Shown piece after piece: positions 1 to 42,849 of a DNA stretch of 42,849 nt. The stretch is from Gemmatimonadaceae bacterium. GTDB lineage: Bacteria; Gemmatimonadota; Gemmatimonadetes; Gemmatimonadales; Gemmatimonadaceae. The notes beneath the pieces were generated by a model that ran no database searches, was not told the DNA's origin, and worked only from the letters and a program-made list of their open reading frames with translations. The translations under genes and the position numbers were made by a program. Positions within the stretch are counted from its first letter, which is position 1, and every line of letters begins with the position of its first letter. The DNA lies in contig DASYSS010000103.1 in the NCBI GenBank assembly GCA_036003045.1, positions 1 through 42,849 on the forward strand, read 5' to 3'.

Positions 1-140
1 ATCGTGCTCTTCCCGGCGCCGCTCGGGCCCGTGAGGAACACGAACTCGCCTTTGGCGATGCGGAAGGTGACGTTTCGCAACGCCGAACTTCCCGCGACGG
101 CACGGGGATAGACCTTCGAGACTCGATCGAAGCGGATCAT
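1..140 (-). CDS. ftsE: Cell-division ABC transporter ATP-binding protein FtsE, 5' part only
   Basis: The gene runs off the left edge; only about 46 N-terminal residues are present, from an ATG at 138-140. They read as the first beta strands of an ABC ATPase and end in a Walker A motif, GPSGAGKST. The phrase GEFVFLTGPSGAGKST is characteristic of FtsE, the ATPase partner of the FtsX membrane protein. FtsEX links the divisome to activation of cell-wall hydrolases. ftsX would be expected just beyond the left edge, but this cannot be seen. No clear Shine-Dalgarno lies upstream. Another ABC ATPase of the MacB/LolD type is possible, since the discriminating regions are missing. Confidence 0.8.
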   Translation of the reverse strand, partial: MIRFDRVSKVYPRAVAGSSALRNVTFRIAKGEFVFLTGPSGAGKST

Positions 141-282
141 CAGAGAGAGGGGGACGCCCAAACACTTGACGCACGGTTGTTTCCAGCGTCACCGGGGCAT
201 CGCCTTCGGTATCTCCCCATCGCAAAACGCGCCGCGCGTGGCGGCCTACCGGCCTGCCGGCCCCTCAGCCCACCCGCCCGCG
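141..282. other. Intergenic gap with octamer-type repeat
   Basis: This is the gap between ftsE and the Cys/Met PLP enzyme, both on the minus strand. Bases 242-280 are a C/G-rich run built of units related to CGGCCTAC and CGGCCCAC, the same family found before bioY, thiL, eno and other genes. I see no gene and no convincing terminator. Confidence 0.5.
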
Positions 283-1476
283 CTAGCGAAGCGCCTGCTC
301 GATGTCCGCGATCAGATCCTTCGCGCTCTCGATGCCGACGCTCAGCCGCAAGAACCCGTCAGGAATCCCGGCGCGGGCGCGCTCGGCCGACGTCAGGTGG
401 GCGTGCGACGTAAAGCGCGGCTCGGAAACGACGGAATCGACCCCGCCGAGGCTCGGAGCGTGGCGGAAGATGCGAATCCGCTGGAGGAATCGGGTCGCGG
501 CGTCGGCACCGCCGGCTAGCTCGATCGCCATCATCCCGCCGAAGCCGTCCATCATCCCTTTGGCCGTTTCGTGATCCGGATGATCCGGCAACCCGGAGTA
601 GTGCACTTTGGCGATCGCCGAATTCGTCGCGCACCACTCGGCGATGCGCATCGCGTTTTCGTCTTGGCGGTGAACGCGGATCTCCAACGTCTTGAGACCG
701 CGCTCGAGGAGCCATGCGGCGAATGGATCGGGGGCCTGTCCCCACACCATCATCTTCTGGCGAACTTCCTCGATGTACGGCGCCGTGCCGCACACCATCC
801 CGGCGAGCACGTCGTGGTGGCCGTTGAGATACTTGGTCGCCGAGTGGATGACGACGTCGGCGCCGTGCTCGAGCGGGCGTAGGTTGACCGGACTCGCGAA
901 CGTCGAGTCGACGACGAGCGCGATGCCCAGCTCCTTCGTGATGTAGCTGACCGGCCGCAAGTCGATGACGCGGCACGTCGGGTTGATCGGCGTCTCGAGG
1001 AAAATCGCGCGGGTCGTCTTGCGCAGCCGTTTGCGCCAGACGCGCGTCTCCGTCGGATCGATCAGCGTGACGTCGATGCCGAATGTCGCGAACTCCGTCG
1101 CAAGAAGCCGCGAGACACCGCCGTAAATCGCGCCGCTGGCGAGGAGATGGTCGCCGGGGCGGAGCAGAGCGAGCAGCGCGCACGCGACAGCGCCCATTCC
1201 GCTCGCCAGCAACACGGCGCTCTCCGCGCCCTCGAGCGCCGCGACGCGCTCTTGCACGATCTCGGCGTTGGGAGAATTGCCGTAACGCGGATAGCGGAGA
1301 CCGTCGCCTGTGCCGATCTCCTGGTTGAAGTTCACCGACTGGAAGAGGGGGTGAACGACGGGCGTATCCGATTCGTGGGCCGGGCTGCCGGCGTGGACGG
1401 CGAGCGTCCCGACGTCGAGCGGCGACCGGCGAGTCTGCCCGGAGCGCCTGGCGCGGGGGGGAGGTTGGTCAGGCAA
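283..1476 (-). CDS. Cys/Met-metabolism PLP-dependent enzyme (cystathionine gamma-synthase/lyase family)
   Basis: This is a 397-residue fold-type I PLP enzyme of transsulfuration, a family including cystathionine gamma-synthase, cystathionine lyases, methionine gamma-lyase and O-acyl-homoserine sulfhydrylase. The RYGNSPN segment (64-70), the SGMGAV loop (92-97), the DSTFASP segment (190-196) and the Schiff-base lysine in SATKYLNGH (Lys215) are all present, and the length is normal. The C-terminal SLGGVDSVVSEP segment is the usual family signature region. The start is a TTG, with GGAG about 11 bases upstream. It overlaps the preceding small gene by 8 bp, so it is probably translated from the same message. 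Exact substrate cannot be settled by eye; cystathionine gamma-synthase or lyase is the best guess. Confidence 0.9.
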   Translation of the reverse strand: MPDQPPPRARRSGQTRRSPLDVGTLAVHAGSPAHESDTPVVHPLFQSVNFNQEIGTGDGLRYPRYGNSPNAEIVQERVAALEGAESAVLLASGMGAVACALLALLRPGDHLLASGAIYGGVSRLLATEFATFGIDVTLIDPTETRVWRKRLRKTTRAIFLETPINPTCRVIDLRPVSYITKELGIALVVDSTFASPVNLRPLEHGADVVIHSATKYLNGHHDVLAGMVCGTAPYIEEVRQKMMVWGQAPDPFAAWLLERGLKTLEIRVHRQDENAMRIAEWCATNSAIAKVHYSGLPDHPDHETAKGMMDGFGGMMAIELAGGADAATRFLQRIRIFRHAPSLGGVDSVVSEPRFTSHAHLTSAERARAGIPDGFLRLSVGIESAKDLIADIEQALR

Positions 1477-1780
1477 AGGCGGTGTTTCTCCGTCCGCGAT
1501 TGTCGAGGTCCGGCTTCACCACACGAACGATCTCCGACGGCGATGCGCCGGCCACGTCACGCAGCACGACGTCTCCGGCGCGCAGCGACTCGTCGATTCG
1601 CACCGTCGCGAGCTCGCCGCGGCGCGGGCCGTACACCCACGCGAGCTCACCCTCGTTGAGCAGTCGGTTGCGGGCGTCGGCGGGGTTCAGCGTCACCATC
1701 GGTCCGCGGTCGGCGTCGCCCTTTCGCGACGCGTCGAGCCGCAGCACGCGCAGCGGACGGTCGAGCAGCTCGCGATCCAC
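1469..1780 (-). CDS. Small protein resembling a molybdopterin-dinucleotide-binding beta-barrel domain
   Basis: This is a 103-residue protein with a GTG start. It lies 4 bp after the STAS-winged-helix gene and overlaps the PLP enzyme by 8 bp. The central part (about 28-90), with DARNRLLNEGELAWVYGPRRG followed by an ATVRI-DESLRAGDVVL run, resembles the double-psi beta-barrel domain at the C-terminus of molybdopterin oxidoreductases. There the pattern is residue-poor helix, 'G-D-x-V-x-V-x-S-x-R-G', then 'P-G-x-V'. No catalytic molybdenum subunit is encoded here, so a stand-alone barrel may have another role. The resemblance is by eye only. Context ties it to the STAS/HATPase genes upstream. Confidence 0.6.
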   Translation of the reverse strand: MDRELLDRPLRVLRLDASRKGDADRGPMVTLNPADARNRLLNEGELAWVYGPRRGELATVRIDESLRAGDVVLRDVAGASPSEIVRVVKPDLDNRGRRNTAFA

Positions 1781-1784
1781 GACG

Positions 1785-2342
1785 TCACGCCTGGAAGTGG
1801 CCGACCGCGATGTACTCGTCGTTGGCGCGCATCACGAGTCGGCGCCCGCAAAGCGAATCCAGCGTGCCGCGCACGAGCGTCGAGTCCGACCCGGTCGCGA
1901 TCGCGACGTCGTCGGCGTTCGCGGTGCCGAGGCGGTACACGGCTTCCCAGGTGCTGCGCTCGTCGTCGCTCAGCATGCCGGCGACCTTCACGCCTTCGGC
2001 ATTCTCGACGGCGAGGGCGAGGCCGTGACGCTCGAGCACCGCTTCGATCGCGACCCAGTGGTCGTCGTTGACGCCTCTGAACAAGAAGTACGCGTCGTCG
2101 GACGCGTAGCGCATGAGCAGCTTGGCCACGACTTCGTCGGCGCACGAGAAGTCGATCATCGACACCTGCGAGAAGTCGATGATCGTGAACGAGCGCGCGT
2201 CGGCGGAATCCGTCGGATCCGCGAGCAGCTGCTCGATCTGGCCGCGAACCGCGGCGCCGGTGGGGCGCGTGACGAGATTCGAGTAGAGATCGCACGACAG
2301 CGTCTGACGAAGCACGCTGCTCAGATCGATGTGGTGCATCAT
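1785..2342 (-). CDS. STAS-like domain protein with C-terminal winged-helix DNA-binding region
   Basis: This is a 185-residue protein. Residues about 50-115 look like a STAS (anti-sigma-antagonist) or DUF4325-type domain: the strand FTIIDFSQVSMIDFSCADEVV (52-72) has the hydrophobic strand, Asp-Phe-Ser turn and helix of STAS proteins, with Ser66 where the phosphorylatable Ser of SpoIIAA-type antagonists sits. Residues about 128-180 (ERSTWEAVYRLGTANADDVA, then DSTLVRGTLDSLCGRRLV) resemble a winged helix with a short wing. The gene overlaps the upstream STAS-HATPase gene by 4 bp. Two ATGs are adjacent (2342 and 2339); GGAG just upstream is better spaced for the second. Role inferred: output half of a partner switch. 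Confidence 0.75.
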   Translation of the reverse strand: MMHHIDLSSVLRQTLSCDLYSNLVTRPTGAAVRGQIEQLLADPTDSADARSFTIIDFSQVSMIDFSCADEVVAKLLMRYASDDAYFLFRGVNDDHWVAIEAVLERHGLALAVENAEGVKVAGMLSDDERSTWEAVYRLGTANADDVAIATGSDSTLVRGTLDSLCGRRLVMRANDEYIAVGHFQA

Positions 2343-3238
2343 CGCTCCGTCGATCCTCCGTCCATGGCCTCAGGAATGATTACCTGAACTTGCGCGCCAG
2401 GGAACTGGGGGAGCCCTTCCACGAGCGGCGGATCGTCGTCCCAGTCGGGCACAATGCCGATCCTGGCGGTGCCGCTCCGCACGGACAGCTTGCCGTTCCA
2501 GCGCCCGACGTAGTTTCGCGCCCCGGCGAGCCCGTGTCCCCGGCCCCGCTCGCGAAACCGGCTCACGCCGCGAATCACCGCCTCCTCGAGCGCGGCGGCG
2601 TCGTCCCAGCGCGTGGTCGGCAGGTGGCCGGGCGCGGTCTCGAGGGACCTTCGGAATCCGAGCCCCGCGTCGCAGACGGCGATTACCACCACCCGTCGCC
2701 CGAGACGCTTCGTCCAGCGATAGCTCTGCACGGCGACCCATCCGCCTTGCCCCGCGTGCTCGATGATGTTCTGGCAAATCTCCGACAGGGTCATCGTGAA
2801 GCCGAGGATCGCCTTCGACTCGAGATGCATCTCGTTGTGCAGGATGCGCTGCGCGCCCTCCTGCACTCGGCCGACGACGCCGTGCACGTCGTCGCTCCCC
2901 GCGACCGGTGTAATCTCGAGAAGCACGCTCGATTCGCCGGTCTCTTTCCGCTTCGGGTACGCCCCCCGAAGGTCGTACAGGCCCTCGGCGTAGTGGAAGA
3001 ACGCCGCGCGTCGCCAGTACGACAGCGTCTCCTCGAGCTCCGGAACGGCGAGCGCCGGGCGCTCCTCACGCGTCTGAGCGAGGGTCAACAACGCCGTGAG
3101 GCCGTACGGCGTCGCCCATCTCACGTGCCGCGCGTCCACGAGCAGCTTCGCGTCGGGAGGCAGGGGTGCGAGCTGTTCCAACAGCTGCTCGAACGTGTGC
3201 TCGTCGAGCGAGGGCGGAACAATGAGGACGTGACTCAC
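2339..3238 (-). CDS. STAS-HATPase_c fusion protein (anti-sigma/GHKL kinase-like)
   Basis: This is a 299-residue protein. The N-terminal part (about 1-110) has a STAS-like strand (KLLVDARHVRWATPYGLTALL) but without the usual Ser-Ser; Thr43-Pro-Tyr occupies that turn. The C-terminal part (about 130-295) is a GHKL ATPase: the N box is SEICQNIIEHA (Glu153, Asn157), G1 is CDAGLGF (189-195) and G2 is GRGHGL (232-237). Proteins of this class act as serine kinases or anti-sigma factors in partner switching. It starts with GTG, overlapping the PfkB stop by 4 bp, and its own stop overlaps the STAS-winged-helix gene by 4 bp, so the three are probably translationally coupled. The signal it senses is unknown. 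Confidence 0.82.
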   Translation of the reverse strand: MSHVLIVPPSLDEHTFEQLLEQLAPLPPDAKLLVDARHVRWATPYGLTALLTLAQTREERPALAVPELEETLSYWRRAAFFHYAEGLYDLRGAYPKRKETGESSVLLEITPVAGSDDVHGVVGRVQEGAQRILHNEMHLESKAILGFTMTLSEICQNIIEHAGQGGWVAVQSYRWTKRLGRRVVVIAVCDAGLGFRRSLETAPGHLPTTRWDDAAALEEAVIRGVSRFRERGRGHGLAGARNYVGRWNGKLSVRSGTARIGIVPDWDDDPPLVEGLPQFPGAQVQVIIPEAMDGGSTER

Positions 3239-4230
3239 GTGAGGCTGATCGTTCCCCGGAGATAGTCGGAGAGCCCTGAGGCTCCGCGGTGCCCGACGTT
3301 GCGAGCGGCCGCGCGGTGGGCGGCGAGGATGGCGTCGCCAAAGTTATCACCGGCCAGCAGTCGCGAGAAATAGGTCGCGCCCCACACGTCGCCGCATCCC
3401 GTCGGGTCGCCGCCGTCGACGACGTGGTCCGCGGGCACGATCGACGTGCGCATCGGCCCGACGTCCGACGCGATCGACTGGAACGGGCGGGGCGAGGCGG
3501 GGCGCGCGAGCTCGAGCCGCTCGAAGTCGGCCGCGGCGAAGTACACCGCGCCCCGCTTGGCCAACGTCACGACGAGGCACCGCACGCCGGCGTGCAACGC
3601 CGTCGCGGCGAGCGCCATGGGATCAGCGGCGAGCATCCGCATCTCGTCCTCGTTGACCTGGACCACGTCGAAGCAGCCGCACCATTCGCGGACGTTGGAG
3701 ATCGGCCGCAGCGTCCGGAGCCCATCGGGCTGCACGGCCCAGGCGAGCATGTGTAAGTCACAGTAGATCGGACCCGCGAATGACTGACGCACGAGCATCG
3801 TCGTATCGAGGTCGAGCTCCCACCCACTCAGAAAATTGATGTACAGGGCGTCGAGTCGCGCCGTCTCCAGCACCGGCTTGAGCCCCAGCCACGTCCATGG
3901 CGGAACGCCGCCGTGCATCACTTCACTGCGCCGCTCGTCGTCGAAGTAGCGTAGCTCGACGCGGTTGTTCGGGTACGGCACGACGATCGGCCGGGCGTCG
4001 GACGACATGCGCCGCATGCCGCTCATGAACTGCGACGCCGCCGGCGCGAGATCTTCGCCGACCTTGATGATCGGCACGATCTCCCACTCGTCGGACAGGG
4101 CCGCGTCCATGCCGCTGAGCGCGTAACTGATCCCGCCCCATTCCGCGATGGGGGACGAGCGCGTGTCTCGGCCGTAGATCACGTCCCACACGATCGAGCC
4201 GATGACGCCGACGCGCCGCTTGCGCGTCAC
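3235..4230 (-). CDS. PfkB-family carbohydrate/nucleoside kinase
   Basis: This is a 331-residue ribokinase-fold kinase. The N-terminus (RKRRVGVIGSIVWDVIYGRD) is the family's first strand and substrate Asp region. Near residue 285, DGGDPTGCGDVWGATYF matches the PfkB signature 2, with the GCGD anion hole and catalytic Asp. The open frame extends upstream to 4494, but that part lies over purH on the same strand and is Arg/Ser-rich, so it is not coding. I chose the GTG at 4228-4230, which has GGAG 7 bases upstream. The substrate is undetermined; sugar or nucleoside are both possible. The gene lies 40 bp after purH and overlaps the STAS-HATPase gene by 4 bp. Confidence 0.85.
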   Translation of the reverse strand: MTRKRRVGVIGSIVWDVIYGRDTRSSPIAEWGGISYALSGMDAALSDEWEIVPIIKVGEDLAPAASQFMSGMRRMSSDARPIVVPYPNNRVELRYFDDERRSEVMHGGVPPWTWLGLKPVLETARLDALYINFLSGWELDLDTTMLVRQSFAGPIYCDLHMLAWAVQPDGLRTLRPISNVREWCGCFDVVQVNEDEMRMLAADPMALAATALHAGVRCLVVTLAKRGAVYFAAADFERLELARPASPRPFQSIASDVGPMRTSIVPADHVVDGGDPTGCGDVWGATYFSRLLAGDNFGDAILAAHRAAARNVGHRGASGLSDYLRGTISLT

Positions 4231-4270
4231 GACGCGACTCCGGCACCGCGCCGATGGTGCACGAAGGACC

Positions 4271-5809
4271 TCAGTGGCGGAACTGTCGCTTGCCGGTGAA
4301 CAGCATCGCCATTCCGCGCTCGTTCGCCGCCGCGATGACTTCGGGGTCGCGCACCGAACCGCCCGGCTGGACGATCGCCCGTACTCCGGCTTCCGCGGCC
4401 TGGTCGATGCCGTCACGGAATGGAAAGTACGCGTCCGATCCGAGCACGGATCCATCGGTCGCGTGGCCGGCCAGCGACGCTTTGTGCGCGGCAAGGAAGG
4501 CCGCGTCCACCCGCGACATCTGCCCGGCGCCGATTCCGATCGTCGCGCCGTCGCGCGCCAGCACGATCGCGTTCGATTTGACCGACGCCACCGCGCGCCA
4601 CGCGAACAACAGGTCTCGATACTCCCCGTCGCTCGGCTTTCGCGTGGTCACGAGCGTCCATCCCGAATCGTCGATCACCGCCGGAGCGCGCTCTTGCACG
4701 AGCACGCCGCCCCGCACACGCTTGTAGTCGAGATGGTTGTCCGAGGTGAGAACGCTCGCACGCCCCTCGAGTACGCGGAGGTTCTTCTTGCGGCCGAGGA
4801 TCTCCACCGCGCCCGGGCTGAACTCCGGCGCGACGATGCATTCCACGAAGAGGCTCGCCACGGCATTCGCGGTCGTGTCGTCGACTGGCACCGTGAACGC
4901 GATGACCGAGCCGAACGCCGAGATGGGGTCGCACGCGAGGGCTTTCTTGTAGGCATCGAGCGCGTCGGCGCCGACGGCGAGACCGCACGGCGACGTGTGC
5001 TTCACGATGGCGCACGCCGTCTCCGTCGCGAACGGATCGATGGCGAGCAGCGCTCCCTCGAGGTCGAGCAGGTTGTTGAACGAGAGCTCTTTCCCACCGC
5101 GCTGCGCTAGGCCGCCGAGCCCGGCGCCCGGGCGCTCGACGTAGAACGCGGCGGACTGCCCCGGGTTCTCGCCGTAGCGCAACGACTGCGCCCGCTCGAA
5201 CGACACGACGATGTCCGGCGGAAACTTGTCGCCGCGCTCGCGCGCGAACCACGACGCGATCGCCGCGTCGTACGCCGCGGTGTGGGCGAACGCCTTGCCG
5301 GCGAGCAATCGGCGGAGGTCGATGTCGTCGTCGCCGGCGTCGAGCGCCGAGTGTACGCGCCCGTAGTCGTTCGGGTCGGCGATCACCCAGACCGACTCGA
5401 AGTTCTTCGCCGCGGACCGCAGCATGCTCGGCCCGCCGATGTCGATGTTCTCGATCGCGTCCTCGCGCGTCGCGTCCTTGCGCGCGACGGTCTCGCGAAA
5501 CGGATAGAGGTTCACCGCCACGAGGTCGATCGGCGTGATCCCATGCTCGGCGAGCGCTTTCATGTGTTCCGGGATGTCACGCCGAGCGAGGAGCGCGCCG
5601 TGTACGGCCGGATGCAGCGTCTTCACCCGGCCGTCCATCATCTCCGGGAATCCCGTCACATCGCTGACGTCGCGCACTGTGAGACCGGCGGCCCGCAGCG
5701 CCTTCGCCGTACCGCCGGTGGAAACGAGCTCCCAACCGAGCTCGGCGAGCGCGCCGGCGAACTCGACGACGCCGGTCTTGTCAGAAACGGAGAGCAGAGC
5801 GCGGGGCAT
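4271..5809 (-). CDS. purH: Bifunctional AICAR formyltransferase / IMP cyclohydrolase
   Basis: PurH catalyses the last two steps of de novo purine synthesis: formylation of AICAR by 10-formyl-THF and ring closure to IMP. The 512-residue length is normal. The N-terminal IMP cyclohydrolase (MGS-like) domain has SVSDKTGVVEFA at the start, VSDVTGFPEMMDGRVKTLHP (48-67) and HGALLARRD. The C-terminal transformylase domain has RYGENPGQSAAFY, FNNLLDLEGAL and the catalytic KHTSPCG, ending in QPGGSVRDPEVIAAANERGMAMLFTGKRQFRH, a typical PurH C-terminus. The ATG is at 5807-5809. purN lies two genes upstream in the same run, so two formyl-transfer steps of the pathway sit together. Confidence 0.97.
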   Translation of the reverse strand: MPRALLSVSDKTGVVEFAGALAELGWELVSTGGTAKALRAAGLTVRDVSDVTGFPEMMDGRVKTLHPAVHGALLARRDIPEHMKALAEHGITPIDLVAVNLYPFRETVARKDATREDAIENIDIGGPSMLRSAAKNFESVWVIADPNDYGRVHSALDAGDDDIDLRRLLAGKAFAHTAAYDAAIASWFARERGDKFPPDIVVSFERAQSLRYGENPGQSAAFYVERPGAGLGGLAQRGGKELSFNNLLDLEGALLAIDPFATETACAIVKHTSPCGLAVGADALDAYKKALACDPISAFGSVIAFTVPVDDTTANAVASLFVECIVAPEFSPGAVEILGRKKNLRVLEGRASVLTSDNHLDYKRVRGGVLVQERAPAVIDDSGWTLVTTRKPSDGEYRDLLFAWRAVASVKSNAIVLARDGATIGIGAGQMSRVDAAFLAAHKASLAGHATDGSVLGSDAYFPFRDGIDQAAEAGVRAIVQPGGSVRDPEVIAAANERGMAMLFTGKRQFRH

Positions 5810-5822
5810 AGGCGTTTGAAAC

Positions 5823-6004
5823 TAGCGCCAACAGAAACGTTTTACGCAGGCCTTGTCTCGGCAGCCCAGCCACTGTTGGCGCCGGCCAAAATTGAACACA
5901 GATGCCGCAGACCTTGAACAGCGATTCCGCAGTAACTACAAAGCCTTTGTTGTTGGTATCTGCGGGATTGCTCTTCCAATCTGCGGCATCTGTGTTCCCA
6001 TTTC
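5823..6004. repeat. Long imperfect hairpin repeat, copy 1
   Basis: The gap between the M42 peptidase gene and purH carries a large inverted repeat. AACACAGATGCCGCAGA at 5895-5911 is exactly the reverse complement of 5980-5996. Inside it GCGATTCCGCAG pairs imperfectly with CTGCGGGATTGC, leaving a short A/T-rich loop near 5930-5955. A related hairpin occurs at 18843-18956. A second, separate inverted pair, GCGCCAACAG (5825-5834) and its complement (5873-5882), lies nearer the purH start. The whole element is in the purH 5' leader, so it could act on purH expression or be a non-autonomous REP/MITE-like insert. Confidence 0.8.
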
Positions 6005-6045
6005 TTAAACCGAGTAGTGGCCCGCTCGGCGTACGGCATGGGTCT

Positions 6046-8205
6046 CTACGGCTTGCGCGGTATCGCCGTGGGAGCCTTCGCGACAGCCGCCACGATGCGT
6101 GTGAGCGAACGCAGGTCGCGGAGGTCCAGCATCTCGGCGGGCGAATGACTGTAGCGCAAAGGGTAGGCGAGCGCGACGTCGATCGCGCCGACGCGCGCGA
6201 ACTCGGAGCCGTCGTTGCCGCCGTTCGTCACGCCGACTTGCAGCGGAATCCGCTCCGTCCGGGCGATGCGCGTCACGCGATCGATCTCGTCTGGGGGCGT
6301 CACGCTCGAGTTATCGAGCGCGCGCATGACGGCGCCCTGTCCGATCGGTGCGTCGGCGAAGCGCTGACTCTCCAGCGGCGAGTCCGACGACACGAACGTG
6401 TCCACGGCGTGCACGCGGTGCACCGACGGGCCGAAGATCGCCGCGGCGGCCTTCGCCCCTTCCAAGCCGCCTTCCTCGCGCACCGAAAACATGAAGATCA
6501 CCTTGTGATCGAGCTTCGCCGGGTCGATCTCGTCGAGCGCGAGCAGCAGCGCCGTGATTCCGGCGCGATCGTCGATCGAGCGTCCGGTGATGCGCGTGTC
6601 GCCGACGCGCGCCGAGCACTTGAAACCGGTGAGCGCTAGGCCGACGTGCACGCCGGAGTTCACGAGCTCGGCGGAGTCTCGCGCGAACCAAGCGGTGAGC
6701 GTCGCGGGCTCGCGGTTGCGCGAGCTGTCTCGCGGTACGAACACGCCGCGCATCGGCCCTCCGCGCGACGCTTCGCACCCGAGCTTTCCGTCGCGCGGCG
6801 CCTGGTGGTCGGTCGGCCGGTGGAGGAGCGCCGGTTGTCCTTCCCACAAGAATGGAAAGAACGTCCCGCGTGGCCTCAGTGACACAACGCCGTTGCGGTC
6901 GATCGCGGTGATGACGAAGCTGATCTCGTCCATGTGCGCCACGATGACCGTCGTGTCGCGGTTCGGCCCCATCGGAACGATCAGATTCCCTGCGGAATCG
7001 ACTTGCGCGAGCGCTCGAGCCCATGCCGGCAGCATCGACTGAATCGCGTCGCGCATCGGCTGCTCGAACCCGGACGGCGCGTACACGTCGGTGAGTTTCC
7101 CGAGCACTTCGGCGTAACGCGACAGCGAGTCTTGGACCATGAGCGGCGGCGCGGCGACCCAGCCGTGTCGCACCGCGATCGGCCGCGGCGCGTCGCTTCC
7201 AACCGCCGCGGCACGCGCCACCGCGCGGAAGAGCGACTCGATGTCAGTCTCTTGCAGCGTTTCGGCGAGCGTTCCCGCGAAACGCGACAGAACGCCGATC
7301 GACAGCGTGGCGCCGACGTCCAGCCCGGCCAACGGCGGCCACGGCGCGCGCATCTCTCGTGGCGTGGACTGCATCCGACCCAGATCGCCGTCCACCACGA
7401 ACAGCGAGTCCACGCGCCCGAGGCGACGCAACGCCGACGTGAGCCCGGCCCATGAGAACGACTTCTGAGTCGAGACGATGAACACCGTCTCGCCCGTGCT
7501 CGGCTCCTTCGCCGATGCGGCGGCGACGGCCGCACACCCGGCGCGATTGGAAGCCGCCGGACCGGCGACGAAGTCGCTGAACGTCCACTCGGGCCAATCG
7601 CGCACCACGGGATCGAGCCGATCGATGCCCATCTTCACGACCTCGGCGCGGGAACGCGCGCCGACGTCGAGCCACAGGTTCTCGATCGACGTTGGCGAGT
7701 CGTCGGCGGGGCGGCCGCGCCAGAGGTGGTTGCTCCGCACGGCGAACACGCCCGTCACGTTGTGCGACCGCTGCGGATTCGTCCGGTCGACGGCGATAAC
7801 GATGACTCGCTGGCCTTCGTGGAACTGATTCCACAGCGCGACGTGCTTTCCGTTGCCGATGCCGTGCACGCGCAGATAACCATCGTCGCCGATGTCACTG
7901 ACGACGTATCCCGTTTCGTCGATGCCGCATGCGACGACGCGCTTCGGGGAGCCGCTGCCGGTGTGCTTGACGAGATTCCCCGAGTCGTCGCGCGCCCAGC
8001 CGTCGGTCGCGCTCAGGATGCGATCGGTCGCGAGCCGCTCGTAGCCCGGCGTCGCGATGAGCGCGATCCAGGTCGACACGGCGTGCGAGTAGGGCGGCGT
8101 CGCGAGCGTGTCCTGTGCGCGCGCGAGAGCCGGCGCTCCCGCCGTGAGCGCAACGAAGACGCCGGCTGCGTTAGCGAGCCAGCGCGAGATCGATGTTCTC
8201 GGCAA
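6046..8205 (-). CDS. Secreted M42-type metallopeptidase with tandem catalytic and degenerate copies
   Basis: This is a 719-residue protein with a signal peptide (about 1-30, ending ALARA-QD). The second half (about 360-715) is an M42/M20-like aminopeptidase with apparent metal and catalytic residues: AHMDE (His424, Asp426), SIDDRAG (Asp546), REEGG (Glu577, Glu578), AVDT (Asp602) and YSHS (His687). The first half (about 35-350) appears to be a decayed copy of the same fold: CGIDETGYVVSDI (93-105) aligns with AHMDEISFVITAI but lacks His, and ASNRAG (218-223) replaces the Asp-Asp-Arg segment. It starts at a TTG inside purN, overlapping it by 35 bp, with a strong AAGGAGG 9 bases upstream. It probably hydrolyses peptides outside the cytoplasm. 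Confidence 0.87.
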   Translation of the reverse strand: MPRTSISRWLANAAGVFVALTAGAPALARAQDTLATPPYSHAVSTWIALIATPGYERLATDRILSATDGWARDDSGNLVKHTGSGSPKRVVACGIDETGYVVSDIGDDGYLRVHGIGNGKHVALWNQFHEGQRVIVIAVDRTNPQRSHNVTGVFAVRSNHLWRGRPADDSPTSIENLWLDVGARSRAEVVKMGIDRLDPVVRDWPEWTFSDFVAGPAASNRAGCAAVAAASAKEPSTGETVFIVSTQKSFSWAGLTSALRRLGRVDSLFVVDGDLGRMQSTPREMRAPWPPLAGLDVGATLSIGVLSRFAGTLAETLQETDIESLFRAVARAAAVGSDAPRPIAVRHGWVAAPPLMVQDSLSRYAEVLGKLTDVYAPSGFEQPMRDAIQSMLPAWARALAQVDSAGNLIVPMGPNRDTTVIVAHMDEISFVITAIDRNGVVSLRPRGTFFPFLWEGQPALLHRPTDHQAPRDGKLGCEASRGGPMRGVFVPRDSSRNREPATLTAWFARDSAELVNSGVHVGLALTGFKCSARVGDTRITGRSIDDRAGITALLLALDEIDPAKLDHKVIFMFSVREEGGLEGAKAAAAIFGPSVHRVHAVDTFVSSDSPLESQRFADAPIGQGAVMRALDNSSVTPPDEIDRVTRIARTERIPLQVGVTNGGNDGSEFARVGAIDVALAYPLRYSHSPAEMLDLRDLRSLTRIVAAVAKAPTAIPRKP

Positions 8206-8869
8206 GTCGCGAATCCTCCTTCGGAAGGAGTGTGAACGCGGGCCTGGTGTCGGCGGAAATGACGGTCGGCTCCCGCGATGGGAGCGACATACGCCCCGCG
8301 GCCAACGCGTCGATGACGCGCGGATACAGTATGTGTTCCACGCGCAGCACGCGGGCGGCGAGCGTACCGGCGTCGTCGTCCGCGAAGACGGGCACCGGCC
8401 ACTGGGCGATGATCGCGCCGTGGTCGTACTCCGCGTCGACGAAGTGAACCGTCACGCCGCTCACGCGCGCGCCCGACTGGATCACGGCGTGGTGGACGCG
8501 ATTACCGTACATCCCGTGGCCGCCGAACGCCGGCAGCAGAGCGGGGTGAACGTTCACCATGCGCCCGTCGAATCGCGACACGATGTCCGCCGGAATCATC
8601 TTGAGATAGCCGGCGAGCACGATGAAGTCGACGCGGTACTCGTCGATGAGCCGGTCGATCGAATCGGTGCTGCCGCGCGCTTCGGGCGAGATCACCATCG
8701 AGGGAATGGCGCGCCGTTCGGCGCGCTCCAGCACGCCCGCCGTCGATCGGTGGCTGCCGACCACAACGACGCTGCCCGCGCGTCGGTCGCCGAGTGCGTC
8801 GAAGTGGTCGAGAATCGCCTGGAGGTTCGAGCCTCCGCCCGACGCGAGCACCGCGATGCGGGAAGTCAT
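8171..8869 (-). CDS. purN: Phosphoribosylglycinamide formyltransferase (GART 1)
   Basis: PurN transfers a formyl group from 10-formyl-THF to GAR, the third step of purine synthesis. The 232 residues begin RIAVLASGGGSNLQAI, the nucleotide-phosphate loop of the family. The catalytic Asn and His are in GRMVNVHPALLPAFGGHGMYG, and the catalytic Asp region is GVTVHFVDAEYDHGAIIAQ. It lies 10 bp after gmhB and its last 35 bp overlap the start of the M42 peptidase. The 3' end of the gene also contains the peptidase's ribosome-binding site, so translation of the two may be coupled. Confidence 0.95.
   Translation of the reverse strand: MTSRIAVLASGGGSNLQAILDHFDALGDRRAGSVVVVGSHRSTAGVLERAERRAIPSMVISPEARGSTDSIDRLIDEYRVDFIVLAGYLKMIPADIVSRFDGRMVNVHPALLPAFGGHGMYGNRVHHAVIQSGARVSGVTVHFVDAEYDHGAIIAQWPVPVFADDDAGTLAARVLRVEHILYPRVIDALAAGRMSLPSREPTVISADTRPAFTLLPKEDSRLAENIDLALAR
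8215..8221 (-). promoter_or_regulatory. Ribosome-binding site AAGGAGG that sets the TTG start of the M42 peptidase
   Basis: On the minus strand AAGGAGG is followed by 9 bases and then TTG at 8203-8205. The signal peptide begins at exactly that codon, so the site decides the start. The same bases can pair with CTCCTT just upstream (stem 8216-8221 with 8225-8230, 3-base loop), which would hide the site unless a ribosome translating purN opens it. Confidence 0.65.
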
Positions 8870-8879
8870 CGCGCGGAGT

Positions 8880-9455
8880 CTATTGCGCTGCCGCCGAGGC
8901 GGGAAGCGCGTCGAGGAAGCGATCCACCGCCTCGCCGAGCGAGTGCGCGATCTCCAGCCCTTCCGCGCGAACGCGTTCGCGATCCGCGGCCGGCGAGGAC
9001 GACACGTCGAGAAAGATCGGTCGCCCGCCGAGCGCCGCGGCCGGCGCCACGTCGCGCCAGCGGTCGCCGACGAACACCGACCGGCTCGCGTCGATGCCGA
9101 GATCCGTGATCGCGTCGCGAAACAGTTTCAGCGCCGGCTTCCGACAGTCGCACGGTCCGGTGATCTCCGGAAAGTGCGGACAGACGTAGGTCGCGTCGAT
9201 TCGCGCTTCCTCGGGAGCCAGTAGTTCGTCGATGCGGCGCCGGACGGCTTCGTAGTCGTCGGTCGACAGCCAGCCGCGCGCGATTCCCGACTGGTTGGTC
9301 ACGACGACCACGACCACACCCGCGTGATTCAGCTTCGCGATCGCCGCGGCGGCGCCGGGCAGCAACGCAACGTCGTTTGGGTCGCGAACATAGTTGGCGT
9401 CGTGGATGATCGTGCCGTCGCGGTCGAGAAACGCGCCAACGCGGCCGCGGTTCAC
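8880..9455 (-). CDS. gmhB: D-glycero-D-manno-heptose 1,7-bisphosphate 7-phosphatase
   Basis: This is a 191-residue HAD-IIIA phosphatase. The nucleophile motif is FLDRDGT (Asp11, Asp13). The zinc-binding loop typical of GmhB is CPHF...GPCDCRKP, with three Cys and one His, and FVGDRWRD gives the last acidic motif. GmhB removes the 7-phosphate in ADP-heptose synthesis for lipopolysaccharide inner core, so the organism probably makes a heptose-containing envelope. The start is GTG at 9453-9455, overlapping the selA stop by 4 bp. Histidinol-phosphate phosphatase is the main alternative in this family, but nothing nearby suggests histidine synthesis. Confidence 0.88.
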   Translation of the reverse strand: MNRGRVGAFLDRDGTIIHDANYVRDPNDVALLPGAAAAIAKLNHAGVVVVVVTNQSGIARGWLSTDDYEAVRRRIDELLAPEEARIDATYVCPHFPEITGPCDCRKPALKLFRDAITDLGIDASRSVFVGDRWRDVAPAAALGGRPIFLDVSSSPAADRERVRAEGLEIAHSLGEAVDRFLDALPASAAAQ

Positions 9456-10816
9456 GCGGATGCCGCCTCCAGCGCGGCGCGCACCGCCCGCACCAGCTCC
9501 TCTTCGTCGGCGAGGAACACGGTCCGCAAGTCGAGCAGCACCATCCCGTCGGAAATGCGGGCGACGATCGCCGGATCGCGCCCGCGAAGCCGCCGTTCCA
9601 CCAGGTCGGCCGAAGCGTTCACGCGCAGCGCCGCCGACACAATCGTCGCTGTGGGAAACGCGCCGCCGCCGACGCTCGACACCGTCTCGATCACGTCCAC
9701 ACGCCGGTCGCCGATCGCGGCGGCAAGTCGGTCGGCGCGCGCCTTCAGCGTCTCGAAATCCGCGGTCAGCTGAGCGAGCGCGGGAATCTCGCGAATGGCG
9801 CGCGACGGCTCACGATACAGCGCGAGCGTCGCTTCCAGCGCCGCGAGGGTGAGCTTGTCGACACGATACGACCGCGTGAGCGGGTTCGCGCGAATCCGCT
9901 CGATGATTCGCCGCGAGCCGAGCAGAAGCCCCGCCTGCGGACCACCCAGCAGCTTGTCGCCGCTCATCGTCACGATCGACGCGCCGGTCTTCATCGCGTC
10001 GCGCGCCGTCGGCTCGCCGACCAGCCCGTACGCCTCGAGCGACGTCAACAGCCCGCTGCCGAGGTCGTAGAGCACCGGCACGCCATGGTCGTCGCCGAGC
10101 GCGGCGAGCTGGTTGGCCGAGACCTCCGAGACGAACCCGGACTGCTCGAAGTTGCTGCGATGGACCTTGAGGATGATCGCGCCGTCCGCCTCCAGCGCGC
10201 GCCGGTAGTCAGCGAGGTGCGTGCGATTCGTCGTGCCGACTTCCACGAGCCGCGCGCCGCTCCTTTCCATGATTTCGGGAATCCGGAAGCTCCCGCCGAT
10301 CTCGATCAGCTCTCCGCGCGACACGATCGCGGTCCGGCCGTCGGCCAGCGTATTCAGCGCGAGCACGAGCGCCGCCGCGCAGTTGTTCACCACGAGCGCG
10401 TCTTCGGCGCCTGTCAGCTCGCGAAGGAGCGACGCGCAGTGCGAATAGCGCGACCCGCGCTGTCCACCCGCGACGTCGTACTCGAGATTCGAGAATCCTC
10501 GGGCCACGCGATCGATCGCGTCCAACGCCGCCGGGGCCAGCGGCGCTCGGCCGAGATTCGTGTGCAATACGACACCGGTCGCGTTGATGACGCGCCGCAG
10601 CGAGCGCCGTGTGGCGTCGTCCACCGCGTTGGCGACTGCCGCCGTCCACCCGGCGGCGTCGGCCGGCGCGTCGGCGTGCGACGATCGGACCGATGCGATC
10701 GTCCGCCGAATCGCGTCGACGACCACTCCACGCGGAACCTGGTCCAACAGCGCTTGAATTCCCTCGCTCTCGAGAAGCGAGGTGACACTCGGAAGACCTC
10801 GTCGTGCGTCCGTCAT
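9452..10816 (-). CDS. selA: L-seryl-tRNA(Sec) selenium transferase
   Basis: SelA converts Ser-tRNA(Sec) to Sec-tRNA(Sec) using selenophosphate, with PLP as cofactor. The 454 residues match the usual length. Recognisable parts are RRVINATGVVLHTNLGRAPL (74-93), GSRYSHCASLLRELTGAEDALVVNNCAAA (121-149), VGTTNRTHLADY and MSGDKLLGGPQAG with the PLP Lys at 288. The ATG lies 16 bp after the lipoprotein gene, and the stop overlaps the gmhB GTG by 4 bp. Its usual partners selB, selD and the Sec tRNA are not in the window. A divergent SelA-like PLP enzyme is less likely given the full length and motifs. Confidence 0.92.
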   Translation of the reverse strand: MTDARRGLPSVTSLLESEGIQALLDQVPRGVVVDAIRRTIASVRSSHADAPADAAGWTAAVANAVDDATRRSLRRVINATGVVLHTNLGRAPLAPAALDAIDRVARGFSNLEYDVAGGQRGSRYSHCASLLRELTGAEDALVVNNCAAALVLALNTLADGRTAIVSRGELIEIGGSFRIPEIMERSGARLVEVGTTNRTHLADYRRALEADGAIILKVHRSNFEQSGFVSEVSANQLAALGDDHGVPVLYDLGSGLLTSLEAYGLVGEPTARDAMKTGASIVTMSGDKLLGGPQAGLLLGSRRIIERIRANPLTRSYRVDKLTLAALEATLALYREPSRAIREIPALAQLTADFETLKARADRLAAAIGDRRVDVIETVSSVGGGAFPTATIVSAALRVNASADLVERRLRGRDPAIVARISDGMVLLDLRTVFLADEEELVRAVRAALEAASA

Positions 10817-10832
10817 CGGCGGCGGGGCGTGC

Positions 10833-12131
10833 TCAGTGCGGGGGCTTGGACGGCGGCGGGCGGCCTACAGGTGGGCGGGTGGAATCAGACCGCGCGCGCG
10901 TCGTGTCCTTCGGTGGCGGCTTCGGCAGCGGTACTTGGAAAGTACGCGACTGGTCCACTGCGTGTCCGACGAGATTTCGAAACCCCCGCACCGTGAGGTG
11001 GTACGATCGGCCGGGGACGAGCCGGGTGTTCGGAGAAAGGGTCAGCACGACCGCCTTGTCCGGGGGCAGCGCCTTGGGCTTCGCGGGGGGCGGTGCCGGC
11101 CGCGCGCCGGGTACGCCGACACCCGCAGGCGGACGCGGCGCCGGATTCACTGGAATGGGCGGTTGTGCGGCTCGGGCGCGGCTCGTGTCGCGCGCGCGGG
11201 CCAGGGAATCGGCGGTCCTCGCCGAGTCGATCCTTCGAGTGGAGTCGGCCGCTCGCCTTGCGGCATCGAACGCCGTACCCCACTGCACACTGACGACTTC
11301 CATGCGCGTCGAGTCGGCGCTCTTCAGGTCGACGAGCGCCGGCTGAAGCGGGAGTGCCGGATCCAGATATTTGTCGAACACGACGTGGATCGTGATGCTG
11401 TCGTCGGTAATCACGTTGGTGAGCAGCGCCGGCGTGGAATCCCGCTCGACTGCGTCGAGCTCCACGGCCGGCCGCACGTCGGTGACGCGCGTTTCCGTCG
11501 TGTCCCACTTCTCGGCACGGTCGATCTGCCGGTTCGAGTTCGCGTCGATGAGTGCCCGAACGAGGTAGACGCCGGTATCGATCGGTCCGATCTCGAAGCG
11601 CCCTGTCGTGTCGCTCACGGCGACGAATTGCAGCGTCGTGTCGGCGCGGGATATCGCTTCCACGAGCGCGTTGGGGGCGGTGTGCTGTGCCGCCCAATCG
11701 AACACGACGCCGGTGATCCCGAGCCGCGGAATCGTCGGGCCGGTCGAGAAGATGATCGACGCGCCTTCCTTGCGTATGTTGCCCCGCAGGTCGGCGAGCC
11801 CCGGAAGCATCGTCACGACGTACGCCATGTTCGAGCGAAACTTCCGCAGCTTGAGCGTGATGCGGCTGCGATGCCACGACACGTCGGGATCGCCGTCGCG
11901 CGGCGACACGAGAAACAGGCGCGACAAATCGGTCGCGCCGAGCGCCTGCTGCGCGACGACTTCGTCGAACTGAAAGTCGATCTCTCGCGGCCTGACGTTG
12001 AGCTGCCCCGAGTCCGGTTTCACCGAGACGATCACCGGTGGGTCGTGATCTTCGGGGCCGCCCGGCGGCTGGCCGGCCGACGCGCAGGCCACGACCAACC
12101 AGGCGGCTGCGACGGCGATCAGCCGCCGCAC
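10833..12131 (-). CDS. Ig-like (Big_5) domain lipoprotein with proline-rich tail
   Basis: This is a 432-residue predicted lipoprotein. It begins MRRLIAVAAAWLVVAC, with Cys16 in a lipobox. Residues about 28-130 resemble a bacterial Ig-like Big_5 domain: DPPVIVSVKPDSGQLNVRP, then FDEVV and FSTGPTIP. A region around 140-215 (TGVVFDW...GRFEIGPIDTGVYLVRALIDANSNRQ) looks like a carboxypeptidase-regulatory/SpaA-like beta sandwich. The tail has Arg/Ala/Ser-rich and Pro-rich stretches (about 300-350 and 405-432). The open frame extends to 12311, but that part lies inside valS. I chose the GTG at 12129-12131, which overlaps valS by 13 bp. An envelope structural or adhesive role is inferred. Confidence 0.82.
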   Translation of the reverse strand: MRRLIAVAAAWLVVACASAGQPPGGPEDHDPPVIVSVKPDSGQLNVRPREIDFQFDEVVAQQALGATDLSRLFLVSPRDGDPDVSWHRSRITLKLRKFRSNMAYVVTMLPGLADLRGNIRKEGASIIFSTGPTIPRLGITGVVFDWAAQHTAPNALVEAISRADTTLQFVAVSDTTGRFEIGPIDTGVYLVRALIDANSNRQIDRAEKWDTTETRVTDVRPAVELDAVERDSTPALLTNVITDDSITIHVVFDKYLDPALPLQPALVDLKSADSTRMEVVSVQWGTAFDAARRAADSTRRIDSARTADSLARARDTSRARAAQPPIPVNPAPRPPAGVGVPGARPAPPPAKPKALPPDKAVVLTLSPNTRLVPGRSYHLTVRGFRNLVGHAVDQSRTFQVPLPKPPPKDTTRARSDSTRPPVGRPPPSKPPH

Positions 12132-14935
12132 AACGATCGGACCCGTTCTGTGAGTTGTTCGCGCTTCGACTTCATCTCGTCGAGGATGGCGCGGTCGCCG
12201 GCGACGACGTCGGCCGGCGCGCGTTCCAGATATTTCGCGTTTGACAGCCGCGCTTCGCGCGAGCCGATCTGCGTGGTGAGCTGCGCGACCTCGGAGCGGA
12301 GCCGCGCGCACTCCTTCGTCACGTCGATGAGTCCGGCGAGCGGAACGATCACTTCGGAGCCGCCGGACAGCACCGCGTGCGCGGCGGCGCTCACCGGAAC
12401 GCCGTCGGCGAGACGCACGTCGGCGCGCGCCAGGCGGCCGACGGTCGAGGCTTCGTCGCCAAAGACGTCCTGGAGGTCGGCGTCGCCGGCCCTCAACACG
12501 ACCTCGATCGACTTTCCGGGCGCCACGTTGTTCTCGGCGCGAATCTGACGAATCGCCAGCACCGCCTCGCGCACGAGCTCGAATTCTTCAGCCGAGTCGT
12601 CGAGCGACTCGAAGTGCAGAGCGGACGCGTTGTCGAGCGCGTCGCGGTCGAGATGCGTCGGCCACTCGGCGCGGGCGAGAAACCGACCCTTCTCGCGGGC
12701 CCCGCCGGGCAGACGTTGCCAGAGCGCTTCGGTCACGAACGGCACGATCGGATGCAGGAGACGCAGAGCGCAATCGAACGCGTGCACGAGAACCGCGCGC
12801 GCGACCTCGCGGTCGTCGCCCTTGGTTTCCAGTCGGCTCTTGAGCGACTCGAGATACCAATCCGCGAGCTCGTTCCACACGAACCGGCGCGCCGCTTCGG
12901 CGAACTCGTTGAGACGCAGACCGGCGTTTTGCTCCAGCTCACGCCAGATGTGCTGGTCCGGAGAGTCGTATTCGACTTGAGGACGCAGCGGTCCCAACGC
13001 CTCGTCGCATTCGTCGATCGCGGCGCGGAGGCGATGCAGAATCCATTGGTCGGCCCGGGTGAGCGCGGATTCATCGAGATCACTAACCCGCGCGACGGGC
13101 TCGGTTCCCACTTTGTCGAGCAGGAATCGGCCGATGTTCCAGAGCTTCGTGACGAAGTTGCGTCCCGTCGCGAACGATTTGTCGATGTCCGCCGGGTCGA
13201 GGATCACGTCGGCGCCCATGCCCATGCCGGCGACGAGTGTCCACCGCAGCGCGTCGGCGCCGTAGAGCTTCACCACGTCGAGTGGGTCGATCCCGTTGCC
13301 CAACGACTTCGACATCTTCCGGTGCTGCGTGTCGCGCGCCGTCCCCGTGAGATACACCGTATGGAAGGGTGTGCGGCCCATGAACTCGTAGCCCGACATC
13401 ACCATGCGGGCCACCCAGAAGAAAAGAATCTCCGGCGCGGTGACCAGCGTGTCGGTCGGATAGAAGGCGTCTAGATCCAGCGTCTTGTCGGGCCAGCCGA
13501 GCGTGGAGATCGGCCAGAGCCACGACGAGAACCAGGTGTCGAGCACGTCCTCGTCCTGCCGGGCGGGACACCCGCAATGGGGACAGGTAGTGATATCTTC
13601 GCGACTCACGAAAACGTTCTGCGGCGGATCGCACTCGTCGCAATACCAAACGGGAATGCGGTGCCCCCACCACAGCTGGCGTGAGATGTTCCAGTCGCGG
13701 ATGCCGGTGAGCCAGTTCTCGTACACGGCCTCCCACCGCTCCGGCATGATGCGAATGGCGCCCGCGCGGAAACCCGCGAGCGCCGGCGCGGCGAGCGGTG
13801 CCATCTTCACGAACCACTGGTCGGACAGGCGCGGTTCGACCACGGTGTCGCATCGATAGCAGTGGCGCACCGCGTGCTGATGGTTCTCCGTCTTCTGAAG
13901 CGCGCCCGATGCCCGCAGCAACTCGACGATTTTTTCGCGGGCCTCGAAGCGATCCAGCCCGCTGATCGACGGCGGCACGCGTCCGTCGGCGTCTTTCACC
14001 TCGCGCACCACGGCGTGCTCGTCGATCACGATCGGCATCGGCAGCGAATGGCGCTTGCCGACCTCGAAGTCGTTCGCGTCGTGCGCGGGCGTGATCTTCA
14101 CCACGCCGGTGCCGAATTCTGGATCCGCGTATTCGTCGGCCACGACCGGAATCGACACGCCCACGATCGGCAGCCGCACCGTCTTTCCCACCAGATCGCG
14201 ATACCGCTCGTCGCTCGGATTCACGGCCACTGCGACGTCCGCGAGCATCGTTTCGGGGCGGGTCGTCGCGATCGTGAGCGAGCGACCCGGCTGTCCATCC
14301 ACCGGATAGGCGATGTGGTACAGGGTGCCCGGCTCGTCCTGAAACTCCGCCTCTTCGTCGCTCAGCGACGTGAGGCAGCGCGGACACCAGTGGATCACGC
14401 GATAGCCCCGGTAGATCAGGCCACGCTCGTAGAGACGCACGAACGCCTCGCGCACCGCGCGCGACAGCTCGGGTGAAAGCGTGTACGCCGTGCGCGTCCA
14501 GTCCGCCGACGCGCCGATGGCCTTCAACTGTTGAAGGATCACACCGCCAGTTTCTTCGACGAACTTTTCCGTGCGTTTCACGAAGGCTTCGCGGCCGAGG
14601 TCTTGGCGCGTCTTTCCCTCGGCGGCGAGCATCTTCTCGACGACGTTCTGCGTCGCGATTCCGGCGTGGTCGGTCCCCGGCACCCACAGCGCGCCCGTCC
14701 CCTTCATGCGTGCCCAACGCACGATCACGTCCTGAATCGTATTGTTCAGCCCGTGACCGACGTGTAGAATCGCCGTGACGTTCGGCGGCGGCATGACGAT
14801 CGTGTACGGGTCGCTGTCGCCACCGACCCTGTCCGACTCCGAGGCCTCGATGTGAAAGCAGTTCCCGGCCAGCCAGGAGTCGTAAATCTCCGGCTCGGTC
14901 GACGCGAAGTCGAAACGATCAGGGAGTTCGGACAT
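12119..14935 (-). CDS. valS: Valyl-tRNA synthetase
   Basis: This is a class I aminoacyl-tRNA synthetase of 938 residues from the ATG at 14933-14935. The HIGH motif appears as HVGH (58-61) in PPPNVTAILHVGHGLN, and KMSKS is in RKMSKSLGN near residue 540. Cys pairs at WCPRC, HCYRC, YCDEC and CPHCGC suggest zinc-ribbon insertions. The editing (CP1) domain, the anticodon-binding domain and a C-terminal coiled coil (about 870-935) are all present. The start gives the expected MSELPDRFDF N-terminus; an in-frame ATG at 14953 lies 18 bases upstream but would put GAGG only one base away. It overlaps the lipoprotein gene by 13 bp and appears to lead the long minus-strand run. Confidence 0.97.
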   Translation of the reverse strand: MSELPDRFDFASTEPEIYDSWLAGNCFHIEASESDRVGGDSDPYTIVMPPPNVTAILHVGHGLNNTIQDVIVRWARMKGTGALWVPGTDHAGIATQNVVEKMLAAEGKTRQDLGREAFVKRTEKFVEETGGVILQQLKAIGASADWTRTAYTLSPELSRAVREAFVRLYERGLIYRGYRVIHWCPRCLTSLSDEEAEFQDEPGTLYHIAYPVDGQPGRSLTIATTRPETMLADVAVAVNPSDERYRDLVGKTVRLPIVGVSIPVVADEYADPEFGTGVVKITPAHDANDFEVGKRHSLPMPIVIDEHAVVREVKDADGRVPPSISGLDRFEAREKIVELLRASGALQKTENHQHAVRHCYRCDTVVEPRLSDQWFVKMAPLAAPALAGFRAGAIRIMPERWEAVYENWLTGIRDWNISRQLWWGHRIPVWYCDECDPPQNVFVSREDITTCPHCGCPARQDEDVLDTWFSSWLWPISTLGWPDKTLDLDAFYPTDTLVTAPEILFFWVARMVMSGYEFMGRTPFHTVYLTGTARDTQHRKMSKSLGNGIDPLDVVKLYGADALRWTLVAGMGMGADVILDPADIDKSFATGRNFVTKLWNIGRFLLDKVGTEPVARVSDLDESALTRADQWILHRLRAAIDECDEALGPLRPQVEYDSPDQHIWRELEQNAGLRLNEFAEAARRFVWNELADWYLESLKSRLETKGDDREVARAVLVHAFDCALRLLHPIVPFVTEALWQRLPGGAREKGRFLARAEWPTHLDRDALDNASALHFESLDDSAEEFELVREAVLAIRQIRAENNVAPGKSIEVVLRAGDADLQDVFGDEASTVGRLARADVRLADGVPVSAAAHAVLSGGSEVIVPLAGLIDVTKECARLRSEVAQLTTQIGSREARLSNAKYLERAPADVVAGDRAILDEMKSKREQLTERVRSLCGG

Positions 14936-15024
14936 ATCCCTCAAAAATAGCATACCTCGGCGATTTGCCTTGATTTGCGTCGTCGCGAGGCACCCTATTT
15001 CGTCAGTCCCTGACTGGAGCCGGA

Positions 15025-15978
15025 ATGCCGATCACTCGTCGCGTCGCCCTTTCTCTGGTCGCCGCCGCGTTGCTTCTGACTGGGCACGCCGCTCGGACGA
15101 CCGCCGCGGCGCAGGCCCAGGCCGCGCCGACGGCACCGGTTCCGATTCCCGATTCCCGTGCCGGTCGGTTGGTGAAAGCCTGGGTCGACGCAATGAACTC
15201 GGGAGACAGCGCTAAGGTGTGGGCGTTTGCGACGACCTACACGCCGCTGAATCCCCCGCAGGCGGCGCTCCAGTTGGCGCGCAACATCGGCAGCGTCGAC
15301 GTCGTCAAGATTCTCGTAGACCAGCCGCTCCATTTGGAGTTCGTCGTCAAGATGCGTGCGGCGGCAGACTACGCGCGCGGGGCCGTCGACGTGAGCGAGA
15401 CCGATCCGCTGGTCGCCCGGAGCTTTGGCATTCGCGGGATACCGCCCGGCGCACCGCTGGAAGGCTGTAAGACCTATACCGCGCCCGCGACCACGACGAC
15501 TCCCGGCGAGGCCGCCCCGAAAGACGTTGCCTCGCAGGATGCCATCATCGCCGCTCTCTACGAGTCGATCTCGGGGCCCGCCTGCCAGCACCGCGATTGG
15601 GAGCGCTTCAAATCCTTGTTCGCCCCCGGCGCGCGCCTCATTCCAACTGGCCTCAACCGCGATCGCAAAGCCGTCGCGCGCGTCGAGACTGCGGACGAGT
15701 ACGCCGCGCAAGCAAAGAATTCACTCGAGGAGAACGGTTTCTTCGAGCACGAGACCGCGCGCACGGGTGAGACCTTCGGCGCCATCACGCACGCGTTCAG
15801 CACGTACGAGTCGCGACGGCAGGCGAACGACGCGAAGCCGTTCGCTCGCGGCATCAATAGTATTCAGTTGCTGAACGACGGCACGCGCTGGTGGGTCGTG
15901 ACCGTCTACTGGCAGGGCGAGCGGCCCGACAGTCCGATTCCGACCCAGTACCTGCCGAAGAAGCCCCCCCCGAACTGA
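15025..15978 (+). CDS. Exported protein with a C-terminal NTF2/SnoaL-like domain
   Basis: This is a 317-residue protein with a signal peptide (about 1-28: Arg-Arg, then ALSLVAAALLLTGHA). The C-terminal half (about 175-310), running from DAIIAALYESISGPACQHRDWERFKSLFAPGARLIP through the 'FGAITHAFSTYESRR' strand to WWVVTVYWQGER, fits the nuclear-transport-factor-2 fold often annotated as SnoaL-like. The N-terminal half (about 40-140) may hold a second, more divergent copy. No catalytic residues can be named. The ATG has GGAG 5 bases upstream. It is divergent from valS, with 89 bp between starts, and converges on the BON gene with a 12-bp gap. Function unknown; possibly periplasmic. Confidence 0.8.
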   Translation: MPITRRVALSLVAAALLLTGHAARTTAAAQAQAAPTAPVPIPDSRAGRLVKAWVDAMNSGDSAKVWAFATTYTPLNPPQAALQLARNIGSVDVVKILVDQPLHLEFVVKMRAAADYARGAVDVSETDPLVARSFGIRGIPPGAPLEGCKTYTAPATTTTPGEAAPKDVASQDAIIAALYESISGPACQHRDWERFKSLFAPGARLIPTGLNRDRKAVARVETADEYAAQAKNSLEENGFFEHETARTGETFGAITHAFSTYESRRQANDAKPFARGINSIQLLNDGTRWWVVTVYWQGERPDSPIPTQYLPKKPPPN

Positions 15979-15990
15979 GTCGCGAACCGA

Positions 15991-16659
15991 CTACGGCGTG
16001 CCGCCGAAGTCGCGCGGCGGTTCGTCGGCGCGAATCACGTTCGGCGGCGTGGCCGGGTTATCCGACCGATCGGCGCGCAGCGGCGGTTCGTTCACGGTTC
16101 GCTCCACGTCGCGCGACGACGAGTGACGCTGCCGGCTCTGTGAAGCCTCGTGATATCGGGGCTCGTGGATACCCGTTACGATCCGATTCACGACCGTCGT
16201 AACGCCGGGGACGCCGCGGGCGATCGTCACGGCGTGCTGGGCTTCTTGGGCGGTGTCGACGACGCCTGCCAGCTCGATCACGCCCGTGCGCAGCGAACCG
16301 ATGTCCACGGCGCGGGTCGAAAGGATCGGGTCGTTGCGGAAGGCCTCGAGCACCCGCTCCTCGAGCGTGATGTCGTAGTCCTCGCCTTCATAGTCGTCGT
16401 CGGCGTACTGCGCTTCCTCGAACTCGGCGGCATCCTCGTAGTCCTCGCCCAGCTCGTCGGCGGTCGCCGTGGCATGCACGCCCCGCAGGCGCTCGTGCCG
16501 CTCTTCGTCGGCGCGCTCTCCCTCGATCTTGTCCCGGTCGCGCGCGCCGGCGTTCTGAGCCAGAAACATCCCGGCGGCGAATCCTGCGATGGCGCCGACA
16601 ACCGCGCCAATAATGATCCGAGAGGATGAATCCTCGTCGCGATAGCGAAATGGTGACAT
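15991..16659 (-). CDS. Membrane-anchored BON-domain protein
   Basis: This is a 222-residue protein with one N-terminal membrane segment (about 15-34, IIIGAVVGAIAGFAAGMFLA) of the YtxH type. An acidic Glu/Asp/Tyr-rich linker (about 65-95) follows, and then a BON domain (about 96-165: LEERVLEAFRNDP, then IGSLRTGVIELAGVVDTAQEAQHAVTIARGVPGVTTVVNRI). BON domains occur in osmotically induced periplasmic and secretin-associated proteins and are thought to bind membranes or phospholipids. The C-terminal 55 residues are polar and probably disordered. The gene is divergent from thrS and ends 12 bp from the NTF2-like gene. Confidence 0.85.
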   Translation of the reverse strand: MSPFRYRDEDSSSRIIIGAVVGAIAGFAAGMFLAQNAGARDRDKIEGERADEERHERLRGVHATATADELGEDYEDAAEFEEAQYADDDYEGEDYDITLEERVLEAFRNDPILSTRAVDIGSLRTGVIELAGVVDTAQEAQHAVTIARGVPGVTTVVNRIVTGIHEPRYHEASQSRQRHSSSRDVERTVNEPPLRADRSDNPATPPNVIRADEPPRDFGGTP

Positions 16660-16829
16660 GACGCGCGAGCCCTGTGGCGGAGGTTGTTCTACAACGATAG
16701 GTTACGCTGTTGGAAAGCGCGAGGGGCGCGGCCGCTGGGCGTGCAAGAACAAGGCCCGCGGCGCGAACGAATCTCGTCGTTCCGGAAGCCCGCGCGCGCG
16801 TGACGGACACCGACTTTCCGACGCACCCG

Positions 16830-18815
16830 ATGATCGAACAGACAGCTCCACCGTCCTCGCCCCCATCGTCGAACGGGGACGCGCTCACACTCACCCTTCC
16901 CGACGGCTCGACGCGGCACGTGTCGCGGGGCACGCTCCCCGCCGACGTCGTGCGGTCGATCGGCGAGCGACTGTTGCAAGCGGCCGTCGCCGTGGAAGTG
17001 GACGGCCAGATTCAGGATCTCGCCACGCCGTTGCGCGCCGGCGGCTCGTTTCGCGTTCTCACCGATCGCGACGCGACGTCGTTGAGCGTGCTCCGGCATT
17101 CCGCGGCGCACATGCTGGCCACGGCCGTCAGACGTCTGCGTCCGGACGCGAAGATCGGCTTCGGGCCGGCCATCGACGACGGCTTCTATTACGACTTCGA
17201 AGTCGCCGAGCCGTTCACGCCCGAGGACCTCGCCTCGTTCGAGAACGAGATGCGGAAGGTCTCGGCCGAGAAATACCCCTTCGTTCGCGAAGAGGTGAAC
17301 CGCGCCGAAGCCCAGCGCCGTTTCGTCGACGATCCGCTCAAGCTCGAGCGGTTGTCCGAGCTGCGCGACGACGAGATCATCTCGACGTACACCGACGGTC
17401 CGTTCATCGACCTCTGTCGCGGCCCGCACGTGCCCGACACGTCGCGCGTCAAGCACTTCAAGCTGACGCACACGGCTGGCGCGTATTGGCGCGGCGATTC
17501 GAAACGCCAGATGCTGCAACGCATCTATGGGACGGCGTTCTTCAAGAAGGAAGAATTGGACGCGCACCTCGCCCGCATCGAAGAAGCGAAGAAGCGCGAC
17601 CATCGTTTGCTCGGCAAGCAGCTCGACCTGTTCATGATGCATCCGTTCGCGCCGGGCGCGGTGTTCTGGACGGAGCGGGGCACGGTGCTGTTCAACGCGG
17701 TCACCGATTTCATTCGCGAGCGCCAGCGCGACGATTTCCAAGAGATCAAGACGCCCCTCATGTACAACAAGGGGCTGTGGGAGATCTCGGGGCACTGGGG
17801 CAAGTACCGCGAGAACATGTTCCTGATTCTCGACAGCGAGACGAAGGAGCACGACTTCTCGCTGAAGCCCATGAACTGCCCGTCGCACTATTTGCTCTAT
17901 CTCACGAAGAAGCACTCGTACCGCGAGCTGCCGCTTCGCTACGTGACGTTCGATGTGCTGCACCGGAACGAAGTGACCGGCGCGCTGTCGGGCCTCACAC
18001 GCGTGCGCCAATTCCAGCAGGACGATTGCCACGTCTTCATCACCGAGGATCAGATCAAGGACGAGGTTCGCTTCCTCGTCGAGTTCATCCTCGCCTACTA
18101 CGAGACGTTCGGTCTCACGGCGACCGTGCGGTTCGCCACGCGCCCCGAAGTCCGTATCGGCGACGACGCGTTGTGGGATCACGCCGAGTCGGCGCTGCGG
18201 TCGGCGCTCGACGCGACGGGCATGGTGTATGAGCTCAAGCCGGGCGACGGCGCTTTTTATGGTCCGAAGATTGATTTCGACGTGACCGACTCGATCGGCC
18301 GTGCGTGGCAGCTCGGTACGATCCAGCTCGACTACAACGCGCCGGAGCGTTTCGACCTCGAGTACGTCGGCGAGGACAACTCGACGCACCGCCCCGTCGT
18401 GATCCATCGCGCGGTGAGCGGTTCGCTCGAGCGCTTCATCGCGATCCTCACCGAACATTTCGCCGGCGCGTTCCCCGTCTGGCTCGCGCCGGAGCAGGTG
18501 CGCGTGCTACCGATCACCGACGACTACGCCGAATACGCGCGGAAGGTGCACACCGCCCTGCACGATGCGGGTGTCCGCTCGCACCTCGACGCGCGCGCCG
18601 AGACCCTCAAGTACCGCGTTGCCGAGGGCGCGCGCATGAAGGTGCCGTACATGCTGGTCGTCGGCCGGCGAGAAACGGAGCAGGGCACCGTCGCCGTCAA
18701 CGTGCGCGGCGCGGGCAAAGAGCAAAAGCCGAACGCGATCCCGCTCGACGAGTTCGTGCGGCGGGTCGTGGAGGAGAACCGGTCCCGGTCACTGGTGCTC
18801 GCGGCGCACGCGTAA
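16830..18815 (+). CDS. thrS: Threonyl-tRNA synthetase
   Basis: This is a class II synthetase, 661 residues from the ATG at 16830. A TGS domain covers about 19-80 (LTLTLPDGSTRHVSRG). The editing domain has HSAAHMLATAV (His90, His94) and DLCRGPHV. The catalytic core has the zinc ligand Cys350 in LKPMNCPSHYLLY, motif 2 around RNEVTGALSGLTRVRQFQQDD and motif 3 around RAVSGSLERFIAIL. The anticodon domain is at the C-terminus. The frame stays open upstream to a TTG at 16710 and a GTG at 16800, but that part is Arg/Ala-rich and matches no ThrS N-terminus. The last residues (ENRSRSLVLAAHA) are encoded by DNA resembling the CGGTCAC repeat seen elsewhere. Confidence 0.95.
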   Translation: MIEQTAPPSSPPSSNGDALTLTLPDGSTRHVSRGTLPADVVRSIGERLLQAAVAVEVDGQIQDLATPLRAGGSFRVLTDRDATSLSVLRHSAAHMLATAVRRLRPDAKIGFGPAIDDGFYYDFEVAEPFTPEDLASFENEMRKVSAEKYPFVREEVNRAEAQRRFVDDPLKLERLSELRDDEIISTYTDGPFIDLCRGPHVPDTSRVKHFKLTHTAGAYWRGDSKRQMLQRIYGTAFFKKEELDAHLARIEEAKKRDHRLLGKQLDLFMMHPFAPGAVFWTERGTVLFNAVTDFIRERQRDDFQEIKTPLMYNKGLWEISGHWGKYRENMFLILDSETKEHDFSLKPMNCPSHYLLYLTKKHSYRELPLRYVTFDVLHRNEVTGALSGLTRVRQFQQDDCHVFITEDQIKDEVRFLVEFILAYYETFGLTATVRFATRPEVRIGDDALWDHAESALRSALDATGMVYELKPGDGAFYGPKIDFDVTDSIGRAWQLGTIQLDYNAPERFDLEYVGEDNSTHRPVVIHRAVSGSLERFIAILTEHFAGAFPVWLAPEQVRVLPITDDYAEYARKVHTALHDAGVRSHLDARAETLKYRVAEGARMKVPYMLVVGRRETEQGTVAVNVRGAGKEQKPNAIPLDEFVRRVVEENRSRSLVLAAHA

Positions 18816-18842
18816 CCGTTCGGCCACTATGCTATTTGGGAA

Positions 18843-18956
18843 AATTGAACGCAGATCCCGCAGACTTTGAAAAGCGATCCCGCAGATGAACAGCGAAAGA
18901 ACAAATCGTTGTTTTGTCTGCGGGATTGCCGCTCAAGTCTGCGTCATCTGCGTCCA
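18843..18956. repeat. Long imperfect hairpin repeat, copy 2
   Basis: This is an inverted repeat of about 110 bp between convergent thrS and the second ADOP gene. The left arm begins ATTGAACGCAGATCCCGCAG and the right arm ends with a complementary CTGCGTCATCTGCGT run. An inner GCGATCCCGCAGA pairs with TCTGCGGGATTGC. The outer ends, the inner GCGAT(T/C)CCGCAG motif and the arm spacing match copy 1 at 5893-6000. Between two converging genes it could also stop transcription from both sides. Confidence 0.78.
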
Positions 18957-18999
18957 CATGTTCTTGCCCTGATCAGGAGCCGGCCTCGGAAACCGTCGC

Positions 19000-21669
19000 T
19001 TATTCCGCCCGAATCGCGGTGACGGGATCCACGGCCAGGACTCGTCGTGCCGGCGCCACGCACGCGAGCAGCGACGTCGCGATGAGCACGGCGGCGCCGG
19101 CCCCGAACGACACACGGTCGAGCGGCGACACATTGAAGAGCAGCGTCGCCAACAAGTGCGTCGCCCAGTACGCGCCCGCGAGACCGAACGACGCGCCGAG
19201 CGCGGCGAGCGTCGCTCCGCGTGCGATGACCGTCCTCGCGATTGCCCCGGGCGTCGCGCCGAGCGCCACTCGAATCCCGATCTCGCGCGTGCGCTGCAGC
19301 ACCGAGTACGCCATTACGCCGTACAGTCCAACGGCCGCGAGCACGATCGCGATCAGCGTGAACCCGCTGAGCAACAGCATGACGAACCGCGGCCTCGCCT
19401 GCGAGCCCGCCACGAGCGTCTCCATGCTGGCGACGAACGCCGACTGCATCCGCGGATCGAGCGCGCGCACCAACGATCGAACCGGTCCGGCCGGGTCGAC
19501 GCTTCCGTCGGTTCGGAACATGATCGTCGGCGACGAGTCGCCGCTCCATGGGCTGTAGATCAGAGGCGCCGATGTTTCCGCGACCGGCCCGGTGAGCATC
19601 GCGTCCGAGACGACGCCGACCACCGTCATCCAATCGTCCATCGGCTTGCCCTCGTACACGAGGCGCAGTCGCTGCCCGACCGCCGATCCGGGCCTCCAAT
19701 GCCGGAACGCGTAGCCGGCATTCACGACCACCTCGCGCGAGACTCGAGTGGTGTCGGTGAACGTCCGCCCCTCGACGAAGTGCATCCCCATCGTGCTGAA
19801 GTACGACGGCTCGACGCTGTTCATGTCCACCATGCCCTGCGTCGCGGCATCGGGCGGACGCTCACCCGACAGCTCGAGGGAGCCGACCCGCGTCGTGCGG
19901 CCGTAAGGCCCGACGGACGAGAGCGCGACGTCGCGGACGCCGGGCATCTGCCGCAGCCCCGCCACAATTTGCGAGGTAAACGCTTGCCGCGCGGTCGCGT
20001 CGGCATAGCGCGCGCGAGGCATGAAGACGCCGAGGCTGTAGAGCCGCGACGGCACGAACCCCACGTCCGTCCGTTGGAGATTCAGAATGCTTCGCAGCAG
20101 CAGCGCAGCGCCGACGACGAGCACCCCGGACAGCGCCATCTCGCTCACCACCAGCACCGAACGCAGCCGCTCGGCGCGCTTCGGCGTCGATCCCGAAAGA
20201 CGCCCGCTCGTCAGTGTGTCGCCGGCCGAGCCGCGCGCGAATTGCAGGAGCCCGATCAGCGCGAACCCGACGCTGGTTAGCATCGCCGCCGCGACGGCGG
20301 CCAGCAGGGTCGTCGAGTCGAGTCGCGCGCCGCGAAGCTCCCACAGCTCCGTCGGGCGCGTGCGGACCATCACCGCGAGGGCCGCTTGACCGATCAACAC
20401 ACCAACGGCGCAGCCGCTGCCCGCGAGCACGAGGCTCTCAGTCACCAACTGCCGCCCAAGGCGCCCGCGTCCCGCGCCAAGCGCCGCTCGCACGGCGAAC
20501 TCCCGCCGACGCGCGGCGCCACGGCTCAACACCAAGTGCGCGACGTTCGTGCACGCCACGAGCAGCACGAGGCCCACGGCCACGCACAACATGACGAGGG
20601 AGTCATGGAAGCTGACCGCCTTCGATGGACTCACGATCTGCGTGACCCAAGCGAGATTCTTCTGCCGTCCCAGCACTTCCGAGCGCGCCGCCAACGAGTC
20701 GAGCTCGCGCGCCGCGGCCGCCATCGGCATGTCTCGCTTCAATCGTCCGATCAGCGAAACGCCGACGGTGTTGTTCTCGGCGTCGAGCGGCAGCCAGACA
20801 TCCGGTTCCCCGCCGGCCGCTAACGGCATGCGCAGCGACGCCGGCATCACGCCGATGATCGTGTAGAGCGAGTCATCCAGCGTGATGGCTCGACCAATCA
20901 CGCGATCGTCGCCACCGAATCGCCCCCGCCACAGAGCCTCGGCGAGAAGCACGACGTGAGCGTGGTCGTGTTGCTCTTCGGCCGAAAAATTCCGTCCGCG
21001 GAGCGGATGTTGCCCCGCGAGCGACGCGAACGACGATGAGACCCAGCTCCCCGACAACTGTGAGGGATCGCCCAGCGTCTTCATCATCGTGACGCCGGCG
21101 TGATACGCCTCCAGACTCTCGAGCGATCGGTTGTGCTCTTTCCAAAAGCGCACGAGAGGTGGGGGCGCCGACAGCTGAGCGAAACTCGAAGTGCCCGCGC
21201 TGGCGGTGCGCTCGCGCAGCGCCACGAACACGACGCGATCCGCGTCGCGATAAGGGAGTGCGTGCAGCAGCAGCCGGCTCGCCACGCTGAACACCGCCGT
21301 CGCCGCGCCGATACCGAGTGCGAGCGTGATCACGGCGACCGCCGTCCACCCCTTCTGCCGCTTCAGCGTTCTGAGCGTGAACGCCAAATCCTGCCGCAGG
21401 TCGTCGAACACCTCGGTTCGTCGCATGACGCGCTCCCGGTGTTCCGCGGCCTTCAACAAGCGCGCGCGGGAATCGTTCAGTGCTCCTCCTCCGAATCGAC
21501 GCACCGCTTCGGCGTAGGCCTCGGCCGGCGCACGGCCTTCGGCCAAGAGTTGCTCGGCTCGCAGCATGAGGTGAAGCTGAATCTCATCCTCGACCTCGCG
21601 CTCCCACCGGTCGCGGCGCCCTCCCCGCAGAGCGAGCGCGAACGCGCGCCGAATCCCGTCGCGGATCAT
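19000..21669 (-). CDS. ADOP-type ABC transporter permease (second of pair)
   Basis: This is an 889-residue permease of the ADOP (acidobacterial duplicated orphan permease) type. A short N-terminal prefix domain (about 1-85, RDRWEREVEDEIQLHLMLRAEQL) is typical of PadR-linked permeases. The first membrane helix is at about 109-131, followed by a MacB-type periplasmic domain. Two FtsX-type blocks come next, the first around DSLVMLCVAVGLVLLVACTNVAHLVL and the last near the C-terminus with QRTREIGIRVALGATPG. The open frame extends to 22296, but the ATG at 21667-21669 overlaps the preceding gene's stop by 4 bp and starts with the same MIR-GIRR as its partner. No ABC ATPase is adjacent. Confidence 0.9.
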   Translation of the reverse strand: MIRDGIRRAFALALRGGRRDRWEREVEDEIQLHLMLRAEQLLAEGRAPAEAYAEAVRRFGGGALNDSRARLLKAAEHRERVMRRTEVFDDLRQDLAFTLRTLKRQKGWTAVAVITLALGIGAATAVFSVASRLLLHALPYRDADRVVFVALRERTASAGTSSFAQLSAPPPLVRFWKEHNRSLESLEAYHAGVTMMKTLGDPSQLSGSWVSSSFASLAGQHPLRGRNFSAEEQHDHAHVVLLAEALWRGRFGGDDRVIGRAITLDDSLYTIIGVMPASLRMPLAAGGEPDVWLPLDAENNTVGVSLIGRLKRDMPMAAAARELDSLAARSEVLGRQKNLAWVTQIVSPSKAVSFHDSLVMLCVAVGLVLLVACTNVAHLVLSRGAARRREFAVRAALGAGRGRLGRQLVTESLVLAGSGCAVGVLIGQAALAVMVRTRPTELWELRGARLDSTTLLAAVAAAMLTSVGFALIGLLQFARGSAGDTLTSGRLSGSTPKRAERLRSVLVVSEMALSGVLVVGAALLLRSILNLQRTDVGFVPSRLYSLGVFMPRARYADATARQAFTSQIVAGLRQMPGVRDVALSSVGPYGRTTRVGSLELSGERPPDAATQGMVDMNSVEPSYFSTMGMHFVEGRTFTDTTRVSREVVVNAGYAFRHWRPGSAVGQRLRLVYEGKPMDDWMTVVGVVSDAMLTGPVAETSAPLIYSPWSGDSSPTIMFRTDGSVDPAGPVRSLVRALDPRMQSAFVASMETLVAGSQARPRFVMLLLSGFTLIAIVLAAVGLYGVMAYSVLQRTREIGIRVALGATPGAIARTVIARGATLAALGASFGLAGAYWATHLLATLLFNVSPLDRVSFGAGAAVLIATSLLACVAPARRVLAVDPVTAIRAE

Positions 21670-24335
21670 TCGGCGCGAATCGCCGTCATCGGATCGACGG
21701 CGAGCGCTCGCCGCGCGGGCACGACGCACGCCACGAGCGCCGCACCGACGAGCACGATCGCACCCAGCGCGAACGAGACCGGGTCCAGCCGTTCGATCCC
21801 GTGCAATTGCGTCTGGATCAGCTTCGTTCCCCAGCCCGCGATCACGAGGCCGACGATCGCGCCCGTGACCGCCAGCGCGGCGCCGCGGACGAGAACACTC
21901 TTCACGACTCGCGCGCTCGATGCCCCGAGGGCGACCCGGATCCCAATCTCGCGCGTCTGCTGCGTCACCGTGTACGACATAACGCCGAACAACCCGACGG
22001 CCGCCAGTAGCAACCCGAGCGCGCCGAACACGCTCATGATCATCGTCACGAAGCGCGGCCCCGACAGCGACCGGGAGAGAAACGCTTCTGTGCCGTCGAT
22101 CGCGATGGGACCTACGCCCAGCTGGCGCCCGATGTCCGTTGCCGCCTTGAGCGCGGCAGCGCCGCCTTCCGCGCGCGCCAATATCGTTTGAGCGCGGCGG
22201 CTCGAGTCGACGGCCATGTAGAGGAACGGTGCGCTCGATTCCGTGAGTGGTCCGGTCGTCATCGCGTCGTTGGCGACGCCCACGATGGTCCACCACGGAG
22301 TGCTGTCGCTGCCGTTGATGCTGTCGCTGTCGGCGATGCGGACGCGATGTCCAATCGCCTCGCCGGGCTTCCAGTGTTTGCGCGCGAAACCCTCATTGAC
22401 GATCACTTCGCGAGCCGACCCCGTCGTATCGTGAAACCCGGCACCCTCACGAAGCGAGATTCCCATCGTCGAGAAGTAGTTCGTGTGCACGTACAGGACG
22501 TCGGTAAACGACATCGCTGTCTTGGGCGGCGGCGGCTCGCCCTCGATTTCGAACCGTCCCACGCTGAACCACCGCGAGCCCGGCGCGGCGCGGGCGGTCG
22601 TCACCGCGCGCACACCCGGCAATTGTCTGATGCGCTCGGCCAGCTCGTCGAGCGCCAACGTGCGTGCCGCGGGCGACAATGTACGCGCCCGGCCTCCGAG
22701 GTCGATCGCGTAGAGGCCGCGCGGATCGAACCCGAGATTCGTGTGCTGCAAACTCGAGAGGCTCCTGACGACGAGTGCCGCGCCGACGACGAGCATCGCC
22801 GACAATGCCATCTCGCTCACCACGAGCACCGCGCGCGCGCGCCGATGGCTTCGTCCTGCGGACGCGGAGAGCGCTCCCGACTTGAGTGTATCGTGCGCAG
22901 ACGATCGAGACGATTGCATCGCGCCGAGAACGCCGAAGATCAGGCCGCTCACCACCGCCACGGCGATCGCGAGGCCAACGGTGGTCGCGTCCAGATGAGC
23001 CGCCTTGAGCTCGTCGTGCGACGACGGTCGCAAAGCGATCATTGCCCGCAACCCGAGCCAACCGGCTCCGGTGCCCACCACGGCTCCGGCGCTCGACAAC
23101 AAGAGGCTTTCCGTCAGCAGTTGGCGAAACAACCGGCCGCTTCCCGCCCCGAGCGCGGCGCGGACCGCCATCTCCCGCCGACGCGTCGCCGAACGAGCGA
23201 GCAGCAGGTGCGCCACGTTGACGCACGCCACCAGCAGCACCAGGCCGACAGCCGCGGTGAGCAACAAGAGCGAATCGCGGAACCGCACCTCTTCGGCCGG
23301 CGTCGTCACGACGGCGCGGAATGGGAGATCGCCGACTGAAGAGGCGCCCACGCGCGGCGCGCGCTTGCTGATCTCGTCGAGCTCGTGCACCGCGCTCGCC
23401 TTCGACGCGCCGCGTCGGAGTCGCGCGATGACTTGGCCGGCCATCTTGTCATCGCGAAGGTCGAACGGCAGCCACACGTCGGTCGGACGCGTGCCCGCCG
23501 CGCCGACGCGAAGCGACGCGGGCATCACGCCCACGACCATGTAGCTGGAGTCGCCGAGCGTCATGATTTGGCCGAGGACTCTCTTGTCGGACCCGAGGCG
23601 CTCGCGCCAGAACGCCTCGCCCAACAGCACGACGTGGCCACCGGCGCGAATGTCGTTGTCCGTGAACATCCGGCCGAGCAACGGCCGTTCGCCGGCGAAT
23701 GCGGCGAATGTCGGAAGCACCGCGGTCGCGCGAACACTGCTGGGATCGCCGGTCGTGGTCTTGAGATCCAGCTGCCGCGTCCGCGTGGCCTGCATGTCCT
23801 CCAACTCGCGCGAGCTCTTCATCCAATCGCGGATGGCGGATGCCCCCGGCATGATGCTCACGGAGACGCCCGTGTTGTTGCCGCTCGTCGGTTGTTGCGA
23901 GATGTAGACGATCCGGCTGGCGTCGGGAAAGGGAAGCGGGTGGAGCAGCATCGTGCTGACGACACTGAACACCGCCGTCGTCGCGCCGATGCCAAGCGCC
24001 AACGTGGCGATCGTGATTGCCGTCCACGCCTTCTGTCGTCCTAGCGTGCGCAGCGCGAACGCGAGATCCTGCCGCGCATCCGCGAGGAATTCCGTGCGTT
24101 GCATGCGTGTCTCCCGGTGGTGTGCCGCGTCCAGCATCTTCGTGCGCGATTCGAGGAGCGGGCCGAATCGGCGGACCGCTTCCTGCCGCGCGTCGTCGGC
24201 CGACATCCCCGCGGCCGCGAGCTGCTCGGCGCGCAGCGCGAGGTGGAGCGTGATCTCGTCCTCGACCTCCCGCTCCCAGCGGTCGCGCCGGCGAAGCGCG
24301 AGGTCGAAGACGCGCCGAATTCCGTTTCGAATCAC
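21666..24335 (-). CDS. ADOP-type ABC transporter permease (first of pair)
   Basis: This is an 889-residue permease, exactly the length of its neighbour. It has the same order of parts: prefix domain (about 1-80, RDRWEREVEDEITLHLALRAEQL), a membrane helix at about 105-130, a MacB-like periplasmic domain, a central FtsX block (LLLLTAAVGLVLLVACVNVAHLLLARSATRRREMAVRAALG) and a C-terminal block (QQTREIGIRVALGASSA). The two differ widely in the periplasmic parts. The frame continues upstream, but the GTG at 24333-24335 overlaps the padR stop by 4 bp and yields the family N-terminus MIRNGIRR. The pair presumably forms one membrane complex, with an ATPase encoded elsewhere. Confidence 0.9.
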   Translation of the reverse strand: MIRNGIRRVFDLALRRRDRWEREVEDEITLHLALRAEQLAAAGMSADDARQEAVRRFGPLLESRTKMLDAAHHRETRMQRTEFLADARQDLAFALRTLGRQKAWTAITIATLALGIGATTAVFSVVSTMLLHPLPFPDASRIVYISQQPTSGNNTGVSVSIMPGASAIRDWMKSSRELEDMQATRTRQLDLKTTTGDPSSVRATAVLPTFAAFAGERPLLGRMFTDNDIRAGGHVVLLGEAFWRERLGSDKRVLGQIMTLGDSSYMVVGVMPASLRVGAAGTRPTDVWLPFDLRDDKMAGQVIARLRRGASKASAVHELDEISKRAPRVGASSVGDLPFRAVVTTPAEEVRFRDSLLLLTAAVGLVLLVACVNVAHLLLARSATRRREMAVRAALGAGSGRLFRQLLTESLLLSSAGAVVGTGAGWLGLRAMIALRPSSHDELKAAHLDATTVGLAIAVAVVSGLIFGVLGAMQSSRSSAHDTLKSGALSASAGRSHRRARAVLVVSEMALSAMLVVGAALVVRSLSSLQHTNLGFDPRGLYAIDLGGRARTLSPAARTLALDELAERIRQLPGVRAVTTARAAPGSRWFSVGRFEIEGEPPPPKTAMSFTDVLYVHTNYFSTMGISLREGAGFHDTTGSAREVIVNEGFARKHWKPGEAIGHRVRIADSDSINGSDSTPWWTIVGVANDAMTTGPLTESSAPFLYMAVDSSRRAQTILARAEGGAAALKAATDIGRQLGVGPIAIDGTEAFLSRSLSGPRFVTMIMSVFGALGLLLAAVGLFGVMSYTVTQQTREIGIRVALGASSARVVKSVLVRGAALAVTGAIVGLVIAGWGTKLIQTQLHGIERLDPVSFALGAIVLVGAALVACVVPARRALAVDPMTAIRAE

Positions 24336-24688
24336 CGCGTCGCGCTCGCGTCCGGCACCGGTGGAGGCGCGGTGAGAATCGTCGTGACGGTCTCGGCGTA
24401 CTGCATCCAGCTCTTCGTTTCGCTTCGAAGATGCGTGCGCCCCGCCGGCGTGAGCTTGTAGTACCGGGCGCGGCGGTTGTTTTCCGTCACGCCCCACTCC
24501 GCGGCGAGCAATCCGCGCTCCTCGAGGCGATACACCGCCTGGTACAACGCCGAGTCGTCGACGTCGAGCGATCCCCCCGCCGCGCGCTCGAGCCACGAGA
24601 CAATCTCGAATCCGTGCATCGGACTCCAGGTGACTGCGCGGAGCACGAGGAGGTCGAGGGTGCCTTTCAGAACAGGGAGTCGGCTCAT
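24332..24688 (-). CDS. PadR-family transcriptional regulator
   Basis: This is a 118-residue protein. The winged-helix core LKGTLDLLVLRAVTWSPMHGFEIVSWLERAAGG, followed by SALYQAVYRLEERGLLAAEWGVTENNRRARYYKLTPAGR, is diagnostic of PadR. PadR genes in this phylum are commonly placed upstream of ADOP permeases and probably repress them. I start it at the ATG 24686-24688, which gives MSRLPVLKGTLDLL; a TTG at 24736 is in frame but adds residues with no family likeness. No Shine-Dalgarno is visible. The intergenic region upstream is filled with octamer repeats, which may overlap its operator. Confidence 0.93.
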   Translation of the reverse strand: MSRLPVLKGTLDLLVLRAVTWSPMHGFEIVSWLERAAGGSLDVDDSALYQAVYRLEERGLLAAEWGVTENNRRARYYKLTPAGRTHLRSETKSWMQYAETVTTILTAPPPVPDASATR

Positions 24689-24746
24689 TGGAGAGGCTCT
24701 ATGGAGAGTCTGGATGGAGAATGCCGGCACTGGCAAGTTTCGTCAA

Positions 24747-24872
24747 GTGGGTGGACGGGTGGACGGGTGGACGGGTGGACGGGTGGACAGCTGCGACGCT
24801 CTGCGTGGTATCACCGGCCCACCGGCCCACCGGCCCACCGGCCACCCGTTCATCCGTCCACCCGTCCACCTA
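24747..24872. repeat. Octamer repeat arrays in opposed orientation in a divergent promoter region
   Basis: Bases 24751-24788 are nearly five copies of the 8-bp unit GTGGACGG. Bases 24818-24841 are three copies of CCCACCGG. Bases 24851-24870 are CCGTCCAC units, the complement of the first array. The left and right arrays can therefore pair as a stem. The element fills the gap between divergent padR and the thiolase gene, only 11 bases from the thiolase ATG. Confidence 0.9.
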
Positions 24873-24882
24873 TCTTTCCCTC

Positions 24883-26094
24883 ATGTCCGATCCAACTCGC
24901 ACCCCAGTCATCGTTTCCGCAGCCCGAACCCCAATCGGCCGGTTCCTGGGCGGACTTTCCCCGTTGACCGCCCCCGAGCTCGGCGCGGTCGCGATTCGAG
25001 CCGCTGTTCAACGTGCCGGGATCGATCCCGGCGACGTCGAAGAAGTCATCATGGGCAACGTCATTCAGGGTGGCGTCGGGCAGGCGCCCGCTCGGCAGGC
25101 GCAGATCAAGGCGGGCATCCCCGCCAGCGTCTCCGCGATGACGGTGAACAAGGTCTGCGGCTCCGGCCTCAAGGCCGTCATGCTCGCGGCGCAGGCGATC
25201 AAGGCCGGCGATCGCGAAGTAGTCGTCGCCGGGGGACAGGAGTCGATGTCCAACGCGCCGTACTACGTCTATGGAATGCGCGGCGGCGTGAAGGCGGGCG
25301 ACCAGACGATGGTCGACGGCATGATCAAAGATGGACTCTGGTGTGCCTTCTGCGACGTGCACATGGGGCGGCACGCCGAATACACCGCGAAAAAGGCCGG
25401 CGTGACACGCGAAGCGCAGGACGAGTTCGCCGCCGCGTCGCACCGCAAGGCTGTCGCGGCCATCGACGCGGGCAAGTTCAAGAACGAGATCGCTCCGGTC
25501 ACGATCGCGAGCAAAAAGGGAAACACGATCGTCGACACCGACGAGGGTCCGCGGCGCGACACGAGCGTCGAAGCGCTCGGCAAACTGCGTCCCGCATTTC
25601 CGAACAAGGACGGATCGACGGCGGACCTCAGCGTCACGGCAGGCAACGCGCCGGGCTTGAACGATGGCGGAGCCGCGCTGGTGGTCGCGTCCGAAGCGTT
25701 CGCCAAGGCCCGCAACCTGCCGATCCTCGCGCGCATCGACGCGTATGCGACAGGAGCGGTCGAGCCGCAAGAGCTTTTCTTCGCGCCAATTCTCGCCGTG
25801 AAGAACTTGATGGCGAAAGAGAACTCGAAGATCGGCGACTACGACCTGATCGAAGCCAACGAAGCGTTCGCTTCCCAGTCGATTGCCGACGGCGAAGGCC
25901 TCGGGTGGGACTGGAGCCGCGTCAACGTGAACGGCGGGGCGATTGCGCTCGGCCATCCAATCGGGGCCAGCGGCGCTCGCGTCCTGACGACTTTGCTCTT
26001 TGCGCTCCAAGACCGTGGACTCCGGCGCGGTTTGGCCACACTTTGTCTGGGCGGAGGCGACGCCGTCGCCCTCAGCGTGACTCGAATGAACTGA
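24883..26094 (+). CDS. Acetyl-CoA C-acetyltransferase (thiolase)
   Basis: This is a 403-residue thiolase. The nucleophile is Cys92 in VNKVCGSGLKAV. The catalytic His is in GGAIALGHPIGASGAR (His358), and the second Cys is in LCLGGGDAVAL (Cys388). It condenses two acetyl-CoA to acetoacetyl-CoA or cleaves the product. With the downstream 3-hydroxybutyryl-CoA and acyl-CoA dehydrogenases it fits short-chain acyl-CoA metabolism. The frame continues upstream to 24688 through the octamer arrays, but the ATG at 24883 gives the family N-terminus MSDPTRTPVIVSAARTPIG. No Shine-Dalgarno is visible; the 5' leader is octamer repeat. Confidence 0.95.
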   Translation: MSDPTRTPVIVSAARTPIGRFLGGLSPLTAPELGAVAIRAAVQRAGIDPGDVEEVIMGNVIQGGVGQAPARQAQIKAGIPASVSAMTVNKVCGSGLKAVMLAAQAIKAGDREVVVAGGQESMSNAPYYVYGMRGGVKAGDQTMVDGMIKDGLWCAFCDVHMGRHAEYTAKKAGVTREAQDEFAAASHRKAVAAIDAGKFKNEIAPVTIASKKGNTIVDTDEGPRRDTSVEALGKLRPAFPNKDGSTADLSVTAGNAPGLNDGGAALVVASEAFAKARNLPILARIDAYATGAVEPQELFFAPILAVKNLMAKENSKIGDYDLIEANEAFASQSIADGEGLGWDWSRVNVNGGAIALGHPIGASGARVLTTLLFALQDRGLRRGLATLCLGGGDAVALSVTRMN

Positions 26095-26109
26095 CTGTCG
26101 TTCGCGGTG

Positions 26110-26144
26110 CCGGCCCACCGGCTCACCGGCCTACCTGCCTACCG
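26110..26144. repeat. Four octamer repeats before bioY
   Basis: Four successive 8-bp units related to CCGGCCCA run from 26110 to 26141, followed by CCG. They end 6 bases before the bioY ATG. The phase is exact although single bases vary. Confidence 0.85.
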
Positions 26145-26150
26145 ATCCGC

Positions 26151-26705
26151 ATGACCTCTCTCTCGACCACCGAAGCACTCCGCCCGTCTCGCACGACCGC
26201 GATCGGCGTCGTCGGGTTCGCCGCCGCGGTTGCCGCCGCGTCGCAGATCGCGATCCCGCTGCCATGGACTCCGGTCCCCATCACGTTGCAGCCGATGCTC
26301 GTGGTCCTCGCTGGTATGTGGCTCGGTCCTGCGGCGGGAGCCGCCAGCATGGCGCTGTATCTCGCTGCGGGGGCGGCTGGTCTTCCAGTGTTCACGCCGA
26401 TCGGGGCGCCGGGGCTCGCGCGCTTCTTCGGCCCCACGGGTGGATATCTACTCGCCTATCCCGCGGCGGCATGGGTCGCCGGCGCGCTGAACCGTCGCGC
26501 TTCGACGCTGTTCACACGTTCTCTCGCCGCGATCGCCGGAATGGTCGTGATCTTCTTCGGCGGGCTCGCGCAGCTCACGCTTCTCACCGGCAGCGTCTCG
26601 CGCGCCGTGCAACTCGGCATCACGCCCTTCGCCGCGCTGGATTTGGTCAAGGCGTTCTTCGCCGCCGTCATCAGCGGATCGCGGATCGTACGTAGAGGCG
26701 TCTGA
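26151..26705 (+). CDS. bioY: Biotin transporter BioY (ECF-type substrate-binding protein)
   Basis: This is a 184-residue membrane protein with about six helices. Typical BioY features are IPLPWTPVPITLQPMLVVLAGMWLGP near the N-terminus, LYLAAGAAGLPVFTPIGAPGLARFFGPTGGYLLAYPAAAWVAG, and a C-terminal FAALDLVKAFFAA. BioY captures biotin and may work alone or with an ECF energising module, which is not seen here. The ATG follows an octamer array directly and has no Shine-Dalgarno. Biotin would serve acyl-CoA carboxylases, which suits the acyl-CoA genes around it. Its stop codon overlaps a possible CTG start of the next gene. Confidence 0.93.
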   Translation: MTSLSTTEALRPSRTTAIGVVGFAAAVAAASQIAIPLPWTPVPITLQPMLVVLAGMWLGPAAGAASMALYLAAGAAGLPVFTPIGAPGLARFFGPTGGYLLAYPAAAWVAGALNRRASTLFTRSLAAIAGMVVIFFGGLAQLTLLTGSVSRAVQLGITPFAALDLVKAFFAAVISGSRIVRRGV

Positions 26706-26785
26706 TCGCACGAGCTTTTCTTCGCGACGCGTCGGGAAGGATTCGTCCTTTCTGGCGCGTCGTCGCGTTTGCCATCATCACGCTC

Positions 26786-27625
26786 GTGTCGTACGTCGTC
26801 ATCGAGACGACCGTCGGCTTCTTGCTCGTGAGCGGATTGCCGCTCGCCGGCGGCGGCTCGCTGAGCTCCGACGTCTGGGCCACCTGCATCTCGCTCCTGA
26901 TCGCTACGGGCCTTTCACTCTCTTGGCTCGAGAACCACCCGTCAACCGGTCCACGCGTCCACCGGTCCACCCCTCGTTGGAGCGACGTCTGGCTCGATCG
27001 CCAAGCTGCGCGACCGGGTGCGATCGCCCTGGGATTCGGAATGGGCGCGTTGGCCATCGCCTTGCCGACGGCGGCGCTCACCGCGGGGCACTGGCTCGCC
27101 CGTGTGCCCGGCGATCCGTCGTCTTGGATCGGCGGCGCTCTTCGTGTCTCCGTTGCGCTGCTGCCCGCGGCGCTCGCCGAGGAGCTGCTCGCTCGCGGCT
27201 ACATCCTGTCGATCCTGGTCAGGTGGTGGGGCTGGCCCTGGGCGATTGCCACGACGAGCCTCGCCTTCGGAGCGCTGCATATGCGCAACCCCGGCGCGAC
27301 GGTGGAATCGATTACCCTCGTCACGATCGCCGGCGTGTTTCTGTGCGCCGTGCTGTTCGCGACGCGGAGTCTGTATGCAGCGTGGGCCGCGCACTTCGCC
27401 TGGAACTGGACAATGGCGGTCGTCTTTCACGTATCCGTAAGTGGAATCCCGTTCCTATCTCCCCACTACCGTTATGTTGATGCGGGGCCCGATTGGGCGA
27501 CTGGCGGGACGTGGGGCCCCGAGGGTGGCTTGCCCGCCGCTTTGACAATGATCGCCGGCAGCGTCTGGCTCTTCTCGCGCCGCGGTCGAGTGGGTCTTTT
27601 GAGTCGTTCAACGGGAGAAAGCTGA
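26786..27625 (+). CDS. CPBP-family intramembrane metalloprotease, possibly longer at the N-terminus
   Basis: From the first standard start (GTG at 26786) the protein has 279 residues and about six membrane helices. The three CPBP (Rce1-like) motifs are present: EELLARG (132-138), FGALH-MRN (161-168) and HFAWN (203-207). CPBP proteins are membrane proteases or act in bacteriocin self-protection and protein modification. The frame stays open upstream to 26696 and reads GRIRPFWRVVAFAIITL, a likely true N-terminus; a CTG at 26702 would overlap the bioY stop. Residues 51-64 (HPSTGPRVHRSTPR) are encoded by octamer repeats lying inside the gene. It shares one base with the next gene (TGATG). Confidence 0.85.
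   Translation: MSYVVIETTVGFLLVSGLPLAGGGSLSSDVWATCISLLIATGLSLSWLENHPSTGPRVHRSTPRWSDVWLDRQAARPGAIALGFGMGALAIALPTAALTAGHWLARVPGDPSSWIGGALRVSVALLPAALAEELLARGYILSILVRWWGWPWAIATTSLAFGALHMRNPGATVESITLVTIAGVFLCAVLFATRSLYAAWAAHFAWNWTMAVVFHVSVSGIPFLSPHYRYVDAGPDWATGGTWGPEGGLPAALTMIAGSVWLFSRRGRVGLLSRSTGES
26937..26976. repeat. Five octamers inside the CPBP protease gene
   Basis: Five consecutive 8-bp units related to ACCGGTCC (ACCCGTCA, then ACCGGTCC and variants) lie within the coding sequence between predicted membrane segments. They keep strict 8-bp phase, as in the intergenic copies. They encode a polar, Pro/Arg/His-rich stretch unlike the surrounding membrane protein. Confidence 0.85.
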
Positions 27626-28470
27626 TGGCCGAACGTGTGGCCGTGATCGGTGCAGGGCAGATGGGGAACGGGATCGCGCACGTGTTTGCGCAGAACGGAT
27701 TCCCCGTGACGATGATCGACGTGACCGACGACGCGCTCAAGCGCGGGCGTGATACCATCGCCGCGAATCTCGACCGGCAGATCAAGAAGGGGACGCTCGC
27801 CGCGGCCGACAAGGACACGATCCTCGGCCGCGTGACGCTCGCCCGCGGTCTCGCCGAAGTCGCCGGCTCCTGGCTCGTCATCGAAGCGGCCAGCGAAAAT
27901 CGCGATCTCAAGTTCGGCATTTTCTCCGAGCTCGAAACGCTCGCCGACGTGGACGCGATTCTCGCCACCAACACGAGTTCCATCTCGATCAGCGAGATCG
28001 CCAGCCAGACGAAGCGCCCGGAGCTCGTCATCGGCATGCACTTCATGAATCCCGTGCCGGTGATGCAGCTCGTCGAAGTGATCCGTGGCCTCGCCACCTC
28101 CGACGACACGACGAAGCGAGTCCTCGAGACGAGTAAGGCGCTCGGCAAGACTCCGGTCGAAGTGCAGGACTACCCGGGGTTCGTGGCCAATCGGATTCTG
28201 ATGCCGATGATCAACGAGGCCGTCTTCTGCCTCATGGAAGGCGTCGGCTCCGCCGAGTCGATCGATACCGTGATGAAGCTCGGCATGAACCATCCGATGG
28301 GTCCACTGGCGCTCGCCGATCTCATCGGTCTCGACACGTGCCTCGCCATTCTCGAGGTGATGCACGACGGCCTCGGCGATCCGAAGTACCGTCCCTGTCC
28401 GCTCCTGAGGAAGTACGTCGCCACCGGTTGGCTGGGCCGCAAGACGAAGCGCGGGTTTTATGGGTACTGA
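27625..28470 (+). CDS. hbd: 3-hydroxybutyryl-CoA dehydrogenase
   Basis: This is a 281-residue NAD(P)-dependent enzyme, close to the length of clostridial Hbd. The Rossmann motif is VAVIGAGQMGNGIAHVFAQNG (5-25). The catalytic His is in GMHFMNPVPVMQLVEVIRG, and the C-terminal dimer domain has DYPGFVANRILMPMINEA and a typical KTKRGFYGY end. It interconverts acetoacetyl-CoA and 3-hydroxybutyryl-CoA, the step after thiolase. The ATG overlaps the CPBP stop by one base (TGATG) with GGAG about 8 bases upstream, so the genes are likely coupled. A crotonase to link it to the acyl-CoA dehydrogenase is not in the window. Confidence 0.95.
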   Translation: MAERVAVIGAGQMGNGIAHVFAQNGFPVTMIDVTDDALKRGRDTIAANLDRQIKKGTLAAADKDTILGRVTLARGLAEVAGSWLVIEAASENRDLKFGIFSELETLADVDAILATNTSSISISEIASQTKRPELVIGMHFMNPVPVMQLVEVIRGLATSDDTTKRVLETSKALGKTPVEVQDYPGFVANRILMPMINEAVFCLMEGVGSAESIDTVMKLGMNHPMGPLALADLIGLDTCLAILEVMHDGLGDPKYRPCPLLRKYVATGWLGRKTKRGFYGY

Positions 28471-28530
28471 GCGTTCCGCTTCCCGGCCTACTGAACTGAG
28501 CGTCCATAGACTCTCGCAGCCGACGTCGCG

Positions 28531-29694
28531 ATGACGTGGGCGCTGACGCCGCTCAGCGAAGAGCAGCGAGAGATTCAAGCCGTCGCGCGCGAATTCGCCC
28601 GGCGGGAGATCGCGCCGCACAGCGCGCAGTGGGATCGCGACGCGTACTTCGAGCCGTCGCTCGTCAAAAAGCTCGGCGAGCTCGGCTTCCTCGGCATGCT
28701 CGTCCCCGAGCAATACGACGGTCTCGGGCTCGACACGCTCACGTATATGGTAGTGCTCGAGGAGATCGCGATCGTCGACGCGTCGGTCGCGGTCATGCTC
28801 AGCGTCCACAACTCGCTCCCCACGCAAATGATCCTGCGTTGGGGAACGGAGCAGCAGAAAGAGTGCTGGCTCAAGCCACTCGCGCGCGGCGAGATGCTCG
28901 GCGCATTCGCGCTCTCTGAACCCGAAGCGGGTTCGGACGCCGCGTCGCTGCGCACGCAGGCCGTGCGCGACGGCAACGACTGGATCTTGAACGGCACCAA
29001 GGCGTGGGTCTCGAGCGGGACCAAGGGCGACGTCATTCTCGCCATGGCGCGCACCGACTCTGCCGAGGACCGGCGCGGCGCGCGCGGCATCGGCGCCTTC
29101 ATTCTCACGCCCGACTTACCCGGCTTCAACGTCGGGAAAAAGGAAGACAAGATGGGGCTGCGCGCGTCGCCGACGGTGCAGCTCCATTTTTCGGACATGC
29201 GCGTGCCCGGCGACCGCCTCCTCGGTGCGCCGGGCAGTGGCTTCATCTACGCGATGCAGTCCCTCGACAACGGACGCCTCGGCATCGCGGCGCAGGCCAT
29301 CGGCATCGCCGAGGCGGCGCTGCGCCACGCGGCCGCATACGCCGCCGACCGCAAGCAGTTCAAGAAACCGATCAAGGAATTCCAGGCGATTCAATTCAAG
29401 CTCGCCGACATGGCCACCAGCGTGGCCGGCGCGCGAGCTCTCCTGCACATGTCGGCCAGGGCGAAGGATCGCGGCGAGAAAATGACGCAGTTCAGCGCGA
29501 TGGCGAAGCTGTCGGCCAGCCGCGCCGCCATGTGGGTCACCACCCAGGCCATTCAGATTTTCGGCGGTTACGGATATGTGAGTGATTACCCCGTCGAACG
29601 CCTGTTCCGCGACGCCAAAGTCACGGAGATTTACGAGGGCACGTCGGAGATTCAGCGTATCGTGATCGCGCGGGAGTTGTACTCGCACCGGTAG
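28531..29694 (+). CDS. Acyl-CoA dehydrogenase (short/branched chain type)
   Basis: This is a 387-residue flavoenzyme. The first signature is [18 protein letters not shown]. The second region is [42 protein letters not shown], in which the Glu of YEGTSE is the expected catalytic base for short-chain (butyryl-type) enzymes. It oxidises an acyl-CoA to the enoyl-CoA using FAD and passes electrons to ETF. With thiolase and Hbd it fits butyrate or branched-chain acyl-CoA degradation; leucine dehydrogenase downstream suggests branched-chain amino acids. The gap to hbd is 60 bp. Confidence 0.95.
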
Positions 29695-29695
29695 C

Positions 29696-29715
29696 CGGTC
29701 CCGGTCACCGGTCAC
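29696..29715. repeat. CGGTCAC heptamer array
   Basis: Three units related to CGGTCAC (the first CGGTCCC-like) sit directly after the acyl-CoA dehydrogenase stop. The same 7-bp unit recurs at 39946-39968. This is a period-7 relative of the octamer family. Confidence 0.7.
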
Positions 29716-29730
29716 CACGCTGTGACTTTT

Positions 29731-29860
29731 TCGGAGTTGGCAGTTCTCGGAGTTCGGCAGTTTTCGGAGTTCGGCAGTTTTCGGAGTTTGGCAGTCTCGG
29801 AGTTTGGCAGTTTCGCTGTTCGGCAGTCTCGGAGCTCGGCAGTTTCGGAGCTTGGCAGTC
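29731..29860 (+). repeat. Eight copies of a 16-bp tandem repeat (TCGGAGTT/CGGCAGTT type)
   Basis: Eight successive units of 16-17 bp follow the consensus TCGGAGTTCGGCAGTT, each made of two related octamers. Units differ by one to three bases. They lie between the acyl-CoA and leucine dehydrogenase genes. There are no spacers, so this is not CRISPR. The same octamers occur in both orientations at 32776-33076. Confidence 0.92.
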
Positions 29861-29894
29861 ATCTCTCACCACCAAGTTTTCCTCCCCGAACGAC

Positions 29895-30965
29895 ATGAAG
29901 CTCTTCGATACAATCGCCGCCATGGGGCACGAGCAGCTCGTGCTCTGTCAGGATTCGGCGTCCGGATATCGCGGGATCGTTGCCATCCACAGCACCGTGT
30001 TGGGCCCCGCGCTCGGCGGGACTCGTTTCTGGAGCTACGCGACCGACGAGGACGCGGTCGTCGACGCCTTGCGTCTCGCCCGCGGCATGACGTACAAGAA
30101 CGCGGTCGCCGGCTTGAACCTCGGCGGCGGCAAGTCGGTCATCATCGGCGACAACAAGACGTCCGACCGAGAGATGATTTTCCGCGCGCACGGCCGATTC
30201 GTCGAAAGCCTGGGCGGGCGCTACATCACCGCCGAAGACGTCGGCACGAGCACGGCCGACATGGATTACGTGCACATGGAGACCGACTACGTGAGCGGTC
30301 TCGCCGGCCGTTCGGGCGATCCGTCGCCGGTCACCGCACACGGCGTATTCCGCGCGATCCAGGCGTCGGCGAAAGAGCGATGGAGCTCAGACGATCTCTC
30401 CAGCAAGACGGTCGCGATCCAGGGCTGCGGCCACGTCGGCTACTATCTCGCGAAGGAACTGCACGAGGCGGGCGCGAAGCTCATCGTCAGCGACATCGAC
30501 GTGGATCGCGTGAAGCGCGTCGCCGCCGAATTCTCCGCGCGCATGGTCGGGCTCGACGACATCTATTGCGCCGAGGCCGACATCTTCGCGCCCTGCGCGC
30601 TGGGCGCGATCATCAACGACAAGACGATTCCGCAGCTCAAGGTCGCGATCGTCGCCGGCGCCGCGAACAACCAGCTGCTCGAGGAGCGGCACGGCGACGC
30701 GCTCGAAGCGCGCGGCATCACTTACGCGCCCGACTACGTCGCCAACGCCGGCGGCGTCATCAACGTCTACGGCGAGCTGGCCGGGTGGACGTCGGCCCGT
30801 TCGTTCCGCAAAGCCGACGAGATCTACGACACCGTGCTCAAGGTGTTCGAAATCGCCAAGACCGAGAAGGTCCCGACCTATCTCGCCGCGGACCGGCTCG
30901 CCGAGCAACGCATTCGCGCGGTCAATTCCATGGTGCGGACGTGGCCGCAGTGGCCGAACAAATGA
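29895..30965 (+). CDS. Leucine dehydrogenase (Glu/Leu/Phe/Val dehydrogenase family)
   Basis: This is a 356-residue NAD-dependent amino-acid dehydrogenase. The conserved lysines are Lys68 ([11 protein letters not shown]) and the catalytic Lys80 (NLGGGKSVI). Substrate-side residues lie in [16 protein letters not shown], and the Rossmann motif is [18 protein letters not shown]. The length and the missing N-terminal extension fit leucine/valine rather than glutamate dehydrogenase. It deaminates branched-chain amino acids to keto acids, which matches the acyl-CoA dehydrogenase gene upstream. Phenylalanine dehydrogenase cannot be excluded. No convincing Shine-Dalgarno; the 16-bp repeats end 34 bases upstream. 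Confidence 0.92.
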
Positions 30966-30990
30966 GGTGGACGCGTCCACCCGTTCACCC
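30966..30990. repeat. Octamer repeat with a 16-bp palindrome before rpiB
   Basis: GGTGGACGCGTCCACC at 30966-30981 is a perfect palindrome formed by two opposed octamer units, followed by a CCGTTCACCC unit. It begins at the leucine dehydrogenase stop codon and ends 15 bases before the rpiB ATG. Confidence 0.8.
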
Positions 30991-31005
30991 AGTTATGGGG
31001 CCGCA

Positions 31006-31464
31006 ATGAGCGAGCGAATTCTGATTGCTTCCGACCACGCCGGGTTCGCGCTCAAGGAAGCGCTCGAGCACCGACTCGCCGATCTCGGCTTCGACGTCGA
31101 CGACCTCGGCGTGGACAGCGCGGAATCGGCGGACTACGCCGACTACGCGCATCCGCTCGCGCGGCGCGTGTCGGACGGAGAAGTCGACCGCGGCATTCTC
31201 CTTTGCGGCACCGGGCTCGGCATGAGCTACACCGCGAATCGGTATTCGGGCGTTCGCGCGGCGGTCGCGTGGAATCCGGAGATCGCCAAGTTGGCACGGC
31301 AGCACAACGACTCGAACGTCCTCGTGCTCCCGGCGCGATTCCTCAATGCCGATCAGGGCGCCGCGATTCTCGACGCGTGGCTCGAGACGGCGTTCGAAGG
31401 TGGGCGCCACTCCCGTCGCATTCAGAAGATCGAGCGCGCCGACGGCGAAGCGCGAAACCCGTGA
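31006..31464 (+). CDS. rpiB: Ribose-5-phosphate isomerase B
   Basis: RpiB interconverts ribose-5-phosphate and ribulose-5-phosphate in the pentose phosphate pathway. The 152-residue protein begins [17 protein letters not shown] (Asp10, His11) and has the active-site Cys67 in [17 protein letters not shown], with a His near residue 100 in [15 protein letters not shown]. Length is typical. The frame continues upstream through the octamer repeat, but the ATG at 31006 gives the family N-terminus. glyA begins 28 bp after its stop. Confidence 0.95.
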
Positions 31465-31492
31465 AGCATCCGGCGATGGAGCCGACTCAATC

Positions 31493-32761
31493 ATGAATGA
31501 CTGGATCAGGCACCGACTGTCGTCGCCGGGAGCGGCGCTCCGCGAAACCGATCCCGACATCGCGGCTCTCATCGAAGCCGAAACGCGGCGGCAGCGCGAG
31601 GGTCTCGAGCTGATCGCCAGCGAGAACTTCGTCTCGCCCGCCGTGCTCGAGGCGATGGGCTCGTCGCTCACCAACAAGTACGCCGAGGGACTGCCCGGCA
31701 AGCGGTACTACGGTGGATGCGAAATCGTCGATCAGGTCGAGCAGTTGGCGATCGATCGCGCGAAGAAGCTGTTCTCCGCCGAACACGCGAACGTCCAGCC
31801 GCACTCCGGTGCGCAGGCGAATTTCGCGGCGATGTCCACGTTCCTGAAGCCCGGCGACACGTTCCTCGGTATGGATCTGTCGAACGGCGGGCACCTGACG
31901 CACGGCTCGCCGGTGAATTTTTCCGGCATGCTGTATCACGCCGTGTCCTACGGCGTGACGGAAGAAGGACTGCTCGACTACGACGACCTTCGACGCAAAG
32001 CGCTCGAGCATCGGCCAAAGCTCGTGCTCGCCGGTTACAGCGCGTACTCGCGCGAGATCGACTTCGCCGCGTTTGCCGACATCGCGCGCGAGATCGGCGC
32101 GATCCTCATGGTGGACATGGCGCACTTCGCCGGCTTGGTCGCCGCCGACGCGTATCCGTCGCCGATCCCGCACGCCGACGTCGTCACCACCACGACACAC
32201 AAGACACTTCGCGGTCCTCGCGGCGGCCTCATTTTGTGCAAGGCGGCGCATGCGAAGGCGATCGACAAGTCCGTCTTTCCCGGCAGCCAGGGAGGCCCGC
32301 TCGAGCACGTCATCGCGGCAAAAGCGGTGTGCTTCAAGGAAGCCCTCGAGCCGTCGTTCAAGGATTACGCGAGGTGCGTCATCTCGAACGCGCGCGCGCT
32401 TGCCTCGTCGCTTTCCTCATGCGGCTTCCAGATCGTCTCGGGAGGCACCGACAACCACCTCATGCTCGTCGATCTCCGCAGCCGAGGGCTGACCGGGAAA
32501 GTCGCGCAGATCGCGCTCGACGAAGCGGCGATCACGGTCAACAAGAACACCGTGCCGAAGGAGACGCAGTCGCCGTTCGTCACGAGCGGAATTCGGGTCG
32601 GGACGTCGGCCGTGACGACGAGAGGAATGGGAGAACGCGAGATGGCGCGGATCGCCGCGCTGATCGATCGGGTGCTTGCGGCCCCTGAAGACAAAGCGGT
32701 CGCGGTGGCGGTCAAACAAGACGTGCACGCGTTGACGAAGGAGTTTCCGTTGTACGCGTAG
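31493..32761 (+). CDS. glyA: Serine hydroxymethyltransferase
   Basis: GlyA converts serine and THF to glycine and 5,10-methylene-THF, supplying one-carbon units also used by PurN and PurH. The 422 residues contain [51 protein letters not shown] and the PLP Schiff-base lysine in [14 protein letters not shown] (Lys237). An upstream in-frame extension to 31346 overlaps rpiB out of frame and is not coding. The ATG at 31493 has GGAG 11 bases upstream. The gene ends just before a large repeat array. Confidence 0.97.
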
Positions 32762-32775
32762 AGCGCGCTGAGAAG

Positions 32776-33076
32776 TGCCAGACTCCGAGACTTCCAGACT
32801 CCGAAACTGACAAACTCCGAAACTGCCGAACGCCGAGACCGCGAAACGTCCGAACTCCGAAACTGACAAACTCCGACAGCGGCCGAACCCCGAGACCTGA
32901 ACGACCACCGGCGTCAAGCGCGAGATTGACTCGCTCCTGACGCCGGTCTGGTTTTGTCGGGCTTCGGCGGTTTTCGGCTTTCGGAAGTTCTCGGCTCTTG
33001 AAAGCTTCGCCGCCTCGGCCTTCGGAAGTTTCGGCCGTCGGCAGTTTCGGAGTTCGGAAGTTTCGGCCTTCGGCAG
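32776..33076. repeat. Large inverted octamer array around a central hairpin
   Basis: This fills the 323-bp gap between convergent glyA and the TIR-like gene. The left arm (about 32776-32890) is made of octamers such as ACTCCGAA and ACTGACAA. The right arm (about 32970-33076) is made of their complements, TTCGGAGT and TCGGCAGT types. At the centre ACCGGCGTCA (32907-32916) pairs exactly with 32938-32947, enclosing a second short stem. No gene is present in the gap. It may act as a two-way transcription terminator. Confidence 0.88.
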
Positions 33077-33084
33077 GTCTCTCT

Positions 33085-34080
33085 CTATCGAGCTCCCGCC
33101 GCCGCCAACATAGGTCTCACGGCCCCGTTGCCATTCGCCACCGGCTTCACGTTCGCCAGCCGTTTCACGACCGACGTCACGCACTGCGCCGCGAGATCTC
33201 GCGTCGTGTACGCGCACAGATCGAGGTCGGTCCGCCGCCAATGCCAGTCTTCCGGACTCGTCGCGTGCGCCTGCAGCACGTGCTCGAACGCCGGCATCGC
33301 CATCTCCGATTCCGCCGTCGGCGTCGCGTCGGCGAGTTGGCCGCTCCATTCGATCACGAGCAGTTGTCCGTCGGCGATCGAGTTCGAGCGTCCACGGATC
33401 CACGAGAAGCTCAAGCCCACGGGCCCGAGCTGAACCGTGTAGCGATCGGGCGTCCGCCGCATCTCGGGAGCCAGGCCCGGCGGAAGGGTGCCGGGCGTCT
33501 GGCACAACCGGAGTACGGCATTCGAGAGTGAGTCCAACTCTCGATTGATAAGCGCGAGCGCGCGTTGCGACGCGAGAAACGCGGTCCGCGCGCGGGCGCG
33601 CTTCTCGTCGTCGGCGACTCGAGCCGCGACGAGGGCGTCCGTCTGTCGCTTGGAGGAACCTCCCGTCGCCACGATGGCCGCAACGATCGCGTCCACCACG
33701 GCGCTGCTCGCCGGCGCGTCCGAGGCGCGAATCACCGTTCCCTTGAGCCAGCCGGGGATCGGCGCGTTGTCGAGCGGGACGACGATGACGTCCTTCCGCT
33801 TGAGCTTTCCGATCCGGGTTTTGAGCGCCGCGGCGTCATGCGCCGTGGCTCCCGTTCCCCAGAGTCGCTGGAACAGGACGACGACGACGCGTGACTCTTT
33901 CTCGATCAAACGTTTCGCGGCGGCCAGCGTCGCGGCGGTCTGGGGCTTGTCGCCGTTTCGCGGGGTCGCGTAAATGGTCTTGCCGATACGTTGCTGCAGC
34001 CGTCTGGAGAGCTCGTCGACTCCAAGAGCGTCGAACTCGGTGGCACTAATAGCGGCGTCGTACTTGAAGGCGCGCTTCAT
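33085..34080 (-). CDS. TIR-like domain protein with C-terminal region of unknown function
   Basis: This is a 331-residue protein. Residues about 5-115 resemble a TIR-type fold: a first strand FKYDAAISATEFD, a helix, a strand KTIYATP, a long helix and then ESRVVVVLFQRLWGTGATAHDAAAL, followed by DVIVVPLDNAPIPGWLKG. The usual catalytic Glu of NAD-consuming TIR domains is not evident; Asp82 lies near its place. Residues about 150-190 may be a helical linker. The C-terminal part (about 205-320), with GPVGLSFSWIRGR, LLVIEWSG and WHWRRTDLDLCAYTTRDLAAQCV, I do not recognise. It stands alone on the minus strand between two plus-strand runs. Possible roles are defence or signalling; neither is shown. 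Confidence 0.65.
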   Translation of the reverse strand: MKRAFKYDAAISATEFDALGVDELSRRLQQRIGKTIYATPRNGDKPQTAATLAAAKRLIEKESRVVVVLFQRLWGTGATAHDAAALKTRIGKLKRKDVIVVPLDNAPIPGWLKGTVIRASDAPASSAVVDAIVAAIVATGGSSKRQTDALVAARVADDEKRARARTAFLASQRALALINRELDSLSNAVLRLCQTPGTLPPGLAPEMRRTPDRYTVQLGPVGLSFSWIRGRSNSIADGQLLVIEWSGQLADATPTAESEMAMPAFEHVLQAHATSPEDWHWRRTDLDLCAYTTRDLAAQCVTSVVKRLANVKPVANGNGAVRPMLAAAGAR

Positions 34081-34298
34081 TCTCGGGGGGCAACGAGGAT
34101 GCTGCGGGAACCACTAGGATTGGATAAATCTACCAATTCTCCCCGCGCCCTGCTCGACGCCGCTACAAATCCTTGCGGTGGGGAGTTGTGGATAGGCGCC
34201 TCGCACGCCATTTTTGGGCGTGTCCCAGCGTCCCAACCCCGTATCACTGGCTAAGTTGGCCACCGTCGCGATGTTACGAGCCGCCTTGTCCCGCGCCC

Positions 34299-34685
34299 AT
34301 GCCTGAACTGGCCTTTCGCGAAGGCATCATGGACCGCATCCGTATGCGAGAGCAGCGGTTCGATGAGCGCGCCTACGTCTTCATCCTGGCTGCCCTGGAA
34401 TACTGCCAACAGCGGCTCGATGAGCGCCGACACATCACCGGGCGGGAGCTAGCGCTCGCCTGCCGAGACCTGGCGCTGGAGCGCTTCGGCGTCATGTCCC
34501 GGCTCGTGCTCGAGCATTGGGGACTCCGCACGAGCGCCGACATCGGCGACGTCGTATTCACGCTGGTCGATCTCGGGCTCCTGATGAGCCAACCGACCGA
34601 CAGCCGCGATGAATTCATCGGCGTCTTCGATTTCGACCAGGCGTTCGAGCGCGAATACCCGTGGTGCGGGGCGATCTCGGTCTGA
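34299..34685 (+). CDS. Minf_1886-family conserved protein
   Basis: This is a 128-residue protein beginning MPELAFREGIMDRIRMREQRFDERAYVFILAALEYCQQRL, with HITGRELALACRDLALERFG, VLEHWGLRTSADIGDVVFTLVDLGLL and an acidic C-terminus (DFDQAFEREYPW). This pattern matches the Minf_1886 family, described from Planctomycetes, Verrucomicrobia and related groups, whose function is unknown. The frame extends upstream to 34173, but the ATG at 34299 gives the family start. It is 37 bp ahead of nnr and on the same strand, so it may share its transcript. Confidence 0.82.
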   Translation: MPELAFREGIMDRIRMREQRFDERAYVFILAALEYCQQRLDERRHITGRELALACRDLALERFGVMSRLVLEHWGLRTSADIGDVVFTLVDLGLLMSQPTDSRDEFIGVFDFDQAFEREYPWCGAISV

Positions 34686-34722
34686 GTTAGACCGACCCCG
34701 CCCCCGCCGCCACCGACGCGTC

Positions 34723-36381
34723 GTGCGCCCTCTCATCCGAGTGGTCACGAGTGCGGAATCCGCGGCCCTCGATTCCTCGACAATCAATGCAGGCGTTCCT
34801 TCGCGCGCGCTCATGCAGCGTGCCGGCGCCGCGGCCGCGTCGGAGATGGGACTTCGATTTCGTGATCGTCTGGAGTCGGGCGTCCTCATTCTCGCCGGTC
34901 CGGGCAACAACGGCGGCGACGCTTGGGTCATCGCGCGCGCGCTGAACGGGGTCGGAGCTCGCGTCCGAATCATCGAGCCCGTCGCGGCCGCCACGCCTGA
35001 CGCGCGCGCCGAACGCGCTCTCACCATCGAAGTGCTCGGCGATGGCGCGATCGTTTCTCTCGAGCAGGCGAGCGTCGGCGGAGAATCGGTCGTCGTCGAC
35101 GGCTTGCTCGGCACCGGCTCGACCGGCGCGCCGCGCGGCGAGATCGCGAAAGCCATCGCGGCGTGTGCGTCGGCGCGCCGACGCGGCGCCACGGTCGTCG
35201 CCGTCGACGTTCCGAGCGGACTCGATGCCTCGACCGGCGAAACTCTCGGGGAATTCGCCGGCGCCGATCTCACGCTTACCTTCGGCTCGATCAAGCGCGG
35301 CCATTTGGTGAATCGCGAGGCATGCGGGAGCATCGTTGTTCTCGACATTGGTTTGACTGGGACCGCCGCGTGGCCGATTGGCCGTGATGCCGGAACCGCA
35401 GTCATGCAATCGCGGCCTCCTGGCTCGCCGGCCCACCGGCTCCCGGAGTTAGTCGACGAGGCGTGGGTCGCCGCGCAGCTCCCACCGATCGCGTGGGACG
35501 CCCATAAGGGCACGCGAAAAAAGCTCGCGATCATCGGCGGCGCGCGCGGAATGGCCGGGGCAAGTGTGCTCGCGGCACGTTCGGCGTTGCGCAGCGGCGT
35601 TGGTATGGTGAAGCTCGTCGTCGCCAGCGAGAGCGTTCAACCCGTTCAAGAAGCCGAACCACAGGCGCTCTGTGCCGCGTGGCCCGCCGACGACGACGCA
35701 CTTCACCGCGACGTCTTGTCGTGGGCCGACGCACTCGTCATTGGGCCCGGCCTGGGACTCGGGCCGGACAGTGAAGCGCTTCTCCACCGAGTGCTCGATG
35801 CGTGGAAGGGTCCGACGCTCATCGACGCGGACGCGATCACGCATCTCGCCAAACGGCGCGAGGAGCTTTTCCAGACGCTCTCCGGCCGACCGACCCTCGT
35901 TACGCCCCACGTGTTCGAGTTCGCGCGGCTGTCCGGCGCCGAACCGGCCGACATCTTGGCAAACCGCTTCGAGATTGGCGCCGATCTCGCGAAGCACACC
36001 GGGGCGACGATCCTCCTCAAGGGTGTTCCGACGGTCATCACCAGTCCCGCCGGCGATCGGCTCGTGAGCGCCGCCGGAACTCCCGTGCTCGCCACAGGCG
36101 GCAGCGGCGACGTATTGAGCGGCATCGCGGGAACTCTGTTCGCTCAAATCGGTGATCCACTTTGCGCCGGTGCCGCCGCCGCGTGGGTTCACGGACGAGC
36201 GGCCGAACGAGCGAGCGTCACGGGTGATGGCGTCGTTCGCGGCCTCTCACTCGACGACGTCGTCCGCGAGCTCCGCGCGAGCTGGCATTTCGACACTCGA
36301 CCGGCGCGCTATCCAGTTCTCACCGAACTTTCGCTGTCCGGTCCACGCGTCCACCCGTCCACCCGTCCACCGGGTCGATGA
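34723..36381 (+). CDS. nnr: Bifunctional NAD(P)H-hydrate epimerase / ADP-dependent dehydratase
   Basis: Nnr repairs hydrated NAD(P)H. The 552 residues hold a YjeF-N epimerase (about 1-225: GPGNNGGDAWVIARAL at 59-74 and VDVPSGLDASTG at 161-172) and a ribokinase-fold dehydratase (about 260-530: KKLAIIGGARGMAGASVLAARSALRSGVGMVK, and LATGGSGDVLSG with catalytic Asp463). The linker, residues 231-241 (RPPGSPAHRLP), is encoded by octamer repeats, and so is the C-terminal tail SGPRVHPSTRPPGR. The GTG at 34723 is the most plausible start; a second GTG is at 34741. The stop overlaps the thiL ATG by 4 bp. Confidence 0.93.
   Translation: MRPLIRVVTSAESAALDSSTINAGVPSRALMQRAGAAAASEMGLRFRDRLESGVLILAGPGNNGGDAWVIARALNGVGARVRIIEPVAAATPDARAERALTIEVLGDGAIVSLEQASVGGESVVVDGLLGTGSTGAPRGEIAKAIAACASARRRGATVVAVDVPSGLDASTGETLGEFAGADLTLTFGSIKRGHLVNREACGSIVVLDIGLTGTAAWPIGRDAGTAVMQSRPPGSPAHRLPELVDEAWVAAQLPPIAWDAHKGTRKKLAIIGGARGMAGASVLAARSALRSGVGMVKLVVASESVQPVQEAEPQALCAAWPADDDALHRDVLSWADALVIGPGLGLGPDSEALLHRVLDAWKGPTLIDADAITHLAKRREELFQTLSGRPTLVTPHVFEFARLSGAEPADILANRFEIGADLAKHTGATILLKGVPTVITSPAGDRLVSAAGTPVLATGGSGDVLSGIAGTLFAQIGDPLCAGAAAAWVHGRAAERASVTGDGVVRGLSLDDVVRELRASWHFDTRPARYPVLTELSLSGPRVHPSTRPPGR
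35413..35446. repeat. Four octamers in the interdomain linker of nnr
   Basis: Four 8-bp units related to CGGCCCAC lie in frame between the epimerase and dehydratase domains. They encode a Pro/Gly/Ser-rich linker. Phase is exact and units vary by one to three bases. Confidence 0.75.
36338..36377. repeat. Octamers encoding the Nnr tail and abutting the thiL start
   Basis: Four CCCGTCCA-type units and a partial fifth run from 36338 to 36377. They encode the last dozen residues of Nnr and stop one base before the thiL ATG at 36378. Confidence 0.88.
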
Positions 36382-37306
36382 CCGCCAACACTCCACTGGG
36401 ACCCGGCGCCGAGTTCGACGCCATCCGCTCGATTCTCCGCCGACTCGGTCCGCGCGCGAAGGGAATTGGCGACGACGCCGCCGTTCTCGCGGTTCCACGA
36501 GGCGACTCGCTCGTCGTCAGCGTGGACAGCGTCGTCGAAGGAAAGCATTTCGGACCCGGCTGGCTCACGCCGCGCGAGATTGCTCGCCGAGCCGTCGTCG
36601 CGGCGCTCAGCGACCTTGCCGCGATGGCGGCTCAGCCGCTCGGCGTCCTCGTCGCGATGGTGCTTCCGGAGGCGTGGCGTGCGGAGCTCGATTCCTTAAC
36701 CGACGGCCTCGCCGACGCCGTGTCGAACGCGAATACCTTCGTGCTCGGCGGCAATTTGAGCGACGGCAGTGAGCTCTCGATCACCACGACCGTGCTGGGT
36801 TCGGCGTTCGCACCGCTCACGCGGCGCTCCTCACGCTTGGGTGATCGCGTGTACGTGACCGGCCGACTCGGCGCGCCTCGCGCGGCGGTCGAGCGTCTCG
36901 AGCGCGGCGAGTCTCCGGGCATCTTCCGCGAACGTTTCGCGGACCCGGCTCCTCGCCTCGACGAGGCTCGCTGGCTCGCCGACCATGGCGCGAGCGCGGC
37001 CGTCGATATTTCCGACGGTCTCATCGCCGATCTCGGCCAGCTGAGCGCGGCGAGCGGCGTCCTCATCTCGATCGACGCCGCGCGCGTTCCCTGTTTTTCC
37101 GACGTGAACACGGACACCGCGCTCTCGAGCGGAGAGGAATACGAGCTGATCGTCACGTCACCGGTCGCATTCGACACCGCCGAGTTCGCGAGACGGTTCT
37201 CGCTGGATCTCACGGAGATCGGCCGCGTCTCGCCTGGCCCCGCCGGCGTCGACGTGACGGGCGCGCGCGTTGCCGCCGTGTCTGGGCACGATCACTTTTC
37301 GAATTG

Positions 37307-37307
<1 letters not shown>
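36378..37307 (+). CDS. thiL: Thiamine-monophosphate kinase
   Basis: ThiL phosphorylates thiamine monophosphate to thiamine diphosphate, the active cofactor. The 309 residues match the family: GIGDDAAVLAVP (ATP/Mg-binding), VSVDSVVEGKHF, ALSDLAAMAAQPLG, VLGGNLSDG, then GDRVYVTGRLG, AAVDISDGLIADL and SGEEYELIVT. The ATG overlaps the nnr stop (ATGA), and its own stop shares one base with plsC (TGATG), so nnr-thiL-plsC are probably translated in series. Confidence 0.96.
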
Positions 37308-39407
<2,100 letters not shown>

Positions 39408-39410
39408 GAA

Positions 39411-39731
39411 ATGGCGTCGGCGATGGCGCCGGTGCTGAAGCGTCTCGGCATCGCCGTGCTGGCGGTCGTGGCCGTCTGGTTCGCGATCGAGGGCGGGGAA
39501 TTCAGCACGCTCGATCTCTTCCGCCAGCGCAGCGAGACCGCGCGCATCACGAAGTCGATCGACTCGTTGCAGCACGTCGTCGATTCCCTCAAGCAATACG
39601 CCGACAGAGTCCAAAAGGACCCCGCGACGCAGGAGCGCATCGCGCGCGAGGTGTTCGGCATGGTGCGGGGGAACAAAGAACTCTTATATAGGTTTACGAC
39701 ACCGGCGGATAGCGCGGGCCGGAAACGGTAG
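39411..39731 (+). CDS. ftsB: Septum formation initiator FtsB/DivIC
   Basis: This is a 106-residue bitopic membrane protein. One membrane helix (about 12-28, IAVLAVVAVWFAIEGG) is followed by a coiled coil (about 40-68, RQRSETARITKSIDSLQHVVDSLKQYADRVQ). It ends with the family's short conserved region around DPATQERIAREVFGMVRGNKELLYRF. FtsB joins FtsL and FtsQ in the divisome and helps activate septal wall synthesis. Its place 3 bp after eno is the usual bacterial arrangement, and ftsE at the left edge gives a second division gene in the window. Confidence 0.92.
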   Translation: MASAMAPVLKRLGIAVLAVVAVWFAIEGGEFSTLDLFRQRSETARITKSIDSLQHVVDSLKQYADRVQKDPATQERIAREVFGMVRGNKELLYRFTTPADSAGRKR

Positions 39732-40094
39732 ATTCGGGTCGTCGTGCGGCACGCTTCGCGTGGCCGCTCGGACGAGACGTTCCTATCCTGTCGTCCTCGG
39801 TGAACGGCGTGAGCAGTGGAAATCGCCTGAATGGCGCCGTGTGTGGAGCGACGTCGACCGCGACGGCGGGTGAGGACACGCCGGGGGCTCGGCTGGGGTA
39901 GTTGGAATTGCCAGGGTGGCGACTCGGTCGTCGACTAGAGAGAAGCGGTCACCGGTCTCCGGTCACCGATCCCCGAAACACAGTCAACTGACGTAGAATG
40001 TGCCGCGCCCCGCGAGTGACCGGGTGTTAGGATTCAAGTAGGACTCCCGCCGAAACCCGTTCACCAGACCACCCGTCCACCTGTCCACCCTCCC
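39732..40094. other. Intergenic stretch between ftsB and the 56-residue ORF, with two repeat arrays
   Basis: This is 363 bp without a convincing gene. It carries three CGGTCAC-type heptamers at 39946-39968 and four octamers at 40057-40088 (CCGTTCAC, CAGACCAC, CCGTCCAC, CTGTCCAC) that end 6 bases before the next ATG. I see no rRNA, tRNA or strong terminator in 39732-39945. Confidence 0.7.
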
Positions 40095-40265
40095 ATGGAC
40101 GACAAACAACTCCAGAAGCTGGTCCGCCAGAACGCCGCGAAGGCCGCGAAGCTCACGAAGGCGCGCGACGGCCGCCAGTTCGACAAGACGCTTCCCAAGC
40201 CGCCCGAAGACGCGGACATCGAGCGGACGAAGTTCTTCAAGGAAATGAAGAAGCGCGAGTTCTGA
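40095..40265 (+). CDS. Small basic protein of 56 residues, function unknown
   Basis: This short ORF begins MDDKQLQKLVRQNAAKAAKLTK and ends ERTKFFKEMKKREF. It is rich in Lys, Arg and Ala, with no membrane segment and no Cys. The middle GRQFDKTLPKPPEDADIE looks like a turn between two helices. Codon third positions are strongly G/C, like the real genes around it, and the ORF starts directly after an octamer array as bioY, thiL and the thiolase do. There is no visible Shine-Dalgarno. I do not recognise the family; a nucleic-acid or ribosome-associated role is only a guess from the charge. Confidence 0.6.
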   Translation: MDDKQLQKLVRQNAAKAAKLTKARDGRQFDKTLPKPPEDADIERTKFFKEMKKREF

Positions 40266-40315
40266 GGCTCGGCGCGGCACGACGCGCGCCTGTCGAACTC
40301 GTTGGAGGGGCAAAC

Positions 40316-40343
40316 TTGACACCCTCCTGGTGAACCTTAGTTT
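40316..40343 (+). promoter_or_regulatory. Probable promoter of the tRNA-Met pair
   Basis: A perfect -35 box TTGACA (40316-40321) is followed, 16 bases on, by TAGTTT (40338-40343) as a weak -10. The initiator tRNA starts at 40355, a suitable distance for a transcript beginning near 40350. The -10 match is only partial. Confidence 0.5.
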
Positions 40344-40354
40344 TCTGATACTGC

Positions 40355-40428
<74 letters not shown>

Positions 40429-40433
40429 CTGAA

Positions 40434-40466
40434 CGGCCGGTCCCTAGGGACCGGCCGATTTGTTCT
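40434..40466 (+). terminator. Perfect 24-bp palindrome after tRNA-fMet
   Basis: Bases 40434-40457 are a perfect GC-rich palindrome centred on CCCTAGGG, followed by ATTTGTTCT. It could end the transcript or mark the tRNA 3' end for processing. The T run is weak. Confidence 0.65.
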
Positions 40467-40484
40467 AGGGCATGAGGGAAATGG

Positions 40485-40558
40485 GGCAGGGTAGCTCAGG
40501 TGGTTAGAGCACGGCACTCATAATGCCGGGGTCGTGGGTTCGAGTCCCACCCCTGCTA
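40485..40558 (+). tRNA. Elongator tRNA-Met (CAT anticodon)
   Basis: A 74-base cloverleaf with anticodon CAT. The body closely follows E. coli tRNA-Met elongator (AGCTCAG, GGTTAGAGCAC, then CTCATAATG and GGGGTC). The acceptor pairs GGCAGGG with CCCTGCT, with a G-T first pair. The T arm is GTGGG-TTCGAGT-CCCAC. CCA is not encoded. tRNA-Ile2 also has CAT but its body differs. Confidence 0.94.
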
Positions 40559-40562
40559 TCGA

Positions 40563-40600
40563 CGAGCCAATCACTTCCGAGTGATTGGCTCGATTCGTTC
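40563..40600 (+). terminator. Hairpin after elongator tRNA-Met
   Basis: A perfect 13-bp stem: CGAGCCAATCACT at 40563-40575 pairs with 40580-40592 around a 4-base loop. It is followed by ATTCGTTC. It lies between the tRNA pair and the converging kinase gene and could serve both strands. Confidence 0.75.
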
Positions 40601-40620
40601 GGTGGTGAGCATGACAGCGT

Positions 40621-42510
40621 TTACGGTTTTTTCGCCTCGAGATCCCGCAACTCGTCCGCCGCGTTCAGGACGTAGCCGATCTCTCGTGACAACGCTCGGG
40701 CCTGTTGCGTCGCGCTGGTGATTCCGCTGAGTGCCGAGTCGAGGCCGGACGAGCGGACTTTGAGCAGGTCGAGCGCGAGATTCTGCAGGAGCAGGCCGGC
40801 GCTCTCGTACTGCTCGAGCAACTTCACGCGCGACGCTTCCAGTTCGGCGACCATGTCACGCTGCCGGCGCCACAGGTTCAGTCGGCGCTCGCGATCGGCG
40901 GCGTCGCCCGGCTGTGCTTCGAGTTGGGCGATGCGCTCGTCGAGCGACTTCGCGCGGTCGGTTCCGATCTCCACGTCGAGACGGTGGAGGGTGGGCGCGA
41001 GTGCTTGAATGCGCGCGAAAAGCGCGTCCGCGGTCGGTTTTACCTCGGGCAGCATTTTTCGCTCGGTGTCGCTCAGCCGGTTGATCAACTCCTGAACGCG
41101 CGCGTAGTCGGAGGTCGCCTGCCGAAGCGTTGCGCCATGTGGGCTCGCGAGCACGGCGGGGTCAGTCGACGGCGCGGCGCTGGTCGGAGCACCAGCCGGC
41201 AATCCGGCGGGCACGAGATCCGGTGGCAGTTGCCGCCCGAAAATCGATGTAATCGGCACCCCGTCGGCCCAGAGGCCGCCCAACTCTTTCGCTGCGCCGA
41301 GACCCATGCCCAGCACAGGGAAGATCGCCCACCAAAAGCCATCCCCGGTCATGTAGTTGATTCCAACCAGGAAGAGGCTGGTGGCGACGTAACCCACCAC
41401 GCGCGTGCGAAACGCACGCACACGTTCGGGGATTGACAGCGCCTGTTGTTTGGCCTTGCGTTTGGCCTCGCGTCTGGCGCGCTTCGAGGCGGCGCGTTCC
41501 TCCCAACGCGTCGTCGCCTCCTCGATCGCCCGGTTCCGGAAGTCGGCGATCGCTCGGCTCCCCAAGTCAGTGCCAAAACTCAACTCATTCCGCACCGTTG
41601 ACGCCGACACGGATGAACGCGACGACGCCAACGGAGCGACTGGAGCGCCGTCGAGCGCGGCGACGACATCCTGGCCGGTGGCGAATCGATTGGCCGGGTC
41701 CTTCTCCAAGAGCTTGAGCACGATCTGCTCGAGATCGCGCGGAATCTCCGCGCGGTGGTTATGCGGCGGAACCGGCGTTTCAGTGACGTGCTTCATCATG
41801 ACGGCCGGCGTACTGGTGCCGGCGAACGGCGGCTGGCCGGTCAACATCTGATACGCCATCGCGCCGAGCGAATAAAGGTCGGACCGACCGTCGATGTCCC
41901 GGTCACCCGCGCACTGCTCGGGCGACATGTACGCCGGTGTCCCCATCGACACGCCGGTCGCCGTGAGCCGAGTTCCTTCAGCGCCGCTCGCCGCACGCGC
42001 GATACCGAAGTCGGTGATCATTGCCCGGCCGGCGTCGGCATCGAGCAAGATGTTGTCGGGCTTGATGTCGCGATGGACCACGCCATTGCGATGCGCGTAG
42101 CCGAGCGCATCCGACAGCTCGCGAAGGATGCGGCGAACGTCGTCGATCGGCAGCGCGCCACTCTGGCGCAGCCGATCGCCCAGGCTGCCGCCTCGCACGA
42201 ACGCCATCACGAAGTAAACGAGCCCGTCGCGTTCGTCGACGCTGAAGATTGGAACGATGTTGGGATGATTCAGTTGCGCGGCGGTTTCCGCCTCGCGCAG
42301 GAACCGAGAGCGAATGTCGGCCCGAAAGGCCAGGTCGGGCGGCAGGAGCTTGACGGCGACGCGTCGCTTGAGCCGCGAATCAAGCGCGCTGTAGACGACG
42401 GCCATCCCGCCGCGACCAAGCTCTCGATCGAGCTCGTACGCCGGCGCTAGCGCCCGCCCGAGTCGGGCTGAAAGGTCCGCGTCGGAGATCGATGACGTTG
42501 GCTCGGTCAC
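40621..42510 (-). CDS. Membrane serine/threonine protein kinase with 2TM domain
   Basis: This is a 629-residue protein. A Hanks-type kinase domain occupies about 25-290: GRGGMAVVY loop, Lys54, HRDIKPDN with catalytic Asp148, DFG (167-169), GTPAYMSPEQ and an APE-equivalent region. A basic segment (about 340-357) is followed by two membrane helices (about 371-387 and 391-407) in the sequence GYVATSLFLVGINYMTGDGFWWAIFPVLGMGLGAAKEL, which matches the 2TM domain. The C-terminal 200 residues are helical and probably coiled coil. The frame continues to 42621, but the GTG at 42508-42510 with GAGG upstream gives the better N-terminus. Its target proteins are unknown. Confidence 0.92.
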   Translation of the reverse strand: MTEPTSSISDADLSARLGRALAPAYELDRELGRGGMAVVYSALDSRLKRRVAVKLLPPDLAFRADIRSRFLREAETAAQLNHPNIVPIFSVDERDGLVYFVMAFVRGGSLGDRLRQSGALPIDDVRRILRELSDALGYAHRNGVVHRDIKPDNILLDADAGRAMITDFGIARAASGAEGTRLTATGVSMGTPAYMSPEQCAGDRDIDGRSDLYSLGAMAYQMLTGQPPFAGTSTPAVMMKHVTETPVPPHNHRAEIPRDLEQIVLKLLEKDPANRFATGQDVVAALDGAPVAPLASSRSSVSASTVRNELSFGTDLGSRAIADFRNRAIEEATTRWEERAASKRARREAKRKAKQQALSIPERVRAFRTRVVGYVATSLFLVGINYMTGDGFWWAIFPVLGMGLGAAKELGGLWADGVPITSIFGRQLPPDLVPAGLPAGAPTSAAPSTDPAVLASPHGATLRQATSDYARVQELINRLSDTERKMLPEVKPTADALFARIQALAPTLHRLDVEIGTDRAKSLDERIAQLEAQPGDAADRERRLNLWRRQRDMVAELEASRVKLLEQYESAGLLLQNLALDLLKVRSSGLDSALSGITSATQQARALSREIGYVLNAADELRDLEAKKP

Positions 42511-42849
42511 CGGACCTCGGGCGGCGCCGCGAGACTGCTGGTCGGCATCACCCAAACCTACGCGGCCCCCCCGTCGCCGCCACTTCCGCGACGCACCACT
42601 GAGTGGAGAGGCGCGCGGCACGGCGAGCCGAAGGTTGCACGAAAGTGACAGCCGCAGTGCACGGACGACGCGGTTTTGACTGCACCCAAGACTGCACCCT
42701 AGTCATGCCTTTTCGTTCCTCGTGCTGCTGCGCAGTTCCTCATGTTCAGAGGGAAGGGGAGTCGCTCGATCGGTTGTCGCCGTAGACGTCGGACGTGCCG
42801 AGCGCGATGCGGAACGGCAAGCGCGTTTGAGGGAGGACCGAGTAACCGG
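42511..42849. other. Kinase upstream region, no convincing gene
   Basis: This is 339 bp from the kinase start to the right edge. I see no gene or RNA. ACTGCACCC occurs twice, at 42679-42687 and 42691-42699, 12 bases apart, about one turn of the helix, so the pair could be an operator. The right edge may cut a neighbouring element. Confidence 0.4.

Follow-up and report, generated by a model that had tools for sequence, protein, structure and literature searches.

Five genes lie head to tail on the minus strand near the start of the window (the whole stretch of 42,849 nucleotides of Gemmatimonadaceae DNA that was analysed), in the order PfkB-family sugar kinase, P0001, P0002, small barrel protein and Cys/Met PLP enzyme (Table 1). 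P0001 and P0002 share the 4 bp at positions 2339-2342, which supports the translational coupling put forward in the preliminary description, and the PfkB gene overlaps P0001 by another 4 bp. The motif T277-G278-C279-G280-D281 of PfkB is conserved to at least 97% across 60 sequences. As read from the sequence, the first 140 bases of the window apparently hold the beginning of ftsE; similarity to FtsE is present in the window. An NCBIfam search gave no equivalog for P0001, P0002 or PfkB, and none of the papers listed in a literature search dealt with this locus in Gemmatimonadota. Upstream of PfkB, the window (4271-8205) and a near relative (L032) carry purH and a peptidase gene, and the other mapped loci carry lepA-GT9-ROK; the former arrangement is a local rearrangement shared by a small set of related genomes.

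Table 1. Genes and features of the locus in window coordinates
Feature	Position	Strand	Remarks
P0004, PfkB-family sugar kinase	3235..4230	-	Pfam E 3.6e-9; catalytic motif intact
P0001	2339..3238	-	299 aa, GTG start; N-terminal STAS and C-terminal GHKL of serine-kinase type; CapK/SpoIIAB-like
STAS-like domain of P0001 (aa 1-93)	2960..3238	-	STAS_2 weak; VIA match TM1442
GHKL kinase domain of P0001 (aa 103-292)	2363..2932	-	VIA match SpoIIAB; catalytic Asn157 codon 2768-2770
P0002	1785..2342	-	185 aa; STAS (aa 1-122) and winged helix (aa 123-183); CapS-like putative substrate
Ser66 codon, predicted phosphosite (CapS Ser54 position)	2145..2147	-	Ser in 101/101; alignment to CapS Ser54
Winged-helix domain of P0002 (aa 123-183)	1794..1976	-	AlphaFold2 model; fast-evolving, absent in some lineages
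P0003, small Molydop_binding-type barrel protein	1469..1780	-	Pfam E 8.5e-7
P0005, Cys/Met PLP enzyme (cystathionine gamma-synthase type, CGS)	283..1476	-	Pfam E 8.2e-121

In P0001, HATPase_c was recognized by Pfam over its cut-off (E 4.9e-6; 27.4 bits vs 26.4) and STAS_2 remained under it (E 0.006); the two domains were matched in 61 and 21 of 61 homologues, respectively. The AlphaFold2 model, built on the 61-sequence alignment, had a pLDDT of 92.3 and a pTM of 0.91. By VIA-align, its kinase domain matched SpoIIAB at Z 14.5 (rmsd 2.4, 133 residues) and RsbW at Z 12.2, while true histidine kinases scored lower (Z at most about 9.7 in the list), and the modelled kinase fold is predicted to be nearest to SpoIIAB/RsbW. 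The N-terminal domain matched the anti-anti-sigma factor homologue TM1442 (Z 9.5, 88 residues, rmsd 2.5). These results bear out the earlier proposal that a GHKL ATPase and a STAS domain are joined in one protein. Residues E153, N157, H161, D190, G192, G194, G234 and G236 were invariant in all 101 sequences compared. Searches of the PDB with single sequences by phmmer gave nothing useful.

Since SpoIIAB and RsbW are the nearest solved folds of P0001, a classical partner switch was also considered, with P0001 as anti-sigma factor, P0002 as its antagonist and a sigma factor as output. This seems quite improbable to us, because in the genome of the window no SigB/F/G-type sigma factor scored over the cut-off of the model (six near-full-length sigma-70-type matches scored lower), no sigma gene is among the genes named in the mapped block, and P0001, unlike SpoIIAB, has a STAS domain of its own. 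As a separate observation, the same genome (G000) has several HATPase_c_2 matches in a row on contig C17 (about 70388-73088), perhaps a stressosome-like cluster, and an RsbW-like match at C99:111307-111681.

P0002 alone gave just a weak TrmB match in Pfam (E 0.088), and the matches of its 61 homologues were all weak as well (DUF4325 'STAS-like' in 17, TrmB in 10 and MarR_2 in 8). The AlphaFold2 model of P0002 (61-sequence alignment; pLDDT 94.6, pTM 0.89) has a STAS fold up to about residue 122, followed by three helices (126-138, 143-150, 154-166) and a two-strand wing (170-173, 176-179), so that the structure prediction of both proteins agrees with what had been proposed for them. The STAS part was similar to SLC26-type STAS domains (Z 10.8, 101 residues), and the C-terminal part to MarR-type winged helices, with Rv0880 at the top (Z 11.0, rmsd 1.9, 61 residues). 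No CapS entry was among the Foldseek/VIA matches listed for P0002 (library to 2026-04-08); the best PDB match of the P0002 profile was CapS 9z71, a weak one (E 0.012).

CapS belongs to the CapK-CapS system, which the portion of the report of Chambers et al available to us (EMBO J, June 2026; PMC13373217) presents as a regulator of anti-phage immune islands. As described there, CapK is an HTH-STAS-GHKL kinase and CapS a STAS-wHTH repressor; unphosphorylated CapS dimers repress, and CapK bound to single-stranded DNA (ssDNA) phosphorylates Ser54, upon which CapS becomes monomeric and leaves the DNA. Locus L108, which has the same CapS (WP_001567865.1), was included. In hhalign, the P0001 profile was aligned with CapK at E 4.7e-9 over 244 columns and the P0002 profile with CapS at E 5.2e-5 over 136 columns, with both domains in order (both are single-comparison values). 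Ser66 of P0002, which falls on CapS Ser54 and had been suggested earlier as the phosphosite, was invariant together with Asp64 (101/101). Judged by these sequence profiles, the pair appears to be a distant chromosomal relative of CapK-CapS.

CapS-like plasmid proteins served as a control for the serine. Among the 14 CapS relatives below 60% identity on plasmids, 9 were taken; H59 (second Vibrio record), H65 (Sphingobium, already covered by L110) and H69-H71 (58% coverage) were left out, and the comparison of CapS relatives omits L160 (unannotated) and L162 (whose annotated start lies past the match). Where a GHKL gene is adjacent, the serine was kept in 8 of 8. In L161, L163 and L164, the annotated stretch shows no gene of kinase size immediately before the CapS-like gene; these three proteins carry C, A or T in place of the serine and are possibly kinase-free derivatives. 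The serine is therefore tied to the presence of a kinase, which supports an active switch in the present pair. Outside the phylum, P0001 had 4 matches among 72,556 plasmid records, all of them further CapK-like genes. Three of these precede different genes (CapS-like with multiubiquitin; DUF4325; STAS/wHTH-like), and the fourth, from Nostoc (L109 1890-3134, WP_251960854.1), holds a STAS-GHKL kinase and DUF4325 in one chain. A single partial match of P0001 was found in phages. For P0002, tblastn gave no match in plasmids, 103 pattern matches in viral contigs gave 0 confirmed ones, and a contig scan with P0002 as the sole query found only Gemmatimonadota, the named relatives being metagenome-assembled genomes in 15 of 15 loci.

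Homologues of P0002 were present in 190 of 200 genomes of the phylum, and those of P0001 in 191, comprising strong matches in the same 190 genomes and a weak one (2.1e-4) in G007; the pair thus co-occurs in other genomes, as the preliminary description implied. Many genomes of the survey are fragmented and probably metagenome assemblies. Of the ten genomes without the pair, six belong to family f10 and two to f8; f2 and f5 contribute a single one each (about 90% complete). Chance open reading frames and misread folds were ruled out by this distribution together with the AlphaFold2 models. From the 190 genomes, 100 loci were examined closely, 60 of them spread over genera and 40 filling f2 and other families. 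Both genes were on the same strand in every locus and directly adjacent in 97 (-100 to +73 bp), with a 4-bp overlap in 66 and a 1-bp overlap in 8. In family f6 (L101, L102, L152) the two genes are separated by 518-1334 bp, in which an extra gene may be inserted. The kinase/STAS pair is vertically inherited and core chromosomal in one bacterial class.

The gene order of the 60 genus-spread loci was lepA, heptosyltransferase-type GT9, ROK kinase, PfkB, P0001, P0002, (barrel), CGS and ftsE, with PfkB present in 59, ROK in 57, lepA in 55, CGS in 47, ftsE in 40, GT9 in 35 and the barrel gene in 20. All 20 barrel genes belong to f1, the window's family, and a conserved four-gene module was rejected on this ground; from the four-gene unit first proposed, the pair behind PfkB remains as the class-wide part. 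According to the part of the source available (PMC11237797), Gemmatimonadota have a chromosomal region of high strand bias with conserved genes. Gene order in the phylum can thus be conserved for general reasons, and synteny alone is not a functional proof. The whole block from lepA to ftsE is syntenic, so the adjacency of the pair is partly general, and the two genes could be a mere conserved arrangement with no joint function. We find this scarcely credible, because both genes are missing together from the same ten genomes (bar the one weak GHKL match), plasmids from other phyla carry related pairs again, and in f8 the pair is missing from between its two retained flanks. In the latter family (L154 6104-8159; L155 7074-9217), lepA-ROK-PfkB-CGS is retained in 2 of 2 loci and the pair is absent precisely between PfkB and CGS, which is a natural deletion or an ancestral absence.

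The close association with PfkB, which immediately precedes P0001 in 59 of 60 loci with a 4-bp overlap in 54 of 66, agrees with the coupling noted at the outset and raises another explanation, that the target of the pair is PfkB or another enzyme of the block, which P0002 would bind and restrain until phosphorylation releases it. The six f10 genomes have neither PfkB nor the pair, and there is a precedent in VapS, a STAS protein without a winged helix that, in the available portion of PMC13373217, can hold an enzyme (VapC). On the other side, f8 keeps PfkB without the pair, so PfkB can exist without the switch, though the PfkB of f8 has diverged (about 31% identity). We regard this target as unlikely in its specific form. 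A protein partner is the main alternative to a DNA output, and PfkB is the nearest candidate for it.

A full winged-helix domain was present in 84 of 101 P0002 sequences (83 of 100 loci), and the domain was ancestrally present. P0002 could be a true CapS-like repressor, whose unphosphorylated dimers would sit on an operator by means of their winged helices until phosphorylation of Ser66 releases them, derepressing the own block or distant genes. The confident fold with its MarR-type match, the operation of CapS in this manner (PMC13373217, as far as the available text describes) and the residues R167 and R168, which are K/R in 81% and 90% of the 84 full-length proteins, favor such a function. 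Against it, Asn145 of CapS is Asn in 0 of 84, Lys151 is Lys in 1 and the wing glycines G169-G170 are found in 8, while 11 CapS relatives keep them in 9, 10 and 10-11, respectively. The net charge of the whole domain is -1.4 on average and zero or below in 83% of the 84, although the ranges overlap with that of the 11 CapS controls (-1 to +4). The recognition-helix stretch has a mean charge of -0.35 (n=84), and none of the 11 controls, for which a slightly different stretch was used, has a negative value there. Moreover, most of the domain is lost in 17 of 100 loci. We consider the repressor a fair alternative to keep in mind, though not the one we expect. Of the earlier idea that a STAS domain is joined to a DNA reader, the fold stands and the DNA-binding output is doubtful.

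The winged helix also varies more than the STAS domain (entropy of 2.57 vs 1.69 bits). In 12 of 14 close pairs its dN exceeded that of the STAS domain, with synonymous sites near saturation, and its identity equalled or exceeded that of the STAS domain in 1 of 14 pairs here vs 8 of 15 CapS control pairs. The pN/pS of 0.22-0.66 in the 14 pairs indicates purifying selection, which, together with the retention in 83 of 100 loci, argues that the domain does something. In the 17 loci without most of it, the DxSCADE motif and the C-terminus span 62-90 residues, vs at least 119 otherwise; 14 of these loci are in f2 and the others in genus g5 of f1 (3 of 3 genomes). On the P0001 tree these losses need three changes, at least two of which are forced by starred branches. 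The 17 loci keep the serine and the kinase motifs, and hence the essential job of the pair does not always depend on the winged helix. In genus g5 (L051, L134, L135), P0002 stops after the STAS domain and a short tail, SYIAVTH, which is like the last wing strand in the window protein (EYIAVGH); an in-frame loss of the winged helix would account for such an ending.

Taken together, we propose that P0001 and P0002 probably form a GHKL/STAS kinase-substrate switch in which P0001 toggles P0002 at Ser66. A serine-kinase switch is well supported by the computed folds, invariant residues, co-inheritance, adjacency and profile homology. P0001 would bind ATP as well as P0002, by the STAS domain of the latter, and then phosphorylate Ser66, and this phosphorylation would alter the self-association or the partner binding of P0002 and switch the output. 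No phosphatase is among the genes named in the mapped block. Since the CapS contact residues are gone and the winged helix is dispensable in some lineages, we think that the conserved function runs via the STAS domain and probably acts on a protein partner whose gene lies in the same operon or close to it; any DNA binding would be no more than an extra or modified output of some members of the class. As for the signal, Trp68 of CapK stacks ssDNA and is required for activation by it (PMC13373217, in the part available). The corresponding column is aromatic in 2 of 101 P0001 sequences and Trp in 6 of 8 CapK relatives compared (exceptions, Janibacter and Nostoc), with some uncertainty of alignment because the neighboring column 11 is Phe in 30 of 101. 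Because P0001 lacks this Trp, ssDNA sensed by way of it is probably not the signal. A wider reading, which we offer tentatively and think rather doubtful as a whole, is that a CapKS-type switch has turned into core class-wide machinery, in which the winged helix no longer reads DNA in the manner of CapS and has been repeatedly discarded, the phospho-STAS protein gates a protein partner tied to sugar-kinase, envelope or division genes (PfkB, GT9, ROK, FtsE), and the signal is other than ssDNA.

A class-wide, vertically inherited housekeeping relative of CapK-CapS would show this switch working outside immunity. The lineages with and without the winged helix, and the family that lacks the pair in place, are natural knock-outs by which the STAS output could be separated from the DNA output. 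In addition, two unknown proteins that are almost universal in a little-studied phylum are given a likely biochemical role.

Among other known systems, SpoIIAB-SpoIIAA and RsbW-RsbV share with the present pair the GHKL fold and the position of the phosphoserine in the STAS domain, but here the kinase has an additional STAS domain and the substrate an additional wHTH, and there is no linked sigma factor. VapK-VapS-VapC (PMC13373217, as given in the available text) also has a STAS-GHKL kinase and a STAS protein with a conserved Ser/Thr and so resembles the lineages without the winged helix; however, VapS ends in a short C-terminal helix instead of a wHTH, and no VapC/PIN gene is among those named in the mapped block. 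DUF4325 (PF14213) is related through the 17 of 61 P0002 homologues that match it (best E 0.0012) and through its fusion with GHKL in the Nostoc plasmid protein, whereas P0002 itself scored 12.2 bits vs the curated cut-off of 23 bits.

The closest likeness is to CapK-CapS. In both, a STAS-GHKL kinase gene comes immediately before a STAS-wHTH gene (97 of 100 loci here), the catalytic Asn (N218 of CapK) corresponds to N157 of P0001 (101 of 101), a STAS domain with the (here predicted) phosphosite Ser at the same place is followed by a wHTH, and the profiles of both proteins are collinear. P0001 differs in starting at the STAS domain, without the N-terminal HTH of CapK, a part which the available text of PMC13373217 describes as dispensable for activation. 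An immune operon follows CapK-CapS in 348 of 443 cases in the same source, but the pair here is not found by immune operons and is followed by barrel, CGS and ftsE, or by CGS and ftsE, in most of the 60 loci. The preliminary description knew of no system of this layout; that statement has to be withdrawn, as the layout itself is already described for CapK-CapS in the portion of PMC13373217 at hand, and what is distinct here is a core chromosomal pair, vertical in one class, with no immune linkage and with a decaying DNA-reading part that is gone in some lineages.

Follow-up and report, generated by a model that had tools for sequence, protein, structure and literature searches.

Short border-located 8-bp tandem repeats private to one species of Gemmatimonadaceae

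We found that a degenerate octamer, NGYCCACC (family A), is dispersed into hundreds of intergenic gaps of the genome of a soil bacterium of the Gemmatimonadaceae, where it forms short tandem arrays that are polar with respect to the neighbouring gene borders and are often paired in inverted orientation. With a probability of about 0.55, we read these arrays as species-private dispersed 8-bp tandem repeats that were inserted, slip in length and survive at gene borders, their pairs forming stem-loops. The genome is a draft MAG of 5.37 Mb in 106 contigs, and the window, that is, the whole stretch of 42,849 bp analysed here, is its contig C103; the species is represented by this one genome. The thiolase encoded in the window has its nearest named relatives in Gemmatimonadaceae/Gemmatimonadetes MAGs. 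Counts were taken in a first sample of 1.2 Mb, whose contigs were picked from a hit-bearing list, so that genome-wide density may be overstated, and in a full sample of 1.6 Mb (30% of the MAG); the latter was assembled in part around known hits, and the densities given below therefore come from the first sample alone. Genes were called with a home-made script gene finder trained on the sample, and start positions are approximate. The orientation of an array was defined by its C-rich strand, with the 3' end as the outer and the 5' end as the inner end.

The octamers CCGTCCAC and CCGGCCCA proved to be rotations or variants of the single unit NGYCCACC, which occurs mainly as CGTCCACC and GGTCCACC, with GGCCCACC as a further variant, and typical arrays read AGGTGGAC and CGGTGGAC. 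Position N was C in 146 cases, G in 104, T in 75 and A in 7, and position Y was T in 288 and C in 42. Period-8 arrays of any unit amounted to 211 per Mb in intergenic DNA versus 7 per Mb in coding DNA of the 1.2 Mb sample, with none in the Markov-resampled intergenic DNA that served as its control, and 8 and its multiples were the only strongly raised periods. The exact three-unit pattern of family A gave 97 arrays in 1.6 Mb, compared with none in a fifth-order Markov genome of the same size, and 176 matches in the whole genome; a degenerate G-rich unit of period 8 gave 138 arrays (blocks of at least two units) in 1.6 Mb. Four was the commonest number of units among arrays with at least three. 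The preliminary description of this DNA had taken the element to be genome-wide, which the 176 exact matches support, and the density of phased arrays, which it allowed might also arise in random sequence, was absent from both Markov controls.

All nine phased 8-bp arrays originally noted in the window contain copies of the unit, the weakest being those first delimited at 242-280 and 35413-35446, which are degenerate, and at 30966-30990, which has two units and one inverted unit. Specifically, the opposed arrays placed at 24747-24872 and thought able to form a stem are real at 24750-24870, where a five-unit array on the minus strand (GGTGGACG; 24750-24786) constitutes the left arm, a 24-bp core (24787-24810) separates the arms, and the right arm on the plus strand (24811-24870), composed of four NGCCCACC-type units followed by GTCCACC units, ends 12 bp before the thiolase start at 24883; the inner part of this structure, a 106-nt stretch, folds at -62 kcal/mol. 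The remaining arrays are on the plus strand. A degenerate array (242-281) abuts the stop codon of a minus-strand gene (283-1476), a degenerate four-unit array (26115-26143) follows the thiolase stop and precedes the next start at 26151, and a minimal inverted pair, GGTGGAC-GCG-TCCACCCGTTCACC (30967-30989), is found between a stop and an rpiB-like start. Two other four-unit arrays lie about 20 bp upstream of the enolase gene at 38127 (38075-38103) and about 5 bp upstream of a predicted small ORF at 40095 (40061-40089). Rfam covariance models at gathering thresholds matched two tRNAs only in the window and none of the arrays; adjacent tRNA genes are located at 40355-40428 and 40485-40558.

In the 1.6 Mb sample, 110 of the 138 blocks lay between genes or at gene edges; among 25 blocks inside genes, 19 had just two units and may be due to chance, and six had at least three. 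For the 110 border arrays, the median distance to a gene was 10.5 bp from the outer end and 92.5 bp from the inner end, the outer end being the nearer one in 84 (p=3e-8). In 68 of them no more than 20 bp separated the outer end from a gene, where random placement gave 28.5 +/- 3.7 and never more than 41 in 2000 trials. Stops were faced by 56 border arrays (median 4 bp, 52 within 25 bp) and starts, as approximately called, by 54 (median 42 bp, 23 within 25 bp). Divergent regions were depleted, with 10 among the 77 array-bearing intergenic regions and 184 among all 660 regions (p=0.0017); a further 15 of the array-bearing regions were convergent and start-free. Since stops and starts are faced equally and random placement is far exceeded, the placement rule is the gene border, with the stop side tighter, and not the gene start specifically. 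Array-free regions showed no compositional skew behind stops; ahead of starts, the genus has a mild skew of leaders towards C.

Whenever both strands carried arrays in one intergenic region, the order was minus followed by plus (GGTGGAC..core..GTCCACC; 26:0), and neighbour pairs in the 1.2 Mb sample, data that overlap with these, gave 16:0 in the same order. Both strands were represented in 26 of the 77 array regions, a single array in 50, and two plus arrays in one, and about half of the border arrays belong to inverted pairs. The C-rich strand of family A directs its 3' end at the gene border, and this outward polarity was kept in 35 of the 50 arrays that had no nearby opposite-strand partner. 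A lead-in resembling GTTYCCSGT was present at the core side of 45 of 95 arrays with at least three units (11.5 expected, maximum 20 in 1000 shuffles), with no excess of such sequences at the outer side. We rejected the idea that single arrays are halves of decayed pairs, leftover partner units being no more frequent than chance. Cores of different loci share no sequence relationship and are short, reaching about 80 bp at most, and most fold no better than their own shuffles. Cores including those at G000:C57:11429-11470 and L203:14551-14589, and in congener G003 too, carry CTGAG..CTCAG or TCTGA..TCAGA palindromes, which may represent a hairpin motif common to the cores.

Folding is stronger in array regions than in their array-free counterparts of the same class, and paired arrays would give strong stem-loops, which makes an effect on 3' ends plausible. 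Gene ends in array-free regions, and those of other phyla, commonly have strong hairpins as well, and a hairpin excess as a hallmark of the genus was rejected, other phyla being alike. We found a second octamer-phased family, family B (AACTCCGA/AACTGCCG), which is no less polar than family A (18 of 20 border arrays; pairs 4:0) and likewise hugs stops, with the G/C asymmetry reversed; a simple rule by which the C-rich strand always points outward is therefore ruled out. In the window, family B forms a single array on the minus strand (29746-29859) and a pair, in which the left arm on the plus strand (32773-32893) directly follows the glyA stop, the right arm on the minus strand (32956-33077) is 7 bp from the stop of a convergent gene, and the core (32894-32955) contains what appears from its sequence to be a terminator-like hairpin (ACCGGCGTCA...TGACGCCGGTCTGGTTTT). 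Intergenic 7-bp arrays of the GGTCACC/CACCGGT type, located in the window at 29686-29716 and 39946-39968, represent a third repeat word in the genome.

Arrays inside ORFs could be compared with the proteins of congeners. For example, a five-unit array on the plus strand (26935-26971) forms an in-frame 12-aa insertion in the ORF 26786-27625, and the segment that it encodes (approximately STGPRVHRSTPR) is absent from three congeners in which the flanking residues are conserved. In an NAD(P)HX epimerase/dehydratase-like ORF ending at 36381, a degenerate array on the plus strand (35413-35446) lies in an extra inter-domain linker of about 17 residues that is absent from four congeners, and a four-unit array (36343-36371, plus strand), just before the next start at 36378, encodes an extra C-terminal tail relative to congeners, a lineage-specific extension. 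A loop in an HrpB-like helicase on contig C57 is a weaker case. At such coding sites the arrays are, on comparison of the sequences, inserted DNA, and the repeats thereby create new protein segments in the form of linkers, loops and C-terminal tails. Intergenic lengths, compared with those of congeners with regard to insertion versus overwriting, showed no significant differences, the congeners being too divergent.

The family A unit is private to one species. Its exact three-unit pattern had no match in 39 relatives, a set that includes five congeners, and occurred in one only of 394 other genomes of the phylum, with two overlapping matches; the exact two-unit pattern had 0-1 matches in these five congeners. 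The same architecture was seen with other unit pairs in three congeners, namely TATGGGCG..CGCCCATA in G004, GAACGGTG..CCGTTCAT/CCGTTCCA in G003 and the 7-mers GTGGACC..CCACGTT in G005, in each case with a G-rich left arm and a C-rich right arm; because the loci are few, this is a descriptive observation. A few sites strikingly suggested that a syntenic locus carries a replaced unit in congeners, an idea that was rejected after 139 orthologous intergenic regions yielded 3 shared ones (p=0.38). In two congener spacers orthologous to array-bearing spacers of the window, before the rpiB-like gene (G002:C11, L196) and after glyA (G004:C41, L198), we noticed a REP-like palindrome, TCATCCTGAG...CTCAGGATGA, which in G002 has longer tandem repeats on both flanks. 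A 7-mer CCACGCC array of about 14 units lies at a contig end (G002:C1, L170 6-105), suggesting that long arrays break assemblies. In addition, the exact three-unit octamer pattern was found in nine stretches of a viral collection (L262-L270), twice in one of them.

These observations may be explained by a model in which short arrays would be inserted at new places by the copying of a few units, would then drift and change length in 8-bp steps by replication slippage, and would be purged from most coding DNA while persisting at intergenic edges. Each array is polar, with the lead-in at the core side and the C-rich strand directed outward to the neighbouring stop or start codon. Where a pair encloses a short core particular to its locus, either transcript would form stem-loops, and these may incidentally serve as 3'-end hairpins or as insulators. 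We found no mobilising enzyme or insertion intermediate, and neutral insertion does not by itself predict the strict polarity and the 4 bp median distance to stops. A dedicated novel activity, such as a repeat-adding mobile element, might instead start from an intergenic core and extend both 3' ends outward by a 7-8-nt unit peculiar to the species, by templated or slippage-driven addition; we consider this decidedly improbable, although, if true, it would explain why the arrays have a fixed lead-in, point outward and form inverted pairs, and why species of one genus differ entirely in their unit.

Rather than surviving insertions, the arrays could be selected stem-loop terminators or insulators, kept since the hairpins of the paired arms end or block transcription leaving a gene. 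The uniform order of the inverted pairs, the tight fit behind stops, the use of convergent and depletion of divergent regions, the stronger folding of array regions and the terminator-like hairpin enclosed by a family B pair are all in keeping with this; however, arrays occupy one strand only in 51 of the 77 regions, with no leftover partner unit beside single arrays, gene-end hairpins are common without arrays and in other phyla, and most cores are no better folded than shuffles, and on balance we find it unlikely. Very improbable, in our judgement, is Rho loading, in which RNA of the outward strand, rich in C and poor in G, would serve as a rut site and halt transcripts that enter a gene untranslated or in antisense. 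The outward strand has this composition in family A and in the congener units, and the genome encodes Rho (main rho gene on contig C64), but family B is equally polar with an outward strand (TTCGGAGT/TTCGGCAG) that has more G than C. Cyanobacteria are not known to have Rho. The repeats of Nostoc nevertheless share the anatomy (PMC4692102), which, together with family B, speaks against rut sites as the cause shared by such repeats. A second match to the Rho RNA-binding domain (G000:C22:223189-223398, 40 bits) was observed in an open frame of 614 aa.

The preliminary description had suggested a 5' leader or protein-binding site, which would act in the translation or regulation of the downstream gene, and had noted that six of the nine window arrays lie within 25 bp of a start and that these starts are poor in Shine-Dalgarno motifs. 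The former holds within the window, and the latter was borne out more widely, with a motif at 3 of 26 array-adjacent starts versus 273 of 798 other starts whose gap is 30 bp or longer, although the majority of starts in this genome have none anyway; the TAACTGA heptamers of Beggiatoaceae are likewise mostly start-proximal (PMC4679880). Genome-wide, however, stops are faced as often as starts (56 of 110 border arrays) and more tightly, 15 of the 77 array regions contain no start at all, and the bias, looked for at gene starts, was found at gene borders of both kinds. A leader role as a general rule is thus refuted, and there is scant likelihood left for this reading. G-quadruplex or i-motif elements, as proposed for the Xanthomonas repeats, would suit perfect GGGTGGAC arrays, which satisfy the G3-N5 rule, and the prevalence of four units, but of the 57 arrays that have four units or more, 8 contain a G3 quadruplex motif, and GGG is absent from family B units, making such a function extremely improbable. 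As for a REP/REPIN or MITE spread by a RAYT-type (Y1) transposase, the intergenic location, palindromic pairs, hundreds of copies and species specificity would be expected of it, yet Y1_Tnp (PF01797) had no match in this genome and one in congener G001, and cores are unrelated between loci, which have the arrays and the short lead-in alone in common; this we hold to be the least probable origin.

Among the papers searched, we found none joining Gemmatimonas, tandem repeats and intergenic regions. That no named family covers the element, as had been stated, remains correct in the narrow sense, but repeats of this kind have already been described as the G-rich heptamers GGGAATC of Xanthomonas and GGGGA(C/T)T of Nostoc, which form hundreds of degenerate, mostly intergenic arrays of two to many units, four being most common (PMC4692102). 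Their G-rich strand is coding right after stops and non-coding right before starts, the two flanking genes lie on average 28 and 160 nt away, inverted pairs number 70 and 75 in two xanthomonads, and few arrays lie between divergent genes (PMC4692102). Family A resembles them in its border placement, where its G-rich strand is the coding one behind stops and the non-coding one ahead of starts, in the fixed orientation of its inverted pairs and in the depletion of divergent regions. It differs in a unit of 8 rather than 7 bp, in an unrelated sequence from a different phylum, and in the small number of arrays with four G3 tracts (the 8 of 57 above). The two xanthomonads have the heptamer in common and keep 83% of positions (PMC4692102), whereas neither the unit nor the positions of family A are kept in the congeners compared, which may be more or less distant than the xanthomonads are from each other.

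The TAACTGA heptamers of Beggiatoaceae and Cyanobacteria form about 170 arrays, chiefly intergenic and 2-6 units long with some of the units degenerate, which are mainly forward and upstream of starts, with one inverted case and few Shine-Dalgarno motifs nearby (PMC4679880). Family A is similar in number, in its mostly intergenic location and in the scarcity of Shine-Dalgarno motifs, but occurs at stops as well as starts and is often paired. Like REP, BIME and REPIN sequences, family A consists of dispersed palindromic intergenic repeats; unlike them, its arms are tandem octamer arrays, its cores are unrelated and the genome has no RAYT. Judged by its anatomy, family A would belong to the border-located short tandem repeats. 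Unrelated repeat words in three phyla obey one geometry, being polar, border-hugging and mirrored in pairs, and within one genus the word changes completely and the rule appears to stay. This class of bacterial repeats has been poorly explained; the observations point to a common mechanism of spread or a common constraint, for which the genus offers a test case.
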